Shown: piece by piece, positions 1-57,378 of the stretch
Numbering within the stretch: the stretch's first letter is position 1
Layout of the letters: every line of letters begins with the position of its first letter
Assembly: GCF_004362895.1 (NCBI RefSeq)
Contig: NZ_SNXI01000017.1
Span: 1 to 57,378, forward strand
Source of the DNA: Idiomarina aquatica
GTDB lineage: Bacteria > Pseudomonadota > Gammaproteobacteria > Enterobacterales > Alteromonadaceae
Reading direction: 5' to 3'
Length of the DNA: 57,378 bases
Notes under the pieces: model-generated
What the model was told of the DNA's origin: nothing
Databases searched by the model: none
The model's input: the letters and a program-made list of their open reading frames with translations, nothing else
Translations under genes and position numbers: made by a program

Positions 1-45
1 ACACAGCATGACCTCCGTTTTGCTGTATCGAACCCTATCAGATCA

Positions 46-89
46 ACCGGTCAAGATAATTGTCGCGGACCGGTCAGGTTAATTGTCGC
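46..89. repeat. Tandem direct repeat, 2 x 21 bp
   Basis: Two near-identical 21-base copies starting accggtca and ending aattgtcgc lie at 46-66 and 69-89, 23 bp apart, and differ at only two positions. Closely spaced repeats of this kind are typical transposase-binding repeats at the end of an insertion element, but no transposase is visible in the window, so that reading is inference. The second copy runs into the first codons of the next open frame, whose in-frame upstream codon (80-82) is a stop. Confidence 0.55.
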
Positions 90-883
90 TTAATAGCCTG
101 ACGCCAGGGCAAGTTAATAACTGGCTCTATGCCCCTTTTTCCGAGTTAGACGGCATCACGGTAAAAACGCCCTCTGATTTAAGTACCAGTCCGGTCATGC
201 GTTATTTGGAACTGATGTTGGAGACCGCATTAGCTAACGGTGGACAGATTAAGGCGACCGCCAAGGGGAACCTCCCGGCGGCGCTTGTTAAAGAAGCGAG
301 CGCGTTCTTACCCGAGTTTGCTGTTGCTCCATTCGAGCGAGCCATCAGCATTAGTGAATTCGCTGGAGCCAATGAAGATAAGTTTAACGCACTGCATTAC
401 TGCCGTGTTCTTGCAGAAATAGCGGGGATTTTTAAGCTTAAAAATAATAAGTTTCACGTCTCAGCCTGGGCTAAACGTCAATACCAGCAAGCTGGCCTGG
501 AATCGTTTTTCCCTCTCATGTTAGAAACCGCCATTTACAAATATAACTGGGGCTACATGGACGGATGGGAAGACGAAATTCCGCTACAGCAATTTTGGCT
601 ATTCATGATTTGGCGACTTCAGCATCATGAGTCTCACGAACGATTGGTGGATGAGATGACGCAGGCATTCCCTGATTTGCTCAATGAGCTTTATGAGGAA
701 GAGTTTATTTCTGATAAAGACAAACTCTCAATTCTGATCGAATCACGTTTTATCCAGCGATTTCTGCAGTTTTTTGGGGTTGTCATGGTTGACCCCAGGC
801 GGTTTGTTGACGGCAAACGGGTTGTTCCCCAAATCAACTGTCTGCGTTTGTTTCATGAAACGTTTGAATTTTCGGTTGGCTAA
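83..883 (+). CDS. Hypothetical protein, probably 5'-truncated
   Basis: The open frame has 266 codons and I recognise no family with confidence. It is a soluble, mixed alpha-rich protein without signal peptide or membrane segment. A segment near residues 38-75 (MRYLELMLETA followed by AKGNLP) resembles helical modules I associate loosely with proteins carrying plasmid pRiA4b ORF-3-like domains; this is weak recall only. The only start at the 5' end is TTG at 83, directly after a TAA stop and inside a 21-bp repeat; the first ATG is at 197, just before the most protein-like part. This suggests the original N-terminus was lost when a repeat-bearing element end arrived, or that translation starts at 197. 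It converges on the next gene with a 6-bp gap. Confidence 0.5.
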   Translation: MSLNSLTPGQVNNWLYAPFSELDGITVKTPSDLSTSPVMRYLELMLETALANGGQIKATAKGNLPAALVKEASAFLPEFAVAPFERAISISEFAGANEDKFNALHYCRVLAEIAGIFKLKNNKFHVSAWAKRQYQQAGLESFFPLMLETAIYKYNWGYMDGWEDEIPLQQFWLFMIWRLQHHESHERLVDEMTQAFPDLLNELYEEEFISDKDKLSILIESRFIQRFLQFFGVVMVDPRRFVDGKRVVPQINCLRLFHETFEFSVG

Positions 884-889
884 CTACAG

Positions 890-3202
890 TTACCGATTAA
901 CCTTTCGTTGAGCAGAACTAGCCAAGCTCTCTCGTATGCGTTGAATTACCTCTGCACCTGCATCCATTTTTATACCAAGTTTAAAGAAACATTCTGCAAT
1001 ATGATTGACATAACGAGTCAAAGAGGCAGTGGGCTTATAATACTCGATCCCTTCCACAGACAGTAATTCAACATCATGGAGACCGTCATATCGCGATTGT
1101 TTATAGTTCCTCTTACTTAGATAATCTCTAAGGAACCCAGACCCAGGATACTTTTCATTACATGCCCACACTTCTCCATATACCTGACGCCCATAATGCT
1201 CATTTTTAAGTAAAAAATCTGCTTTCATCGCATTCGTGTTTTGTAAGCTTTTGAAAGGTGTCTGTACGTGTGTTTGAAAAGGTATGTTATTGAGTTCCAT
1301 TAGAGAAAAAACAACTGACTCTACTAAAGAATCAGCCCTTCTCCCAAATATTGATTTAAATTTTCCCCAGTGAACTTCAGCGGCTAACTTTTCGGCCATA
1401 CCTGTGCGATAAAGTTCTTTATAAAGGCCTGGTAATTTTTTGTGCAGATCTGTCATCGAAAATATTTTATACTCAAGGACTTTACACAGGACTTCATACA
1501 TTTCAATTCCCCGCCATTTTTCTGCTGACTCCCAGCCTAATATAGCGTGAAGGTTTTCATTAAGACCCGACCGAGATTCAGAGCGGATTTCTCTCACCAA
1601 TGCACTGCTACCTTGATATTCGAGTTCAGTGATATTTCGAGCATTCAGTTCAATCGCAGTATTTTTAGCATGGCTCAACAAGTCATTATCACACATATCG
1701 ACATAAATAATGGGCTCATGCCAATCCATAGCTGCGTATATTTGCGCCAATAAGTTTTTGCGGATACATGCACCGTAAAGTCCCTGCGCATTATATTTAA
1801 AATCATTTCTACTTTTTAGTTTTAAACGGTTTATTTCTTGTAATGCTTGCTCAACAGTTAAGTTTCGCCAGTTATTTCTTAAGTGATAATCCAACTTCTC
1901 ACAGCAAGTTCTAAATTGCTCTCTAAATTTTTGACTTACTTGAGCTATGAATGCTCTATTATTAAGTGTTGGCGCTGATTCGAGCAAGCTATTCAAGCCG
2001 GCGGTAGCGCCATTTTTAATGCACAATAAAAGCACCTTGGTAATATCTTCATCTTTTTGAATATTTACCTTTGTGCTCTTCCAGCCGTCACTTAGCTCCC
2101 CACAGCGCTGCCATAGCTTCTTTAAAAACACCGCTCGTTTAACGCCAAAAGATAGTCGATATTTAACGTAAGGGTAAGCTGACTTAAAGTGAGATAAGCT
2201 TTCAAAATTTGATGTTAGTATTAATGCATTTCGCTCGAGATCCGCATCGCTACTGCCGAAGCTTAACCCTAGCGAATCTGATTGCGCTCTCATTTCAACA
2301 AAGCTTTTACAGTTTTTATTCGTACAGAAAAGCAGAAACTCATAGACAATTTGAAAAAGACTTTGACTAAGAAAAGCTCCACCGCAGTCAGGACACCTTA
2401 ACTGCGCTCTCACATTTCTATATGCGTTTTCTCGCTCTTGCTTCGGAAGATTTTTTTTAGCTATAGATTGAAATTGATTTCTCACATCGTCTAAGTCATC
2501 GAATGCTAAACCAGCTTCCTCTACACGTAATACGAAGTCATCAAATCGCTTTTCTGACTTTACGCACTCACAATCGCAATTTTCTCTACTACTTAATCTT
2601 TTGGCGGTGTCAAATCGATGCAAACCACATCGTAAGCATTTGAACTCAACTCTATCAACCCAGCTCGTCGGTTTCCGTTCGGTCAGCTTTACTTGGTTAA
2701 TCTGCATTATTTGTTTTAGCTTCTCATCTGTCAGTAGATTGTGCTCTTTATGTTTCTCATCTTCTTTAAAAATTAACCGCCCAGTTCTTATTCTCTCTTT
2801 TATTGTTCTCCAACGCTCTCTCATCTGTTTCTTATTATGTTCAAATACAAGCTTATCATCGCTACTAACAACAGTTGCCTCACAGGGTTCTGGCTCACTT
2901 AGTAAGCTGATACCATATGGCGCGAGCGTGTCTTGAATATATTGTAAAGTTAGCACTCCTCGGTTTTTGCATGGCATATAACGACACTTAGAGTGGGCTA
3001 TTAACATTTTTGTTGTCTTTTTATCAGGTAAACCGCACGTTCGGCATCTTACAACGTGCTCAGACTCCTGGTTCGCTTGAATGCCAGCGATATATTTATA
3101 GCCATTTTCATCAGCCATCCTCTCGATATCTTGTTGATTGTATTTCGAACATCTACTCATAGCTGCTATCTCCAGATACAGGCTTTGCTTAAAATTTAGC
3201 AC
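890..3202 (-). CDS. Zinc-ribbon protein with nuclease-like C-terminus
   Basis: A 770-residue soluble protein. Three Cys-rich modules are visible: CRTCG with a following H/C cluster near residues 53-80, CLRCG near 190-215 with CDCEC, and CPDCG with CTNKNC near 270-300. All look like zinc ribbons or treble clefs. The last ~130 residues carry the order E (ESVVFSLM), D (KADF), E-x-W (GEVWA) and K/Y-rich KRNYKQSRY, which fits a PD-(D/E)XK or Vsr-like endonuclease core. The central part is helical and unassigned. A large DNA-binding plus nuclease architecture suggests a mobile-element or defence role; that is inference. Composition is AT-richer than the metabolic genes to the right, and neighbours give no operon partner. 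The start at 3202 is the first ATG; a later ATG (MSRCSKY, 15th codon) is possible. Confidence 0.6.
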   Translation of the reverse strand: MLNFKQSLYLEIAAMSRCSKYNQQDIERMADENGYKYIAGIQANQESEHVVRCRTCGLPDKKTTKMLIAHSKCRYMPCKNRGVLTLQYIQDTLAPYGISLLSEPEPCEATVVSSDDKLVFEHNKKQMRERWRTIKERIRTGRLIFKEDEKHKEHNLLTDEKLKQIMQINQVKLTERKPTSWVDRVEFKCLRCGLHRFDTAKRLSSRENCDCECVKSEKRFDDFVLRVEEAGLAFDDLDDVRNQFQSIAKKNLPKQERENAYRNVRAQLRCPDCGGAFLSQSLFQIVYEFLLFCTNKNCKSFVEMRAQSDSLGLSFGSSDADLERNALILTSNFESLSHFKSAYPYVKYRLSFGVKRAVFLKKLWQRCGELSDGWKSTKVNIQKDEDITKVLLLCIKNGATAGLNSLLESAPTLNNRAFIAQVSQKFREQFRTCCEKLDYHLRNNWRNLTVEQALQEINRLKLKSRNDFKYNAQGLYGACIRKNLLAQIYAAMDWHEPIIYVDMCDNDLLSHAKNTAIELNARNITELEYQGSSALVREIRSESRSGLNENLHAILGWESAEKWRGIEMYEVLCKVLEYKIFSMTDLHKKLPGLYKELYRTGMAEKLAAEVHWGKFKSIFGRRADSLVESVVFSLMELNNIPFQTHVQTPFKSLQNTNAMKADFLLKNEHYGRQVYGEVWACNEKYPGSGFLRDYLSKRNYKQSRYDGLHDVELLSVEGIEYYKPTASLTRYVNHIAECFFKLGIKMDAGAEVIQRIRESLASSAQRKVNR

Positions 3203-3307
3203 TGTTGAAAATTAACCTATTAAAAAATAGTAGTCTAGACACTAACCTTTACAAGTGGAACAGCTTTGGGCTTCTGACTGAACGGTTTGCACCTCACACT
3301 GTCAATG

Positions 3308-3508
3308 CTAGACATGTAACTTCTCTTGGTTTTCAACTATTCTCACCGATACTAATGCTTGGGAGCGAAAGAGAGTAGAAATATGAATGACCCGCCCGAC
3401 ATAGAGCGTTTGATTGTCTACAAATAGATATTCATCCAACCCGGGAACACGGCTCAGTGATGTGGTTTTAGTTGAACCGTTTTCCAAAAGTAATGTTATA
3501 CGTGCCAT
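3308..3508 (-). CDS. Small hypothetical protein
   Basis: A 66-residue frame with a good ribosome site (AAGGAG, ending 7 bases before the ATG). The sequence alternates hydrophobic and polar residues (ITLLLENGST, TLYVGRVIHIST), suggesting a small all-beta fold; no membrane segment. I do not recognise the family. It stands alone between the 770-residue zinc protein and the catabolic operon, separated from the latter by ~280 bp. Confidence 0.5.
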   Translation of the reverse strand: MARITLLLENGSTKTTSLSRVPGLDEYLFVDNQTLYVGRVIHISTLFRSQALVSVRIVENQEKLHV

Positions 3509-3654
3509 AAAAGTCTCCTTTTTGTTAAGAAGTTTATGGTACCGCTAACTAGGTACAAGGGTGCTGTGACGATCACTGATCTCGAAGTAATACATTAACG
3601 ACAAGTGGGTGCTTCCACCGGTAGGGCTTGACAAAAATTAATGTAGTGGGCACT

Positions 3655-3688
3655 CGTCAACCGCATTCCCACTGTGTTGACGGTTTTT
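3655..3688 (+). terminator. Possible rho-independent terminator
   Basis: Perfect 7-bp arms CGTCAAC / GTTGACG enclose a 14-base loop and are followed by GGTTTTT. No plus-strand gene ends just upstream, so it may close an unseen short transcript or be incidental. The rest of 3509-3790 shows no gene; a perfect 14-bp palindrome acgtaaatttacgt lies at 3751-3764. Confidence 0.35.
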
Positions 3689-3766
3689 AAATTGAATTGA
3701 ATAACTCAAACGCCCTCAGTTAAGCACTTAATAATTTGAGAATAAGTGAAACGTAAATTTACGTAA

Positions 3767-3784
3767 GGGGGGATAGCTCCCCCC
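3767..3784 (-). terminator. Hairpin after the catabolic operon
   Basis: GGGGGGA-TAGC-TCCCCCC forms a 7-bp, nearly all G:C stem six bases past the stop of the last operon gene (3791). The following T tract is weak, so it may work with Rho or as a 3'-end stabiliser. Confidence 0.45.
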
Positions 3785-3790
3785 ATTCGT

Positions 3791-4831
3791 TTATTTAATC
3801 ACAATTGGATTAATAGGAGAGCCTGAGCCTCGTTCCATTTTGAGCGGCGCTGCTGTAAACATAAACGTATACTGCCCATCTTCAGCACTGTCTTTTGCAA
3901 GGTCATCTAGCCAATACAACTCACTAAGCACAACTCCTAAATCCCTGATCAATGCACCATGTAATGGTATTACGTAATCTTTTCCGTGAATAGTTTGCGG
4001 AACCAGTTCGACAGCAAGGTTATCCGCCGCAATCACTGGTATTTCCATATCGTCAATCCAGTTAATTAGTTGTTTGCTATAACATAATCCCGGCTCTGTA
4101 GTTGCGCTCCATGGCGCGTCTGGTTCGTCCTGATAAAAGCGACCAACGGAACCCGTTCTTATCAACAAAATATCACGTTTCTCGATTGCTACGTTTTGCG
4201 CTTCAGCTGTTTCTTGTAAATCATCGAGTGTAACGCAAGAGCTTGGTGCCAAACGGCCAGACTGACCACCTTTGTGACTTCCTACATCCAACAAGACACC
4301 ACGACCAACAATACCGTGTTCAGCAAGTTTGCCTACATCGACATGATCGTGCCCGTGTACAGTGCTATCTGCCGAAACGCCCCCATAAACTTTGTCGCCA
4401 TACCAAGCATGCCCTAATGCATCCATGTGAGTCGTGCCTTGTAAATACATGAATACAGCATCGTCGGAGTACTTCACCCCACCGGCTAACTCATCAAGTT
4501 TATCCACAGAATACATACTTTCATCCTGTGTCATGAAATGCATGGCTGGCACTCTTCCAGGAAAGACAGGTCCGACTCCATGAGTAATCGGTAATTGCAG
4601 GGTGAATTTTTCACCTGTTTTTACAGCCTTAACGCCACGCAGTGCTTGTTCATCATCGAGGTAATTTAGTGCGCCAATTTGGTCATTCTCACCCCACTTC
4701 CCCCAGTTTTTCGGCATATCCTTCTGTAAATTTTCAATATCACTGCTTTGAGCAAAAGCCAGTGATGAAGAGCTTAGTCCCACAAGGGCGCTCAACACAG
4801 CGACAGATAAGATATTTTTGGATTTTTTCAT
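3791..4831 (-). CDS. Periplasmic cyclase-family hydrolase
   Basis: A metal-dependent hydrolase of the cyclase / kynurenine-formamidase-like family (which also includes isatin hydrolase). The family signature reads THMDALGHAWYG in the first half of the protein, with the conserved His/Asp metal ligands, and a second His cluster TVHGHDHVD follows. I chose the ATG at 4831 (346 residues): AAAGGAAA lies just upstream and the protein then opens with MKKSKNIL, a hydrophobic stretch and AFAQ, a clean Sec signal with cleavage after AFA. An upstream start at 4876 would put 15 polar residues before the signal and overlap the dehydrogenase gene. It is the last gene of a five-gene operon; the other genes suggest it hydrolyses a lactone or amide to a hydroxy acid before uptake. 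The substrate cannot be read from sequence. Confidence 0.8.
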   Translation of the reverse strand: MKKSKNILSVAVLSALVGLSSSSLAFAQSSDIENLQKDMPKNWGKWGENDQIGALNYLDDEQALRGVKAVKTGEKFTLQLPITHGVGPVFPGRVPAMHFMTQDESMYSVDKLDELAGGVKYSDDAVFMYLQGTTHMDALGHAWYGDKVYGGVSADSTVHGHDHVDVGKLAEHGIVGRGVLLDVGSHKGGQSGRLAPSSCVTLDDLQETAEAQNVAIEKRDILLIRTGSVGRFYQDEPDAPWSATTEPGLCYSKQLINWIDDMEIPVIAADNLAVELVPQTIHGKDYVIPLHGALIRDLGVVLSELYWLDDLAKDSAEDGQYTFMFTAAPLKMERGSGSPINPIVIK

Positions 4832-4866
4832 TGTTATTTTCCTTTTGTTGCTCGTAGTTTTACTTG

Positions 4867-6315
4867 TTAGTAACAAAGCTTGATGTACTTTGTTTCGAGG
4901 TACTCCGTAATGCCTTGTCGACCTCCTTCTCGGCCTAAGCCAGAGCTTTTAACTCCGCCAAAAGGCATCGCAGGATCTGAGATAACGCCAGTGTTAACGC
5001 CTACCATACCCACCTCTAACTCCGCAGCGAGGTCGTGGATCCGTTTCAGACTCTCGCTGTAAAAGTAAGCCGCTAAACCTGTATCCTGTGCTCTAAGTGA
5101 CGCAATGAGCGAATCTTCATCGCTATAGCGAACTAAAGGGGCGACTGGGCCGAAAACTTCTTCTTGAACACAGCGCATATCGGTTGTTGCTTCTGTGATC
5201 AATGTAGGAAGATACCAACGCTCCGACTCTGCCCAACGCTCGCCTCCATACACTATCTTGCCGCCTTTTTCTCTGGCATCTCTAACTAGTGCCTCCACCT
5301 TCTCCAGAGCCCGTTCATTAATGAGGGGACCTATATCGGTATGGGGATCACCGCCTAAGCCTAAGGAAAGTGCTTTTATTCGTTTTTCAAAAGCACTCGC
5401 AAAACGGTCATATAGCGAATCATGAACATAAAACGCATTCGCACAGACACAAGTTTGTCCGGCATTGCGAAACTTTGACTGCATCGCTCCTTCAACTGCT
5501 TTATCGATATCAGCATCGCTACAGACTATAAACGGGGCATTACCGCCCAATTCAAGCGAAAGGCGCTTAACGGTAGAGGCACAAGCTCGCATCAAGTGCC
5601 GCCCCACAGCTGTTGATCCAGTAAAGCTGAGCTTTTTAACCTGTTTGCTGGTGCACACTGTGTCGCCTATAAGTTGTGCGTCACCAGTTACTACATTAAT
5701 CATACCCGGAGGAACGCCGGCCAAAAGCGCCAGCTCTGACAATGCAAGTGCTGTAAATGGAGTCTCAGGTGCAGGTTTTATTATCATTGAACATCCTACA
5801 GCCAGAGCTGGTGCGACCTTTCGAGTTAACATCGCTGCTGGAAAATTCCAGGGAGTTATCGCAGCACAGACACCGACCGGCTCTGTAATTGTTTTCAACG
5901 ACTCACCCTCGGAACCATTGGGCATTGCGCTCCCGTTATCCTGCAACGCCGGTTGTGCGTACCACTTTACATAACTCGCCGCATAACGAACTTCTCCCAG
6001 GGCCTCAGCGAACGGCTTTCCTTGTTCTAGAGTAATGATTGACGCTAACCGCTCCTCATTCTCTTTTATCTTTTGGTACCAATTATTAAGTACTGCACAA
6101 CGTTCGTTTATCGAAGTCTTACGCCAACTATTGAAAGCACGCTCAGCAGTGGTAATCGCATAGCGAACTTGCTCCTCAGAGAGCTTTGGAACAGTGCCTA
6201 GCAGCTCTCCACTAGCTGGATTAAAAACCTTCAACGTATTGCTCCCGCTACACGGGATCCAATTTACGCCAATTAAGGCCGCCTGCTTTAAATCTACCTG
6301 TTTCTCATTCATCAT
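4867..6315 (-). CDS. gabD: Succinate-semialdehyde dehydrogenase family
   Basis: NAD(P)+-dependent aldehyde dehydrogenase, 482 residues, the usual length for GabD-like enzymes. Visible motifs: the TPWNFP segment near 154-159, the catalytic general-base Glu255 in LELGGNAP and the nucleophile Cys289 in GQTCVCAN, and the C-terminal PFGGVKSSGLGREGG region typical of the SSADH subgroup. It oxidises a semialdehyde to the acid, most likely succinate semialdehyde to succinate. It overlaps the upstream activator gene by 11 bp and is followed after a short gap by the cyclase gene, so it belongs to the same transcript. Paired with an iron alcohol dehydrogenase in the same operon, it fits oxidation of a hydroxy acid such as 4-hydroxybutyrate by way of its semialdehyde (inference). 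Confidence 0.85.
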   Translation of the reverse strand: MMNEKQVDLKQAALIGVNWIPCSGSNTLKVFNPASGELLGTVPKLSEEQVRYAITTAERAFNSWRKTSINERCAVLNNWYQKIKENEERLASIITLEQGKPFAEALGEVRYAASYVKWYAQPALQDNGSAMPNGSEGESLKTITEPVGVCAAITPWNFPAAMLTRKVAPALAVGCSMIIKPAPETPFTALALSELALLAGVPPGMINVVTGDAQLIGDTVCTSKQVKKLSFTGSTAVGRHLMRACASTVKRLSLELGGNAPFIVCSDADIDKAVEGAMQSKFRNAGQTCVCANAFYVHDSLYDRFASAFEKRIKALSLGLGGDPHTDIGPLINERALEKVEALVRDAREKGGKIVYGGERWAESERWYLPTLITEATTDMRCVQEEVFGPVAPLVRYSDEDSLIASLRAQDTGLAAYFYSESLKRIHDLAAELEVGMVGVNTGVISDPAMPFGGVKSSGLGREGGRQGITEYLETKYIKLCY

Positions 6316-7681
6316 CTTGAGTTGGATTTCCCATCATTTTTGCTTTTAATCGTTGTTGTTTTTTTACTAATGTTGACTGGTCTATACCCAATGCTTGTGC
6401 CGCAGCTCGTGTCGTACCATGAACTTGGAGAGCCTCACTTATAAGCCTTAATTCAAGCTCATCCATCCGATGTCTCAACGAAAGCCCCTGCTTTCCTAGA
6501 AACTGCTCACCGATAAGTTCTCGAGGTAAATGAGCGGTCGTTATTAATGCTTGCTCACTGGTCACCACTAACCGCTCTACTAAATTTATTAATTCTCGAA
6601 TATTTCCAGGCCAATCGTAACGAGTAAGGCGCTCAACAACGCTCTGATGCCAACGACAGTCAAATTCATATTGTTGATTAAAATAACAAAGGTAGTGTTC
6701 CAATAGCGGCTCAATTTCCTCAGTACGCTCGCGAAGCGCGGGTAGCTCGATAGGAACTACACATATTCGGTAAAGAAGATCTGGCCGAAAGAGGTTCTCT
6801 TCAACTAGTGCCTTTAAATCGCGATGCGTTGCTGAAATGAGTCTAAAGTTTGTCTGCCTAAACTCGGTCCCTCCAACCGGTAAAAACCGCTTCTCGGCAA
6901 TCACCTTCAATAGCTTTGCCTGCAACGATAGGGGTAAGTCACCAATCTCATCCAGAAATAGAGTGCCGTTATTAGCAGCTTCAAGCAGCCCTGTTTTTCC
7001 TTTATTTGACGCACCAGTAAATGCGCCAGGTACATAACCGAAGAGCTCTGCTTCCAGCAGCGACTCAGGCATTGCGGCACAGTTAAGCTCAATAAAGGGT
7101 CCGTTACTGCATCGGCTATATTGATGAATAGTGCGTGCTAATAATGTTTTACCAGTTCCCGTCTCGCCTTGTAACAGTACTTTTGCCGCTGAGTTAGCTA
7201 CGCGCTTGGCAAGCTCGTAACAGGCTTGGGTACGCGGGCTTACGATAAATGGCTCTGCCGGCCAGTCATGCTGCGCCGGACCATATTGTTCTCGCACATT
7301 CAACAACTGCTCTAGCTGCTCTTCGGCACGCTTGGCTTGGAGTAACTCAGTTACGTCTCTAACCGTTGTAACTACGTATTCAATGCGTCCTCGGGCATCA
7401 ATCATCGGAGTGCCCGATGCCAAAATTTTATGGTCATCGGTCAAAGCCTGAGTCAGTGTTACAGCGCGTCGCTCTTTCAACACTTCTAACGATACCGAAC
7501 GTGAAATGTAGCCGGCTTTAACAACTTCTGACATGTGCATGCCCTGTAGAGATCGCTTTGGAATACCTGCTATTCGCTCATAGGCTTTATTTACAGTTAT
7601 GGTTATTCCGTTCCCATCGGTAATGTAAACGCCGTCACTCATGGCATCCAGTACCCGTTGCAGGTTATCACCGTGAAACAT
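6305..7681 (-). CDS. PAS-type sigma-54-dependent activator
   Basis: A 458-residue bacterial enhancer-binding protein. Residues ~5-110 form a PAS sensor (SDGVYITDGNG at its start). The AAA+ domain follows with Walker A GETGTGKT at 172-179, the sigma-54-contacting GAFTGA at 219-224, Walker B LFLDEIGD at 241-248 and an arginine finger region near LFRPDLLYR. The C-terminal ~45 residues make a Fis/TyrR-like helix-turn-helix (TTRAAAQALGIDQSTLVKK). It is cytoplasmic. The gene abuts the permease gene (position 7681 is shared) and overlaps the dehydrogenase gene, so it is made with the pathway it probably controls. Both outward promoters of the locus are sigma-54 sites, and a palindrome between them is a natural binding site for it. 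The ligand of the PAS domain is unknown. Confidence 0.9.
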   Translation of the reverse strand: MFHGDNLQRVLDAMSDGVYITDGNGITITVNKAYERIAGIPKRSLQGMHMSEVVKAGYISRSVSLEVLKERRAVTLTQALTDDHKILASGTPMIDARGRIEYVVTTVRDVTELLQAKRAEEQLEQLLNVREQYGPAQHDWPAEPFIVSPRTQACYELAKRVANSAAKVLLQGETGTGKTLLARTIHQYSRCSNGPFIELNCAAMPESLLEAELFGYVPGAFTGASNKGKTGLLEAANNGTLFLDEIGDLPLSLQAKLLKVIAEKRFLPVGGTEFRQTNFRLISATHRDLKALVEENLFRPDLLYRICVVPIELPALRERTEEIEPLLEHYLCYFNQQYEFDCRWHQSVVERLTRYDWPGNIRELINLVERLVVTSEQALITTAHLPRELIGEQFLGKQGLSLRHRMDELELRLISEALQVHGTTRAAAQALGIDQSTLVKKQQRLKAKMMGNPTQDDE

Positions 7682-9033
7682 CAGCGTGTCTCCTTAAGGG
7701 GGCTCCGTAGACGCCAGCCATAAATCAAAAAACACAATAATAGTCCAGCAGCAAACGCCCAGGTTGCACCTTTCACGACCAAAATTGCTGCAATAACACC
7801 GGCAATTCCCAAATCGCGCTCGCTTCTAGCTTCCTGAATACCTATGCGCACACTGACGTAACCTTGGATTAGTAGGGTCAGTGCCAAAGCAATCCCCAAG
7901 ATCGGTTGCACTAGACTGACGACTGGTAGTAGTAGTAAGCCGGTATTGGTCCCCCAGCGAAAAGATCCTGCGCCCCCGAAGATGGAGTCCATTGCCTTGC
8001 GACCTTTTTTAAAACGTTCAACAATTACAACATGCATTGCCGCCCAGAGAGGTCCGCACATTGCTACATCCGGCCCAATAATACTCATACCAAAATTGCG
8101 AGCACCAAAAATCATGTGAGCACGATCAGGGCTATAATCAATTTTTTCATCCGGGCGCGCTTCATCAGCTTCATCCAAAATAGCCTTGCTCTGCAGGACA
8201 TCGCCAAAAAGTACGATATAAGCTGCTAGCACTGTCGGAATTGCTGTAACAAACATCATTAATGGTGGCAGTCCAACACCGAAGAGCGTGTATTCTGTAA
8301 ACATCGTGACAAAATCTGGTGATGTCAGTCCCCACTCGATATCTGGCCAGGGAGCCTCACCAAAAAGCGGTGCGACCACGATGGCAAGTGCAATGATGGG
8401 GAAAATTCCCAACTTACCTATCAGCGCTAATAACCAATGTTTATTTTGAATGGCTGCAAAATGGCGTGAAAAAATTAGGTAGAATGCTATACCAACCGCA
8501 ATGGATATTGTCATGGGGAAGGACTCAAAACGCCCCCCTTCTTCAAATACTACAGCAACAGCCGCTAAGCCGGCGCCCATAATGATGCCAGCTTTGATCG
8601 CACTGGGAATATAATGAACAACTCGTCGTGCGATTCCTGAAGCACCCAATACCATGGCAAATGCGCCCAGCATCATTTGAAAGGCGATTAGTGCATGTAC
8701 GCGGCTTTCCCCCTCGGGAAAGGTAGAGACATACATCATTAACAAAGGTATTGCAGGAGTTATCCACCCTGGCACTACTGGATCGCCAAGCAAATGATGG
8801 AGCAAGTAAAATAGACCATTAATCAGTACTATTGCCAGTGCAGCCTCAAATGGCATTCCCAGAAGTTCGGCCATTAACGAAATAGCAGCTAAATCCACTG
8901 CGCACATCAACAATCCCTGAAAGTAATCCGGCCACTCAAATCGGTAGTGCAAAAAGGGCAGCCTTACTTTTAATGGACCAAGTCCCCAAAACGGTGCTTC
9001 AGCGCCCGATTTACGATGTTTCCATAACGACAT
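7681..9033 (-). CDS. NCS2-like membrane permease
   Basis: An inner-membrane protein of 450 residues with roughly 11-13 hydrophobic segments. The general look (paired helices, SAIKAGIIMGAGLAAVAVVFE in the first half) suggests the nucleobase-ascorbate / solute carrier 23-like fold; the assignment is moderate because no single diagnostic motif is certain. It is the second gene of the operon, 11 bp after the alcohol dehydrogenase gene and sharing one base with the activator gene. Its place argues that it imports the substrate of the dehydrogenases rather than a purine. Confidence 0.65.
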   Translation of the reverse strand: MSLWKHRKSGAEAPFWGLGPLKVRLPFLHYRFEWPDYFQGLLMCAVDLAAISLMAELLGMPFEAALAIVLINGLFYLLHHLLGDPVVPGWITPAIPLLMMYVSTFPEGESRVHALIAFQMMLGAFAMVLGASGIARRVVHYIPSAIKAGIIMGAGLAAVAVVFEEGGRFESFPMTISIAVGIAFYLIFSRHFAAIQNKHWLLALIGKLGIFPIIALAIVVAPLFGEAPWPDIEWGLTSPDFVTMFTEYTLFGVGLPPLMMFVTAIPTVLAAYIVLFGDVLQSKAILDEADEARPDEKIDYSPDRAHMIFGARNFGMSIIGPDVAMCGPLWAAMHVVIVERFKKGRKAMDSIFGGAGSFRWGTNTGLLLLPVVSLVQPILGIALALTLLIQGYVSVRIGIQEARSERDLGIAGVIAAILVVKGATWAFAAGLLLCFLIYGWRLRSPLKETR

Positions 9034-9044
9034 TATTGGTTTCC

Positions 9045-10208
9045 TCAGTAAACAGCAGTGTAAATAGCTGCAATATCTTCCACACTCAATTCCCGAGGAT
9101 TATTGCGGAGCAGTCGAGTGACACCATGAGCGGACTCAGCCAATTCAGGAATAACTTCTTTTGGAATATCGAACTCGCGTAGCGTTTTGGGAATATTAAC
9201 TTGCTCACATAGCTGGGTCAGTCGCTCAACCACAAAGTCCCCAGCTTCTTCTTCTATCAAAGTTTGAGGAGCTCCCAGCGCATAGGCAATATCAAGAAAT
9301 AGACTCCGACAATAAGAGTAATTCCAACGCATCACTTCCGTAAACATAACGGCATTACTGACACCATGCGACAAGTGGAAACGCCCTCCCAAGGGATATG
9401 CCAGCGCGTGGACGGCTCCAACTCCAGCATTCCCAAAGGCTAAGCCAGCCATAAGGCTGGCTGTAGCCATTTGCTCGCGCGCCTTCATATCTTTGGGGTT
9501 TTCATAGGCATGTAACAACGATTTATTAATCATCGTCATCGCACGCAATGATAATGGTCGAGTGAGCTCAGTAGAGAAATTAGATAAATAACTTTCAACG
9601 GCATGCACTAAGGCATCAACTCCACTCGCTGCGGTGACGGCGGGTGGACAGCTCACTGTCAATTCTGGTGCCACAATGGCAACGTCTGGCAACAACTGGT
9701 TGCTGACAATACCCTTTTTTAACTGCGCGTTTACGTCTGACAAAATAGCAATATTGGTCACCTCAGAGCCTGTTCCTGCTGTAGTCGGCAAACAAATAAG
9801 GGGAGTTTCTCTGGTACGAACCTGATCTTCCCCAAAAAGCGCCTCCAATTTTCTGTCATCACCAATATAGACAGCCACGGCTTTAGCCGTATCCATCGCG
9901 CTGCCCCCCCCTATTGCTATAATGCCGTCGCATTTATTTGCCGTAAAACTATGACAGCAGTCTTCGACTACATGTGTTTCCGGTTCAGCCGAAATATCTG
10001 AGTACAGTGATGTACTGTCTGCAAAGTCATGCTTGAAGCGTTCTAAAATCGGTTCAATAACACCAGAGCCCAGCACTCCTTTATCGGTAACAATTAAAGG
10101 GCGCTTCATCATGAGATCTTCAGCCTCTGCCGCCAATTGGGCACTTGCACCATATCCCGTCAGTAACCGTCGAGCGGTTTTAAATACTTGCACGCGTGTC
10201 TCAGTCAT
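9045..10208 (-). CDS. Iron-containing alcohol dehydrogenase
   Basis: A 387-residue group III (iron) alcohol dehydrogenase. NAD-binding GGGSAMD sits at 100-106 and TTAGTGSEV at 142-150; the metal ligands are Asp198 and His202 (SGVDALVHAVES), His267 (HALAYPLGG) and His281 (HLSHGVSN). These enzymes oxidise primary or secondary alcohols or hydroxy acids; 4-hydroxybutyrate dehydrogenase belongs to this family and would pair naturally with the downstream SSADH-type enzyme. It is the first gene of the operon; AAGGT lies before the ATG and a sigma-54 promoter at 10259-10273 lies ~50 bp upstream. Confidence 0.85.
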   Translation of the reverse strand: MTETRVQVFKTARRLLTGYGASAQLAAEAEDLMMKRPLIVTDKGVLGSGVIEPILERFKHDFADSTSLYSDISAEPETHVVEDCCHSFTANKCDGIIAIGGGSAMDTAKAVAVYIGDDRKLEALFGEDQVRTRETPLICLPTTAGTGSEVTNIAILSDVNAQLKKGIVSNQLLPDVAIVAPELTVSCPPAVTAASGVDALVHAVESYLSNFSTELTRPLSLRAMTMINKSLLHAYENPKDMKAREQMATASLMAGLAFGNAGVGAVHALAYPLGGRFHLSHGVSNAVMFTEVMRWNYSYCRSLFLDIAYALGAPQTLIEEEAGDFVVERLTQLCEQVNIPKTLREFDIPKEVIPELAESAHGVTRLLRNNPRELSVEDIAAIYTAVY

Positions 10209-10258
10209 TGCGTTACCTTTTTGTCGTTATTTTTTAACTTTTTATTATCAATTACTCA

Positions 10259-10273
10259 GCAAGCCCTATGCCA
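10259..10273 (-). promoter_or_regulatory. Sigma-54 promoter of the catabolic operon
   Basis: On the minus strand the sequence reads TGGCATAGGGCTTGC. It has GG and GC spaced exactly by 10 bases and matches the -24/-12 consensus TGGCAC-N5-TTGC at all but one position. The predicted transcript starts ~11 bases downstream, ~40 bp before the alcohol dehydrogenase ATG at 10208. Confidence 0.8.
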
Positions 10274-10358
10274 ACTCAAAGTAAAAAATTTAAACCATTG
10301 TTTTTATTGCACTTAATAAATATCAGCACCACTGAAAAATAAATCGAGTTTACTTTTC

Positions 10359-10407
10359 TGATGATTTTAAGCCATCAAAAAAGAGAAAATGATGAAATTA
10401 TTCATCA
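10359..10407. promoter_or_regulatory. Putative activator-binding palindromes (UAS)
   Basis: A palindrome TGATGAA-N4-TTCATCA lies at 10390-10407. A weaker relative, TGATG-N9-CATCA, lies at 10359-10377, about 30 bp (three helical turns) away. Both are 70-150 bp from the two flanking sigma-54 promoters, the usual distance for an enhancer-binding protein. The cognate regulator is probably the one encoded at 6305-7681 (inference). Confidence 0.6.
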
Positions 10408-10470
10408 GCAGAATTTAGGACTTTTTAAAATATTTATATAAAAAACAGCACCTTACATTTTTACAGTCTT

Positions 10471-10486
10471 TGGCATAACCGTTGCA
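10471..10486 (+). promoter_or_regulatory. Sigma-54 promoter of the porin gene
   Basis: TGGCATAACCGTTGCA has the invariant GG-N10-GC spacing and a near-perfect match to the -24/-12 consensus. The transcript should begin near 10497, ~40 bp before the porin ATG at 10538. It mirrors the operon promoter at 10259-10273. Confidence 0.8.
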
Positions 10487-10537
10487 GAGCTTATCTTGCA
10501 CATTCTTAATAACAAGAAAAAAACAGGGGAATACCAC

Positions 10538-11719
10538 ATGAAATATAACGATAAGCTTAAACAGCGAGCTCTTACAACCACGACATTGGTCTCAACCATG
10601 TTGGTAAGTAGTTCGGTTATGGCTCAGTCAGTTTCTGCACCGAAATGGGATTTTTCTTTTAACGGTTACATAAATGCTCACGCTGTGTATGCGAGCTGTG
10701 ATGACTCAGGGTCTACAGTAGCCGGCAACGCTTTGCTTTGCACGGGGGAAGATGCAACCTCCGTATCAAACGGTTATAGCCCCTCCAGTTTTCAATTTTC
10801 AGCAACAACCCAGGCTCAGGGCTTCGATTTAAAAGCGTTTCTTGCAATCGAGCCAGGCTCAACTGATAACAGCGCATTTAATGGTAACGGAGACAACCGT
10901 GCGTATCGTGCCTACTTTACTGTCGGTAATGACGATGTAGGAACACTCAAAGTTGGTCGTGGTTATGGTGTTTTCGGTATTGATGTAGTGATTGAGGATA
11001 TGGCGCTAGGAGGAGTTGGTGCACCGGCATCAATCCGTAGCCCATTAAACACAACCTTAGGCGCTGCAGGCTATGGTTATATTTTTGCAGATAGGTTATC
11101 TCAAATCACTTACAGTCGTTCATTTGCTGACAACTGGCAAGCTGATATTGGTATTTTTCAACCTCTAGATTCAGTAAGCTTCGGTGGAAACGGTTATGTG
11201 GGAGATTCCGGCTCAGAGCGTCCAGGAGTTCATGGCCGCTTACGCTACAATCATGATAACGGCTTTATTTCTACAACATTTTACAATCAACATGTCACAA
11301 CCGATATCGGAGATTATAGCGCTAGGGGTGTCGATTTAACCGGCGCACTTCAATTGGATAACACTCGTATCTCCCTTTCAATATTTGATGCTAAGGGACT
11401 CGGTTACTATGGGCTACTGATCGATGCTGCGGATGCTAACGGTACTCCGCGCGATAGCTCTGGTTGGTTTACGCAGGTAACGCAAACATTTGGGGCAACT
11501 AAGGTTGGTTTGAATTATGGTGTGTCAGAAGTAGATTTAGCCGGAATTGATCAGCTTAGTCAGGTAGAAGAACAGAGTAAACTTAGTTTGGGTGTTTATC
11601 ATACATTATGGCAAATGTTTACGGTGTCAGCAGAGCTGTCATCAATGGAAGCTGAAAGCCATAATAATGATAGCATTGAAAACGAAGCTGTCAGTATTGG
11701 TTTCTCTTTATCTTTTTAA
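10538..11719 (+). CDS. Outer-membrane porin
   Basis: A general-porin-like beta-barrel of 393 residues. I chose the ATG at 10538: AGGGGA lies 8-9 bases upstream, and the protein then begins with a basic run, a hydrophobic stretch and VMAQ, a Sec signal peptide. An in-frame start at 10496 would precede the predicted transcript start. After the signal, WDFSFNGYINAH is a typical first strand; alternating hydrophobic strands run throughout and the chain ends in GFSLSF with a terminal aromatic, the BAM recognition end. It is transcribed away from the catabolic operon from its own sigma-54 promoter, so it probably admits the substrate of that pathway. Confidence 0.85.
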   Translation: MKYNDKLKQRALTTTTLVSTMLVSSSVMAQSVSAPKWDFSFNGYINAHAVYASCDDSGSTVAGNALLCTGEDATSVSNGYSPSSFQFSATTQAQGFDLKAFLAIEPGSTDNSAFNGNGDNRAYRAYFTVGNDDVGTLKVGRGYGVFGIDVVIEDMALGGVGAPASIRSPLNTTLGAAGYGYIFADRLSQITYSRSFADNWQADIGIFQPLDSVSFGGNGYVGDSGSERPGVHGRLRYNHDNGFISTTFYNQHVTTDIGDYSARGVDLTGALQLDNTRISLSIFDAKGLGYYGLLIDAADANGTPRDSSGWFTQVTQTFGATKVGLNYGVSEVDLAGIDQLSQVEEQSKLSLGVYHTLWQMFTVSAELSSMEAESHNNDSIENEAVSIGFSLSF

Positions 11720-11781
11720 GCTCATAGAAGTGCTTATCACGCGCTGAAGTTGGGACCTAGCCCAGTGTTCTATCGGCAGTC

Positions 11782-11807
11782 TACCCCATCTAGTATCGGG
11801 TGGGGTA
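11782..11807 (+). terminator. Terminator-like hairpin after the porin gene
   Basis: Arms TACCCCA / TGGGGTA pair across a 12-base loop and can extend by wobble pairs; the hairpin is followed by TTT. It lies 60 bp past the porin stop. The T tract is short, so the strength is uncertain. Confidence 0.5.
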
Positions 11808-11892
11808 TTTCCGACGTAGCGCTTGCGCACCAGGCCGAATTAACCCCACCCCATCCTCGAAATGATTGCTTTGCGACGTTTTGAATGGCTGC

Positions 11893-13794
11893 TTAATTAC
11901 GCGATTGTTTGTTTTGTTCGCCCTGTTGATCTATTAGGCTAAACTTAATTCTTCCGTCTTTTCTAAAATCTATAGTTTTATGATTTGACGCTCTTAGGTA
12001 TTCTAAAACGCTATCTCGGAGCTTGTAAGTTGTGGACTTTATTGGGAACGACTTAATGTCAAAGCCTGTTACTTTGCCACCATTCGGGAAATGTATCGTT
12101 TGGCCCCTCCATCCTAGGTTGCCAGAAGCTATATAATCTCCAACTAACAATTTGATCGTTTGACCAGCATAATGTTCGAGAGGTTTACCATTGAACTGAA
12201 TATTGGTTGCTTGGGGTCGTCCATCTTGTTCGTAAGTCACTTCATACCGTAACGCATCCGAGAAGTGTAAAAAGCCCTGATTAATAAAGCCGGTTAAATC
12301 GAGGCTTTCTTGCTCTGATGGCATAACTAGGCGTTGAGCGTTAGACTTTATAAGCTCTCTGAGTTGAGTAGGCGTAAGCTCAATTAATTGAAGCGTGTCT
12401 GCATAGGGAATAACATTGTACCAATCAGAAAAAGTCGCCATTTCGCCCGGCTCAAAGCCGTTAACAATACTTGATGCATTGATTGCTGCCAAATCAGCGA
12501 TTTCATTATCTGTATTAACCGTTTGCATAACTGCATCCGTTATAAAGTTGGCAACGGCAAGCTCTGCAGTATAACGGTCAACCAGTATCGCATTTTTTGT
12601 TAATGCTGAGTCATCAGGGATGCGCCCTAACGGCTCATTTAATACATCGTCAAAATCAGTGATGATAGGAGCAATGGACGTTTTATAAAACTGCTCACTA
12701 AAGCTTATAAGCGACGCGCTGTTTTGCTTTAGAGAGTGCAAAACGGTGTTGTTAGATATTACGACTTCTTTTGAGTCACGTCGCAAGTTCAGTTGAATAT
12801 CCCCAATGTAATCGCCCCACTGTCCAGCCTGAAATACCGGAACTCCACTGTAAATGTGCTCTTTATTAACCCCTGACTTATGCAGTGTATCGTGCGAATG
12901 ACCGCCGATGACAATAGCGGGAACCGACGCTTTTGCTAATAGCTCTGCGATGTCTTGATCGCCAACTTTTCCGCTTTGTTGATAGCCAATATGTGTCAGT
13001 GCGATAATGACATCAACCTTACCTTCAACAGCGGTCAGTATTTGGTTCATATTTTCCAGTTGCGGAGCAACCTTTAATTGCGGATCGTCAGCCAGGTTAC
13101 TTTTCGTATCTTCTGATGATGTTTGTCCAACTACCGCGATTCGCCACCCATTAATTACTCCAAGTAGCACAGAAGCGTAATCGTCAGCATCTAAATTTTT
13201 AGACGCAACAAGATTTGAACTCAATAGTGGAAAATTGGCATCAGCGTTAATGGCTTGCTTTAGGATTTGAGTGCCGCGATCAAATTCATGATTACCCAAT
13301 ACTGCCGCATCAAGACCTGCCGATGAATAAGCGTGGTAGGCCAAGCTTTTTTTGAAAGATCCTGGACTGTAACCGAGTAATTCATCATATACGGCACCGG
13401 TATGATCATCTCCAGCGGATAAAAATAATACATGCTCTTTTTTTGAACTTGCCTCACGACGAGCCTTGCTGACATGGGCAGCTATGAGGCCAGTCACAAA
13501 GCGAGCATCGCCATCTTCTTTTTCTATTATGTGTTTGTTGTGTAAATCATTGATGTGGAAAATTCGTAGTTTTAAATGCTCTGATGGTTTTTTTGACGGC
13601 CAGTTATCGGGCCATCGTATTTCGAGATTTCCGGTTCTATCTAAAATAGGAGCAAGAGTGTAGGCTCGATCAAACGGGCTATTCTTATGCAGTTCAAGTG
13701 GCGCTACCTGAATTACGTCTCTAGCGTGAGAGAACGTATCAGTACTAACCAGTAGCAAACTGAAAAAGATAAACAGGTGGCGCAACGTTTTCAA
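11893..13794 (-). CDS. Periplasmic 5'-nucleotidase family protein
   Basis: A 633-residue two-domain enzyme of the UshA / 5'-nucleotidase family. After a signal peptide (hydrophobic residues 6-22 ending near TFSHA) comes the metallophosphatase domain: FHINDLHNKH near 79, AGDDHTGAVYDE near 127, GNHEFDRG near 165, LTHIGYQ near 265 and GGHSHDTL near 297 are the dimetal ligand motifs. The C-terminal half is the nucleotide-binding 5'-nucleotidase C domain, with NASSIVNGFEPGEM. It would release phosphate and nucleoside from nucleotides outside the cytoplasm. It is divergent from a TonB receptor, sharing a 206-bp control region with inverted repeats, which hints at co-regulated nutrient scavenging (inference). 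Confidence 0.85.
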   Translation of the reverse strand: MKTLRHLFIFFSLLLVSTDTFSHARDVIQVAPLELHKNSPFDRAYTLAPILDRTGNLEIRWPDNWPSKKPSEHLKLRIFHINDLHNKHIIEKEDGDARFVTGLIAAHVSKARREASSKKEHVLFLSAGDDHTGAVYDELLGYSPGSFKKSLAYHAYSSAGLDAAVLGNHEFDRGTQILKQAINADANFPLLSSNLVASKNLDADDYASVLLGVINGWRIAVVGQTSSEDTKSNLADDPQLKVAPQLENMNQILTAVEGKVDVIIALTHIGYQQSGKVGDQDIAELLAKASVPAIVIGGHSHDTLHKSGVNKEHIYSGVPVFQAGQWGDYIGDIQLNLRRDSKEVVISNNTVLHSLKQNSASLISFSEQFYKTSIAPIITDFDDVLNEPLGRIPDDSALTKNAILVDRYTAELAVANFITDAVMQTVNTDNEIADLAAINASSIVNGFEPGEMATFSDWYNVIPYADTLQLIELTPTQLRELIKSNAQRLVMPSEQESLDLTGFINQGFLHFSDALRYEVTYEQDGRPQATNIQFNGKPLEHYAGQTIKLLVGDYIASGNLGWRGQTIHFPNGGKVTGFDIKSFPIKSTTYKLRDSVLEYLRASNHKTIDFRKDGRIKFSLIDQQGEQNKQSRN

Positions 13795-13846
13795 AGTGCA
13801 CTCCTTTTTTAATTAAGGGGCTTAAGCTTTGCTCTATTAAACCGCA

Positions 13847-13930
13847 TTAATATGACAGTAAAAATACACTGCCTGTGACTCAAATTTGTCATCAAAATGA
13901 CGCGAAAGCATACGTTAAATGTCATATTAA
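13847..13930. promoter_or_regulatory. Operator array between nucleotidase and TonB receptor
   Basis: Perfect 11-bp inverted copies TTAATATGACA (13847-13857) and TGTCATATTAA (13920-13930) flank a central GTCAT-CAAA-ATGAC palindrome at 13888-13901. All share the word TGTCAT, which resembles the PhoB half-site CTGTCAT, but the regular 11-bp direct repeat of a classical Pho box is not seen. It probably controls both divergent genes. Confidence 0.5.
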
Positions 13931-14000
13931 GTTATTACTCTCTCGCACACCTTTACAATTCATTCAATCATAAAAAAACCTGCTTCAGGGAGAATAATTA

Positions 14001-16334
14001 ATGTCAGTGTTTCGACCAAATGCGTTAGCTTTTGCAGTAACGAGCGCCCTGTTACTTGGGACCTCCTTCACCGTTAACGCCCAAGAGCAAACAGATCAGC
14101 TTGAAACCATTATTGTGACAGCGCAAAAATCAGAGCAAAGCCTTCAAGAAGTGCCCGACGCAGTCTCTGTTGTCGACGGAAGCGCACTGGATCAACTGAA
14201 TGTTGCCAATATATTTGACTTGAGTGATCAAGTACCCGGACTCGTGGTATCAAGCGTACAAGGCTATCGACCCTCTGTATCAATTAGAGGCGTCGGCAAT
14301 GAAATACCTGATAATGCTGGAACCAAGCAAGCAGTGGCATATCATATTGATGGCGTATTCATGGCCAATGATTATGCACTTTGGGCTGACTTGGTTGATA
14401 TTGATCGTGTTGAGGTCACTCGAGGCCCCGACGGAACAATTTATGGAAATAGTTCGACAGGCGGAGCCATTAACGTACACACCAAAAAACCTGACTTTAT
14501 AAATGGTGATGGCTCATTATCAGCAACGATGGGTCAGTACGACACAATGAACTTTCGTGGTGCTACCACATTGAAGTTAGACGACAACTTAGCAGTACGA
14601 CTCTCTGGATCTCACCGAGAGCATGACGGCTTCACAGAAAATAGAGCACTTACTCATGATTACCGTTTAGACGATAAAAATAACACGACAGTTAGGGCAC
14701 AAATTCGTTGGCAACCCGCTCAGGACTTCGATATCCAGCTTCAACATATGCAGTTCAGCTCAGATACAAATGGCCCTGCGCTGAAAGGTAATTTAGACTT
14801 AATTAGCAATGATCCTCGCGTGGTTTACCATGATACCCGTGAGTATTATAAACTAGACATGGATATGACCAGCTTGCATATGCATTATGCTATGGATTGG
14901 GCTCAGTTACGCGGTATATTCAGCCAGCAAAACTATGACATGCGCCGTCGTCTCGATATGGATAGAAGCAGTTTGACTGCCAATGATCCAGCACCATTTC
15001 CTCTGTCTGATGGTGAAGAGCCGACAAGCTTAGGACAAGTTCCTATACCGGAATTTATCGGTAATTTGCGACAGGAAGATGAGTCTTATACGGCTGAAAT
15101 CAACTTGATATCACCTGATGCAACGGCTGATTTAACATGGTTAGTTGGTGCTTTTTACCTTGATACTGAGATTTTCTCAAATACACGTAATTTTTACGAT
15201 GGCGGAAGAGATGGCAACCCAGTCAGTGAAGTTGTTGCAGGACCTAATGTCTTTGAAAATAATGCGGATATTGATTTCATAAACTCTGACTTCCGTAACT
15301 TTCAATCGTATTCAGTTTTTGGGCAAGTCAGTTATGCGTTGACAGACGCACTGCGTATGACGACGGGCTTACGTTATACTAATAACGAATTTTCTGATGA
15401 GCGTTGCAGTTTAAACTGTGTTCCCACTCGCTCTCCTATCACCAGCACACCATCTGATGAAACTGATAACGTGACAGGGAAGTTTGCGCTGGACTATCAG
15501 TTCACAGAGCGAACTATGGGTTATGCATCTGTAGCAAGTGGCGTAAAACCAGCAGGTTCAAATAGCTCGACTGACACGCGCTTTTTCCCTGAAAAATTTG
15601 ATCAGGAAGAACTCATCGCTTACGAACTTGGTCTCAAAAATGATTTATTTGATAACCGGTTACGTTTAAATACCGCCGCTTTCTATTATGACTACAGTGA
15701 CTATTTATTTGAATCAAGTGGCATTGAACGTTTTAATTCAGGCGCATCAAATTTGCCTGAAGCAGAAGTATATGGCTTAGAGGTTGAGGCTCAGGCGAAC
15801 CTTGGAAAAGGCTGGCGTTTAGATACCAACTTAACCTGGATGGAGTCAGAGGTTATTGAAGGACGCGATGCAATTGATAGAGCTGAAGCTGAAAATGCTT
15901 CAGTCGGATTGATCTTAGATGGAGCCCCAACCGAGGCCATTAACGCCGCCCGCGAGGCCACCGCTGTTAACTTAACGGGTAACGAATTAGCGAAAACTCC
16001 AGATTTAGTCGCTAATGTTCGCTTAAGCTATACACATCAGCTCAATAATGGGGCCACATTAAGATCATCGTTGGGCTATACGCACCGAGGTGACTATTTC
16101 GCTCGAGTCTTTAATTCTCCTGACCGTGATGTCGTAGAAAGCTATGATATCGCCCATTTAAACGTGAATTACATTCCTTCACATGGTAATTGGGATTTAG
16201 AGCTGAATGTGCGTAACTTATTCGACGACGACTCTGTTGCCTCTGTTCATACCGATACATACGGTGTGGGAGTGACCAGTAAACAATATTTAGCACCGCG
16301 TGTTGTGACACTTCAAGCTCGTTATTTCTTTTAA
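14001..16334 (+). CDS. TonB-dependent outer-membrane receptor
   Basis: A 777-residue receptor. The signal peptide ends at VNAQ (~residue 27), and a TonB-box-like ETIIVTAQK follows at ~36-44. The plug domain shows VSIRGVGNE and VEVTRGPDGTIYGNSSTGGAINV, and a 22-strand barrel extends to the terminal aromatic YFF. It imports a scarce ligand using the proton-motive force; the ligand is not deducible. RBS CAGGGAGA precedes the ATG. Divergent from the periplasmic 5'-nucleotidase gene, so a phosphorus- or nucleoside-containing ligand is a possibility. A strong hairpin follows at 16354. Confidence 0.9.
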   Translation: MSVFRPNALAFAVTSALLLGTSFTVNAQEQTDQLETIIVTAQKSEQSLQEVPDAVSVVDGSALDQLNVANIFDLSDQVPGLVVSSVQGYRPSVSIRGVGNEIPDNAGTKQAVAYHIDGVFMANDYALWADLVDIDRVEVTRGPDGTIYGNSSTGGAINVHTKKPDFINGDGSLSATMGQYDTMNFRGATTLKLDDNLAVRLSGSHREHDGFTENRALTHDYRLDDKNNTTVRAQIRWQPAQDFDIQLQHMQFSSDTNGPALKGNLDLISNDPRVVYHDTREYYKLDMDMTSLHMHYAMDWAQLRGIFSQQNYDMRRRLDMDRSSLTANDPAPFPLSDGEEPTSLGQVPIPEFIGNLRQEDESYTAEINLISPDATADLTWLVGAFYLDTEIFSNTRNFYDGGRDGNPVSEVVAGPNVFENNADIDFINSDFRNFQSYSVFGQVSYALTDALRMTTGLRYTNNEFSDERCSLNCVPTRSPITSTPSDETDNVTGKFALDYQFTERTMGYASVASGVKPAGSNSSTDTRFFPEKFDQEELIAYELGLKNDLFDNRLRLNTAAFYYDYSDYLFESSGIERFNSGASNLPEAEVYGLEVEAQANLGKGWRLDTNLTWMESEVIEGRDAIDRAEAENASVGLILDGAPTEAINAAREATAVNLTGNELAKTPDLVANVRLSYTHQLNNGATLRSSLGYTHRGDYFARVFNSPDRDVVESYDIAHLNVNYIPSHGNWDLELNVRNLFDDDSVASVHTDTYGVGVTSKQYLAPRVVTLQARYFF

Positions 16335-16353
16335 CATCGACTTATAGCAGCTC

Positions 16354-16379
16354 AGAGGCCACCTTAATCGGTGGCTTCT
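16354..16379 (+). terminator. Terminator of the TonB receptor gene
   Basis: A 10-bp stem (AGAGGCCACC / GGTGGCTTCT, one G:T pair) with loop TTAATC begins 20 bp after the stop and is followed by a T/A-rich tail. Confidence 0.65.
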
Positions 16380-16780
16380 ATCTAAATCCAAATAGATGAA
16401 ATTAAATACGTCTGTTTTTATGGTGTCAAAACGGCCGGCAAACTCTAGGAAGAACTCACTAAATTAATGTGTGTTGACAGCTTATTCTCCTTCGGTACCT
16501 AATCAAACGAAATCACCCGAGACAAATTCTAACTTCCTACCACCTTCGATAGCTGCTTCTTTATGGTTATTGTAGTTGCCCCTGTTAAAGTGTGGTAACC
16601 AATCGTTCGGCAACAAAAACGCGGTGGCAGTTTTTAGCAACAGTCATAATTAACGACGTGCCTTTCGGCACAGCCATAACATCTTCTTCGGTGATGTCCA
16701 AACGGCTTGCAACTTCCCAGTGACATAATTGAAGTCAAACACGTGCAAGCCTGCGTCCCAACAAACCAATGGAGGGCAGG
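16380..16780. other. Gene-poor stretch with possible decayed frame
   Basis: No complete gene seen. On the minus strand, 16585-16734 stays open for 50 codons with protein-like composition (a WEVASRLDITEEDV segment looks like a small helical unit) but has no start codon at its head. A second open frame just upstream (HVFDFNYVTGK) would join it through a frameshift. This may be the remains of a gene. Confidence 0.3.
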
Positions 16781-16897
16781 CTAATATTTTTCGCTTTCGT
16801 GCTCACGAAGCTTTTCTATACCCCAAATCAAGAGAGCTATGCCAGAACCTATACCAATTACGAGAACGAGAAGCATAGCTATTTGAAATGTACTCAT
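16781..16897 (-). CDS. Tiny membrane protein, QIA/WGI family copy 1
   Basis: A 38-residue frame. The ATG at 16897 is preceded by GGTAGGTG (imperfect RBS). The peptide has a short polar head, one transmembrane helix (~residues 7-26) and a charged tail (EKLREHESEKY), so it should be an inner-membrane peptide with the tail in the cytoplasm. It shares the pattern M-[ST]-x2-QIA-x-L...IG...WGI-x-[KR]-L with the 39-residue peptide at 18555-18674, so the two are paralogues. No family name is known to me. The conservation between the copies is the main evidence that it is real. Confidence 0.55.
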   Translation of the reverse strand: MSTFQIAMLLVLVIGIGSGIALLIWGIEKLREHESEKY

Positions 16898-17011
16898 AAA
16901 CACCTACCCTAATTAACATCCGTGAGTTGTCTCAGGAGTCATTAACCCAATTAAAACAATAGTTTTCAACTATCTATTGAAAATAACCGCCAATGCTGAG
17001 ATTATAGCACC

Positions 17012-17086
17012 GTTGAGGCACGTTACATTTTGCGAGTGGCCTTATCACCCACTAGCCCTAGAGCCACCAGTTTTGGTGGCTTTTTT
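17012..17086 (+). ncRNA. Candidate small RNA with strong terminator
   Basis: A textbook rho-independent terminator (17061-17086) stands with no plus-strand gene upstream. A possible promoter, TTGAAA at 16977-16982 with GATTAT at 17000-17005 (17-bp spacing), would start a ~75-base RNA. It contains a first hairpin AGTGG / CCACT at 17035-17053 and then the terminator stem. The terminator is seen directly; the promoter and the RNA are inference. Confidence 0.35.
17061..17086 (+). terminator. Rho-independent terminator
   Basis: GCCACC-AGTTTT-GGTGGC followed by six T residues. The same GCCACC/GGTGGC stem core occurs in the TonB receptor terminator 700 bp upstream. Confidence 0.8.
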
Positions 17087-17335
17087 ATATCAACAGCAAG
17101 ATATATGAGCGTAAAATTCTCTTCATTTAAACCTTACTCGATTAGTGATTTTGCGTAGAGGAAATTAAAAGAGTCAGACCAAGTACCCACTCTTTTGAAC
17201 CAAGCCATTCCTGTTGCGCCGAAACTCATCGCCAATCTCGCTAGCGAAAATCATAGTCACATATCAGTTGGGCTATCATCTCTGCAGTTTTTTGCAGTGA
17301 GTATCTCTAGACTTTGAATTACTTCTAGTCTTTTT

Positions 17336-17425
17336 CTAATTACCGATAAAGATTGTTGTAACACCAATCAACAGAACAAAAGGTGCAGCGCCGATCAATA
17401 CAGCTTGCAGCGTTGTTAGCTCCAT
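17336..17425 (-). CDS. Possible 29-residue membrane peptide
   Basis: A short frame (ATG 17425) encoding a peptide that is mostly one hydrophobic helix (LQAVLIGAAPFVLLIGVTTI) with a single acidic residue at the N-terminus. The RBS is weak (GAGAT further upstream than usual). It lies among other tiny membrane-peptide genes on the same strand, which is its best support. It is not obviously related to the QIA/WGI pair. Confidence 0.35.
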   Translation of the reverse strand: MELTTLQAVLIGAAPFVLLIGVTTIFIGN

Positions 17426-17805
17426 AACTAATATCTCATGAGCAAATATTCAAATATACATCGCGTCGAAACCGAGCACCTATGATTTAAGTATGCTGTA
17501 AAATCGTCAATTTCACTAACCATTCCGGTGCCTGCGACAATGAAACTTCTTCACTCTGATAGAGTATCACAGCATTAATACCTGGCTAGCTACTCGAATT
17601 GTGGATGAAATTACCTCACTCATAAACGCACAACTAAGCTAAGCCATTATGTCCGCAAGCAGCTGCCCAGCTCACGGCACAAGTTCAATGACAATAACAT
17701 GCTACCGCTGAACAACGCAGCTAACTGAAGCTCCTGATTGCTAAAATCTGTTAGATGAAGTTTCTGGGGCTCGAAAAAAATCTAAGAACCTCACGGTTAT
17801 GCACG
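17426..17805. other. No gene seen
   Basis: 380 bp between a tiny membrane-peptide frame and the HNH nuclease gene. Only very short open frames without ribosome sites are present, and I see no convincing hairpin or repeat. Confidence 0.4.
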
Positions 17806-18558
17806 TTATTTTTTACAGACTTGTCGTTTAAGCCGGCCTACCTGCTTCTGATAGTTTGAAGGTAGCTCATAGCTAATTAGCACACGAAGATAACGAGTCA
17901 CATAGGCACAATGAAACTTTTGATTTGGCGGCAACCATTCAAGAACAGATTTAGCACCCTTCGATTGATTTGTAGCGTCATCAACAACCAATAAGTTGAC
18001 GGGGTCGTTTGAAAAACGCTCCCTTTTATCATAACTCCACATGGCAGCCCCCATATCCCAGGCGCGCTTCAGTGGAACTATATGATCAACATCAACATCG
18101 CTACTGATAACAAAAATTTTCGCAGTGTAGGGATCATTCCAGCGACCTCGCAAAACACGGCAATTATCGCTCGTATACTGAACAGGGACTGTGGAAAGCT
18201 TTTCAAGTAATTCATGGCGTTCGTTCAAACAATCTCCGTCTTTATCGATCCAATGATTGAATGTTCTGCGCTCATAGCCCTTCGACTGCTTCTCTTCATC
18301 GTTGGTGATATAGCCTTTCGGGAGTCGCCCGCCACTGCTTAAGCATGCCTTCAGGGAATCATAAGGGGTAAAGTTTTTCGTCCTTGTAAACCATGGGCTA
18401 TCCTCAGCATGGCATATTCCAGTATTGCTTTTTTTTACCGATGGCTCAGAATAGATTGCTAGAGAGACATTACTAAAGAAGAATAATAAGAGTGATCCAT
18501 AGCGCAAGAACGAAGAACCTCGCCTTGTTATGCGGCGCTCATACATTGAGTATCTCAC
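17806..18558 (-). CDS. Secreted HNH endonuclease family protein
   Basis: A 250-residue protein with an N-terminal hydrophobic segment (~residues 18-35, ending near SLAIYS) that looks like a signal peptide or anchor. The C-terminal ~120 residues are the HNH domain seen in secreted nucleases of the DUF1524 type: DVDHIVPLKRAWDMGA is the His metal and catalytic strand, and FSNDPVNLLVVDDATNQSKG the Asn/His-type second half; paired cysteines (C/CVLRG, FHCAYV) suit an exported protein. It probably cuts DNA outside the cytoplasm, for nutrition or competition (inference). The start is GTG at 18558, which overlaps the stop of the tiny gene upstream (GTGA); an ATG four codons later (18546) is an alternative. 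The overlap suggests translational coupling. Confidence 0.75.
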   Translation of the reverse strand: MRYSMYERRITRRGSSFLRYGSLLLFFFSNVSLAIYSEPSVKKSNTGICHAEDSPWFTRTKNFTPYDSLKACLSSGGRLPKGYITNDEEKQSKGYERRTFNHWIDKDGDCLNERHELLEKLSTVPVQYTSDNCRVLRGRWNDPYTAKIFVISSDVDVDHIVPLKRAWDMGAAMWSYDKRERFSNDPVNLLVVDDATNQSKGAKSVLEWLPPNQKFHCAYVTRYLRVLISYELPSNYQKQVGRLKRQVCKK

Positions 18559-18674
18559 TCATCCTGACTGTCTTCCGTAGACTTCAATCGGTTTATACCC
18601 CATACACCGATAGTAAAAAATGCAATAAGTCCAATGAGCAATAGAAACAAAAGTGCTATTTGTCCGTTTGTCAT
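18555..18674 (-). CDS. Tiny membrane protein, QIA/WGI family copy 2
   Basis: A 39-residue peptide with a very strong ribosome site (AAGGAGGG, 7 bases before the ATG at 18674). It has a short polar head with QIA at residues 5-7, one transmembrane helix (~8-25), then WGINRL and an acidic tail. It matches the 38-residue peptide at 16781-16897 in head motif, helix length and WGI-x-[KR]-L exit motif. Its stop overlaps the GTG of the secreted nuclease gene by four bases, so the two are co-translated. It could anchor, chaperone or regulate the nuclease, but nothing shows which. Confidence 0.65.
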   Translation of the reverse strand: MTNGQIALLFLLLIGLIAFFTIGVWGINRLKSTEDSQDE

Positions 18675-19007
18675 TGTGCGCCCTCCTTTGTCTAATGCAC
18701 AAATCAGTGAGTATATTTAACGCTTTTAAAACTAGCACACGACCAATAGTTTTTGCTAAGTTGTCGGCGTGATATCATAATAAGCAACAAAGCTACTCGG
18801 AAGCTAGGCTCTGACAGTCATAAGTAATTTTTCCAATAGGCACCTACCAATAGTCGCTTAGCAAGAGATGACAGGCCAATTGCGCTATTCATGCAAAAAG
18901 AGTTTGAGCTCAATCTAAGGGGTATGCCCCTCAATTGATGAATAACGAGTTTACCAGTCATGCAGCTGAGTCAGAACTGATTCATTTAACACAAAGAGGT
19001 CGGGCAG
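18675..19007. other. Divergent intergenic region
   Basis: 333 bp between two divergent sets of tiny genes; it should carry promoters for both. A hairpin AGGGG-TATG-CCCCT lies at 18918-18931, ~75 bp before the MazE-like gene. No further gene seen. Confidence 0.4.
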
Positions 19008-19181
19008 ATGAACTGTAAAAAGAAGCCACTGGGAAAACAGAGTCACAGAGAGACGTCTAAAGAGTATAGCCTCGATCAACTACTAGCCAAAAGTTCTAAG
19101 GATGACTTTGTTTTAAGCGATGAAGATAAGTGCTGGCTTAACGGTTCTTTGGTCGAGAGAAAACCAAAAATTAATCAATGA
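19008..19181 (+). CDS. Orphan MazE/PemI-like antitoxin tail protein
   Basis: A 57-residue frame with a moderate ribosome site (AGAGGT). Residues 20-50 (YSLDQLLAKSS followed by LSDEDKCWLNG) match the toxin-binding tail of MazE/PemI-type antitoxins, whose usual pattern is Y-[TS]-L-[DE]-[DE]-LLA followed by LSEEDREWL. The N-terminal AbrB DNA-binding domain normally found in front is missing, replaced by a short basic stretch (CKKKPLGKQSHRE), and no MazF toxin follows. It may be a stand-alone anti-toxin peptide or a remnant. Followed after 17 bp by a tiny membrane-peptide gene on the same strand. Confidence 0.5.
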   Translation: MNCKKKPLGKQSHRETSKEYSLDQLLAKSSKDDFVLSDEDKCWLNGSLVERKPKINQ

Positions 19182-19198
19182 AAAACAAGAGGTTTTAG

Positions 19199-19312
19199 AT
19201 GTCAGAAATTATGGCAACTATCGCAATAGCGTTAGCTCCAATCCTATCAATAGCATTTGTAGCATACTATTTGTTCTGGTATGAGCGTAAATCTGATAAC
19301 AACCAGGACTGA
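19199..19312 (+). CDS. Possible 37-residue membrane peptide
   Basis: The ATG at 19199 follows AAGAGG by six bases. The peptide is one hydrophobic helix (residues ~4-27, rich in Ala, Ile and aromatic residues) followed by a charged tail (YERKSDNNQD). Placed 17 bp after the MazE-tail-like gene and before another short frame, so possibly an operon. A single-helix peptide next to an antitoxin-like gene might be a toxin, but no known family is matched. Confidence 0.45.
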   Translation: MSEIMATIAIALAPILSIAFVAYYLFWYERKSDNNQD

Positions 19313-19317
19313 AGTGA

Positions 19318-19440
19318 ATGACAAAGAAGTCGTCGCTTAGATTGATGGCGTTATTTCGTTTAGCTTTCAAAGCTCTGGCCCCAACTGCAATAAACCGCCA
19401 TACTAATTTTGGTCATCTCGGACATACTTTTAATCAGTAA
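19318..19440 (+). CDS. Possible 40-residue basic peptide
   Basis: An open frame (ATG 19318) starting five bases after the previous stop. The peptide is cationic and partly amphipathic (KKSSLRLMALFRLAFKALAP) and His-rich at its end. The ribosome site is weak. It could be translated by re-initiation from the preceding gene, or be chance. Confidence 0.25.
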   Translation: MTKKSSLRLMALFRLAFKALAPTAINRHTNFGHLGHTFNQ

Positions 19441-19723
19441 AGTTAGTCACATTATGTAAGCCGGGTTAGTGGAAATCCGCAGGCTCTCCGCGAGATATTC
19501 TGAAGTTATCACCAGCTTAGGTTGCCGTTCACCAGTTGGTTTAAATTGCATAAAAATTCACATTAGGTACTATTCCTGCCTCTTAAAAATGACCAATTTA
19601 GTACATAAAATCGGTGACCATAAACTATTTTGACCGCCGTGTTTGACCTCTATGTACCTAAACTGTTTGTTTTCAAATGTTAACTAGGCCCCACGTTTGA
19701 CAAGGGGTGTAGGTTAATGTAAA

Positions 19724-19825
19724 TTAAGATCTATCAAGACAGCCTACCCTTAACTGTCTTGACATGGCAGAGGTTTCTTTCATATCGGTTCCATCGTATA
19801 AATCCAGCTGAGCATATATTGTCAT
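19724..19825 (-). CDS. Possible 33-residue soluble peptide
   Basis: The ATG at 19825 follows AGAGGTG with good spacing. The 33-residue product is soluble (Asp/Tyr-rich head, basic end) and not recognised. The RBS is the main support. The flanks (19441-19723) show no other gene. Confidence 0.3.
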   Translation of the reverse strand: MTIYAQLDLYDGTDMKETSAMSRQLRVGCLDRS

Positions 19826-20105
19826 AGTCACCTCTGCACTTCCATTGCGAGTTTGCTAAATGACTAATTATAAGGCAGACATTTTTTCTTTCCGCCATCC
19901 TACCGTCTTACCAAAAAGTAGCTTTTCTCAAACTAAGACTACCTGACCGCTGTAGATAATTATGAAAAGTAGCATCCCTGCCCACTCACATCCCTTGTGA
20001 TGTCCATCCTTTCAACGTTAACGCCTTGCTACGTCATTTTACGTCGCAAGCAAACAATTTAACTGCGACCCCAAATGACGCACCCAAAGGTTTTACTGCA
20101 CGGAT
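19826..20105. other. Region upstream of the OMP gene
   Basis: No gene seen. A hairpin with arms CTTGC-t-ACGT / ACGT-c-GCAAG lies at 20025-20050, related in wording to the REP palindromes elsewhere in the window. Promoter elements for the gene at 20145 are probably in the last 100 bp. Confidence 0.35.
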
Positions 20106-20120
20106 TCACCATGATGGTGA
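20106..20120. promoter_or_regulatory. Palindrome before the OMP start
   Basis: TCACCAT-G-ATGGTGA is a perfect 7-bp inverted repeat ending 25 bp before the ATG at 20145. It could be an operator or a 5'-UTR hairpin; the binding protein is unknown. Confidence 0.4.
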
Positions 20121-20144
20121 TATTTGCTCAATAAGGAGATACCC

Positions 20145-20747
20145 ATGAAAAAATCAATCTTAGCGTTGGCGTTAATTACAGCATCAAGTGCGGCGACGGC
20201 GCAGTCGCCTAACTGGAACAAGCTCGATGTGTCGTACCTTGATACTGATATAGATGTAAATATTGGTGAAGCGTCGTTCGACGGCTTTGGCCTGAATGGC
20301 TCGGTTGCGCTTAGCGATAACTGGATGCTGTTTGGCGATTACAAAGCGGTATCGGAAGATGCCAATGGTGCCAGTGCCGATTTAGATATGTTCAGTGCCG
20401 GTGCCGGCTTTTACCAAAGTGTGTCGGATAACACCGATATGTTTGCAACGGCATCGGTGGAGCGACTGGAAGTATCGGGTTCCGGCGGCGGTATTTCTGC
20501 CTCTGACGGTGAAACCGGCTTCGGTTTGGGCGTTGGCGTCCGTTCGATGTTAACGACGTCATTCGAGTTAGGTGGCAAGGTGGATTACGTCAATATCGAT
20601 AGCGAAGACATTGTGCGTGCCCAGGTCAACGCATTTTACTACTTCACCGACAACATCTCTGTTGGTCTAGGTTACGAAATGTACCGCCCCAGCGACGCTG
20701 ATTTGGACATCGACACGTTGGGCGCATCATTCCGCTACGCGTTTTAG
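20145..20747 (+). CDS. Small outer-membrane beta-barrel protein
   Basis: A 200-residue protein. I chose the ATG at 20145, which follows AAGGAG by seven bases and opens a clean signal peptide (MKKSILALAL...ATAQ). The mature chain has alternating beta strands (VALSDNWMLFGDYKAVS, FELGGKVDYV) and ends SFRYAF with the terminal Phe of OmpA/OmpW-like 8-strand barrels. The exact family and function are unknown. Monocistronic; a bidirectional terminator follows. Confidence 0.75.
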   Translation: MKKSILALALITASSAATAQSPNWNKLDVSYLDTDIDVNIGEASFDGFGLNGSVALSDNWMLFGDYKAVSEDANGASADLDMFSAGAGFYQSVSDNTDMFATASVERLEVSGSGGGISASDGETGFGLGVGVRSMLTTSFELGGKVDYVNIDSEDIVRAQVNAFYYFTDNISVGLGYEMYRPSDADLDIDTLGASFRYAF

Positions 20748-20771
20748 GTTAGTAGTACCGCAAAACAATTA

Positions 20772-20790
20772 GCCCGCAGCTGTTGCGGGC
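20772..20790. terminator. Bidirectional terminator
   Basis: GCCCGCA-GCTGT-TGCGGGC sits between the convergent outer-membrane and hipA genes. On the minus strand it is followed by TAATTGTTTTG, on the plus strand by ATTT, so both tails are modest. Confidence 0.6.
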
Positions 20791-20792
20791 AT

Positions 20793-22169
20793 TTACAAGC
20801 GTTTGGCCATAGCCGGGATTAACGCAATCTGCTCGGTTAACTGGGCACTGGCCTGCTGAATAATAGCGATACACTGATCAACATGCGCCAACTCTGCTGA
20901 CGAGATATCCTTATCCACTGTCGCTGCACGCGCTGAGCTTATCCCTTTATGTACCGCATCAATGGTTTGTTGAGCCAGTAACTGCATGCGAGCCGGCGAA
21001 AAGCCAAATTCCTCTGCCATGTCGGCTAACATATAGGCGGTAATAGGCTCGGAGAAATTCCCGGCTGTTCCGCTCTCATACTCACCCATCGACATGGCAT
21101 AATGCTGGTCCATGGGAGCGTCCTGTTGTCGTTTTTCGATTTCATCGATAATGGCTTTAATATTGACCAAATCGTAGAACGGCGCCAATGTCAGACCATT
21201 TTTGCCGACATAAAAACTGATGTTTTTACCATGTGCGTCGTAGTTGCGCACCAACACATTAAATATCATCCACCGGATCAGTTGTGCCCGGTAATGTGCT
21301 TGGTTAGCGGTATAAATGGCAAAGAGTTTCGGGAAAGAAACCCCATCGCGAATGTATCGCCCATCGCCCTCGTCGCCATGCTGGCGCTCATATTTATAAG
21401 AAGGCGGTAAGTTAGTCGCCTGGCATCCATCAATCACATGACGCCGAAAAACCCGCTGACTACTGGCATCAAGCTTTCGGTCAAATCGTTCAACAACCAA
21501 GGTTCTGACGCCACCATAGGTGCGCAGCTCAGTTGCGGGTACCGGCAAACCAGCATGCTGTGCCAAATTCAGGGTAAAGAACTCGTTGACGGCAATAAAC
21601 GGTGCCCGCCCGGATTCAAATTTAAAAATTTTAGTCGAACACAGATCGCCCTCGCCAAACCCCGTTTGTCCGTCAATCTCCAATAGGTTAAGTTTGTCCT
21701 GAACCCCTGCTACCGATAACCGCACACGGCCATCCCAATAGGCTATTGACTCACCTGTCAGGCGATATCTTTCCAGTCGCTTGTTCAGTTCATCTTTTGT
21801 GATCAGGCGAAAGTCTGTTTTGGTCTTGTCTTGGGTATCGCTAATAAATGACAATGCGCCGGAGGTGTCAGTACCAATAACTTTGATAAGGCCAAAAGTA
21901 TTATTACGCGAGATGGTCGTATTGCTGGTGAGCTCTTCCAGGCCTTTACCTTCGGGCAACATATTCTGTAAAAAATGACGAACCGCACGGCTATCGAAAT
22001 TACCGGATAACGGCAAATGTGGCGATATTGCAAAACCGTCAATAACCCAATCGGGCTCATAGGTTAACATCAGCTCAGTTTCAGAGCCTACCGGCAACGT
22101 TAGTGTTGCTATTACCCTTTGATTACCTAAAAGGACCTTAAGCTGAGGCGTATTAAAACCACTCGTCAT
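20793..22169 (-). CDS. hipA: HipA-type serine/threonine kinase toxin
   Basis: A 458-residue HipA toxin, a kinase that in the model system phosphorylates glutamyl-tRNA synthetase and causes growth arrest. Features: an N-terminal HipA domain with LPLSGNFDSRAVRHFLQNMLPEG, the nucleotide-loop region SVAGVQDKLNLLE, the catalytic loop YDAHGKNISF and the metal motif LAPFYDLV; these active-site residues look intact. I chose the ATG at 22169, with AAGGA 7 bases upstream and the frame then beginning MTSGFN. It overlaps the hipB stop by 17 bp, the usual coupled arrangement. Longer starts up to 22220 would run deep into hipB. Confidence 0.85.
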   Translation of the reverse strand: MTSGFNTPQLKVLLGNQRVIATLTLPVGSETELMLTYEPDWVIDGFAISPHLPLSGNFDSRAVRHFLQNMLPEGKGLEELTSNTTISRNNTFGLIKVIGTDTSGALSFISDTQDKTKTDFRLITKDELNKRLERYRLTGESIAYWDGRVRLSVAGVQDKLNLLEIDGQTGFGEGDLCSTKIFKFESGRAPFIAVNEFFTLNLAQHAGLPVPATELRTYGGVRTLVVERFDRKLDASSQRVFRRHVIDGCQATNLPPSYKYERQHGDEGDGRYIRDGVSFPKLFAIYTANQAHYRAQLIRWMIFNVLVRNYDAHGKNISFYVGKNGLTLAPFYDLVNIKAIIDEIEKRQQDAPMDQHYAMSMGEYESGTAGNFSEPITAYMLADMAEEFGFSPARMQLLAQQTIDAVHKGISSARAATVDKDISSAELAHVDQCIAIIQQASAQLTEQIALIPAMAKRL

Positions 22170-22464
22170 CTGCATATCCTTCGTTTGCGCTGTGTTCAAT
22201 GTCGTCAGACACCACGGCAAAGGTCAAACCGAGGTATTCCATCACCTGAAGCAATGTAGACAGCTTTACGTTGGTATCCGCCTTTTCTATTCTTATTAAG
22301 GTGGGCTTAGAAATCGACAAGGCATCCGCGACCATCTCCAGCGACAACTTCATTTTAGTGCGTTTGGCTCGGATCGCGGATGCTAATTGCTGCGGCGAAA
22401 ATTGCTGTTCTAAGTTAGGCATCGCTGTCGCTTTGACGCTACGCCCGGTAGGTTGTTTAGACAT
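22153..22464 (-). CDS. hipB: HipB-type antitoxin, Xre family
   Basis: A 103-residue DNA-binding antitoxin. Residues ~25-85 form a Cro/C1-type helix-turn-helix (LASAIRAKRTKMKLSLEMVADALSISKPTLIRIEKA, split over the two recognition helices) and the C-terminus is acidic (DDIEHSANEGYADDEW), suited to touching HipA. It should neutralise HipA and repress the hipBA promoter. Upstream lies a cluster of four copies of a TTACTTTTAG-type word, the likely operators. Confidence 0.85.
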   Translation of the reverse strand: MSKQPTGRSVKATAMPNLEQQFSPQQLASAIRAKRTKMKLSLEMVADALSISKPTLIRIEKADTNVKLSTLLQVMEYLGLTFAVVSDDIEHSANEGYADDEWF

Positions 22465-22480
22465 AATGGTTAACTTTAGT

Positions 22481-22572
22481 TTACTTTTAGTAGAAAGCTT
22501 AGACGAGAGAAGCTAAAAGTCAAATATAAATTACTTTTAGTTGCCAGTCTGTAATTTTCTCTTTAAAAGTAA
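22481..22572. promoter_or_regulatory. Four-copy operator cluster for HipB
   Basis: TTACTTTTAG occurs at 22481-22490 and 22531-22540; inverted relatives lie at 22513-22523 (CTAAAAGTCAA) and 22564-22572 (TAAAAGTAA). They form two inverted pairs, each ~32 bp centre to centre and offset by 50 bp. The position upstream of hipB fits cooperative autorepression. Confidence 0.6.
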
Positions 22573-22600
22573 ATTACAGATTACCTTAAGAAAAGTCCGC

Positions 22601-24295
22601 CTACCCCCACTCCGCCAACTGCTGGATATCTTTAATGCGGTCGCGTTGCAGCGCAAAGGCTTCGAATACGTCGTCAAAGCTTTGGTTGTTGTGATGTAGG
22701 TTGGGTAGTGCCAAGTTGGCCTGGGTGAAGAACTCGCGGCGGTTGTTATGCCAGCCTTGTTGCCACCAATGCAGGATGAGTTCGCGCGACGACAACAGTT
22801 TATCGCTGCTTGGCAGGCGGTCAGATTTGTTTGCGTTTACCGCAGTGCGGGTGGGCAGTAAGTTCCATAAATCGTTATTGGGCCAGCGGGCAAACGGGAA
22901 GGCATGATCCACGGCGTAGTCGCTGGGTTTTATGTGTTTGCCGGACCAACAACAGGCGATGTCATCGCTGGCGAGCAGTTCATTAACCCGATGGCGCACA
23001 CGGTTGGTGCTGCGAGTATCGTCTTTCCAGTCCAGCGCCTCTAAATAATCATTGCGGGTAAATTGCTGCCGATTGACGTCATAACTGTGCATCAACGCCG
23101 CCCATTCGTTCACCAGCGCCGGCTCTATCCACACGCTGAAACGGGTTAACGAATCCCAGATGTGTTTGGGTGCATAAAAAGTCCCGAGCGAGGCTAAAAA
23201 CGGCAGATCCAGGGTCAGGCCAGTTGTTGGCTTGCTGGTACGATTCAGCTCAACCTCAAACACGGCGGTATTGCTACCGGGCAAGGTGGTGTAAGTGGCC
23301 GGGTTCTTTTTAATGGTGGCGGCGATGTCTTTCAGTGTCTGGTAAAGCGGTAACGCCTGCTCTGCGCCGCTGTAGTGCGCGCCAATAGCGTAATCGGCGG
23401 CCGTGGTATGTTGTAATAATCCCCAACCCCGCGGCTGCACAAAACCCAGCCCCGCCGAGGTGTTGTTGTTTTGGTGCATGCCGTAATGGTCAATTAAGGG
23501 TTTATAGAGTTTTAACCAATACAGCGCCACCAGTCCCATGGGTAGTGCGACGTGATCTTCGGTTTGATCCAACACCGCACCGGGATGGCCTTCGGCGATA
23601 CGCAGCAGACTTCTTAACAGTGCAACTTTGTAGGTGGATGTCTTTCTGTCATTAACCACGATGTTGCGCAGCAGCGGAAAGGCGCCGGTGCCGTCATCGG
23701 GTAAGGTCAGCAGTACGGTTTGCCAGCTGACATCGTTACGGCCGAGTTCGTCGGTTTGTTGTTCGGGTGTGAGTAACTGATAGGTTAAGCCAAAACGACT
23801 GGCTAATTGCGCCAGTTCGTCGGCGGAAACCTCGTACATGGTGCGCTCGTCATGACAGGCGCCGTGACGCAGCGAAATCACCAACTTGCCGTTAGGTTTT
23901 AACAGGGAGCTTAACTTGCGCAGGCTGCGTTCACGCTGGGAAGCCGGGATGTGCATCCATACAGCGCTTAATAAAATAAGATCAAACTTGGTTTGCAGTG
24001 CAAATACCTGGCTGAGATCGGGCAGGCTGTCGTTAAGCCAATGCACCGGCTTGCCGACGGTGTAGCCTTGCGCGACTTCACGAATGCCCTCGGCGGGCTC
24101 TACGGCCACAACGTTCAAGCCCTTGGCGGCCATAAAACGGGCATCGCGGCCTGAGCCGGCACCGACATCCAGCACCATGCCCTCTTTTGGTAATTGGCCG
24201 AGCCAATCTTTGTGCACCGACTCAACAGGCACGCTGTTGTAGTTGTCCGCCAGGGTTTCGGCGTTTTTGGAGTAGTAGGTGATGTTTTTGGACAT
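22601..24295 (-). CDS. SAM methyltransferase-HNH nuclease fusion
   Basis: A 564-residue fusion. Residues ~1-200 are a class I SAM-dependent methyltransferase: motif I VLDVGAGSGRDA near 42-53, VAVEPAEG near 64, and FDLILLSAVWMHIP in the post-motif region. The middle part is helical and unassigned. The last ~140 residues form an HNH-type nuclease: CCWSGKHI, then YAVDHAFPFARWPNNDLWNLLPT and N-K (NANKSDRLPS), the H-N-H signature. It might modify and cut nucleic acid, but the methyltransferase type (small-molecule-like) does not show a DNA target. It lies between hipBA and a Doc toxin, in a defence-rich stretch; an anti-phage role is inference. Confidence 0.75.
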   Translation of the reverse strand: MSKNITYYSKNAETLADNYNSVPVESVHKDWLGQLPKEGMVLDVGAGSGRDARFMAAKGLNVVAVEPAEGIREVAQGYTVGKPVHWLNDSLPDLSQVFALQTKFDLILLSAVWMHIPASQRERSLRKLSSLLKPNGKLVISLRHGACHDERTMYEVSADELAQLASRFGLTYQLLTPEQQTDELGRNDVSWQTVLLTLPDDGTGAFPLLRNIVVNDRKTSTYKVALLRSLLRIAEGHPGAVLDQTEDHVALPMGLVALYWLKLYKPLIDHYGMHQNNNTSAGLGFVQPRGWGLLQHTTAADYAIGAHYSGAEQALPLYQTLKDIAATIKKNPATYTTLPGSNTAVFEVELNRTSKPTTGLTLDLPFLASLGTFYAPKHIWDSLTRFSVWIEPALVNEWAALMHSYDVNRQQFTRNDYLEALDWKDDTRSTNRVRHRVNELLASDDIACCWSGKHIKPSDYAVDHAFPFARWPNNDLWNLLPTRTAVNANKSDRLPSSDKLLSSRELILHWWQQGWHNNRREFFTQANLALPNLHHNNQSFDDVFEAFALQRDRIKDIQQLAEWG

Positions 24296-24357
24296 TTTGT
24301 GAGTCTCGGGCGACCCTGTTCAATTAAATTTCAAATTATTTTGAAATATACATGAAG

Positions 24358-24747
24358 TTAAGAGCCATTGATAAAACAGTCGTACAGTAAGTCTGCAAAC
24401 TGCTGCTCTGTAATTTGCCCCAAAACCAGATCAACCATTGCATCAGCAAGCTCTTCGCGCTCAATTACCACTTCATAATCATTTAACGCCAAATATTCCA
24501 GGGCAACCATTAGCCCTGTGCGCTTGTTAGCGTCTGAAAGCGCATGCGCTTGTGCAATGACGAGTGCGTATTTGGCCGCAACTTCAAATATGTCGTCTAA
24601 CCCCTCGTAGGCAATGGCATTATCTACCCGTGCCAAAGCCCCCTCTAGCTTACCTTTATCCGGTGTTCCCTTATTGCCTGGTTCGGTCGACAGAATAAAC
24701 GCATTTATTTCAATAACTCGGCTGGCTTTGAATTGAATAAGGTTCAT
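24358..24747 (-). CDS. doc: Doc/Fic-family toxin
   Basis: A 129-residue Doc-type Fic toxin. The catalytic loop reads HALSDANKRTG at 68-78, matching HxFxxANKR with Leu in place of the Phe. Doc proteins phosphorylate and inactivate elongation factor Tu. The start codon overlaps the stop of the preceding small gene (TAATG), so the pair is co-translated as a toxin-antitoxin operon. Confidence 0.85.
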   Translation of the reverse strand: MNLIQFKASRVIEINAFILSTEPGNKGTPDKGKLEGALARVDNAIAYEGLDDIFEVAAKYALVIAQAHALSDANKRTGLMVALEYLALNDYEVVIEREELADAMVDLVLGQITEQQFADLLYDCFINGS

Positions 24748-24920
24748 TACATGGATGCCAAGCGCCTAAACGTGTTTTTATGCTTTGCTAAGATTAGCCT
24801 GGCCTCGGCATGCACTAAGTGCTGACCCTCGGGTGTATCGAGATTCAGTTGTTTTACCGGTTTAATTTTAGGCCGATTAACTGGCTGACTAACCCCATAC
24901 TTTGATAGTTTATTTTCCAT
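24747..24920 (-). CDS. Putative antitoxin partner of Doc
   Basis: A 57-residue basic protein encoded directly before the Doc gene, sharing one base with it. The C-terminal half is a predicted helix (GQHLVHAEARLILAKHKNTF) that could fit the Doc groove; the N-terminus is proline-rich and lacks a clear Phd DNA-binding fold. Identified by position, size and overlap rather than by sequence match to Phd. Confidence 0.7.
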   Translation of the reverse strand: MENKLSKYGVSQPVNRPKIKPVKQLNLDTPEGQHLVHAEARLILAKHKNTFRRLASM

Positions 24921-25027
24921 TTGAATATCCCTAGCTATTGCTTTAATGCAAGTTTATAACTGCGCAACGTCTCTGTCGATAGCGTGATAAAGTTATTTAC
25001 CCACCTTATACCCTGGCGCAAGTTACG

Positions 25028-25948
25028 TCACCTCACCTTATACCCCGGAGCGATAGCCAGGTTGCTGGTGTTCATCAAACTCGTGCGATTGCGAAGCCAC
25101 AGTTGGTATTCGGGGCCGAGCAAAGTGCCATCTTCGGTGCAATCGACGTTCCAGCGTCGCAGCAAGTAGCCGGCCATAGCGGCGCGCACGTCGATGGTCA
25201 GCACGCCGTTGCTCATGCCGTAATCCATTTCGATGGCTTTGTTATGGGCCACGTTATGCGGGTGCGGTACCAGCTGCAACGGGATCATACGGTGCCATTC
25301 GTGGTCGGCGTCGCCCTGCTCTTCCGGCTCGGCGGCAGTGTCAAACTTGCCGGTTAATTTTGCGCGGCTGATGCGGGTTAACACAAAGTCACGGAAGCTT
25401 TCGGATTTACGGTCATAGCCGCGAACGTGCCAGCGTAAGCCGTTATCGACGATGGAATGCGGCACGATCTCGCGCCTGGACTCGCCACTGCTGAGCGAGG
25501 TGTAGCTGATTTGCAACGCCTGCTGCTTGAGCGTTGCCTGCACGATGCTGGCGACAATAAAAATATCTGGTACGTTCAAGCTCGATGGTGCTTCGACCGG
25601 AAAATGCACGTCGCCAATCGCATCAAAGCCGTCGCTGATGTCGTTGGCCAGTTTGACGAGCGTGCGTTTGGCATCGTGTTTAAACAGCGGTTTAAAGGTT
25701 GCGGTTTGGAAGTAGCGCTTTTGCTGGTGATCGTACACCAAATTTTGTGGGGCGAGCTGCTTATAAATCGTAAAGTCACGCGACCCCGCCGACAATCCTA
25801 CTTCAAAGCGCTGGATCAGATCCTGCCGGTAAATCGCGCCCTTAAACAGCAAACAAAAATCAATATACGCCAAGCGCTGACGCTGCGCGTACGAGAGCTG
25901 ATCTAACATCGATTCGTTAATGGATTTTTTAGCAACCGCTTCGGACAT
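25028..25948 (-). CDS. WYL-domain regulator, BrxR/CapW-like
   Basis: A 306-residue regulator. Residues ~15-85 form a winged helix-turn-helix with the string RQRLAYIDFCLLFKGAIYR and, at ~65-85, APQNLVYDHQQKRYF, a pattern I associate with the BrxR/CapW group that controls BREX and CBASS loci. A WYL domain occupies ~130-215 (LQISYTSLSSGE, LRWHVRGYDRKSESFRDFVLTRI) and a WCX extension follows. Such proteins are repressors or sensors inside defence islands. No BREX or CBASS effector is adjacent; the nearest candidates are the Doc pair and the methyltransferase-HNH gene. Possible operator 25978-25993. Confidence 0.8.
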   Translation of the reverse strand: MSEAVAKKSINESMLDQLSYAQRQRLAYIDFCLLFKGAIYRQDLIQRFEVGLSAGSRDFTIYKQLAPQNLVYDHQQKRYFQTATFKPLFKHDAKRTLVKLANDISDGFDAIGDVHFPVEAPSSLNVPDIFIVASIVQATLKQQALQISYTSLSSGESRREIVPHSIVDNGLRWHVRGYDRKSESFRDFVLTRISRAKLTGKFDTAAEPEEQGDADHEWHRMIPLQLVPHPHNVAHNKAIEMDYGMSNGVLTIDVRAAMAGYLLRRWNVDCTEDGTLLGPEYQLWLRNRTSLMNTSNLAIAPGYKVR

Positions 25949-25977
25949 GGTGGTGTTGTTATTGTTATGTGGATCAT

Positions 25978-25993
25978 AAACCTAGTGTGGTTT
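25978..25993. promoter_or_regulatory. Possible operator of the WYL gene
   Basis: AAACC-TAGTGT-GGTTT lies 30 bp upstream of the regulator start (25948). An autoregulatory site is plausible; the arms are short. Confidence 0.3.
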
Positions 25994-26086
25994 GTTTTGG
26001 GTTAGGTGTAAAGGGGGATAATTTCAGCGGAGGAAATGCCGCGCGCTAAGCACCCAATTAGCGCACGGACATGACAATTTAACGCG

Positions 26087-26470
26087 TTAGTTAACGCTCT
26101 GCGTGGCAGGGCGATTTTTATCGGCACTGCTTTTGCTATCCAACATTTGCAAATTTCGCACGATAATCTCCGTGCTATATCGGTCCGTGCCGTTATCGTC
26201 GCGCCATTTATGGGTCTGCAATTGCCCTTCGATATAAACTTTACTGCCTTTTTTAAGGTACTCATCAGCGACTTCCGCCAACCGTCGATACAGCACACAG
26301 CGGTGCCATTCGGTTTGTTCTCTAGCCTCACCGGTGACTTTATCCTTCCAGGATTCCGAAGTCGCGACATTGAGATTGGCGACTGCGGTATCATTTTGCG
26401 TATGTCGCAGTATCGGATCGGCACCTAAATGACCGACAATAAACACTTTATTTACGCCTCTTGATGACAT
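26087..26470 (-). CDS. ssb: Short single-stranded DNA-binding protein
   Basis: A 127-residue SSB. The OB-fold is complete ([16 protein letters not shown] at the start, [18 protein letters not shown]). The chain ends soon after the fold with [13 protein letters not shown] and lacks the Gly/Pro-rich linker and the acidic DDDIPF tip that recruits partner proteins in chromosomal SSBs of ~150-180 residues. I chose the ATG at 26470 (AAGGAA upstream); the frame extends to 26653 but those residues are not SSB-like. It is probably an accessory SSB of mobile or defence origin. It stands alone, divergent from the SOUL lipoprotein gene. Confidence 0.8.
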
Positions 26471-26651
26471 CAGCTTTTTCCTTTTTTGATGAAAGTGAAA
26501 AAGCCTAGTTAATCTCGGACGCATTGCTATTGGCGATGGCGCAAATGGTTGTAAGCAAACGATAGCGTGGTAGATTTTGCTGTCAGCAAAAACTTTTCCA
26601 GCGCCACTGCGTATCATGATTAACTGCAATTTTGCTTTTACCGAGGTTAAC

Positions 26652-27278
26652 ATGAAACGCTTTTTCGCCCTGTTTGCGCCGCTGGCTCTGGCGGGTTGTT
26701 CTGTGTTTGGTCAGTCCGATGTCGAGACGGCACCTTATGAGCTGGTCGAGGCTGTGGCTGATAAAAATATTGAGGTACGGAACTACCCATCGTTAATACT
26801 GGTATCAACGCCAATGAATGCGGGCGAAAACAGTGCTTTTCGGCGGCTCTTTAATTATATTTCCGGTGCTAATAAGGGCTCTGAGGAAATCGCCATGACT
26901 GCGCCGGTATTTATGAATGAAGGCGCTGAGCGCGAGAAAGATGGTGAAAAGATAGCAATGACCGCCCCCGTTTTTATGGGGCAAGGCGAACAAAATATGA
27001 TGTCCTTTGTTATGCCCAGTCACTTTACTGTGCAAACCACACCGCAACCGAGCAATCCGGACGTCCGCATCAGCGAAGTTACTGACTATAAAGTGGCGGT
27101 TATCACGTTTAGCGGCACGCTGAGTGAATCCAATGTAAGAGAAAACACGCAAAAACTAAATGCCTGGCTTGCAAGCAGTAATTACACGGCAACGGGACCC
27201 GCTATCGAGGCCGCGTATAACGGCCCCATGACACTGCCAGTGTTTCGGCGTAACGAGATCATGGTGCCGGTTAAATAA
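26652..27278 (+). CDS. SOUL-family haem-binding lipoprotein
   Basis: A 208-residue lipoprotein. The ATG at 26652 opens a lipoprotein signal with the lipobox LALAGC, giving lipidated Cys16. The mature part is a SOUL domain: [25 protein letters not shown], then [15 protein letters not shown] and two repeats of IAMTAPVFM, the family hallmark. SOUL proteins bind haem or porphyrins; the role in bacteria is unclear. Strong terminator after the stop. It does not resemble the neighbouring defence genes. Confidence 0.85.
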
Positions 27279-27280
27279 AT

Positions 27281-27308
27281 AAGCGAGCCGTCCTGGCTCG
27301 CTTTTATT
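27281..27308 (+). terminator. Rho-independent terminator of the SOUL gene
   Basis: GCGAGCC-GTCCT-GGCTCGC followed by TTTTATTT, starting a few bases past the stop. It lies between convergent genes. Confidence 0.85.
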
Positions 27309-27325
27309 TGAACAAGACAAGAAGG

Positions 27326-28372
27326 CTACTTGTTTTTACCTTTAGCTTTTCCCTTACCTTCACCACCTTTTCCGCAGTCGCTTTGACCGGCTGTAGAAAC
27401 TAGTGCAGAGGCGCCTTCATCAGTCAGTAAACCGTTATTGACCTGGGCGTTGGATGCTTTCGCTACACAGCTGACATACTGACCATGATTTTTCCAAGGC
27501 GTATTATCCGCGGGGCCTGCACAGTCGCAGGCATTAGCGACGTTTTGTGCACCAGAACAACCGTTTTGACCGACCACTGCACCGCTAGCTGTGTCAGGGC
27601 AAACATCAGTGTCGTCAAACACACCATCAGCGTCTGCATCAACCACAGGCGTGCTGTTAGCATCGTTAGGGTCACTGCCGGCGGTGACCTCCTCACCGTC
27701 CAAGAAACCATCACCATCCGAGTCCCCGTTTTGCGGATCAGTTTCGGTTAATACCTCTTCAGCATCGGTTAGGCCATCGTCATCCGTGTCTTCAAAGGTA
27801 ACGTTAACATTGGTTTCGAGTCTAAATAGGCCGCCGGCGAGACCACCCCCATCAAAAATAATAAAGTCTAGCGTGTGGTCACCATCAAGGGTTACCGGAT
27901 AAACGCCAGGGGTACTGACTGCAGGTTGGTAGCCCACCAGCGTGCCGTCGATATAAATCCACGAACAATTATCGGCTAATAAATTAAGCACGAATTCACC
28001 GTTTCCGGAAACCTCTTTCGAGTAACGGGTCCAGTTTTGCGGGCCGTTCTCTCCGGGGGTCCCAATGGAGTTAAATTGTGGGTCTTCCCACGCATTTATC
28101 CACATCGCACTAATGCCTGAACTCGCTTGCCAGGGGTGTGTAAAGTTAGGGTTAGTATACGCCGGGTGCGGGTTCACCCAGTTAGCATTCAAACTAATAT
28201 CCGGGTTGACGGAGCACGCGCTCGCTGGCCAGTTAACGTAGGCGGTTACGGGATAAATAGGATCATAGGCAGTGACAGACGCGTCGCTGATATAAACATT
28301 ACTTTGTTGAGCCATCGCGGAGGCAGCAGTAAACGCAGCTGCAACGACCAGGCTGTGGGGTAATCGAAACAT
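27326..28372 (-). CDS. Exported protein with Asp-rich calcium repeats
   Basis: A 348-residue exported protein. A signal peptide (hydrophobic, ending AMAQ) is followed by a ~170-residue beta-rich domain with many Trp and Asn residues. Next come thrombospondin type-3-like calcium repeats: DTDDDGLTDAEE, DSDGDGFLDGEE and DADADGVFDDTDVCPDT (~residues 195-265). The end is a Cys-containing stretch and a Lys/Gly-rich tail (GKGGEGKGKAKGKNK). Probably secreted or surface-exposed and calcium-stabilised; the binding target is unknown. Confidence 0.75.
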   Translation of the reverse strand: MFRLPHSLVVAAAFTAASAMAQQSNVYISDASVTAYDPIYPVTAYVNWPASACSVNPDISLNANWVNPHPAYTNPNFTHPWQASSGISAMWINAWEDPQFNSIGTPGENGPQNWTRYSKEVSGNGEFVLNLLADNCSWIYIDGTLVGYQPAVSTPGVYPVTLDGDHTLDFIIFDGGGLAGGLFRLETNVNVTFEDTDDDGLTDAEEVLTETDPQNGDSDGDGFLDGEEVTAGSDPNDANSTPVVDADADGVFDDTDVCPDTASGAVVGQNGCSGAQNVANACDCAGPADNTPWKNHGQYVSCVAKASNAQVNNGLLTDEGASALVSTAGQSDCGKGGEGKGKAKGKNK

Positions 28373-28574
28373 AGTTGTACCTTAAAAAAGTTAATAAAAG
28401 GTACTGAATTCATCAAGTGAGGCTTGAACGACCAAACTCAGTAGTTTTTCAAGCAGTTAGCTGTCGCACTGCCCGATTTAACATAGGTTATAGAAGCTGG
28501 TCGTTTTTTAGGCAATATGACAAATGGCGTTTTTTTGACGTCATTTGTCATATTATAACTTTCATATCGGCGAG

Positions 28575-29285
28575 CTACTGCTGAGATACGACGTGGGTAT
28601 CGTAGTAATCCAACAGCAGTGCCACGGCGTCGTCGAGTGGCGTGTCACTGTTTAGGATACGGTCGCTATCGAGCAATAAACGCACCATCACTTGGTTGTC
28701 TTCTTCGTGTTGCCACATTTTGATGTAAGTGCCCTCTTTATAACCGCGCTGCTGACGCACGTGGTTCAGGGCGTTTTTGCCGATGTAACTGACGTAAACG
28801 GCTTCGGCGCTGCCGTAGGCTTGGTATAACAGCGACAGCAGTTGCGTCAGTGATTCGTTGCCAAAGCACAGTGGACGTTCTAAATCAGGGCGGCCCTCTA
28901 GTGCAGTGTGGCGCAATAACCACTTGGCGTTTTGCGCATCCTTGGCTTGGGCGCGAATACTGGCTTCGGCGAGCTTTAAGCCGGCGCTTTCGACTGGGTT
29001 TTCAGCACCGTCAACCGCTAACACTTCGATCACGTCCGACAAAGCAAAATGCAGCACGTCTATCAGTTCCATATTCGCCTGTGCGGTGTCGGGGGTTTGT
29101 TTTTTCCACCATTTGTAGCCGAGGTGATCATAACGCTCGCCTAGTTCGACGATGACCGCGGCCATATCGTCGCGTACCAGCGTGGGTGCGGTAGGCCAGT
29201 TGGCGTCCAAGCCTTGGTTAAACTGGGTTTGGAGCTTGGCGATTTGTTGCGCTTGCTTTACCGAAAACTGCGTGTCTTGTGACAT
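28575..29285 (-). CDS. Dimeric (all-alpha) dUTPase
   Basis: A 236-residue enzyme of the dimeric dUTPase class (all-alpha NTP pyrophosphatases, as in trypanosomes and some phages). The metal-site helices are visible: VELGERYDHLGYKWWKK followed by NMELIDVLHFALSD, i.e. the E-x-x-D and KWWK hallmarks. It would hydrolyse dUTP to dUMP. I chose ATG 29285 (AGGA upstream); the frame runs on to 29372 inside the Toprim gene. It is the last gene of the SMC-MukE-kleisin-Toprim transcript, 47 bp after the Toprim gene, an unexpected partner for a condensin-like system. Confidence 0.75.
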   Translation of the reverse strand: MSQDTQFSVKQAQQIAKLQTQFNQGLDANWPTAPTLVRDDMAAVIVELGERYDHLGYKWWKKQTPDTAQANMELIDVLHFALSDVIEVLAVDGAENPVESAGLKLAEASIRAQAKDAQNAKWLLRHTALEGRPDLERPLCFGNESLTQLLSLLYQAYGSAEAVYVSYIGKNALNHVRQQRGYKEGTYIKMWQHEEDNQVMVRLLLDSDRILNSDTPLDDAVALLLDYYDTHVVSQQ

Positions 29286-29332
29286 TAAAAGATCCTGTAA
29301 ATTACGTGCCGTAAAATGTTGAACAAAATACC

Positions 29333-30157
29333 TTAGGTTTCGCACCACTGCAACGGCGTGTTTTGTAGCCATTGTTGTAAGATAGCGCGATGTTGGTCTT
29401 TTAGGATTTGGTGGTATGGGCGTAACGCGCCCTGAGTGCTTAGTGACGCCAGTAGGTTTGCCTGGGCTGGGTTAAAGGCGCTGCTGTTTGCGTTGGCTTT
29501 AAACCATTCGTAAGCGGGGACGGCGATATGGGTGAAGCCTTCGCTTTGGGCGATGTGAAAACCTTTTGCATCCAGGTCACCGAAGTACTTTATCGGTTTG
29601 CCGGTGTGGCGCCAGTGTTTAAGCAGCTCTTTGCGGCCGGTGCTGTACGCGCTGTCGCCGCGGTATACAACAAGCGAGTCGGTGGCTATATCAAATGCGA
29701 AGTTTTCCATCGCATAAAAACAATCCAGGTTTTCTACGACGATAATTTCACTGATGCTGTCGAGATCGAGTGCGCGGTAGTCGCAATCGATAATGGTCCA
29801 GCTTTGTAGTGATTTTTGCGCTGTCAAAATACGATGCGCGCGGGGAGCTTCACGTACTGATTTTGTTTCGTCTTTACCCTGCTCGGCTTGTTGCAGGCTA
29901 CTAACCGCTTGATCGGTTTCGAACGGTGCAAAGCCAAGCTGTTGTAGGCGCTGATTTATGTTGTTTAGTAGTGACACGGTGTAAACGAACACCGGCGCGT
30001 CGGCCTCAGCGTTGCTGATGAGATCCTGCTCTGCGCACCAATTTAGTAGCTGGCGATCGGCCGCTTTGACTTTACGTTTTTGGTGTGTCGATGTCCGCAG
30101 TTTTTCTGCGATGTTTTGCAATAGCCGGCGCTGGTTGGGGGTGAGATTTGTGTTCAT
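29333..30157 (-). CDS. Toprim protein, JetD/MksG-like
   Basis: A 274-residue protein. The C-terminal ~150 residues show a Toprim fold: the conserved Glu in EIIVVENLDCFYAMENF (~135-150) and the DxD in IKYFGDLDAKGFHI (~193-206), as in JetD/MksG, the nuclease of Wadjet and MksBEFG systems that cleaves circular plasmid DNA. The N-terminal part is helical and shorter than in typical JetD (~380 residues). It is separated from the kleisin gene by ~100 bp that holds REP-like palindromes. Confidence 0.75.
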   Translation of the reverse strand: MNTNLTPNQRRLLQNIAEKLRTSTHQKRKVKAADRQLLNWCAEQDLISNAEADAPVFVYTVSLLNNINQRLQQLGFAPFETDQAVSSLQQAEQGKDETKSVREAPRAHRILTAQKSLQSWTIIDCDYRALDLDSISEIIVVENLDCFYAMENFAFDIATDSLVVYRGDSAYSTGRKELLKHWRHTGKPIKYFGDLDAKGFHIAQSEGFTHIAVPAYEWFKANANSSAFNPAQANLLASLSTQGALRPYHQILKDQHRAILQQWLQNTPLQWCET

Positions 30158-30174
30158 ATCAACGTTATATCGTT

Positions 30175-30259
30175 ACTTGCGCCAGGGCGCAAGGTACGTT
30201 TGGGTGATGGAATCTCTTGCGCCAAAGGCGCAAGGTACGGGTTGGAGCGCAAGGTACGC
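30175..30259. repeat. REP-like palindromes inside the SMC operon
   Basis: Two palindromes, CTTGCGCC-agg/aaa-GGCGCAAG with trailing GTACG, lie at 30175-30198 and 30216-30239; a half copy is at 30245-30259. They fill the gap between the kleisin-like and Toprim genes. They could stabilise or terminate the upstream mRNA and so lower downstream expression. Confidence 0.7.
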
Positions 30260-30260
30260 A

Positions 30261-31514
30261 TCAGGGGGTGAACCGCAGGGCGATGTCTTCGATGACGATG
30301 ACTTGGTTGTAGCGGCTTACCGGGTGTTCGCTGCGTTCGATGCTAAACAGTTTTTGTTCGTTTCGCGGCAGGCTGTTGTATTCGCCAATCACCTGAAACA
30401 GCCAGGCCTCCGGTGGCCATTCGAGTGTCTGCTGGTGCAGGTAATCAAGCGCCGATAGCGGCGTTTTGCTGTCGCAGGCAGCCATAAAGTATTGCATGGC
30501 ATCGTGTTTAAGTTGTTGTTGTCGTGCTTCCACCGCTTGCTGTTGGGCGCTGTTATCAACTGCCTGAGTATTGGAGTCGGCATCGTCGGTTTTGGCCTTT
30601 ATCGCCAGCTCTTTATAAAGCCCGTGTACGATATGAGCGATATCTGCGTGCTGATCACGTCGATCCAGTGCTACGGCAGCGGCTGGCTTTATCGCCGCGG
30701 CAACATTCACCAAGCTCGGCACCTGACTGCGATAGGCATAATCGCCTACGGTAAAGCCCGGATGTTCACGTAAAAAGCCGGCCATGTTGGTGACTAACAA
30801 GCTGCGCTCTTGTTGCTCGCGGAAGCGCGTCATTAACTCGACCAAGCGCTTTTGTACTTCCAGCAAGCTACCGTGGTGACCGTTAATCTGCGTCTGTAGC
30901 TTAGTCACTAATAGTTTACGTAACGCCGGGTTACCCTCGGCCAGTTCAATCAGCTCGTCAAAGTCGATCAGTGATAGGCCTTCGATTAGGCGCCTGATCT
31001 GCTCCTGAGCGCGGCTGTTTTCACGGATTTTATCGCTGAGGTTACTGACAAAACCAAAATTTGAATTAAGCCGATGCCACAAACTAAAAATGGCTTCTTC
31101 AAATTGCGAGGTCAGATCATAGACCGCCTCTTCGGTGCGTTGTAGCTGGTTATCGGCACGGATCACATCACCGCTACGTTGCGCTTCACGAAAACCCTGC
31201 ACAAAACCGCGGATACTCTGCAGTTTATCGGCAATATCGGCATTAACCTGGCGGCGGCTTTCGTCGGTGACCATGGCGGCGACCAGTTGCACCACCGGAT
31301 GACGCAATTTTAGTTCGTGACTATCATCAGGCTGGTAAATAATCCGCGCGTTGATGAGTTTTTTCAGCGCTTGCTCGCTCAGTGCCGAGGCATCGATGCC
31401 CCCGCTCAAGTAGCCTTGCATCAGCACCTTGGCGTGGTTGCCAATTAATTTTAGCCGCTCGACCCCAACGTCGAACATATTACTTAGCAGCTGCTCGTCG
31501 TTTGCCTGCGCCAT
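30261..31514 (-). CDS. Kleisin-like subunit, JetA/MukF-like
   Basis: A 417-residue helical protein. The N-terminal ~75 residues look like a winged helix, followed by long helices with heptad character (~100-250) and a C-terminal winged-helix-like end (LEWPPEAWLFQVIGEYN). Its place between the MukE-like and Toprim genes identifies it as the kleisin; sequence alone is not diagnostic, and relatives may be misannotated in databases. The ATG starts directly after the MukE-like stop with no gap. Confidence 0.6.
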   Translation of the reverse strand: MAQANDEQLLSNMFDVGVERLKLIGNHAKVLMQGYLSGGIDASALSEQALKKLINARIIYQPDDSHELKLRHPVVQLVAAMVTDESRRQVNADIADKLQSIRGFVQGFREAQRSGDVIRADNQLQRTEEAVYDLTSQFEEAIFSLWHRLNSNFGFVSNLSDKIRENSRAQEQIRRLIEGLSLIDFDELIELAEGNPALRKLLVTKLQTQINGHHGSLLEVQKRLVELMTRFREQQERSLLVTNMAGFLREHPGFTVGDYAYRSQVPSLVNVAAAIKPAAAVALDRRDQHADIAHIVHGLYKELAIKAKTDDADSNTQAVDNSAQQQAVEARQQQLKHDAMQYFMAACDSKTPLSALDYLHQQTLEWPPEAWLFQVIGEYNSLPRNEQKLFSIERSEHPVSRYNQVIVIEDIALRFTP

Positions 31515-32141
31515 TTACAACAGCTCCGCCTGACTACTGGTATCTTCCAGTGGAATATTTTCTTCGTCTTTGACAAAGCGCACCAGCTCAAGCAGGTAAT
31601 CAATTTTGCCGGTGACGGTAAAATACAGGCGATTGGCATGGGGTTGCAGTAAATAACCATGTTCAACTAAGCGTTTAGCTACTTGCTTAGCCTGACCATC
31701 GACCGCGTCCGACTGTGAATTAAAAAAGCGATCATTAGCCAGGCTTTGCAGGCGTTGACGCAAGCTCGGATTGTCTTCGGTTTTTACTGTTAGTTCTTGC
31801 AGTTTTAGGGTATCACCGGCCGTTAAAATGCCGTCGCTGCCCATGGCTTCCTGCACATATGTTAACCACTCCAGCAGCGGCAGCATCGAGCCCATCACCA
31901 CGCCTAGTTGCTGCTTTAAGTGCTCACGCGCGCCGTCATCGAGATCACGATACGCCAAAAAATACACGCTGCCTTCGTCATTGGCGGCCAGCCTTCGGTT
32001 TAACGGCTTTAGATACGCATCAATGCTGTCGCGCGTCTCGTCGTCTTGTAACTTAGCAAAGTTGGCTTCGTCGCTAATCGCGCAAATAAATTCACCCGCC
32101 AATAGTTTTTCGATTAACGGCCCATATACCGGCGAAATCAT
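31515..32141 (-). CDS. MukE/JetB-like subunit
   Basis: A 208-residue soluble protein with two winged-helix-like parts. Local cues (GEFICAISDEANFAKL; VAKRLVEHGYLLQPHANRLYFTVTGKIDYLLEL) fit the MksE/JetB small condensin subunit that bridges kleisin and SMC. The gene overlaps the SMC gene by 4 bp (ATGA) and abuts the kleisin gene, indicating strict co-translation and a stoichiometric complex. Confidence 0.65.
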   Translation of the reverse strand: MISPVYGPLIEKLLAGEFICAISDEANFAKLQDDETRDSIDAYLKPLNRRLAANDEGSVYFLAYRDLDDGAREHLKQQLGVVMGSMLPLLEWLTYVQEAMGSDGILTAGDTLKLQELTVKTEDNPSLRQRLQSLANDRFFNSQSDAVDGQAKQVAKRLVEHGYLLQPHANRLYFTVTGKIDYLLELVRFVKDEENIPLEDTSSQAELL

Positions 32142-35100
32142 GCGTTAACCTCCTTGCTGTCTTGTTGCAGCGCCTGTAACTTTTGGCTGAGTTCAGATAC
32201 CCGTGGCTTAATCCGCTTAAGCTGGCCTTTGTTGGCAAATTCTTTGTGCGGCTCAATCAAATAGCGGTGCTTAAACAGCAGCAACACATCCGATTCCGGG
32301 TTCGGGAAGGCGCCAACAATATCGATGTTGTTGTTATCGCACGCAACAAAGAGCTTTTCGACGTTGTGGTATGCCAAAGTACCAATTTCGTCGATAGGCC
32401 AGTGAATGGTGACGCCGGCCTGCTCCGGCCGCAGTAAGCGGGTAAAGGCCAGTAGAAATTTGCACAAGATTAGGTAGGCCATGCCGTGGCTGGACGAATC
32501 GGTTAACTGGCGATCGTTGCGAATAACCACGGGCTCGCCATTTTCGACCAAGTTTAACTGCAGTTTGATCAGTGATTCAATGCTGTATTCCTGATTGGCT
32601 TTGAGCAATTCGGCGACGTCGGTTAACTGGTCAATATATTCTGCGGGCGGCGTTAGCGCGCCGGATTCTATCCACTGCCGGTAGTGCTGCGTCATTTGTT
32701 TGAGCGGTTGCCAAAAGCTGAGCTCATCGATGGTTGAGCTAATTTTAACCTCGGCTTTATCGATGCCATCTAGGGTTAATTCATCGGTCACCGCTTGCGT
32801 TAAACGGCGGCTGTAATCGCTGACACGCTTGTGAATATCGTTAAAGACGGTGAAAAACTCAAACAGTCCTTTGCCGATGGTTTTACCCTGGTCAATGGTT
32901 TGATCGCGCTTGCCTTCTAATACTTTGAGTAGTTCACTTAGGGTGTTGACCTGTACTTGCAGATCCGGCGCTTCGCCCTGCTGTGCCAACGACTGCTCGA
33001 TAAAGCGCAAAAACTGCAGGTCGGCATCTTCGCGTAACTCGGCTTCTAAGCGCGGAATGCGCTGCTCCAGATCTTTATCTTGTTTTTGCTTCTCATCCAG
33101 TAGTTTATAGCTGCGGGCACAATGTTCGCTGACATCGCCCTGCGCTGCCGCTGACTCTTGCGGAGGGTTCAGCGACGCCGGCAAATCGGCCATGCGTTGC
33201 ACCAGCGACTGCAGATCTAACACCACTTTCTCGGTTTTCTCGAGCGTGTCTTTTAACGTTTGCAGCTGGGCTTTTAGTTGTTGTTGCTGGGCTTTAAACT
33301 GGCTTTCGTGCTGTTCTAATTCACTAGTTGCCTTACGCAGCGCTGCCTTCGCTTGTTGCTCTTGCTCCAGCCACCGTGGCCGTTGCTTGTCCCAGGTAAC
33401 CCGCATAAAGGTTTGATATTCGCTGTATTCATCGCGGCGGCTGTCGGTATCGCGAATTTGCTGCTGTAACTGACTGATTTGTTGTTTTATTTCGCGCAGC
33501 TTGTTTTCATCAACGCCCTGATCTGCGAGCTTTTCGCTAAACGCCTGCTCCAGCTCTTTAATGCGTTGTTTAGCGGCATCCTGCTTGCGACCTAATTCCG
33601 CGTTAAGATCGTCGATAGCTTCTTGCAGTAACTGTGTTTTTTCCTGAAATTCAGCGGTAACTTCCAACACTCGTGCGTTGTGATCGTCTTGCAGTTCTTC
33701 TAGTGCTTCGCTGCGCTGAGCCTTGGTGTGCTCAAGCTCACGTTCGAGTTGCGTGATACGCTCACGGACTTGTTGTTTACGCTCTTGTTCCAATTTTTGC
33801 TGGGCGTGGGCCAGTCGCGCTTTGTTATCGCGGGCATAGTCGACATCACTGCTCAGCTGACGTTGCTGTTGTTTCGCCGCATCTAACGCCTGTTGCTGCT
33901 GCTTGGCTTTTTCAACTGCATCGGCAAAGGCTTTTTCGGTATTTTTCAGTTGTTGTTGCTGCTGTTGCCAGTGTTCGGTTGCCAGTTCTAACTGCTCCCG
34001 TAAGCGCTCTGCGCCGGCGGCATGCTCGGGCAGTTCGATGGCATGTAAATCCAGCTCAACGCCAAACAGGCTGTCGTTGTGTTCGTTTTCTGTCAGCCGT
34101 GGGGTTAAGTCGGTGCGTTGCAATAAAGGCTCCGACACTACGCGGCCGAAAGATTGCTCCCAGTGCTCGACGTTTTGGCTTAAAAACTGACGCAAACTCC
34201 CCGCTGCCGGTTGCAGTCGTTGTTGCAATTGCTCAATACGCTGCTCACTCTGCGCCAGCTGCGTGCGAGCCTCTGTTACCTGGCTATCGAGCCGTTCGCG
34301 CTCGCGCAACGCAACATTAAGCTGCTCTTGCTGCTGGCTAACCACCTGCTGGTGTTGGTTGAGCTGTTCCTGTGCCTGATCAACACGCGCCTCGGCAATT
34401 TGCATTTCGTTACGTTCATCGTCAGTTAGCGTTGATAACTCGCGTTGTGCTCGTTTTGCGGCCAGTTCGTTTTGCTGCTGTTCCAGTTGCGCTTCGTACT
34501 GCTCGCGTACTGTCTGCTGCTGTTGTTGCAGCTGCTGGTTTAACTGTTTGGCGGCATCCAGTTCTTGCTGCATCACCGCCGTTTTTTGCGCGGCTTTGTC
34601 TTCGATTTTTCGGCGCAGTTTGGAGCTAAGTTGCTCCAGCTCTTCTTTAATCTCCAGCTTGTGACTTTGCAGCTTTTGCGCTTCATCTTTGTGCGCGTCC
34701 ATCATGGTGGTGTAATGCTGTTCCAACCCCTGGAGTTCGCTGCGGCGCTCCGGCAAAGCCTCGAGTTCACGCCCTAATCGCTCGATGTCGTTATCGCGGT
34801 AATTGTCATACTGTTGCTGCGCATCATTTAGCTGCTCTTCGAGCTTTTTCAGATCCGCCTGCGCATCGCTTTTGCGATCGCGCAATTCACTGCGAAGGGT
34901 CTCGTAAGCATTTTGCGCATCGTTAATTTCGCGTTTAAGGGTTTGAATAGCGGCTTCGGTGTCGGCTTTTAGACGCTTTTGTTCACTAAAATCGCTTTCT
35001 ATAACCGCTTTTAAATGCCACAGTTGCTCCAGCGTGCGGGTGCGATCAGCGCTAATGCGTTCGATATCCGCCAGGCTTTTTTGTAGCCGGTCAACTTTTA

Positions 35101-35821
35101 AAAATTGCTTCATGTCGCGCAACCAGGCGCGGATCTTATCGCCGGTAAAGGTGTTATCCGGGCGCTTGTAGCCGTCTTCTTCTAAGATCGCTGCCAACAT
35201 GCTTTTCAAGGTATCCATTTTGCCTTCTTTGGCATGCACGGCAGAGACGAGTTTTTCGATATGGCGCAGGCGGAAGTTCTCATTGGCCAGGCCATAGCGC
35301 GCTGCTAGTTGCCGATGTTTAAGGCTTTCGCTGCGGCTGCTGCGGTCGTTTTTAATATCGTTAAGAATAATATTGCGGTATTCGGTGGTGCTGGAAATTT
35401 TAGCGCTCATTTCAATGCCGCGACCACGCATTTCCTGTGCCCAGTCACTGTATTCACGGGCAACTACACCGTCTTTTTTGTCGTATAGGTAATGTTCGGC
35501 ATCGTACCCGTTGTCCACAAAACGGTAATCAACGCCGTCGGCGCGCTTGGTTAGCACCACTTGTGCGGTGCCGTTTGCGGGTCGCTGGTATTCGTAAATG
35601 ACGTAGCTGTTTTTGTACGGCAGGTAGTATTTGTCGAAGTTTAACCGCGTTTTGGGTACCACACGGTTGGGCAGCTCGCCGTAAAATACCGGGATCATGC
35701 GCTGCAAGGTGGTTTTGCCGGAGGCATTGGAGCCACAGATATTGGTGTGCCCGTCTAAATCAAGCTCGACCACACCCGGCAGGTGCCCGTTTATCATTAT
35801 TATTCTTAGCAGTTTTGCCAT
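32138..35821 (-). CDS. SMC ATPase, JetC/MukB-like
   Basis: A 1227-residue SMC-type ATPase. Walker A is GSNASGKTT at 30-38. Long Gln/Glu-rich coiled coils run ~250-530 and ~620-960 around a compact middle segment (~540-615) that is probably the hinge. The C-terminal head has a signature-like SSSHGMAYLIL at ~1109 and Walker B with catalytic Glu in IHWPIDEIGT at ~1139-1148. This is the loop-extruding motor of a Wadjet/MksBEFG-like complex thought to act on foreign circular DNA. Here the SMC gene is first in the operon, whereas the best-known Wadjet (jetABCD) and mukFEB orders put it after the kleisin and MukE genes. AAGGAT lies before the ATG. Confidence 0.8.
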   Translation of the reverse strand: MAKLLRIIMINGHLPGVVELDLDGHTNICGSNASGKTTLQRMIPVFYGELPNRVVPKTRLNFDKYYLPYKNSYVIYEYQRPANGTAQVVLTKRADGVDYRFVDNGYDAEHYLYDKKDGVVAREYSDWAQEMRGRGIEMSAKISSTTEYRNIILNDIKNDRSSRSESLKHRQLAARYGLANENFRLRHIEKLVSAVHAKEGKMDTLKSMLAAILEEDGYKRPDNTFTGDKIRAWLRDMKQFLKVDRLQKSLADIERISADRTRTLEQLWHLKAVIESDFSEQKRLKADTEAAIQTLKREINDAQNAYETLRSELRDRKSDAQADLKKLEEQLNDAQQQYDNYRDNDIERLGRELEALPERRSELQGLEQHYTTMMDAHKDEAQKLQSHKLEIKEELEQLSSKLRRKIEDKAAQKTAVMQQELDAAKQLNQQLQQQQQTVREQYEAQLEQQQNELAAKRAQRELSTLTDDERNEMQIAEARVDQAQEQLNQHQQVVSQQQEQLNVALRERERLDSQVTEARTQLAQSEQRIEQLQQRLQPAAGSLRQFLSQNVEHWEQSFGRVVSEPLLQRTDLTPRLTENEHNDSLFGVELDLHAIELPEHAAGAERLREQLELATEHWQQQQQQLKNTEKAFADAVEKAKQQQQALDAAKQQQRQLSSDVDYARDNKARLAHAQQKLEQERKQQVRERITQLERELEHTKAQRSEALEELQDDHNARVLEVTAEFQEKTQLLQEAIDDLNAELGRKQDAAKQRIKELEQAFSEKLADQGVDENKLREIKQQISQLQQQIRDTDSRRDEYSEYQTFMRVTWDKQRPRWLEQEQQAKAALRKATSELEQHESQFKAQQQQLKAQLQTLKDTLEKTEKVVLDLQSLVQRMADLPASLNPPQESAAAQGDVSEHCARSYKLLDEKQKQDKDLEQRIPRLEAELREDADLQFLRFIEQSLAQQGEAPDLQVQVNTLSELLKVLEGKRDQTIDQGKTIGKGLFEFFTVFNDIHKRVSDYSRRLTQAVTDELTLDGIDKAEVKISSTIDELSFWQPLKQMTQHYRQWIESGALTPPAEYIDQLTDVAELLKANQEYSIESLIKLQLNLVENGEPVVIRNDRQLTDSSSHGMAYLILCKFLLAFTRLLRPEQAGVTIHWPIDEIGTLAYHNVEKLFVACDNNNIDIVGAFPNPESDVLLLFKHRYLIEPHKEFANKGQLKRIKPRVSELSQKLQALQQDSKEVNA

Positions 35822-35915
35822 GTGTATCCTTACGCAACGCCAACATTAACAACACAAGCCCAAGATTATAACGCAACCGCTGCCAGCTGCCACCCCCACA
35901 TCGCTCGCGTCCAAA

Positions 35916-35970
35916 GTAGCTCGCGCCCTGGCGCGAGGGGAAAAGCCTTGCGTCAGGACGCAAGCTACGG
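35916..35970. repeat. REP-like palindrome pair
   Basis: GTAGCTCGCGCC-ctg-GCGCGAG and CTTGCGTC-a-GGACGCAAGCTACG lie head to head between the SMC and Mrr genes. They share the GTAGC...GCTAC frame with the other repeats in the window. Confidence 0.7.
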
Positions 35971-36014
35971 CGTTAACGAATACCCGCGTCAGGTCACACG
36001 ATACCTGGGTTAAC

Positions 36015-36983
36015 TTAAACCATTACTACTGGCAGATTTGCAATGCCGAGAGTGCGTAGCTGTTCAACCGTTAATTTATCTAAGTGTTCAGAAATCCACT
36101 CTACCAGGTCGTTGCCGGTAATTAGCATGATGTTTTTAAGGTGTGCGTAATCACGCACCTTAGCAGAAAAGTCGGCAGTTGTTACAACGCAACGGACTGT
36201 GGCGCTATCGTCTTCCACAGCATCCAATTGTTCTATTGCATGTGTTGAGGATTTACCCGCATGGTGTTTAACTTGGACTAATAACTTGGCAGCGAAAAAG
36301 CGATCGTTTCGCTCGGCCAAAATATCGATATCTGCGACGCCCTTCAGCTTGTTTTTTGCCTCGATCGTTGTGTTGTAGCCATCAAGTTCGAGTAACGTAG
36401 CAACAAGTTCTTCGAGACCCTGTCCACCACCATCTAAGAAAGTCTTTCCGTGCTGCAGGTTATGTAGCAGTTTTGTTTTAAAATCTGCAAGCTGTTGCTC
36501 TTCTTTTTCTATTAATGTTGACTCAAAACGATAGTGCCCGCCTTTAGCGGCCTCGTAGATGCTATCGAGTTCGTTTGCAAACTGACCGAGATCGGCAACC
36601 GACATACGAATTCTCATGCGTGACTCGAGGCCGTTACTCAAGTTTTTTCGTGGCGTTTTTAAGATACGTCCGTCTACGCAAACAAAATCTACGCTCACTC
36701 TATTCTCACCGTTTGTGATGCCTTTATCATAGCTTTTAGTGCCAACAGCCCTACCAATAGCAAAACTTTTTACTAAGGGCACGACGACAATGTCGCCAGG
36801 TTTGATATTAAAGAAGCGTTTTATTTGATTGGTATGACGACCTAAACTTATATTTTTCTCTTTAAAAGCTGCTATCAACTCTTTAACCGAGGTGTAGTTA
36901 GCAAACTTAACTTGCCCCCAACCGTAACCAATAAGATTGTCTTTCAACAATTCTGCAGGACTTCTAACCAATAAATATTTCAT
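36015..36983 (-). CDS. Mrr-type restriction endonuclease
   Basis: A 322-residue protein. The C-terminal ~150 residues are an Mrr-cat (PD-(D/E)XK) nuclease: Glu in GLEELVATLLELDGY, the Asp pair in GVADIDILAE, and QVKHH as the Q-x-K active-site strand. The N-terminal half carries a domain with FNIKPGDIVVVPLVK, probably a DNA- or base-recognition module. Such enzymes typically cut methylated or otherwise modified foreign DNA. I chose ATG 36983 with AAGGAAAG upstream; the 11 residues before it look non-coding. A 99-residue gene lies 26 bp upstream and is probably co-transcribed. Confidence 0.8.
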   Translation of the reverse strand: MKYLLVRSPAELLKDNLIGYGWGQVKFANYTSVKELIAAFKEKNISLGRHTNQIKRFFNIKPGDIVVVPLVKSFAIGRAVGTKSYDKGITNGENRVSVDFVCVDGRILKTPRKNLSNGLESRMRIRMSVADLGQFANELDSIYEAAKGGHYRFESTLIEKEEQQLADFKTKLLHNLQHGKTFLDGGGQGLEELVATLLELDGYNTTIEAKNKLKGVADIDILAERNDRFFAAKLLVQVKHHAGKSSTHAIEQLDAVEDDSATVRCVVTTADFSAKVRDYAHLKNIMLITGNDLVEWISEHLDKLTVEQLRTLGIANLPVVMV

Positions 36984-37009
36984 GAACTTTCCTTGTCGTA
37001 AATTATGTA

Positions 37010-37309
37010 CTACCAAATGACTTTGATGGTGCCACCACCAATAACCGCTTTAGTTGTAGAACTAATCTCAAACCCATTGGTGTGACGAACCGTCACTAAA
37101 TTTTGCAATAATTCGATCAGGTAAAGTTTAAATAAGCTTATTTCAGGCCGCTCCCAAACGAAGTCTGACAACGACCAAGTGCCATACTCGATTTCTCGAT
37201 GCGCATTAATAGCGAACTTAAATTCACCTGGGTGTTCAGTAATTTCTTTAAACTGCTTTGCTAATGCAAAGAGTCGGTTATTTTCAAAAGTTGGTTCACT
37301 TGTTTGCAT
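37010..37309 (-). CDS. Small hypothetical protein upstream of Mrr gene
   Basis: A 99-residue soluble protein with GAGGG before its ATG. It has an aromatic, acidic middle (EYGTWSLSDFVWERPEISLFKLYLIELL) and no recognised family. It lies 26 bp before the Mrr-type nuclease gene on the same strand, suggesting an operon and possibly an accessory or control role. Confidence 0.55.
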   Translation of the reverse strand: MQTSEPTFENNRLFALAKQFKEITEHPGEFKFAINAHREIEYGTWSLSDFVWERPEISLFKLYLIELLQNLVTVRHTNGFEISSTTKAVIGGGTIKVIW

Positions 37310-37390
37310 GTTATCACCCTCAAATTAAGTGACATAGCGTATTTTCCTGATGCGTCAGATTGCGTCGCACTTAGCGTTGTTTCAAGCAGA

Positions 37391-37414
37391 CCCACGTCAG
37401 GACGCGGGCTACGC
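37391..37414. repeat. REP-like palindrome
   Basis: CCCACGTC-a-GGACGCGGGCTACGC, a single copy of the family with the GCTACG end, between the divergent 99-residue and lipoprotein genes. Confidence 0.55.
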
Positions 37415-37488
37415 TAAGATCAAAATAACTTCCCAAATCTAAAATATTAAATAAAATAGCGCTTTTTTGATTTTTACAGGATGTATCG

Positions 37489-38364
37489 ATGAAAAAGCTA
37501 CTCACCATCGCTATTTCGGCATTAGCACTCACTGGGTGTTCTTCTATTCCTGAAGGGTATCAATTTTCAGAGGGTGCCAAGCTAACAACCGCCACAAAAT
37601 TGAGCTCAGCGTCTGAACTTTACGAGAATGCTGAACAGCTAAAACAACAAAATTTAGATACGGTAAACAGCACCGGCGGGAATACGTCCGACTTGCTGTT
37701 TGGTTCTGGCCTTGCCGGTTCTGCGATTTTCTATGCTGATACAGGCATGTGGACGGGGCCCGGCAATTTTTCTAGTGGTATGGCATTAACCTCTTTTGTT
37801 CTCGACTCAATGACCAATAAAGGTATGGCTTACCACAAGTGGACGTACACGTACTTTTTTCACATTGATGCAGAATGCGAAAGTACAGACTGCGTTAATG
37901 AAAATTTAGGCGCATTCTGGATGAACATAGCCAACCTGTACAAAGCAACAGGCTTAGCTGAAGAAAATAAACTATTTGATTTTGACTACTCCGGTGCAGG
38001 CTTTATTTTTGACTATTTTGAAGGGCAAGCTGAACAAAAAACCGTATTACGCGATGGCTCTCCCTCATCAACAACCCGTAACCTAATGCTTGTTCGCCAG
38101 TTAGACGACATCTCTGAATTTAACGGCATGGAAGTATGGGGTAACGATACTCCGAAAGATTACCAGGATAAAATCTCACTACCAGGCATGGATTACGTTG
38201 AAGAGACAAACTTGCTAATCAAAGCCAGCCAAGGTCACCCGAATATATATATTTTCCGTGGCATCGATCGCGTAGCAGCCGCAGAGAAAAAACCGTGTTT
38301 TGGTGGTTTTTTTATTAACAATGGCAACGTGATCAATGTGCCTGAAATTGGTTGCATGATCTAG
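37489..38364 (+). CDS. Hypothetical lipoprotein
   Basis: A 291-residue lipoprotein. The lipobox LALTGC gives lipidated Cys17. The mature part is soluble with two Cys pairs (AECESTDC near 125-132 and the last third), a hydrophobic patch near 70-105 and no recognised domain. It is probably periplasmic and membrane-anchored. Monocistronic, with REP palindromes after its stop. I cannot name its function. Confidence 0.7.
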   Translation: MKKLLTIAISALALTGCSSIPEGYQFSEGAKLTTATKLSSASELYENAEQLKQQNLDTVNSTGGNTSDLLFGSGLAGSAIFYADTGMWTGPGNFSSGMALTSFVLDSMTNKGMAYHKWTYTYFFHIDAECESTDCVNENLGAFWMNIANLYKATGLAEENKLFDFDYSGAGFIFDYFEGQAEQKTVLRDGSPSSTTRNLMLVRQLDDISEFNGMEVWGNDTPKDYQDKISLPGMDYVEETNLLIKASQGHPNIYIFRGIDRVAAAEKKPCFGGFFINNGNVINVPEIGCMI

Positions 38365-38375
38365 GTACAATACCA

Positions 38376-38435
38376 CGTAGCTCGTGCTTCCAGCACGAGG
38401 TTATCGACAACTCGTGCCAAGGCACGAGCTACTGG
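38376..38435. repeat. REP-like palindrome pair supplying a stop codon
   Basis: CGTAGCTCGTGC-ttcca-GCACGAGG (38376-38400) and CTCGTGCC-aa-GGCACGAGCTAC (38409-38432). The terminal GCTAC of the second copy contains the TAG stop (38429-38431) of the minus-strand WYL gene. Confidence 0.7.
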
Positions 38436-39433
38436 TATGCGCGGAGGGTTTCGGCGAGTTCGCTGGCGATGTCTTGGCGCAGCGCGGCGGGTTCGAGGAT
38501 TTCGATTTGGGCGCCCATGGATTTGATCCACCAGCGTAGTTGCCAAGAGTCGTTGACCGTAGCGGTGAGGATCTTACCCTGCTCACTGGCTGCAATCGCC
38601 TGGTCATCACTCAGTGGTGTTTCGCTGATATGCATCGCCAGGTTATCGTTAATACGAGCTTTTAGTGCCAACTTTACGCCATCGGAAAACTGCAGATTAC
38701 CGTCTAACAAATATCCTTTTAAGGTAAACCCATCCGGCACGGTGATATTTTTATCGTCGCGTAAAACAGCCGCTTGCATCCGATGCAAAGCAAACAAACG
38801 CGCGTCATCATAGGGGTCGACCGTCGCCACCAAATAAGTGCTGACGCCTCGCTGTACCAATCCCAATGGATGCAATGTATAGGTTTTACAAGGTTTACCG
38901 GCAGGCTGGTAGTTAACATCCAAACACTGATTATGCAACAGCGCCAGCTGCGTGTTGTGCAACACCTCGTCATCGATATGCGGTGCCTGCTGTTGCAATG
39001 TTGCCGGCACATACGCCACTTTGTTTTGCCAATCACCAAAAGCCTGACTTTGCTGCAACTTAGCTAGTTTGTCTTTGGCCTGGTTCAACCGCGGCGCTAT
39101 GGACTGTAAAACAGTCCCCGGTAGCAGCGGTTTTAACACCTTCTCAACCATGGTCAACGACAACGCCTCTGCGGCTGAAATCGCCGGCATATCTGCCCCT
39201 GCTCCGGCCATCCAGTGCCAACCATAGGGCTTGCCTTTGTCGTTACAGACCAGGGCAAATGACTGGGATAACTGCTCCAAATCACGCTCAACCTGCCGCT
39301 TGGACACATTAAAGCCCTCGTCATTAAGCAGCTGACAAATATCGCGAGCGGTCATCCCCGGCGCCCGGGTTGGTAGTAATTTGAGCATTTCCCACTGGCG
39401 TACCAGTGTTTGACGTGATCCTGTGGTCGACAT
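38429..39433 (-). CDS. WYL-domain transcriptional regulator
   Basis: A 334-residue regulator of the YafY-like type. It has an N-terminal winged helix (RQWEMLKLLPTRAPGMTARDICQLL...VSKRQVERDLEQLS, residues ~10-55), a linker, and a WYL domain with the core LDVNYQPAGKPCKTYTLHPLGLVQRG and YLVATVDPYDDARLFALHRM, then a WCX tail. It lies at the right edge of the defence-like segment. The stop codon is part of a REP palindrome. The target is unknown. Confidence 0.8.
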   Translation of the reverse strand: MSTTGSRQTLVRQWEMLKLLPTRAPGMTARDICQLLNDEGFNVSKRQVERDLEQLSQSFALVCNDKGKPYGWHWMAGAGADMPAISAAEALSLTMVEKVLKPLLPGTVLQSIAPRLNQAKDKLAKLQQSQAFGDWQNKVAYVPATLQQQAPHIDDEVLHNTQLALLHNQCLDVNYQPAGKPCKTYTLHPLGLVQRGVSTYLVATVDPYDDARLFALHRMQAAVLRDDKNITVPDGFTLKGYLLDGNLQFSDGVKLALKARINDNLAMHISETPLSDDQAIAASEQGKILTATVNDSWQLRWWIKSMGAQIEILEPAALRQDIASELAETLRAYQ

Positions 39434-39486
39434 AGCAATTCCCTTTGTCAGTAAGCCGCCGCTATTAAACTACTATATCTCGTGAG

Positions 39487-39873
39487 TTAATCAATACGGC
39501 ATTGCGAACATCTTTCCTGACCGGTCAAAAGCTTTGAGATACGATTGCGGTGTTTAGCAAAGCCCAGGTAAACCTTATCGGCCAGCCAACGGACACCCGG
39601 CCATCGCAATGGCGCAATCAGCCAACCTTTACCCACTTGCGACCAGGCCTCATGTGTCACATCCAGGCCATAAATCATCTCACCATTAGCAAGTTGCCCA
39701 TGAAGATAGGCATTAGCATCGCCCACGTTAATCTCAGGGTAGCGCTCGCTAAAGTCATCCGCATTGATATTTTCAAACTGGATATTGCCCGGCTCATCCA
39801 GCTTTTTTAGGTGGCGCATTTCTTTGACACACAAAGGGCAGCCACCATCGTAAAAAATAATCAGGTTTTTCAC
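39487..39873 (-). CDS. DCC-family thiol-disulfide oxidoreductase
   Basis: A 128-residue DUF393/DCC protein. The signature YDGGCPLC sits at residues 8-15 and gives the redox CxxC; PLRWPGVRWLADKVY is the typical second conserved stretch. No signal peptide, so cytoplasmic or peripheral. Its physiological substrate is not established. Divergent from the serine hydrolase gene. Confidence 0.85.
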   Translation of the reverse strand: MKNLIIFYDGGCPLCVKEMRHLKKLDEPGNIQFENINADDFSERYPEINVGDANAYLHGQLANGEMIYGLDVTHEAWSQVGKGWLIAPLRWPGVRWLADKVYLGFAKHRNRISKLLTGQERCSQCRID

Positions 39874-39967
39874 TACTTAACACCCTGTCATCGTTTTTAA
39901 AGCCACTTATACATACGGCAGAATTTGCTATAGTTATCACAATAATTATAAAAAAAGGGTTAAAGCC

Positions 39968-41248
39968 ATGTCTAAACATCTCACATGCTGTAGTGTCATG
40001 CTGTTTTCGTTGACTGCGCAAGCGCAAGAGTTTGCGAGCAGTTATGCTGGTGACTTAGTGGTTAATGAAAATACCACACTGCCACTTCAACTTAATTTAA
40101 CCGATGGGGCCGCCACCTTAGACAGTCCGGCGCAGGGGGCCTTTGGCATTCCGATAAACGAAGTCGATATAACCCAAACCCAGCTGACGTTTAGTTCATC
40201 GGTCATCCAAGCCTCATTCGATGGTAAACGTCAGGATAATGGCTGTTATCAAGGGCAATTTAACCAAGGCATGAGTTTAGCGCTAACCTTGTGTCCCGTA
40301 GATGAGTCACAACAGCCAACACCAGAACAAACCCTGGCAGAGCTACCGGTCGATGCGGCTATTATTGAGTTGACTGACGGTGAATGGCAAGTCGAACGTT
40401 TAACTTTTAACGTTGACGACAACAAGCAATATGAAATTGGTTCAGTGACTAAAACGATGGTTGCTTGGTTGTTGGCAGAAGCGCTGCAGGACGATGTCGT
40501 TAATGAGCAAACGCAATTAAAAACCTATTGGCCCAACGCCAATGAACAGGTCGGTGACATCAAACTGGTTGATATTGCCACCCACCACTCCGGATTACCG
40601 CGGTTGCCGACTAATTTGAGTTTAGATGATATCAATGACCCCTATATCGATTACGATACGGTAAAACTCAACGAAGCCGTGAGCACATCCTCTGTCGCAC
40701 TACCGGCGCAATACGAATACTCAAACTTTGGCTACGGACTGTTAGCCGAAACCTTGGCAAAAGCTTATGATCAATCCTTTGAGGAATTACTCCAAGAAAA
40801 GCTTTTTAAGCCATTGGCTATGGCCAACAGTTACTTGGCATTAGCGCCAATTGATAACCCACAATTGATTGCCGGTTCGCGTATCGACGGTAGCCAAGTA
40901 CCACATTGGCACTTTGACGCCCTAGCCGGAGCCGGTGCGGTTATTGCGACCGTTGATGACATGGTGGCTTACTTAAAAACGCTGATGCAGCCGCGCGATA
41001 AATGGCAGCCGGTGGTAGAAACCCTGTTAGCCGAGCGCCAGCCGTTAGGTCAATCATCACAGCAGTCTTTGGCTTGGATAAAGGAGCAGCGCGGCGATAC
41101 AATGCTGGTCTGGCATAATGGCCAAACGGCAGGGTTTAGTAGCTTTATTGGTTTTACGGAAGATGGCAAGCGCGGCGTTGTTATACTTAGCAGCCGCGCC
41201 CGCAGTGTGACCGAAATAGGTAAAAAGCTCTTGCTGAATAAACCTTAA
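39968..41248 (+). CDS. Exported serine hydrolase, class C beta-lactamase fold
   Basis: A 426-residue exported serine hydrolase. The signal peptide ends at AQAQ (~20). A ~100-residue beta-rich N-terminal domain precedes the beta-lactamase/PBP-like domain with the catalytic SVTK at 159-162, YSNFGYG as the Y-x-N motif and WHNGQTAGF as the third (H-x-G) motif. It probably acts as a peptidase or esterase in the periplasm; real beta-lactamase activity is unlikely without closer similarity to AmpC. Converges on the porin gene with a 4-bp overlap. Confidence 0.85.
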   Translation: MSKHLTCCSVMLFSLTAQAQEFASSYAGDLVVNENTTLPLQLNLTDGAATLDSPAQGAFGIPINEVDITQTQLTFSSSVIQASFDGKRQDNGCYQGQFNQGMSLALTLCPVDESQQPTPEQTLAELPVDAAIIELTDGEWQVERLTFNVDDNKQYEIGSVTKTMVAWLLAEALQDDVVNEQTQLKTYWPNANEQVGDIKLVDIATHHSGLPRLPTNLSLDDINDPYIDYDTVKLNEAVSTSSVALPAQYEYSNFGYGLLAETLAKAYDQSFEELLQEKLFKPLAMANSYLALAPIDNPQLIAGSRIDGSQVPHWHFDALAGAGAVIATVDDMVAYLKTLMQPRDKWQPVVETLLAERQPLGQSSQQSLAWIKEQRGDTMLVWHNGQTAGFSSFIGFTEDGKRGVVILSSRARSVTEIGKKLLLNKP

Positions 41249-42249
41249 AAATTCCACATGGTCCAGACACCAAACTCGTTGGAGTCCCGATCGACTGTCG
41301 CTGACGTTTGCTCTTTATGTTTGGCAACAAAGGCGACCGTCAAATAGGACGTTGCCTTCCAGTCCCAGCCGGCTTGAATGTAGTCTTTTTCTAAGCTGGG
41401 ATTAAGTCGGCGACTGGGGTTGCTGGTGTCGTAACGTAAGAACACCGAGTACTTAGGCGCGTAACGATAACTGACCCAACTGCCGCAGCCACTTTTAGCA
41501 TCTTCGATGGGGGTTGCGACTTGGTTCCAGTTATTGCTATGCACGTACTCAACACCAAAACGCCACTGTTTCGACTGATAATTAACAGAGGCATTAAAGC
41601 GCTCAGCGGTATTTAGCTTATTCGCTTCGTCTTTATCCTGTGCACGTGAGCCCGTGTAAATACCCACCGCAACGTCCCAGTTAGCCGTTGCGTGCCATGC
41701 TGCGTAGGCTTCTACGTCAGCCGAGTCACCAACTGTAGGCTTTTTAAAACCCCCGCCGGTTACGACTGATGCACCATAGCTGAACTGCTCACCTTTTTGA
41801 TAAAAGTGCACACCCAAATCTGTTGGGCCGGCGAAACCTTCCATTGGGTTAATGCTGGGATCCACGTAGCGGTAGCCGACTTTGCGCGCCACATAGTCAA
41901 TCCAGGGTAGCGGAGCGACACCCAGCCAGAGCTTTTTATCGTCGCCGATTTTACGCTCGACATAGGCATGACGAAACCACACGTCTGTTGGATCGGCCTG
42001 CCGGCGCCATTGCACATCCGTTGTTATGACTGCGCTCCAGGTTTCGTTAAATTGATGATTCAAATCAAGATAGAAGCGTTTTAGGTCAAATTCCCAACCT
42101 TCAATCGGCACGCTGACGTCACTTTGCTGGATATTGCTGAAGTTAGCAAAGGTCTGGCTGGACAGCTCAGTTTGCTGTTCAGCCGCTGCGTTTGCGCTGA
42201 TGCCTAGCGCCAACAAGGTGATTGCTAACTTTGACAAACGTAGGTTCAT
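41245..42249 (-). CDS. Outer-membrane porin-like barrel
   Basis: A 334-residue outer-membrane protein with a signal peptide (ending ANAAAEQ) and alternating strands throughout, rich in aromatic girdle residues (YRYVDPSINPMEGF, FGVEYVHSNNW). It ends in FGVWTMWNF with a C-terminal Phe. It resembles porins of the OprO/P-like or phosphate-selective type only in overall shape; the family is uncertain. Divergent from tsdB, so it might serve the same sulfur-oxidation niche. Confidence 0.75.
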   Translation of the reverse strand: MNLRLSKLAITLLALGISANAAAEQQTELSSQTFANFSNIQQSDVSVPIEGWEFDLKRFYLDLNHQFNETWSAVITTDVQWRRQADPTDVWFRHAYVERKIGDDKKLWLGVAPLPWIDYVARKVGYRYVDPSINPMEGFAGPTDLGVHFYQKGEQFSYGASVVTGGGFKKPTVGDSADVEAYAAWHATANWDVAVGIYTGSRAQDKDEANKLNTAERFNASVNYQSKQWRFGVEYVHSNNWNQVATPIEDAKSGCGSWVSYRYAPKYSVFLRYDTSNPSRRLNPSLEKDYIQAGWDWKATSYLTVAFVAKHKEQTSATVDRDSNEFGVWTMWNF

Positions 42250-42358
42250 ACGCTAATCCCTTTAATTAAAGTCCTTACAGTTTGTAGGATTATAATATAT
42301 ATTCTGCTAATATAATAACCATCATATGCATATGCTCATATCACATAAGGAAGTCGTT

Positions 42359-43015
42359 ATGAAAAACTTCATTCGTCGGCGTAGTTTAATCCTCGGCAGT
42401 GCGTTTTTGATATCGCTGTCAGCCAGCGCCGCTGATGGCAATATAGACAATGGTCAACAACTGTCAATGAAAGGTGATGGTAGCGGTGCCCCTTGTATGG
42501 CTTGTCATGGCCCTAATGGTGAAGGCAATGCGGCAGGCAATTTCCCCTACATTGCGGGGTTAGACGAAGGCTATTTATTGCGTCAGATGCTGGCCTATCA
42601 AACAGGCGCCCGGACTAACGCCGTTATGAGCATGAATGTCGATAACTTTGACGAGCAACAACTGGCTGATATTGCCGCTTATTACGCGAGCTTACCCGCG
42701 CCGACCGCAACCGCAGAAATCAGCGATAAAAAACAAGCGGAACTGGGCGAGATGTTAGTCAATAACGGCAATTGGGATGAATACATTCCGGCCTGCAGTA
42801 CATGTCATGGGCCCGGTAATCGTGGTGTTGACGAAAATTTCCCTGCCCTTGCCGGACAACATGCGGGTTACATTAAGCAGCAGCTTAAAGCGTGGCAAAA
42901 CGGTACCCGTAAAACCGACGAAGTGCAGTTGATGGAAGCTGTTGCTAAACGCTTAAGTGACGAACAAATTGATGCGGTCGCAGCCTACCTCGCATCGCTA
43001 CCTGCCGCGAAATAA
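42359..43015 (+). CDS. tsdB: Dihaem cytochrome c, TsdB-like
   Basis: A 218-residue periplasmic dihaem cytochrome c4-type protein. The haem sites are CMACH at 46-50 and CSTCH at 146-150, each in a ~90-residue c-type domain. The start at 42359 follows AAGGAAG and opens a signal peptide (SASAAD). It precedes TsdA by 11 bp; in tsdBA organisms TsdB accepts electrons from thiosulfate dehydrogenase. Assigned from domain order plus neighbour. Confidence 0.8.
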   Translation: MKNFIRRRSLILGSAFLISLSASAADGNIDNGQQLSMKGDGSGAPCMACHGPNGEGNAAGNFPYIAGLDEGYLLRQMLAYQTGARTNAVMSMNVDNFDEQQLADIAAYYASLPAPTATAEISDKKQAELGEMLVNNGNWDEYIPACSTCHGPGNRGVDENFPALAGQHAGYIKQQLKAWQNGTRKTDEVQLMEAVAKRLSDEQIDAVAAYLASLPAAK

Positions 43016-43026
43016 GGAGTCAGAAC

Positions 43027-44016
43027 ATGGATAAATCATTAAAAGTTGCCTTATCGTTACTCGGCGCTTCTGTTGCCGGATTAGCTGTTGCGGCGGTTCA
43101 AGATCCCGGTGAAGTAAAATTACCTGAATATAAAGAAGGCGCTTATGTTCACGATGCCCCGACGCTAACTGACATTAAGACGGATCCTGATTTACACCCG
43201 GAGCTGCGCCAAGTGATCCTCAAAGGTCGTGACATGTTCATGAACACCCAGAAATATCGCGGCGAATATGTCTTTAACGACATGAGTTGTAAGTCGTGTC
43301 ATATGGGTGAAGGGCGTATGCCATGGGCTGCACCGGTGTGGCCTGCAGCGACGACCCTACCAGACTTTCGTGGTAAGAATAAGCACGTTAACTCACTAGA
43401 AGAGCGCATTGCCGGTTGTTTTGCTTATTCTATGAACGGTAAGCCGCCGGAATATGGCAGCGATGACATGTTAGCGTTAGTGGCTTATCACACCTATATG
43501 GCCAAAGGCGCTAAGGTGTACGACAAAAATATTGCTGCACGAGGCTTTAACCACTTAGGTAAGCAGATGCCTGAGGACATTAGTTATGACGCTGGGCAAC
43601 AGGTTTATACGGACAACTGTGCGGTATGCCACGGTGATAATGGCGAAGGAAAACGCGTTGATGGTGAGGTTGTTTTCCCCGCGTTGTGGGGCGATAACTC
43701 CTACAACTGGGGCGCTGGAATTACCCGTATCTTTACCGCGGCATCTTTTATTCAAAACAATATGCCGTTAGGCCAACCCGGTCGCTTATCGGATAAAGAG
43801 GCTTGGGACGTCGCTTATTTTATTAATGCGCACGAACGCCCTCAAGATCCGCGTTACACTGGCGATATAGAAGAGACACGCAAAAAGCATAATAACTTTT
43901 ATCAGTGGTCGTTATACGGACAGGAAATTAACGGCAAAGTGCTGGGTGATCATAACAACACCGGCGAAAAACCGTTTCTTAAACCGGATAACTTAAAACC
44001 ACGGACATTTGACTAA
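43027..44016 (+). CDS. tsdA: Thiosulfate dehydrogenase
   Basis: A 329-residue dihaem enzyme that joins two thiosulfates to tetrathionate in the periplasm. The haem sites are CKSCH at 88-92 and CAVCH at 198-202. The conserved ERIAGCFAYSMNG segment (Cys131) matches the cysteine that ligates the active-site haem 1 in TsdA, and NNMPLGQPG supplies a likely Met ligand for haem 2. Signal peptide at the N-terminus. It follows tsdB by 11 bp. The pair lets the cell draw electrons from thiosulfate as a supplementary energy source. Confidence 0.85.
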   Translation: MDKSLKVALSLLGASVAGLAVAAVQDPGEVKLPEYKEGAYVHDAPTLTDIKTDPDLHPELRQVILKGRDMFMNTQKYRGEYVFNDMSCKSCHMGEGRMPWAAPVWPAATTLPDFRGKNKHVNSLEERIAGCFAYSMNGKPPEYGSDDMLALVAYHTYMAKGAKVYDKNIAARGFNHLGKQMPEDISYDAGQQVYTDNCAVCHGDNGEGKRVDGEVVFPALWGDNSYNWGAGITRIFTAASFIQNNMPLGQPGRLSDKEAWDVAYFINAHERPQDPRYTGDIEETRKKHNNFYQWSLYGQEINGKVLGDHNNTGEKPFLKPDNLKPRTFD

Positions 44017-44060
44017 ATCGCGTTTAGCGCGAGTTTAGCCCCTAAACAAGGAGGTATTGA

Positions 44061-45683
44061 GTGTTCTTATCATCCGTTAAAGGCCGTATGCTCAGCGCTA
44101 TCGTATTGACGGTGGTGCTGATTATTCTAGCCTTGGGTTTTACCCTAAATGGTGTGCGTAGCGTTAACCAGGATTTTGAGCAGTACTTACAGGTTAACCA
44201 GGCGCGTATGGATGCACTCAATACCATGTATGGCGAGGGGTTACTGGGTGGCGTTGCCTCACGTAACAAAATCTTTAACCCCGAGCTGGAATTACCTGCC
44301 AAAGTGGTCGAAAGGACCAATAAATTATTTACCGAATCGCTAAGCTTTATTCGCTCGACCGATGACCAAGTGCATTTGAATAACGACCAGGCCTTGACCA
44401 TGATCGAGCGCAACTGGGGTATTGTTATCGATGCCCGGCGCCGAGTATTACAACTGGCCGAGGCTGGCGAACAACAAGCTGCCGGCCGTTTATTAGCTAC
44501 CGAAGAGAACCCCGCCTGGCGCGAAATTCGCATTGCCGTTGATGAAATAATGCAAAAAGAGCAGGCATTAACAGAGCAAGTGCAGGAGCAGGCGCAAACA
44601 CAGGTTAACACCACCTATGCCACTGGCTTGATTATTGGGTTATTGGCTATCTTGGCTATCGTAGCGGTCAATTACTTTATTATCGGTTCGGTGTTGCGAC
44701 GCATTCAGGCCACTCGCGAGCACCTGCAGGAGCTGTCTGCCGGCGAAGGCGATTTAACCAAACGCCTGGAAGCGGATGGCAACGACGAAATCAGTGACAT
44801 GGCGGTGAGTGTTAATCGTTTTATCGAGAAAGTGCATGCTATTGTCAGCGAAGTTCGTGACTCAACTTTGCAAGTCGCCTCCGCTGCTGAAGAAGTCGCT
44901 GCGGTGTCGCACGAATCATCACGCGCTATTCACACGCAACGCAGCGAAACCGAGCAAGTCGCCACAGCCATGAACGAAATGACGGCAACGGTGCAGAACG
45001 TTGCTGAAAGTGCACTGGATGCTTCCTCTGCCGCGAACGAAGCGGATGAAGAGGCTAAACGTGGCGAGCGGATCGTTGAAGAAACTCAAACCACGATTAA
45101 ATCCTTGGCCGAACGGGTCGAAAATGCCGTATCGTCGATGGAGGATGTTAATTCCAACAGCGAGCGCATTAGCGGTATTTTAGAGGTGATTAACGGCATT
45201 GCCGAGCAGACCAACTTGTTGGCGCTTAACGCAGCTATAGAGGCGGCCAGAGCCGGCGAACAAGGTCGTGGTTTTTCTGTTGTCGCCGACGAAGTACGCA
45301 ACCTGGCCCATCGCACTCAAACCGCGACCCAGGAAGTGTCTGACATGATTGAGTCATTGCGCAGCGCAACCGGCCGCGCTACCAATATTATGACCGAAAG
45401 TCATGCGCAGACCGACGAAACGGTTAGTGCCGCACGCCAGGCACAAGAAGCATTACAGGTCATTGCCACCGCGGTTTCGCGCATTAACGACATGAATACC
45501 AGCATTGCTAATGCAGCCGAAGAGCAGTCGGTGGTGGCTGACGAAATTAACCAAAATGTTAACCGTATCAACGATGCCAGCGAACAAATTACCGCGGGCT
45601 CAGAGCAGACCGATACGGCAACCGCTGAATTAGCCCGACTGGCTGAACAGCTGCAATCTCAGGTTAATCAGTTTAAGTTGTAA
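44061..45683 (+). CDS. Methyl-accepting chemotaxis protein
   Basis: A 540-residue chemoreceptor. The first transmembrane helix is at ~10-30, a periplasmic helical sensor domain at ~30-190, the second transmembrane helix at ~192-215, then HAMP (~215-268) and the signalling domain with the hairpin tip [35 protein letters not shown]. The start is GTG at 44061 after AAGGAGG. The sensor is of the four-helix type; the ligand is unknown. It lies 44 bp after tsdA and could be read in the same transcript, perhaps linking taxis to the redox substrate (inference). Confidence 0.9.
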
Positions 45684-45684
45684 G

Positions 45685-46542
45685 TTAGGGCTCAACGCTC
45701 CCGTCAAGGCTGTGTAAAAACGCTTGCAGTTGAGTGAGCTCTTCTCGGCTTAGGTTAAGTTCGTTAATTAATGGCGATAGTTTGGCGTAAGGTATGCCAC
45801 TATCGTCATTAGGATCCGGCGCATTTTGCCACCAACCATCGTTATACAGGTTTAACAGCGCCTCCAGACTGCGGGCAAAGCCGTTGTGTAAATACGGTGC
45901 CGTCGCGCTTACCCCGCGCAACCCGGGGGTACGAAAAGCGCCGACGTGCTCAGGCTTGGCGGTTACCGCATAACGCCCTTTAAAGTTGCCCTGGTGATGA
46001 AAGCTAGAACCTAAATGATGAAAGTCATTATCGGTGAGTAGCGCGCCATGGTGGCAATTCATACACTGCCCTTTAGTGCGAAATACATGCAAACCTTTAA
46101 TTTCTGGTGCGGTTAAGGCTGTGCGATCGCCCCGCATAAACTGATCAAAGCGCGTGTCGGTTAGGGTGATGGTGCGCATATAGTTTGCTATCGCGGTCGC
46201 TATTCGGCCGGCATTGATTTGCGTGTCGCCAAAAGCCGCCTCAAACTGAGCGCTATAGTTACTGTTATTTTGTATGCGTTCGACCGCCGCAGGTATGTTG
46301 GCCGCCATTTCGATGGGGCTTTGCCAGGTTTGTATCACCTGCGCTTCGAGTGACTCTGCACGACCATCCCAGAATAGCTCTGATAAAAACGCCACGTTAA
46401 TGATGCTGGGGGTGTTGAGATCGTGTTGTTGCTGTTGATGCCCGATGGCCTTGCGCTTGCCATCGGCCCAGCGCTGCTCGGGATCATGGCAGCTGGCACA
46501 GGAAATTTGCTGCGACTTAGACAGCAGCGGCTCAAAAAACAA
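45685..46542 (-). CDS. Dihaem cytochrome c peroxidase domain without own start
   Basis: The dihaem c-type domain of the MauG/cytochrome c peroxidase family: CASCH early (haem 1) and CMNCHHGAL in the middle (haem 2), with the conserved HNGFARSLEALLNLYNDG region. The earliest start codon in this frame is TTG at 46542, inside the conserved ELGKALFFEPLLS stretch, and the frame is clearly protein-like further up (NRAQRELGK) with no ATG, GTG or TTG before a stop. There is no signal peptide, although haem attachment occurs in the periplasm. The missing part (WPA...LAALP, typical of this family's N-terminus) is in the upstream gene in the other frame. It therefore seems to be made by -1 frameshifting from 46578 (fused product ~586 residues), or the sequence has an indel in the A-run. 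Confidence 0.75.
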   Translation of the reverse strand: MFFEPLLSKSQQISCASCHDPEQRWADGKRKAIGHQQQQHDLNTPSIINVAFLSELFWDGRAESLEAQVIQTWQSPIEMAANIPAAVERIQNNSNYSAQFEAAFGDTQINAGRIATAIANYMRTITLTDTRFDQFMRGDRTALTAPEIKGLHVFRTKGQCMNCHHGALLTDNDFHHLGSSFHHQGNFKGRYAVTAKPEHVGAFRTPGLRGVSATAPYLHNGFARSLEALLNLYNDGWWQNAPDPNDDSGIPYAKLSPLINELNLSREELTQLQAFLHSLDGSVEP

Positions 46543-46548
46543 CGCTTT

Positions 46549-46597
46549 ACCGAGCTCACGCTGAGCTCGGTTTACGACTTTTTTGCGTGGGCTTCCT
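46549..46597 (-). promoter_or_regulatory. Putative programmed -1 frameshift signal
   Basis: Minus strand, 5' to 3': a Shine-Dalgarno-like AGGAAG (46592-46597), a 7-base spacer, slippery A AAA AAG (46578-46584) in the correct phase (GCA AAA AAG), two codons later the zero-frame stop TAA (46572-46574), then six bases after the slippery site a 9-bp perfect stem ACCGAGCTC / GAGCTCGGT with a 5-base loop (46549-46571). This is the same set of parts, in the same order, as the known dnaX frameshift signal. The -1 frame enters the peroxidase domain at once. Confidence 0.65.
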
Positions 46598-47444
46598 GTT
46601 GTCGTGGTAAGGCTGCCAACGGCGTCGCCGTTACATTACTGTCAACCATTGCCGCAGGCCACTGCGATTGAGGTCCCCGATAGATTTGTACCAACGGGTC
46701 CTGTTCCGACTCCCAGCGCTGTTGCGGGTACGACGGTAACGGCAAAGGCTGATTGGGGTTTGCGATGCCCTGCTCGATGGCGGTGACGATATCGCTATGC
46801 ACTTGATTGCGAAATTTAGCTACGGCCATCCATTTATCGATAAACGCTTGCGGTGGCTGTTTGGCGCCGGAGTCTTTATAAGCTTTTAAATGCGGAGCAA
46901 CCCAGTCGTAACCGGCTTTTACGCGTTGCGCTTGACGCTGGCTGAAGTCGTTAAGTTGTTGTTGCTGTGCCTGGCTTAACTGGCTTTTATCAACGCTCTG
47001 GTAGGACTGCTCGATAAAATACTGGGTGAATTCCTCGGTAGAGTGCTTTGACGCATTGGTCCAGTGTTGCCAATCGCCAAAATTATCAATTGCACCTGTT
47101 TCCGCATCGATAATGATTACCGTAGGTGTGCCGTAATACATAGGTTCATCATAAGCTTTTACGATATCGTACCCGCGTTCAAAGTAGCCGACGTCTATCG
47201 GCTGAACTTGGTAGTTTTGCTGTAGTTTTTGACTAAATTCAGATTGATTAAACTGTTGCAGCAAGGCGATGCTGTCACCACACCAATTAGCACCTAACAC
47301 CAGCATCAGGTCTTTACCTTCTGCCGCGGCTTGCTGCTGCCATTGTTTTAGCTGCTGCGGGTCTGGGTTTTGACCGTCAAACTGCCACTCTTGTGCTAGT
47401 GCTGATGTACATACTAATGCGACTACGACCAATAAATACTTCAT
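46572..47444 (-). CDS. Exported thioredoxin-like protein with peroxidase linker
   Basis: A 290-residue exported protein. The signal peptide ends at ALAQ. A thioredoxin-like fold follows (LMLVLGANWCGDSIALLQQFN; a single Cys instead of CxxC, and the cis-Pro segment GTPTVIII). A helical middle part comes next. The C-terminal ~40 residues (WPAAMVDSNVTATPLAALPR) look like the usual N-terminal lead of dihaem peroxidases rather than a thioredoxin end. It stops just before the peroxidase frame, at the slippery A-run. It is probably the zero-frame product of a frameshifted gene; the -1 product would join it to the peroxidase domain. Confidence 0.8.
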   Translation of the reverse strand: MKYLLVVVALVCTSALAQEWQFDGQNPDPQQLKQWQQQAAAEGKDLMLVLGANWCGDSIALLQQFNQSEFSQKLQQNYQVQPIDVGYFERGYDIVKAYDEPMYYGTPTVIIIDAETGAIDNFGDWQHWTNASKHSTEEFTQYFIEQSYQSVDKSQLSQAQQQQLNDFSQRQAQRVKAGYDWVAPHLKAYKDSGAKQPPQAFIDKWMAVAKFRNQVHSDIVTAIEQGIANPNQPLPLPSYPQQRWESEQDPLVQIYRGPQSQWPAAMVDSNVTATPLAALPRQQEAHAKKS

Positions 47445-47575
47445 GCTTGCGCCTTACCACCTAATACTTTGTGTAAAAATATACCGTACTTTACGAATGA
47501 TTTATATCATGATTATTAAAGCGTTTTTCTCTGTGGCCTCTGCGCTCTCTGTGTTTCAGTGTTTTGGTTTTTTGG

Positions 47576-48469
47576 TCAGCGGTTTTTGCAAAGCGCGACC
47601 AGCCAGTCACCGAGGGCTTGCAGACCGGGTGATTTCGGCGTTGATGCGGGGTACACAAAATAAAAGCTGTCGTCGGTGCGAATGCCGTGAAACGGTAACT
47701 CGAACAGGCTTTCGGCACGTTCTTGCTCGGTCGTCATGAACTCGTTAAGTAAGGCAATGCCCTGGCCGTATTTGGCGGCTTCGGCAGCCAGTAACAAATG
47801 ACTAAAATGATGCACTTTCGCGTCAGTTGGCAGCACAATACCGGCTTTTTCGAACCAACGCTGCCAGTCTGTTCCCGGCTGACCGCTGGCAAACGCAGAA
47901 ATCGCCGATAACAACGGAAACCGCCTCAGATCGGCCACGTCTGATAAGCGACTGGCCTCGTTCCAAAGGGCTTTTGAGCAATAAGGTTTTAGCGTTTCGT
48001 CATATAAATGATAGCGCACAAAACCTGCGCCGGGCGGCATCGTGGTAATAAAGCAGTCGGCCCACTGGCTATCGAAATGGCCGTCTTTGGTCAGCATTTG
48101 CAGCGTCAGTTCGACATTGGGATAACGCTCGCGAAAGTCATCCAGTGCCGGGATCAACCATTTGACTGCCAGTGACCCGTGTACAGCCAAACGCACCTGG
48201 CGTGAATCATCCTGCTGGAAATTGCGGGTGGCGTGTTCGATGCTATTGATGGCGCTAGCCACTTCGTTAAAATAACTTTCGCCAACCGCTGACAACAAGG
48301 TTTGTCGGCCGCGCCGCACAAACAGATCCGCACCTAGCAGCTCTTCTAGTAAGCGAACCTGGTGACTTACCGCACTTTGTGAAACAAACAGCCGTTCTGC
48401 CGCTTTCGAAAAACTTTCGCAACGGGCGACTTCGACAAAGTAATGAATGGCTCTAAACGGCAAACTCAT
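47576..48469 (-). CDS. LysR-family transcriptional regulator
   Basis: A 297-residue LysR-type regulator with an N-terminal winged helix (SFSKAAERLFVSQSAVSHQVRLLEELLGADLF, residues ~18-50) and a substrate-binding domain resembling the GcvA/AmpR group. It is divergent from a DMT-family exporter gene with ~105 bp between, the usual layout for a regulator controlling its neighbour. Upstream of it toward 47445 there is a short repetitive CTCTGTG-rich stretch of the kind found between genes in many genomes. Confidence 0.85.
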   Translation of the reverse strand: MSLPFRAIHYFVEVARCESFSKAAERLFVSQSAVSHQVRLLEELLGADLFVRRGRQTLLSAVGESYFNEVASAINSIEHATRNFQQDDSRQVRLAVHGSLAVKWLIPALDDFRERYPNVELTLQMLTKDGHFDSQWADCFITTMPPGAGFVRYHLYDETLKPYCSKALWNEASRLSDVADLRRFPLLSAISAFASGQPGTDWQRWFEKAGIVLPTDAKVHHFSHLLLAAEAAKYGQGIALLNEFMTTEQERAESLFELPFHGIRTDDSFYFVYPASTPKSPGLQALGDWLVALCKNR

Positions 48470-48574
48470 TTTATCTAATTACCTCATGATTAAATGATTT
48501 TATATCATTTTATTTAATAACTAGCCTGACCTAAAATGGCCACCAATTCAAGGGTGACTATCAGGGAGGTATCT

Positions 48575-49414
48575 ATGGATCGTTCATTGGTTTGGGCTAT
48601 TTTGTTGTTAGTGCTGGGCAATAACGTGGTGATCCTGTCGGACTCGTTGATTAAGTTACTGGATGGTTTTGAGGCGCCGTTTCAGTTTGTTTTGTATCGT
48701 CAGCTGAGTGCAACGTTGATGTTGCTGCCGGTCATCCTGCTGCTTAAGCGGCCACTGTTGCCGAAGAATTTGCGTTGGCATGCCACTCGGGCACATATTT
48801 TTTTACTGGGCACGGTGTTTATGGTGATTTCGCTGACCACTCTGCCGCTGGCTACGGCTAATGCCATATTTTATGCCGCGCCGGTGATTACCGTCGTGCT
48901 GGCTCGGTTGTTATTTAAAGAGCGCGTGACGATTTTGTCATTGTCTACGGCAGCCCTGGGCATGGTGGGTGTATTAGTTATCGTCAATCCGACCTCGGCC
49001 AATATCTTTGCGCTGGCGGCGCTAGTGGCAGCAACCACACTGGCGTTGAATAATTTACTGATTAAAAAGTTACCAACAGAGCACAGCATTATTGATACGC
49101 TTTATTTAACCAACTTGTTGGGGATACCGACGGCAGCTGCGTTTGCATTGTTCGAGGGCGCTGCATTTAACCCGGATACGTTATTGATTGCGGTTGGATC
49201 GAGTTTATTTGCGATGGTGTATGCGGGCACTTGTGTGTATGCGTATCGGGCGGCTGAGAGTAATAAAGTGACCAGTGCGGAATATACGGGGTTAATTGGC
49301 GCCGTGCTGCTCGGTATGTTGTTTTTTGCCGAACAGCCCGACGCGCGCTTTTACATTGGTAGCATGCTGATTGTCGTGCCGTTGACTTTGCTGACGCTGA
49401 AGTCGCGAGCCTAA
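48575..49414 (+). CDS. EamA/DMT-family transporter
   Basis: A 279-residue inner-membrane protein with ten predicted helices in two EamA repeats (LYRQLSATLMLLPVILLL in repeat 1; TSAEYTGLIGAVLLGMLFFAEQ in repeat 2). It is a drug/metabolite exporter of unknown substrate. I chose the ATG at 48575 because GGGAGG lies just upstream; an earlier in-frame start adds 13 polar residues. Probably regulated by the divergent LysR protein. Confidence 0.85.
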   Translation: MDRSLVWAILLLVLGNNVVILSDSLIKLLDGFEAPFQFVLYRQLSATLMLLPVILLLKRPLLPKNLRWHATRAHIFLLGTVFMVISLTTLPLATANAIFYAAPVITVVLARLLFKERVTILSLSTAALGMVGVLVIVNPTSANIFALAALVAATTLALNNLLIKKLPTEHSIIDTLYLTNLLGIPTAAAFALFEGAAFNPDTLLIAVGSSLFAMVYAGTCVYAYRAAESNKVTSAEYTGLIGAVLLGMLFFAEQPDARFYIGSMLIVVPLTLLTLKSRA

Positions 49415-49440
49415 CGTGCGTCGGGACGCACGCTACGGGG
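49413..49440. repeat. REP-like palindrome beside eda
   Basis: AACGTGCGTC-g-GGACGCACGCTACG lies between the transporter stop and the eda stop (49443). It shares the GCTACG end with the other repeats. Confidence 0.65.
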
Positions 49441-49442
49441 GC

Positions 49443-49991
49443 TCAAATGATCCAGCTACCGCCGACGCAGGCGACGTTGGGCAGTGCCAGGTAGTCTTTG
49501 TAGTTGGACTCGTTGATGCCGCCGGTCGGGCAAAAGGTGATATCGGCTAATGGTGCGCTAATGGCTTTGAGTAGTTTAACGCCGCCAACAGCTTCGGCCG
49601 GGAACAGTTTGAATTCAGTATAACCATACTGCATGCCATTCATAGCCTCAGAAACCGTCGCAACCCCCGGAATTAATGGGATATCCGACTCGGCCCCGGC
49701 TTTTAATAAATCATCCGTAGCACCCGGGCTAATCGCAAATTGTGCGCCGGCAGCGATGACTGACTGCAGCTGTTCGTCGTTAAGCACAGTGCCAGCACCG
49801 ACCAGTGCATGTGGCAGTTCACGGCGCATTTCTTCAATCGCATGAATGGCGGCAGAAGTGCGCAACGTCACCTCTAATACTTCAAAGCCTTGCTTATAAA
49901 GCTTACGGCCCATTTCTACCGCGCTTTCAACGTCGTTGACGGTCATCACCGGGATCACCGTCGCACGTTCAAATATGTCTTTTGCTGTCAT
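49443..49991 (-). CDS. eda: KDPG aldolase, C-terminally shortened
   Basis: 2-keto-3-deoxy-6-phosphogluconate aldolase, splitting KDPG into pyruvate and glyceraldehyde-3-phosphate, the last step of the Entner-Doudoroff pathway. Glu40 (FEVLEVTLRT) and the Schiff-base Lys128 (EFKLFPAEAVGG) are present, as is CPTGGIN. The chain stops at CVGGSWII after 182 residues; the usual enzyme runs another ~20-30 residues (the C-terminal helix after GGSW). A REP palindrome lies directly after the stop, so the end may have been lost by a local rearrangement. Follows glk by 9 bp. Confidence 0.85.
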   Translation of the reverse strand: MTAKDIFERATVIPVMTVNDVESAVEMGRKLYKQGFEVLEVTLRTSAAIHAIEEMRRELPHALVGAGTVLNDEQLQSVIAAGAQFAISPGATDDLLKAGAESDIPLIPGVATVSEAMNGMQYGYTEFKLFPAEAVGGVKLLKAISAPLADITFCPTGGINESNYKDYLALPNVACVGGSWII

Positions 49992-50000
49992 TATTAATTC

Positions 50001-51017
50001 CTAAGCGGTTTGCTTGCGCTGTGCACGATGCTGCAAGCGCTGTTTTAAATATTGTGCGACCCCACGCATACCCGCGTGTTCGGCGGTTATGACGTAACAG
50101 GGGATAGACTCTGCTAAATTACAGAAGCGCCCTTTTTGCTCGAAGCGCGCACGAAATTCTGAGTTCGCCATCATTGGCAGTAGTTTAGGTACCACGCCAC
50201 CGCCAATATAAACGCCACCGCGGGTATTCAACGTTAACGCCAAATTACCGGCAAAACTGCCTAAGCTGGCAAAAAATTGTTCTACTGCTTCTACCGCAAT
50301 CGCGTCACAGCCGCTTAGAGCACGAGCGCCAATGGTCTTAGCACGCAACGGCGGTACCGGGCGATCATGATAAGCCGCGATGGCCTGGTAAAGGTTTTCG
50401 AGACCGGGGCCCGAGAGCACCCGCTCTGCTGACACTCGGCCCTCAAAGCGATGTGAGAGAAACTCATAAATCGCCCATTCTTTCTCGTTCAGCGGAGCCC
50501 AGTCTGCATGTCCACCCTCACCGGGCAGCGGCATTACGTCGCCATTGGGCAAGGTGATCAGGTGGCCCACGCCTAATCCGGTACCGGCACCCAGTACTGC
50601 TTTGGGCGCATCGTCATGTTTGTGACCGCCGCCGATTTTCTTTTGCTCTTTCTTATCCAATGTAACCAAACTCATTGCCGCAGCAGCGAAATCGTTTAAC
50701 ACGATAAAGCTCTTAAGCCCCAGCGCGCGCTTAGTTCCCTGCACAGAGAACTGCCAGTGATGGTTGGTCATTTGAATAGAGTCAGACTCAGCCGGACAGG
50801 CAATAGCGATGGCGACGTGTTCTAACGGCACATCCTGCTGCTCGCGATACGCAATCATAGCGTCGGTCAGATTCAGGTAGTCCGCACAAGGGAATACCTG
50901 AATACGGTCTAACTCGAAAGTTTCTAAATTAATGCGGCCAAATCGGGCGTTTGTGCCACCGATGTCCGCGACTACCGCGAAACCATCGATAATTGGCGTA
51001 TGTTCGCTACTCACCAT
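50001..51017 (-). CDS. glk: Glucokinase
   Basis: A 338-residue ROK-independent (Glk family) glucokinase that phosphorylates glucose to glucose-6-phosphate. The phosphate-binding loop [12 protein letters not shown] is at the start, and [11 protein letters not shown] and [11 protein letters not shown] with [11 protein letters not shown] follow. I chose ATG 51017, giving an 11-bp overlap with edd; the frame extends to 51110 but those residues lie in edd. Part of the zwf-pgl-edd-glk-eda operon, supplying substrate for Zwf. Confidence 0.9.
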
Positions 51018-52842
51018 GCTCTTTGTCGTCCTTAAATAACACACTAGCGCCCTGCTCGGCACCACTAAAACTGGCGCGTAGATTACCAAATAATTCACGT
51101 CCCATGCCAAAGTGGCTGTCAGTTAAATCAATTTTTTCTGGTTCGCGCTGTTCAAGCTCGTTGCTATCGACTAACAATTCCAGCTCGCCGGTTAAAAAGT
51201 CGAGCTTAACCATATCGCCGTCTTTAACCTTGGCAATCAAGCCGCCATCGACCGCTTCCGGCGTTACGTGGATAGCTGCAGGCACTTTACCTGAAGCACC
51301 CGACATGCGACCGTCAGTCACCAACGCCACCTTATAACCACGCTTCTGCAATACGCCCAGTGGCGGTGTCAATTTATGCAACTCCGGCATACCTATAGCC
51401 TTGGGGCCCTGATATTTGACCACAACCACACAATCTTTATTTAAGTCGCCAGCGTTAAATGCCGCGTCCAGATCGTTTTGGTCGGTAAATACAACCGCGG
51501 GTGCCGTTATAGGCTCGGCTTGTTCAGGCAATGACGAGGTTTTGATAACAGCACGCCCCAGGTTGCCGCTTAATACTTTTAAACCACCATGGTCGCTAAA
51601 CGGATTACTGACTGGGCGCAGCACGTCCTCGTCCAGTGATTCTTTATTGATCTCAACCCAATTTAACTTACCGTCCTCGCCCAGTTCCGGCTTCTTGGTG
51701 TAGAGATCCAGTCCATGACCAACGACCGTTTCCACGTCGTTATGCAACAGACCCGCATCGCGTAGTTCGCGCGTCAGGAATGCCATGCCACCGGCACGCT
51801 GGAAGTAGTTGATGTCAGCCTGACCATTGGGGTAAACACGCGTCAGCATCGGCGTGACATCTGACAAGGCTTCAAAGTCACTCCAATTGATATCGTATCC
51901 CGCCGCCTTAGCAATGGCGACTAAGTGCATCGTGTGGTTAGTCGAACCACCCGTCGCTAACAAACCGACAATACCGTTTACCAGTGTTTTAGCGGTTACA
52001 ATTTCGCTGATCGGACGGTAATCACTGCCCAAGTCGGTAATACGAGTCACGTGCTGAGCGGCTGCACGGGTCAGTGCTTCGCGCAAGTCGTTACCCGGAT
52101 TAACGAACGAAGCTCCAGGCAAATGCAGGCCCATCAACTCAACCACTAACTGATTGGAGTTAGCCGTGCCATAAAACGTGCAGGTACCAGCCGTGTGATA
52201 CGAGGCCGACTCGGCATCGAGTAGTTCCGCTTTACCAACTTTACCCTCGGCATACAATTCACGAATACGGGCTTTTTCGCTATTGGGAATACCCGATGGC
52301 ATAGGCCCCGCCGGTACGAAGATAAACGGCAAATGACCAAAGCTCAGTGCGGAAATAAGCAATCCCGGTACGATTTTATCGCATATGCCCAACATTAAGC
52401 CGCCATCAAACATGTTGTGCGACAAGCTCACCGCACTGGCCATGGCGATCACATCACGGCTGAGTAGGCTCAGATCCATGCCCGGCTGGCCCTGCGTTAC
52501 GCCGTCGCACATAGCCGGCACGCCGCCCGCTACCTGTGCAACACTGCCTACTTCACGTATCGCCTGTTTAATTTTATCAGGATAATCGTGGTACGGCTGG
52601 TGCGCCGACAACATATCGTTATATGCCGTGACGATACCAATGTTGGCTTTGGTCAGACTGCGCAGCTCTTGTTTGTCGTCTTTACCACAGGCGGCAAAGC
52701 CATGGGCTAAGTTACCGCAAGACAATGCGCCGCGATGCGGCCCTTGTTTGCGGGCTTTTGCCATGCGTGCCAGGTAATCTTTGCGACTGGCCGCGCTGCG
52801 TTTTTCGATACGCTCGGTAACGGCGGCTACTGTTGGATTCAT
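51007..52842 (-). CDS. edd: 6-phosphogluconate dehydratase
   Basis: A 611-residue enzyme of the IlvD/Edd family that dehydrates 6-phosphogluconate to KDPG using an iron-sulfur cluster. Visible cues: [13 protein letters not shown] near 75, [14 protein letters not shown] with the cluster Cys, [12 protein letters not shown] (another cluster Cys) and [23 protein letters not shown] near 515-540. AGGAG lies before the ATG. Third gene of the operon; overlaps glk. Confidence 0.95.
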
Positions 52843-52878
52843 AATTGCTCCTGATCTTTTTTGGTCGCTTGCGTGCGA

Positions 52879-52944
52879 GTAGCTTGCGCCTCAGGCGCAA
52901 GTTACATGGCTATCTGGTAGCTTGCGCCTCAGGCGCAAGCTACG
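52879..52944. repeat. REP-like palindrome pair, supplies pgl stop
   Basis: GTAGCTTGCGCC-tca-GGCGCAAGTTAC (52879-52905) and GTAGCTTGCGCC-tca-GGCGCAAGCTAC (52918-52943) lie between pgl and edd. The GCTAC end of the second copy contains the TAG stop (52940-52942) of pgl. They may shape relative expression within the operon. Confidence 0.75.
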
Positions 52945-53635
52945 CTGCGTAGTAAACCTCAGTGGGGACTTGCTGCTGGTGCAAGAATTCACCGATAGGC
53001 AAAATAGCCTTTCCACTCTCTTCGACCTGTTTAAACACTTGCAGCTTGTTTTCGCCACAAAAGTGCAAATAAATATTGCGACTGTTCATGATACGTGACT
53101 TGGTTAAACTAACCCGTGCATACGGCGCCTTAGTTGGCTGCGTTGCAATAACCGCATCATTAGCCGTTAAGCCTTGTTGCAGCTCGGCGCAATCCGGAAA
53201 CAGCGAAGCGGTATGACCATCATCGCCCATACCTAAAATAATCACGTCAAACTCAGGCAGTTCGTTTAACTGTTCAGACAAAACAGGGGCTGCATTCTGA
53301 GCCTTTTCATGACCCGTATACAAGCTAATATAATGCGCTTTAGCCGCTTTGTTTTTTAATAGCACGGTCTTGATTAGCTTATCGTTGCTGTCATTAGAGT
53401 CGGGTAATACCCAACGCTCATCGGCCAACATAATGGTCACGTGCTTCCAGTCGATGTCAGTTCGGGATAACTTTTCGAATAAAGGCTTAGGTGTATTGCC
53501 ACCCGAAACCACGAGATAGGCATGCCCGCGCGCTGCGATAGCATCACTGAGTTGCGCACTAACGCGTTGGCAAAGCTGTTCAGAAAGTTGTTCGTTACTG
53601 GCAAAGGTTTTCACTGATTTGTCCTCGTTATTCAT
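52940..53635 (-). CDS. pgl: 6-phosphogluconolactonase
   Basis: A 231-residue lactonase hydrolysing 6-phosphogluconolactone in the cytoplasm. Motifs: VSGGNTPKPLFEKL near 50, ADERWV near 80, and GMGDDGHTASLFP near 137. I chose ATG 53635 (frame opens MNNEDKS); the frame extends to 53662 but those nine codons overlap zwf. The stop is part of a REP palindrome. Confidence 0.9.
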   Translation of the reverse strand: MNNEDKSVKTFASNEQLSEQLCQRVSAQLSDAIAARGHAYLVVSGGNTPKPLFEKLSRTDIDWKHVTIMLADERWVLPDSNDSNDKLIKTVLLKNKAAKAHYISLYTGHEKAQNAAPVLSEQLNELPEFDVIILGMGDDGHTASLFPDCAELQQGLTANDAVIATQPTKAPYARVSLTKSRIMNSRNIYLHFCGENKLQVFKQVEESGKAILPIGEFLHQQQVPTEVYYAA

Positions 53636-53649
53636 CTTTTTTAATCTCT

Positions 53650-55119
53650 TTATTCGTCCCATTCACGACCATCTTGTGCCAACAGACTCACCGAAGCGAC
53701 CGGACCCCAGCTTCCCGCAGGGTATGGCTTAGGTGACTCGTCGGTGGTCTCCCATGCAGCAATAATGCCGTCAATCCAATTCCACGCTTGTTCGACTTCC
53801 TGGCGATGCACGAATAAGTATTGATTACCGTGCATCACTTCCAGTAATAAGCGCTCATAGGCATCCGCGATACGCCTTTTCTTGAAGGTTTCGTCAAAGC
53901 TCAAGTCCAGGGTGGTCGCTTTTAGCTGCATCTGCTTACCCAGCCCCGGTATCTTGTTGATCATCTCAACTTCTACACCTTCGTCGGGCTGTAAGCGGAT
54001 AACCAGTTTATTTGGGGGCAAGTCAGGCAATGTTTCGTGGAAAATATTATGTGGTTGCTTTTTAAACGTAATAACGACTTCACTACGTTTTTGCGGCATG
54101 CGTTTACCCGTACGCAGATAAAACGGCACACCGGACCAACGCCAGTTATCGATATAGGCTTTTAACGCGACAAAGGTTTCGGTTTCGCTGTTCTCTTTAG
54201 CACCCTCTTCGTCCAGGTAACCGGGTACTTTGGTTTCGCCGGCAAAACCTTTCGCGTACTGGCCTCTTACGGTCAATTGCTGACTATTGCTGGCATTAAT
54301 AGGTCGTAACGACTTTAGTACTTTGAGCTTTTCGTCGCGGATGCTCTCGGCGTCTAAACGCGACGGTGGCTCCATAGCAATAAGCGATAACACCTGCAAC
54401 AAATGGTTTTGCACCATGTCGCGTAACTGACCAGCGTCATCGTAATAACTCCAGCGCCCTTCAACACCGACCTGCTCTGCTGCCGTTATTTGAATGTGGT
54501 CGACCGCGTTATGATCCCAGTTGTTGGAAAACAGCGAATTGGCGAACCGCAACGCTAACAGGTTAAGTACGGTTTCTTTACCCAAATAATGGTCAATACG
54601 ATAAATCTGGGTTTCGTTAAAATACTGGCCAACTTCCTCGTTAATGTCTTTTGATGACGACAAGTTATGACCGATGGGCTTTTCCAGTATCACCCGCGTT
54701 GGTTCAGCGGTCAGGCCTACGTTGTGTAGCCCTTTACAAATCGTGGCATAAAGCGCAGGCGGCGTGGCCAGGTAAAAGATGCGCTGATGCTGTTTTTGCT
54801 CAAGGCATTGCTGCAGCGATTGATAACTCGCGTTATCCGAGAAATCCATACAGACATACTGAAAGCGCTTACAGAAGCGCGCCATCGAATCATCGTCGCG
54901 CTCGTTTTCCGCCACAAATTGCTTCAACACGTCGTTAACACGCTCAGTAATTTGTGCCGCCGGCATGTCTTCGCGGGCGACGGCAATAATGCGGCTTTGT
55001 GGTTCGATAAGTTGAGCACGTTCCAGCTGATACAAGGCCGGGATTAACTTACGCCGGGACAAATCCCCAAGCGCTCCAAAAAGCACCATGTCACAACAGT
55101 TCGGGCAATCATTTGGCAT
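53650..55119 (-). CDS. zwf: Glucose-6-phosphate 1-dehydrogenase
   Basis: A 489-residue enzyme, first gene of the Entner-Doudoroff operon. It oxidises glucose-6-phosphate to the lactone with NADP+. The Rossmann loop FGALGDLSRRKLIPALY is near residues 14-30; the catalytic YRIDHYLGKETV is near 173-184 and EKPIGHNLSSS near 145. Divergent from hexR; two HexR-type operators lie in the 163 bp between, so it is very likely repressed by HexR and induced by KDPG. Confidence 0.95.
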   Translation of the reverse strand: MPNDCPNCCDMVLFGALGDLSRRKLIPALYQLERAQLIEPQSRIIAVAREDMPAAQITERVNDVLKQFVAENERDDDSMARFCKRFQYVCMDFSDNASYQSLQQCLEQKQHQRIFYLATPPALYATICKGLHNVGLTAEPTRVILEKPIGHNLSSSKDINEEVGQYFNETQIYRIDHYLGKETVLNLLALRFANSLFSNNWDHNAVDHIQITAAEQVGVEGRWSYYDDAGQLRDMVQNHLLQVLSLIAMEPPSRLDAESIRDEKLKVLKSLRPINASNSQQLTVRGQYAKGFAGETKVPGYLDEEGAKENSETETFVALKAYIDNWRWSGVPFYLRTGKRMPQKRSEVVITFKKQPHNIFHETLPDLPPNKLVIRLQPDEGVEVEMINKIPGLGKQMQLKATTLDLSFDETFKKRRIADAYERLLLEVMHGNQYLFVHRQEVEQAWNWIDGIIAAWETTDESPKPYPAGSWGPVASVSLLAQDGREWDE

Positions 55120-55171
55120 TGCTTTTGTCCACTTTCAGTTGAATGGTTTGAAATCGTTTTTTATTAATTTT

Positions 55172-55186
55172 TGTAATTTTACTACA
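55172..55186. promoter_or_regulatory. HexR operator, zwf side
   Basis: TGTAATTTTACTACA matches the HexR site pattern TGTARTTAAAATTACA in its outer halves with a weaker centre. It lies 53 bp upstream of the zwf start. Confidence 0.65.
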
Positions 55187-55234
55187 TTTCTATTCACACT
55201 TTAGCAACGTTTAGGTTAGCATGGCAAATATTAA

Positions 55235-55249
55235 TGTAATTAAATTACA
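55235..55249. promoter_or_regulatory. HexR operator, hexR side
   Basis: TGTAATT-A-AATTACA is a perfect palindrome and a near-consensus HexR site, 34 bp before the hexR start. It implies autoregulation together with control of zwf. Confidence 0.8.
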
Positions 55250-55282
55250 AAAACGAACAACGCTTTGTTGGAGCTTTTGCCC

Positions 55283-56128
55283 ATGAATATAGTGCAAACG
55301 GTGAAGGATCGCCTGTCAGACTTGAGTAAAAATGAATATAAGGTAGCGCAGCAGGTATTGCTCGATCCCGAAGCTATTATTCATGTATCGACGGCGACGC
55401 TGGCTAAACAGGCCAATGTCAGTGAGCCCACCATTAACCGCTTTTGTCGCCGCATTGGCTGCAAGGGCTACCCTGACTTTAAGTTGCAACTAGCACAGCA
55501 ACTGGCTAAGGGCGCCTCGTACGTTAACTCGCAAATTGACGATGACGATAACGTATCCACGGTTACCGATAAGATATTTTCGTCGACACTTTCTGCGCTT
55601 GCCAATACCCAGCGCACTTTGGACCACGCAGCCATCGAAAAAACCATTAGTTACCTAAAGGATGCTCGCAAGATCTCGTTTTTTGGATTTGGCGCATCAG
55701 CATCGGTCGCTCATGACGCACAGAATAAGTTCGCCCGTTTTACCACGCCGGCGATTTTCTCTGATGATGTATTGGTGCAAAAAGTCGCTGCCCTGAACAG
55801 CTTACCGGGCGACGTTATCGTTTGCTTTAGCCACACCGGACGTACCAAAGCGCTATGTGAAATTGCGCAGCTGGGCTATGACAATCAGGCCACGGTTATT
55901 GGTATTACTGCCAAAGGCAGTCCCCTGGCTAAGTACTGCCATGTCGTGGTTAGTACCGAAGTCCCTGAAGATACCGATCAATATATGCCCATGGCATCTC
56001 GTATTGCGCAGATGGTGCTGATCGATGCCATCGTCGCCGGCTTTGCGCTTGCGCATGGCGAAGAAATTAAACAACAACTAGCTCGGGTTAAAGCCGGGCT
56101 CAAAGATTCACGTTTTCCACCGCAGTAA
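55283..56128 (+). CDS. hexR: HexR, RpiR-family repressor of sugar catabolism
   Basis: A 281-residue regulator with an N-terminal RpiR helix-turn-helix (STATLAKQANVSEPTINRFCRRIGCKGYPDFKLQLA) and a C-terminal SIS sugar-phosphate-binding domain (ISFFGFGASASVAHDAQNKFARF; CFSHTGRTKALCEIA). In Shewanella and Pseudomonas relatives it represses Entner-Doudoroff and gap genes and releases DNA on binding KDPG. The start at 55283 gives MNIVQTVKDRL; upstream GGAG. Followed by gap after 12 bp. Confidence 0.9.
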   Translation: MNIVQTVKDRLSDLSKNEYKVAQQVLLDPEAIIHVSTATLAKQANVSEPTINRFCRRIGCKGYPDFKLQLAQQLAKGASYVNSQIDDDDNVSTVTDKIFSSTLSALANTQRTLDHAAIEKTISYLKDARKISFFGFGASASVAHDAQNKFARFTTPAIFSDDVLVQKVAALNSLPGDVIVCFSHTGRTKALCEIAQLGYDNQATVIGITAKGSPLAKYCHVVVSTEVPEDTDQYMPMASRIAQMVLIDAIVAGFALAHGEEIKQQLARVKAGLKDSRFPPQ

Positions 56129-56140
56129 GAAGGATTCATT

Positions 56141-57151
56141 ATGACAATTAAAGTTGCAATTAACGGTTTTGGCCGTATCGGTAAAAACATCGCCCGCGCT
56201 ATCTTTGAAAGTCAGCGCAATGATCAGTTTGAGGTTGTCGCCATTAACGATTTGGGCGCTCCTGCTACGCTGGCACATTTATTAAAATTTGATACCGTGC
56301 ATGGCCAGTTTAATGCTGACGTTCGTGCCGACGAAAACGCCATCTATATTAATGACCACAAAATTAATGTTTATGCCGAGCGTGACCCTAAAAATTTACC
56401 CTGGAAGCAATTGGGCGTAGACGTGGTGATGGAATGCACCGGTTTATTTACTAACCGTGACGGCGCCGGACAACACCTGACAGCGGGAGCTAAAAAAGTA
56501 ATAATTTCAGCGCCGGCAAAAGACGTTGACGGTCTGTTCGTGTATGGTGTTAACCATCAGGATATGAAGCCTGATATGACCATTATTTCTAATGCGTCTT
56601 GCACCACCAACTGTTTGGCGCCGATTGCTCAGCCGCTTAACGAATCCCTGGGTATTGAAAGCGCACTGATGACAACGGTTCACTCATACACCAATGATCA
56701 ATGTCTGCTGGATGCCTACCACAGTGATTTACAGCGTGCCCGTGCCGCTGCGCAGTCAATGATCCCATCAAAAACCGGTGCAGCCGCAGCCATTGGTAAA
56801 GTTATTCCAGAGCTTGATGGCAAGTTCGACGGCCTTGCTGTGCGGGTTCCAACACCCAATGTGTCACTCGTAGACCTTAGTTTTATTGCCAATCGCGACA
56901 CCAGCGTTGAAGAAGTCAACAAAATTGTACAGCAAGCGGCTGCAAAATCGCCTCTGAGTGCTGTACTCGATGTTAACGAGTTACCTTTGGTGTCGAGCGA
57001 TTTTAACCATAACCCGGCATCCAGTGTTTTTGATACGCACCAAACCCGGGTCAACGGACGTTTAGTTAAAGTGATGGCTTGGTATGACAACGAATGGGGC
57101 TTTAGCAACCGTATGCTGGACAATGCAGCACATTTGATGTCGCTCAGTTAA
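56141..57151 (+). CDS. gapA: Glyceraldehyde-3-phosphate dehydrogenase
   Basis: A 336-residue type I GAPDH. NAD-binding [14 protein letters not shown] is at 7-20, Asp37 in AINDLG, the catalytic Cys154 in SNASCTTNC and His in [19 protein letters not shown] closes the enzyme. It oxidises the glyceraldehyde-3-phosphate released by Eda. AGAAGGA lies before the ATG. It is 12 bp after hexR, so the repressor and this step share a transcript. Confidence 0.95.
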
Positions 57152-57233
57152 GTATTTATTAAGGTTTTTTATTGTAATAATTTGTGCTGATTCATTGACC
57201 ATGTTAATTTCTTGTTCTACTTTATAAAAGCGC

Positions 57234-57251
57234 TTACATTAAAAAATGTAA
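57234..57251. promoter_or_regulatory. Inverted repeat after gapA
   Basis: TTACATT-AAAA-AATGTAA, 7-bp arms. It resembles a HexR-type word but with a different spacer; no T-run follows. It may be an operator for a gene beyond an inserted element, or incidental. Confidence 0.3.
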
Positions 57252-57283
57252 TATTCGTCTAAAATAGCTAACAACAAGAATGT

Positions 57284-57378
57284 GTGACTGCTCCCCGCCC
57301 TAACGGGCGAGGCTTCCAAATTCTCAGGCAGCAACCGGCGCGTGGCCGGATTTACGCAAGCCTCCATTGGCAGGAACC
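57284..57378 (-). mobile_element. IS200/IS605-type element end, cut by the window edge
   Basis: GTGACTGCTCCCCGCCC-taac-GGGCGAGG with the following GCTTCC is the characteristic hairpin end of IS200/IS605-family (tnpB-carrying) elements. On the minus strand it reads ...GGGCGGGGAGCAGTCAC, the right end. The tnpB gene would lie on the minus strand beyond the window; the last codons of a frame stopping at 57324-57326 may be its end. The same strand and region normally encode the guide (omega) RNA. The element's far end is not visible. Confidence 0.6.

Follow-up and report, generated by a model that had tools for sequence, protein, structure and literature searches.

A putative dnaX-type −1 frameshift between a thioredoxin-like protein and a dihaem peroxidase in Idiomarina aquatica

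Known −1 frameshift systems and the locus compared with them

To our knowledge, −1 programmed frameshifts in bacteria are few outside mobile elements and dnaX. Among the mobile elements, IS911 and IS3 yield fusion proteins by −1 frameshifting. In the dnaX gene of Escherichia coli K-12 (RF00382), the slippery heptamer A AAA AAG is accompanied by an SD-like motif upstream and a stem-loop about 6 nt downstream. The same heptamer, with the same two companions, occurs at 46549-46597 on the minus strand of the stretch of I. aquatica DNA analyzed here, which comprises 57,378 nucleotides and is referred to as the window. Judged by its sequence, we consider it likely that this locus uses a −1 programmed ribosomal frameshift of the dnaX type. 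The sequence shows the parts of the signal, their phase and rarity, the domain content and the length across the break; we infer that slippage occurs and how often, and that both products are functional.

Several details set the two sites apart. The SD-like motif stood 7 nt before the heptamer in the window and stands 10 nt before it in E. coli dnaX. The stem was a simple one of 10 bp, whereas that of E. coli dnaX is longer and imperfect, and folding of the 40 nt past the heptamer gave the similar values of −18.1 and −19.7, respectively. The genes are unrelated, and the slip would give the long product here, in contrast to E. coli dnaX, where it is described as giving the short one. In a comparison with Rfam, RF00382 was the best of 4227 families, with a score of 20.2 bits over 181 bases (E 0.014) that lay below the cut-off of 35. 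When the whole genome was searched with RF00382, an unrelated place without AAAAAAG scored 22.6 bits, and the window site was absent among the four matches listed (150 of 402 candidates were scored). As an unrelated genomic site scored higher, the Rfam DnaX match was not counted as support.

Other described systems share single traits with the locus. IS911 and IS3 resemble it in that two ORFs yield one fusion protein through slippage at an A-rich heptamer, but the window locus is a chromosomal redox gene without a transposase. The stimulators of IS911 and IS3 are used in PMC4066793, which also lists IS clusters. A reversed dnaX arrangement, proposed for a Chlorobium candidate in one part of PMC5009743, shares with the window the stop directly after the site and the long slip product, but differs in gene and protein domains. 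The dihaem cytochrome c peroxidase / MauG family has the CCP_MauG domain and two CxxCH motifs in common with the window peroxidase, which differs from the family in having no leader of its own, a lead in another frame and an attached thioredoxin-like protein.

The origin of the signal as a copy from the organism's own dnaX was considered and rejected, that gene being one 634-codon open frame without A AAA AAG. It was seen to contain ten consecutive A and then a C (L103 about 1763-1772; G000:C16 near 45762). By analogy with Thermus dnaX, for which portions of PMC3711429 and PMC5009743 report gamma via transcriptional slippage, the I. aquatica gene is a candidate for gamma production by this route. 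Transcriptional instead of ribosomal slippage on the A-run of the window would likewise bring the two frames together in a fraction of the mRNAs, and the run in the organism's own dnaX looks suited to it. However, the run in the window has six A and is short for this process: according to the part of PMC1088944 that deals with it, selection against slippage is evident at about nine A in a large proportion of genomes, although some bacteria may also slip on shorter runs. Nor would this process need the stem-loop or the SD-like motif, and we regard transcriptional slippage as the source of the fused product as extremely unlikely.

No paper on this gene pair with frameshifting was found among open-licence papers, and the words "peroxidase" and "thioredoxin" are absent from the available main text of PMC3711429 (the GeneTack survey) and PMC5009743. 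The locus appears to present a known trick, the dnaX-type slip, with a new user, a redox-protein fusion seen in one genome so far. If the fusion is young and its signal arose near the joint, as considered below, it would be a rare bacterial frameshift that is neither mobile nor in dnaX or prfB, and that is caught near its origin. Automatic annotation would probably label the peroxidase as a pseudogene or a leaderless fragment.

Reading frames and the signal between them

The zero-frame ORF (46572..47444, minus strand, as are all features of the locus) encoded 290 aa, which begin with a probable signal peptide, continue with a thioredoxin-like domain and finish with a peroxidase lead before the stop TAA. 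The initial annotation had taken this upstream protein for the source of the signal peptide; a probable one, MKYLLVVVALVCTSALA (47394..47444), was recognized by eye from the translation. Pfam placed a Thioredoxin_7 match over its cut-off at residues 35-114 (47103..47342; E 2.9e-7), and the translation showed the motif WCGDS of this domain to have a single Cys. A contig scan with the thioredoxin-like protein revealed no relative, the window locus was its single match in the genome, and a plasmid search gave no match. Residues 249-289, DPLVQIYRGPQSQWPAAMVDSNVTATPLAALP...KK (46578..46700), aligned with the peroxidase leads of two close relatives (genomes G116 and G288) and of named kin, so that the earlier statement that the upstream protein ends in a peroxidase lead proved correct. 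The conserved form of this lead, YRGPQ..WPA...LAALP, was carried by the zero frame.

The dihaem peroxidase core was found in the −1 frame by Pfam and frame bookkeeping (45685..46578; 297 codons and a stop). This frame contained a CCP_MauG domain (PF03150; 46123..46563) with an E value of 1.9e-51 and 175.1 bits against a cut-off of 25.6, together with two haem-binding motifs read from the sequence and its translation, CASCH (46486..46500) and CMNCH (46051..46065). It thereby had the CxxCH pair and the above-cut-off PF03150 match of the family; it lacked the family's arrangement in which a leader peptide precedes a lead and a core that share a frame, the lead lying in the zero frame and the core in the −1 frame. 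The window peroxidase was the only CCP_MauG match of the genome. Its best solved relatives were 3o5c and 1iqc, and its best named sequence relatives were from Nitrincola lacisaponensis and Alteromonas sp. C1M14. As the lead lies in the zero frame, the break runs through the peroxidase itself rather than only between it and its export signal, and the need for a frameshift is therefore stronger than had initially been noticed.

An internal start of the peroxidase was rejected. As had been noted before, none of ATG, GTG and TTG occurs ahead of ELGK in the −1 frame; the earliest start is a TTG at 46542, which is located inside the conserved core, and its product would be leaderless, whereas c-type haem attachment occurs outside the cytoplasm. 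By frame bookkeeping, the −1 slip product would have 289 + 297 = 586 aa. The predicted product lengths of about 290 and 586 residues were hence retained; that the short and the long product would be made in a set ratio is an inference. The distance from LP to LG after a −1 slip was 17 residues, equal to that in the six closest named kin; this spacing varies across the family, L164 and L166 being examples of more distant members in which it is shorter.

Direct reading and frame bookkeeping bore out the order of elements described for the junction. The SD-like stimulator AGGAAG (46592..46597) was separated by 7 nt (CCCACGC) from the slippery heptamer A AAA AAG (46578..46584), which stood in phase 2 of the 290-codon ORF and was followed by a TCG codon and the zero-frame stop TAA (46572..46574). 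Counted from the end of AGGA, the distance of the SD-like motif was 9 nt; a range of 9-14 nt from the shift site is given for SD-like stimulators of −1 shifts in a section of PMC5009743. A perfect stem with the loop GCG (46549..46571) began 6 nt past the heptamer, its arms being ACCGAGCTCA (46571-46562) and TGAGCTCGGT (46558-46549). The perfect pairing and the 6-base spacing agreed with the initial annotation, and the length was corrected from 9 to 10 bp. The 5' arm was made up of poorly conserved residues ahead of the core and the 3' arm of the conserved ELG. The locus thus showed two further features of a dnaX-type signal, namely A AAA AAG in the zero-frame phase and a stable stem-loop a few nt downstream.

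In the mechanism that we propose, ribosomes that do not slip would stop at the TAA. Their product would be exported and consist of the thioredoxin-like protein and a tail of 42 residues, the unused peroxidase lead. Where the stem-loop and the SD-like pairing make a ribosome pause on A AAA AAG, the two tRNA-Lys could slip back by one base, after which translation would go on in the −1 frame. The slip would produce a two-domain protein of 586 residues with a dihaem c-type peroxidase at its C-terminus, for which the thioredoxin-like part provides the signal peptide. This is the one dihaem peroxidase that was detected in the genome, and it is predicted to be made by slipping ribosomes alone.

The signal against the genomic background

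The background sample consisted of 780,000 bases (39 stretches from 18 other contigs), taken as the first 20-80 kb of each contig and not as a random draw, and amounted with the window to 837,378 bases or 28% of the assembly. Both strands together held 308 AAAAAAG sites. A perfect stem of at least 9 bp beginning 3-10 nt downstream was present at the window site alone, and one of at least 7 bp at four of the sites. An SD-like 4-mer in range upstream was found at 15 of the 308, the window site included. The fold of the approximately 32-33 nt 3' of the heptamer had −17.0 kcal/mol, and for 32 nt the window site ranked first of 308 (next, −14.7); with longer fold windows of 40, 50 and 60 nt it ranked 2nd, 15th and 11th. 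At each of the four lengths, none of the other sites had both an SD-like motif and a fold as stable or more so. In-phase heptamers numbered 23 in open frames of at least 150 codons across the sample.

Folding of a 71-nt region gave −24.4 kcal/mol, compared with a mean of −15.4 for shuffled sequences (z −3.5; as low in 1 of 200 shuffles). The encoded peptide VVNRAQRELGK was also drawn from synonymous codons, with the amino acids fixed and codons chosen by genome usage (398 ORFs). A perfect stem of at least 9 bp arose in 2 of 20,000 draws and equal fold stability in 52 of 20,000. Two rare codons lie in the stem, CGA, which accounts for 9.6% of Arg, and CTC, for 7.0% of Leu. For lysine, two tRNA genes were found, both with UUU, among 48 tRNA genes that form an incomplete set, e.g., with no Ile-typed tRNA; a sole tRNA-Lys is linked to slipping on A AAA AAG in a passage of PMC5009743. 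Signal, phase, geometry and rarity thus speak for the programmed −1 frameshift of the initial annotation; a conserved signal was shown by none of the relatives seen.

The same counts bear on a different explanation, in which a recent one-base length change in the A-run inactivated an in-frame fusion, the peroxidase is a young pseudogene, and the stem-loop and the SD-like motif are coincidental. A-runs are where such length changes happen. However, the stem and the SD-like motif would both have to be accidental at the right distance, and of the 837,378 positions, counted on one strand, 148 are the start of a perfect 9-bp stem with a loop of 3-8, the SD-like motif being present at the 15 of 308 sites mentioned above. 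It also speaks against a pseudogene that the 297 codons are open and both haem motifs intact.

An error of sequencing or assembly could in principle have created the frame break in a true gene that is an ordinary in-frame fusion, given that the genome is a draft of 63 contigs and that A-runs are error-prone on some sequencing platforms. Yet six A make a short run, the completeness of the assembly was 99.99 and its contamination 0.02, and an error would leave the stem-loop unexplained. For a wider check, 573 proteins of G003 (800 kb) were compared with the sample, in which 152 had an orthologue-like match. None of the 152 was split between frames in this assembly, where a split needed a second piece at E 1e-20 and short pieces would be missed. 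As no compared orthologue was split, we judge an assembly error to be very unlikely, and the count argues against a recent mutation as well.

Relatives of the two halves and origin of the fusion

The thioredoxin-like protein was a stand-alone gene in two species of the genus, with identities of 64% (G003, over residues 1-246) and 60% (G011, over residues 1-248). Their proteins stop at ..WE* and ..WES*, respectively, where the window protein continues into the peroxidase lead; the residues past that point, DPLVQIYRGPQSQWPA..., are the start of a mature peroxidase. In the closest relatives of the peroxidase, such as those from Alteromonas sp. C1M14 (G116; 56% identity) and G288 (55%), DTLTEVYRGPQQNWPA or a similar sequence came after a leader-like stretch, and the frame was unbroken through the core. 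None of the 80 named peroxidase loci had a stop in its match. In 77 of them, lead through core lay in one frame; the matches of the other three began at query residue 23, 38 and 51.

No thioredoxin-like match was present near any of the 80 named peroxidase loci within up to 3 kb on each side, neither the fusion nor the signal was seen in 18 other genomes of the genus, and the matches listed from searches of the family and the order included none that spanned both halves. Matches to the 290-residue protein were found in 73 other genomes, and the surroundings were examined for 32 of these. A peroxidase within about 1.5 kb of the thioredoxin-like gene was seen at one of 29 loci (L009-L037), namely L018; G001, G116 and G288, which match the 290-residue protein at its tail only, were inspected in addition. 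In L018 (362-2226), the gene directly downstream of the thioredoxin-like one encodes a dihaem peroxidase, is separate from it and starts with a leader-like stretch of its own. This peroxidase had 33% identity to that of the window. The arrangement in L018 is possibly an unfused counterpart of the pair, and it gives a hint, no more, that thioredoxin-like protein and peroxidase may work together.

Based on the separate thioredoxin-like gene and the uninterrupted peroxidase in relatives, we interpret the window locus as a lineage-specific fusion of a whole thioredoxin-like protein with a leaderless peroxidase, with a frame break about 40 residues past the joint. The relatives had uninterrupted peroxidase genes, but none carried the fusion, and neither conservation of the signal nor an in-frame fused ancestor was seen; a test by relatives is thereby only partly applicable. 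Conservation of the signal across species was not found, there being no second genome with the fusion among the matches listed.

For the column test and the tree, 77 of the 80 named loci were used, the three excluded being those whose matches did not start before query residue 20; the query for the tree and for the 80-locus search had one extra residue at the joint, and column counts were the same with the right length. Of the 54 columns with at least 95% conservation among the 77 relatives, the window peroxidase deviated at 2, a number equalled or exceeded by 9 of the 77. Of the 73 columns with at least 90% conservation, it deviated at 8; one of the 77 relatives had more deviations and the other 76 had fewer. 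The closest seven kin deviated at 4-7 of these columns, and 4 of the 8 window deviations were each shared with at least one of them; two further ones fell on the slippery site and on the stem. In the tree, the peroxidase branch was among the longer ones (root-to-tip rank 74 of 78). These values are in keeping with a functional protein that changes rapidly, and it may have undergone slight recent decay.

A recent mutation of an in-frame fusion would agree with these deviations at the 90% columns, with the uninterrupted frames in all 80 named relatives and with a signal that no second genome was seen to keep. As the fusion was seen in one genome only, we leave some weight to this explanation, while holding it to be improbable in view of the stem, the SD-like motif, the open frame and the orthologues described above.

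Under the programmed frameshift, the locus probably originated when a whole stand-alone thioredoxin-like gene was fused to a peroxidase gene that had lost its leader. We see about an even chance that this is a young fusion in which the programmed −1 frameshift meters out an optional, export-dependent enzyme domain, and in which the dnaX-like signal arose de novo near the joint. The cell would then make a free thioredoxin-like protein and a set proportion that bears the genome's only detected dihaem peroxidase, and the signal would have evolved from the poorly conserved residues between lead and core. Since a whole signal is found in a lineage-specific fusion, and relatives have separate counterparts of both halves, the locus offers a route to asking how a frameshift signal arises.

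Some further observations were made on the surroundings of the two genes. In G001, of the same genus, only a C-terminal remnant of the thioredoxin-like gene was present, beside tRNA-like sequences (L038 2922-3071), and in G003 the intact gene lay just past an apparent tRNA 3' end (L039). Such tRNA sites may be the places at which genomes acquire and lose the thioredoxin-like gene. Related peroxidases with long N-terminal extensions occurred within frames of approximately 1,020 codons in Aeromonas (L193, L194, L198, L218, L223 and L227) and in L242; in the two of these for which Pfam results were obtained, the domains were Lcl_C below the cut-off (L194) and Big_2 (L242). In the window, two predicted c-type cytochrome genes with several CxxCH motifs, counted by eye, are located near the peroxidase on the other strand (42326-44016), and a chemoreceptor-like gene stands between them and the peroxidase.
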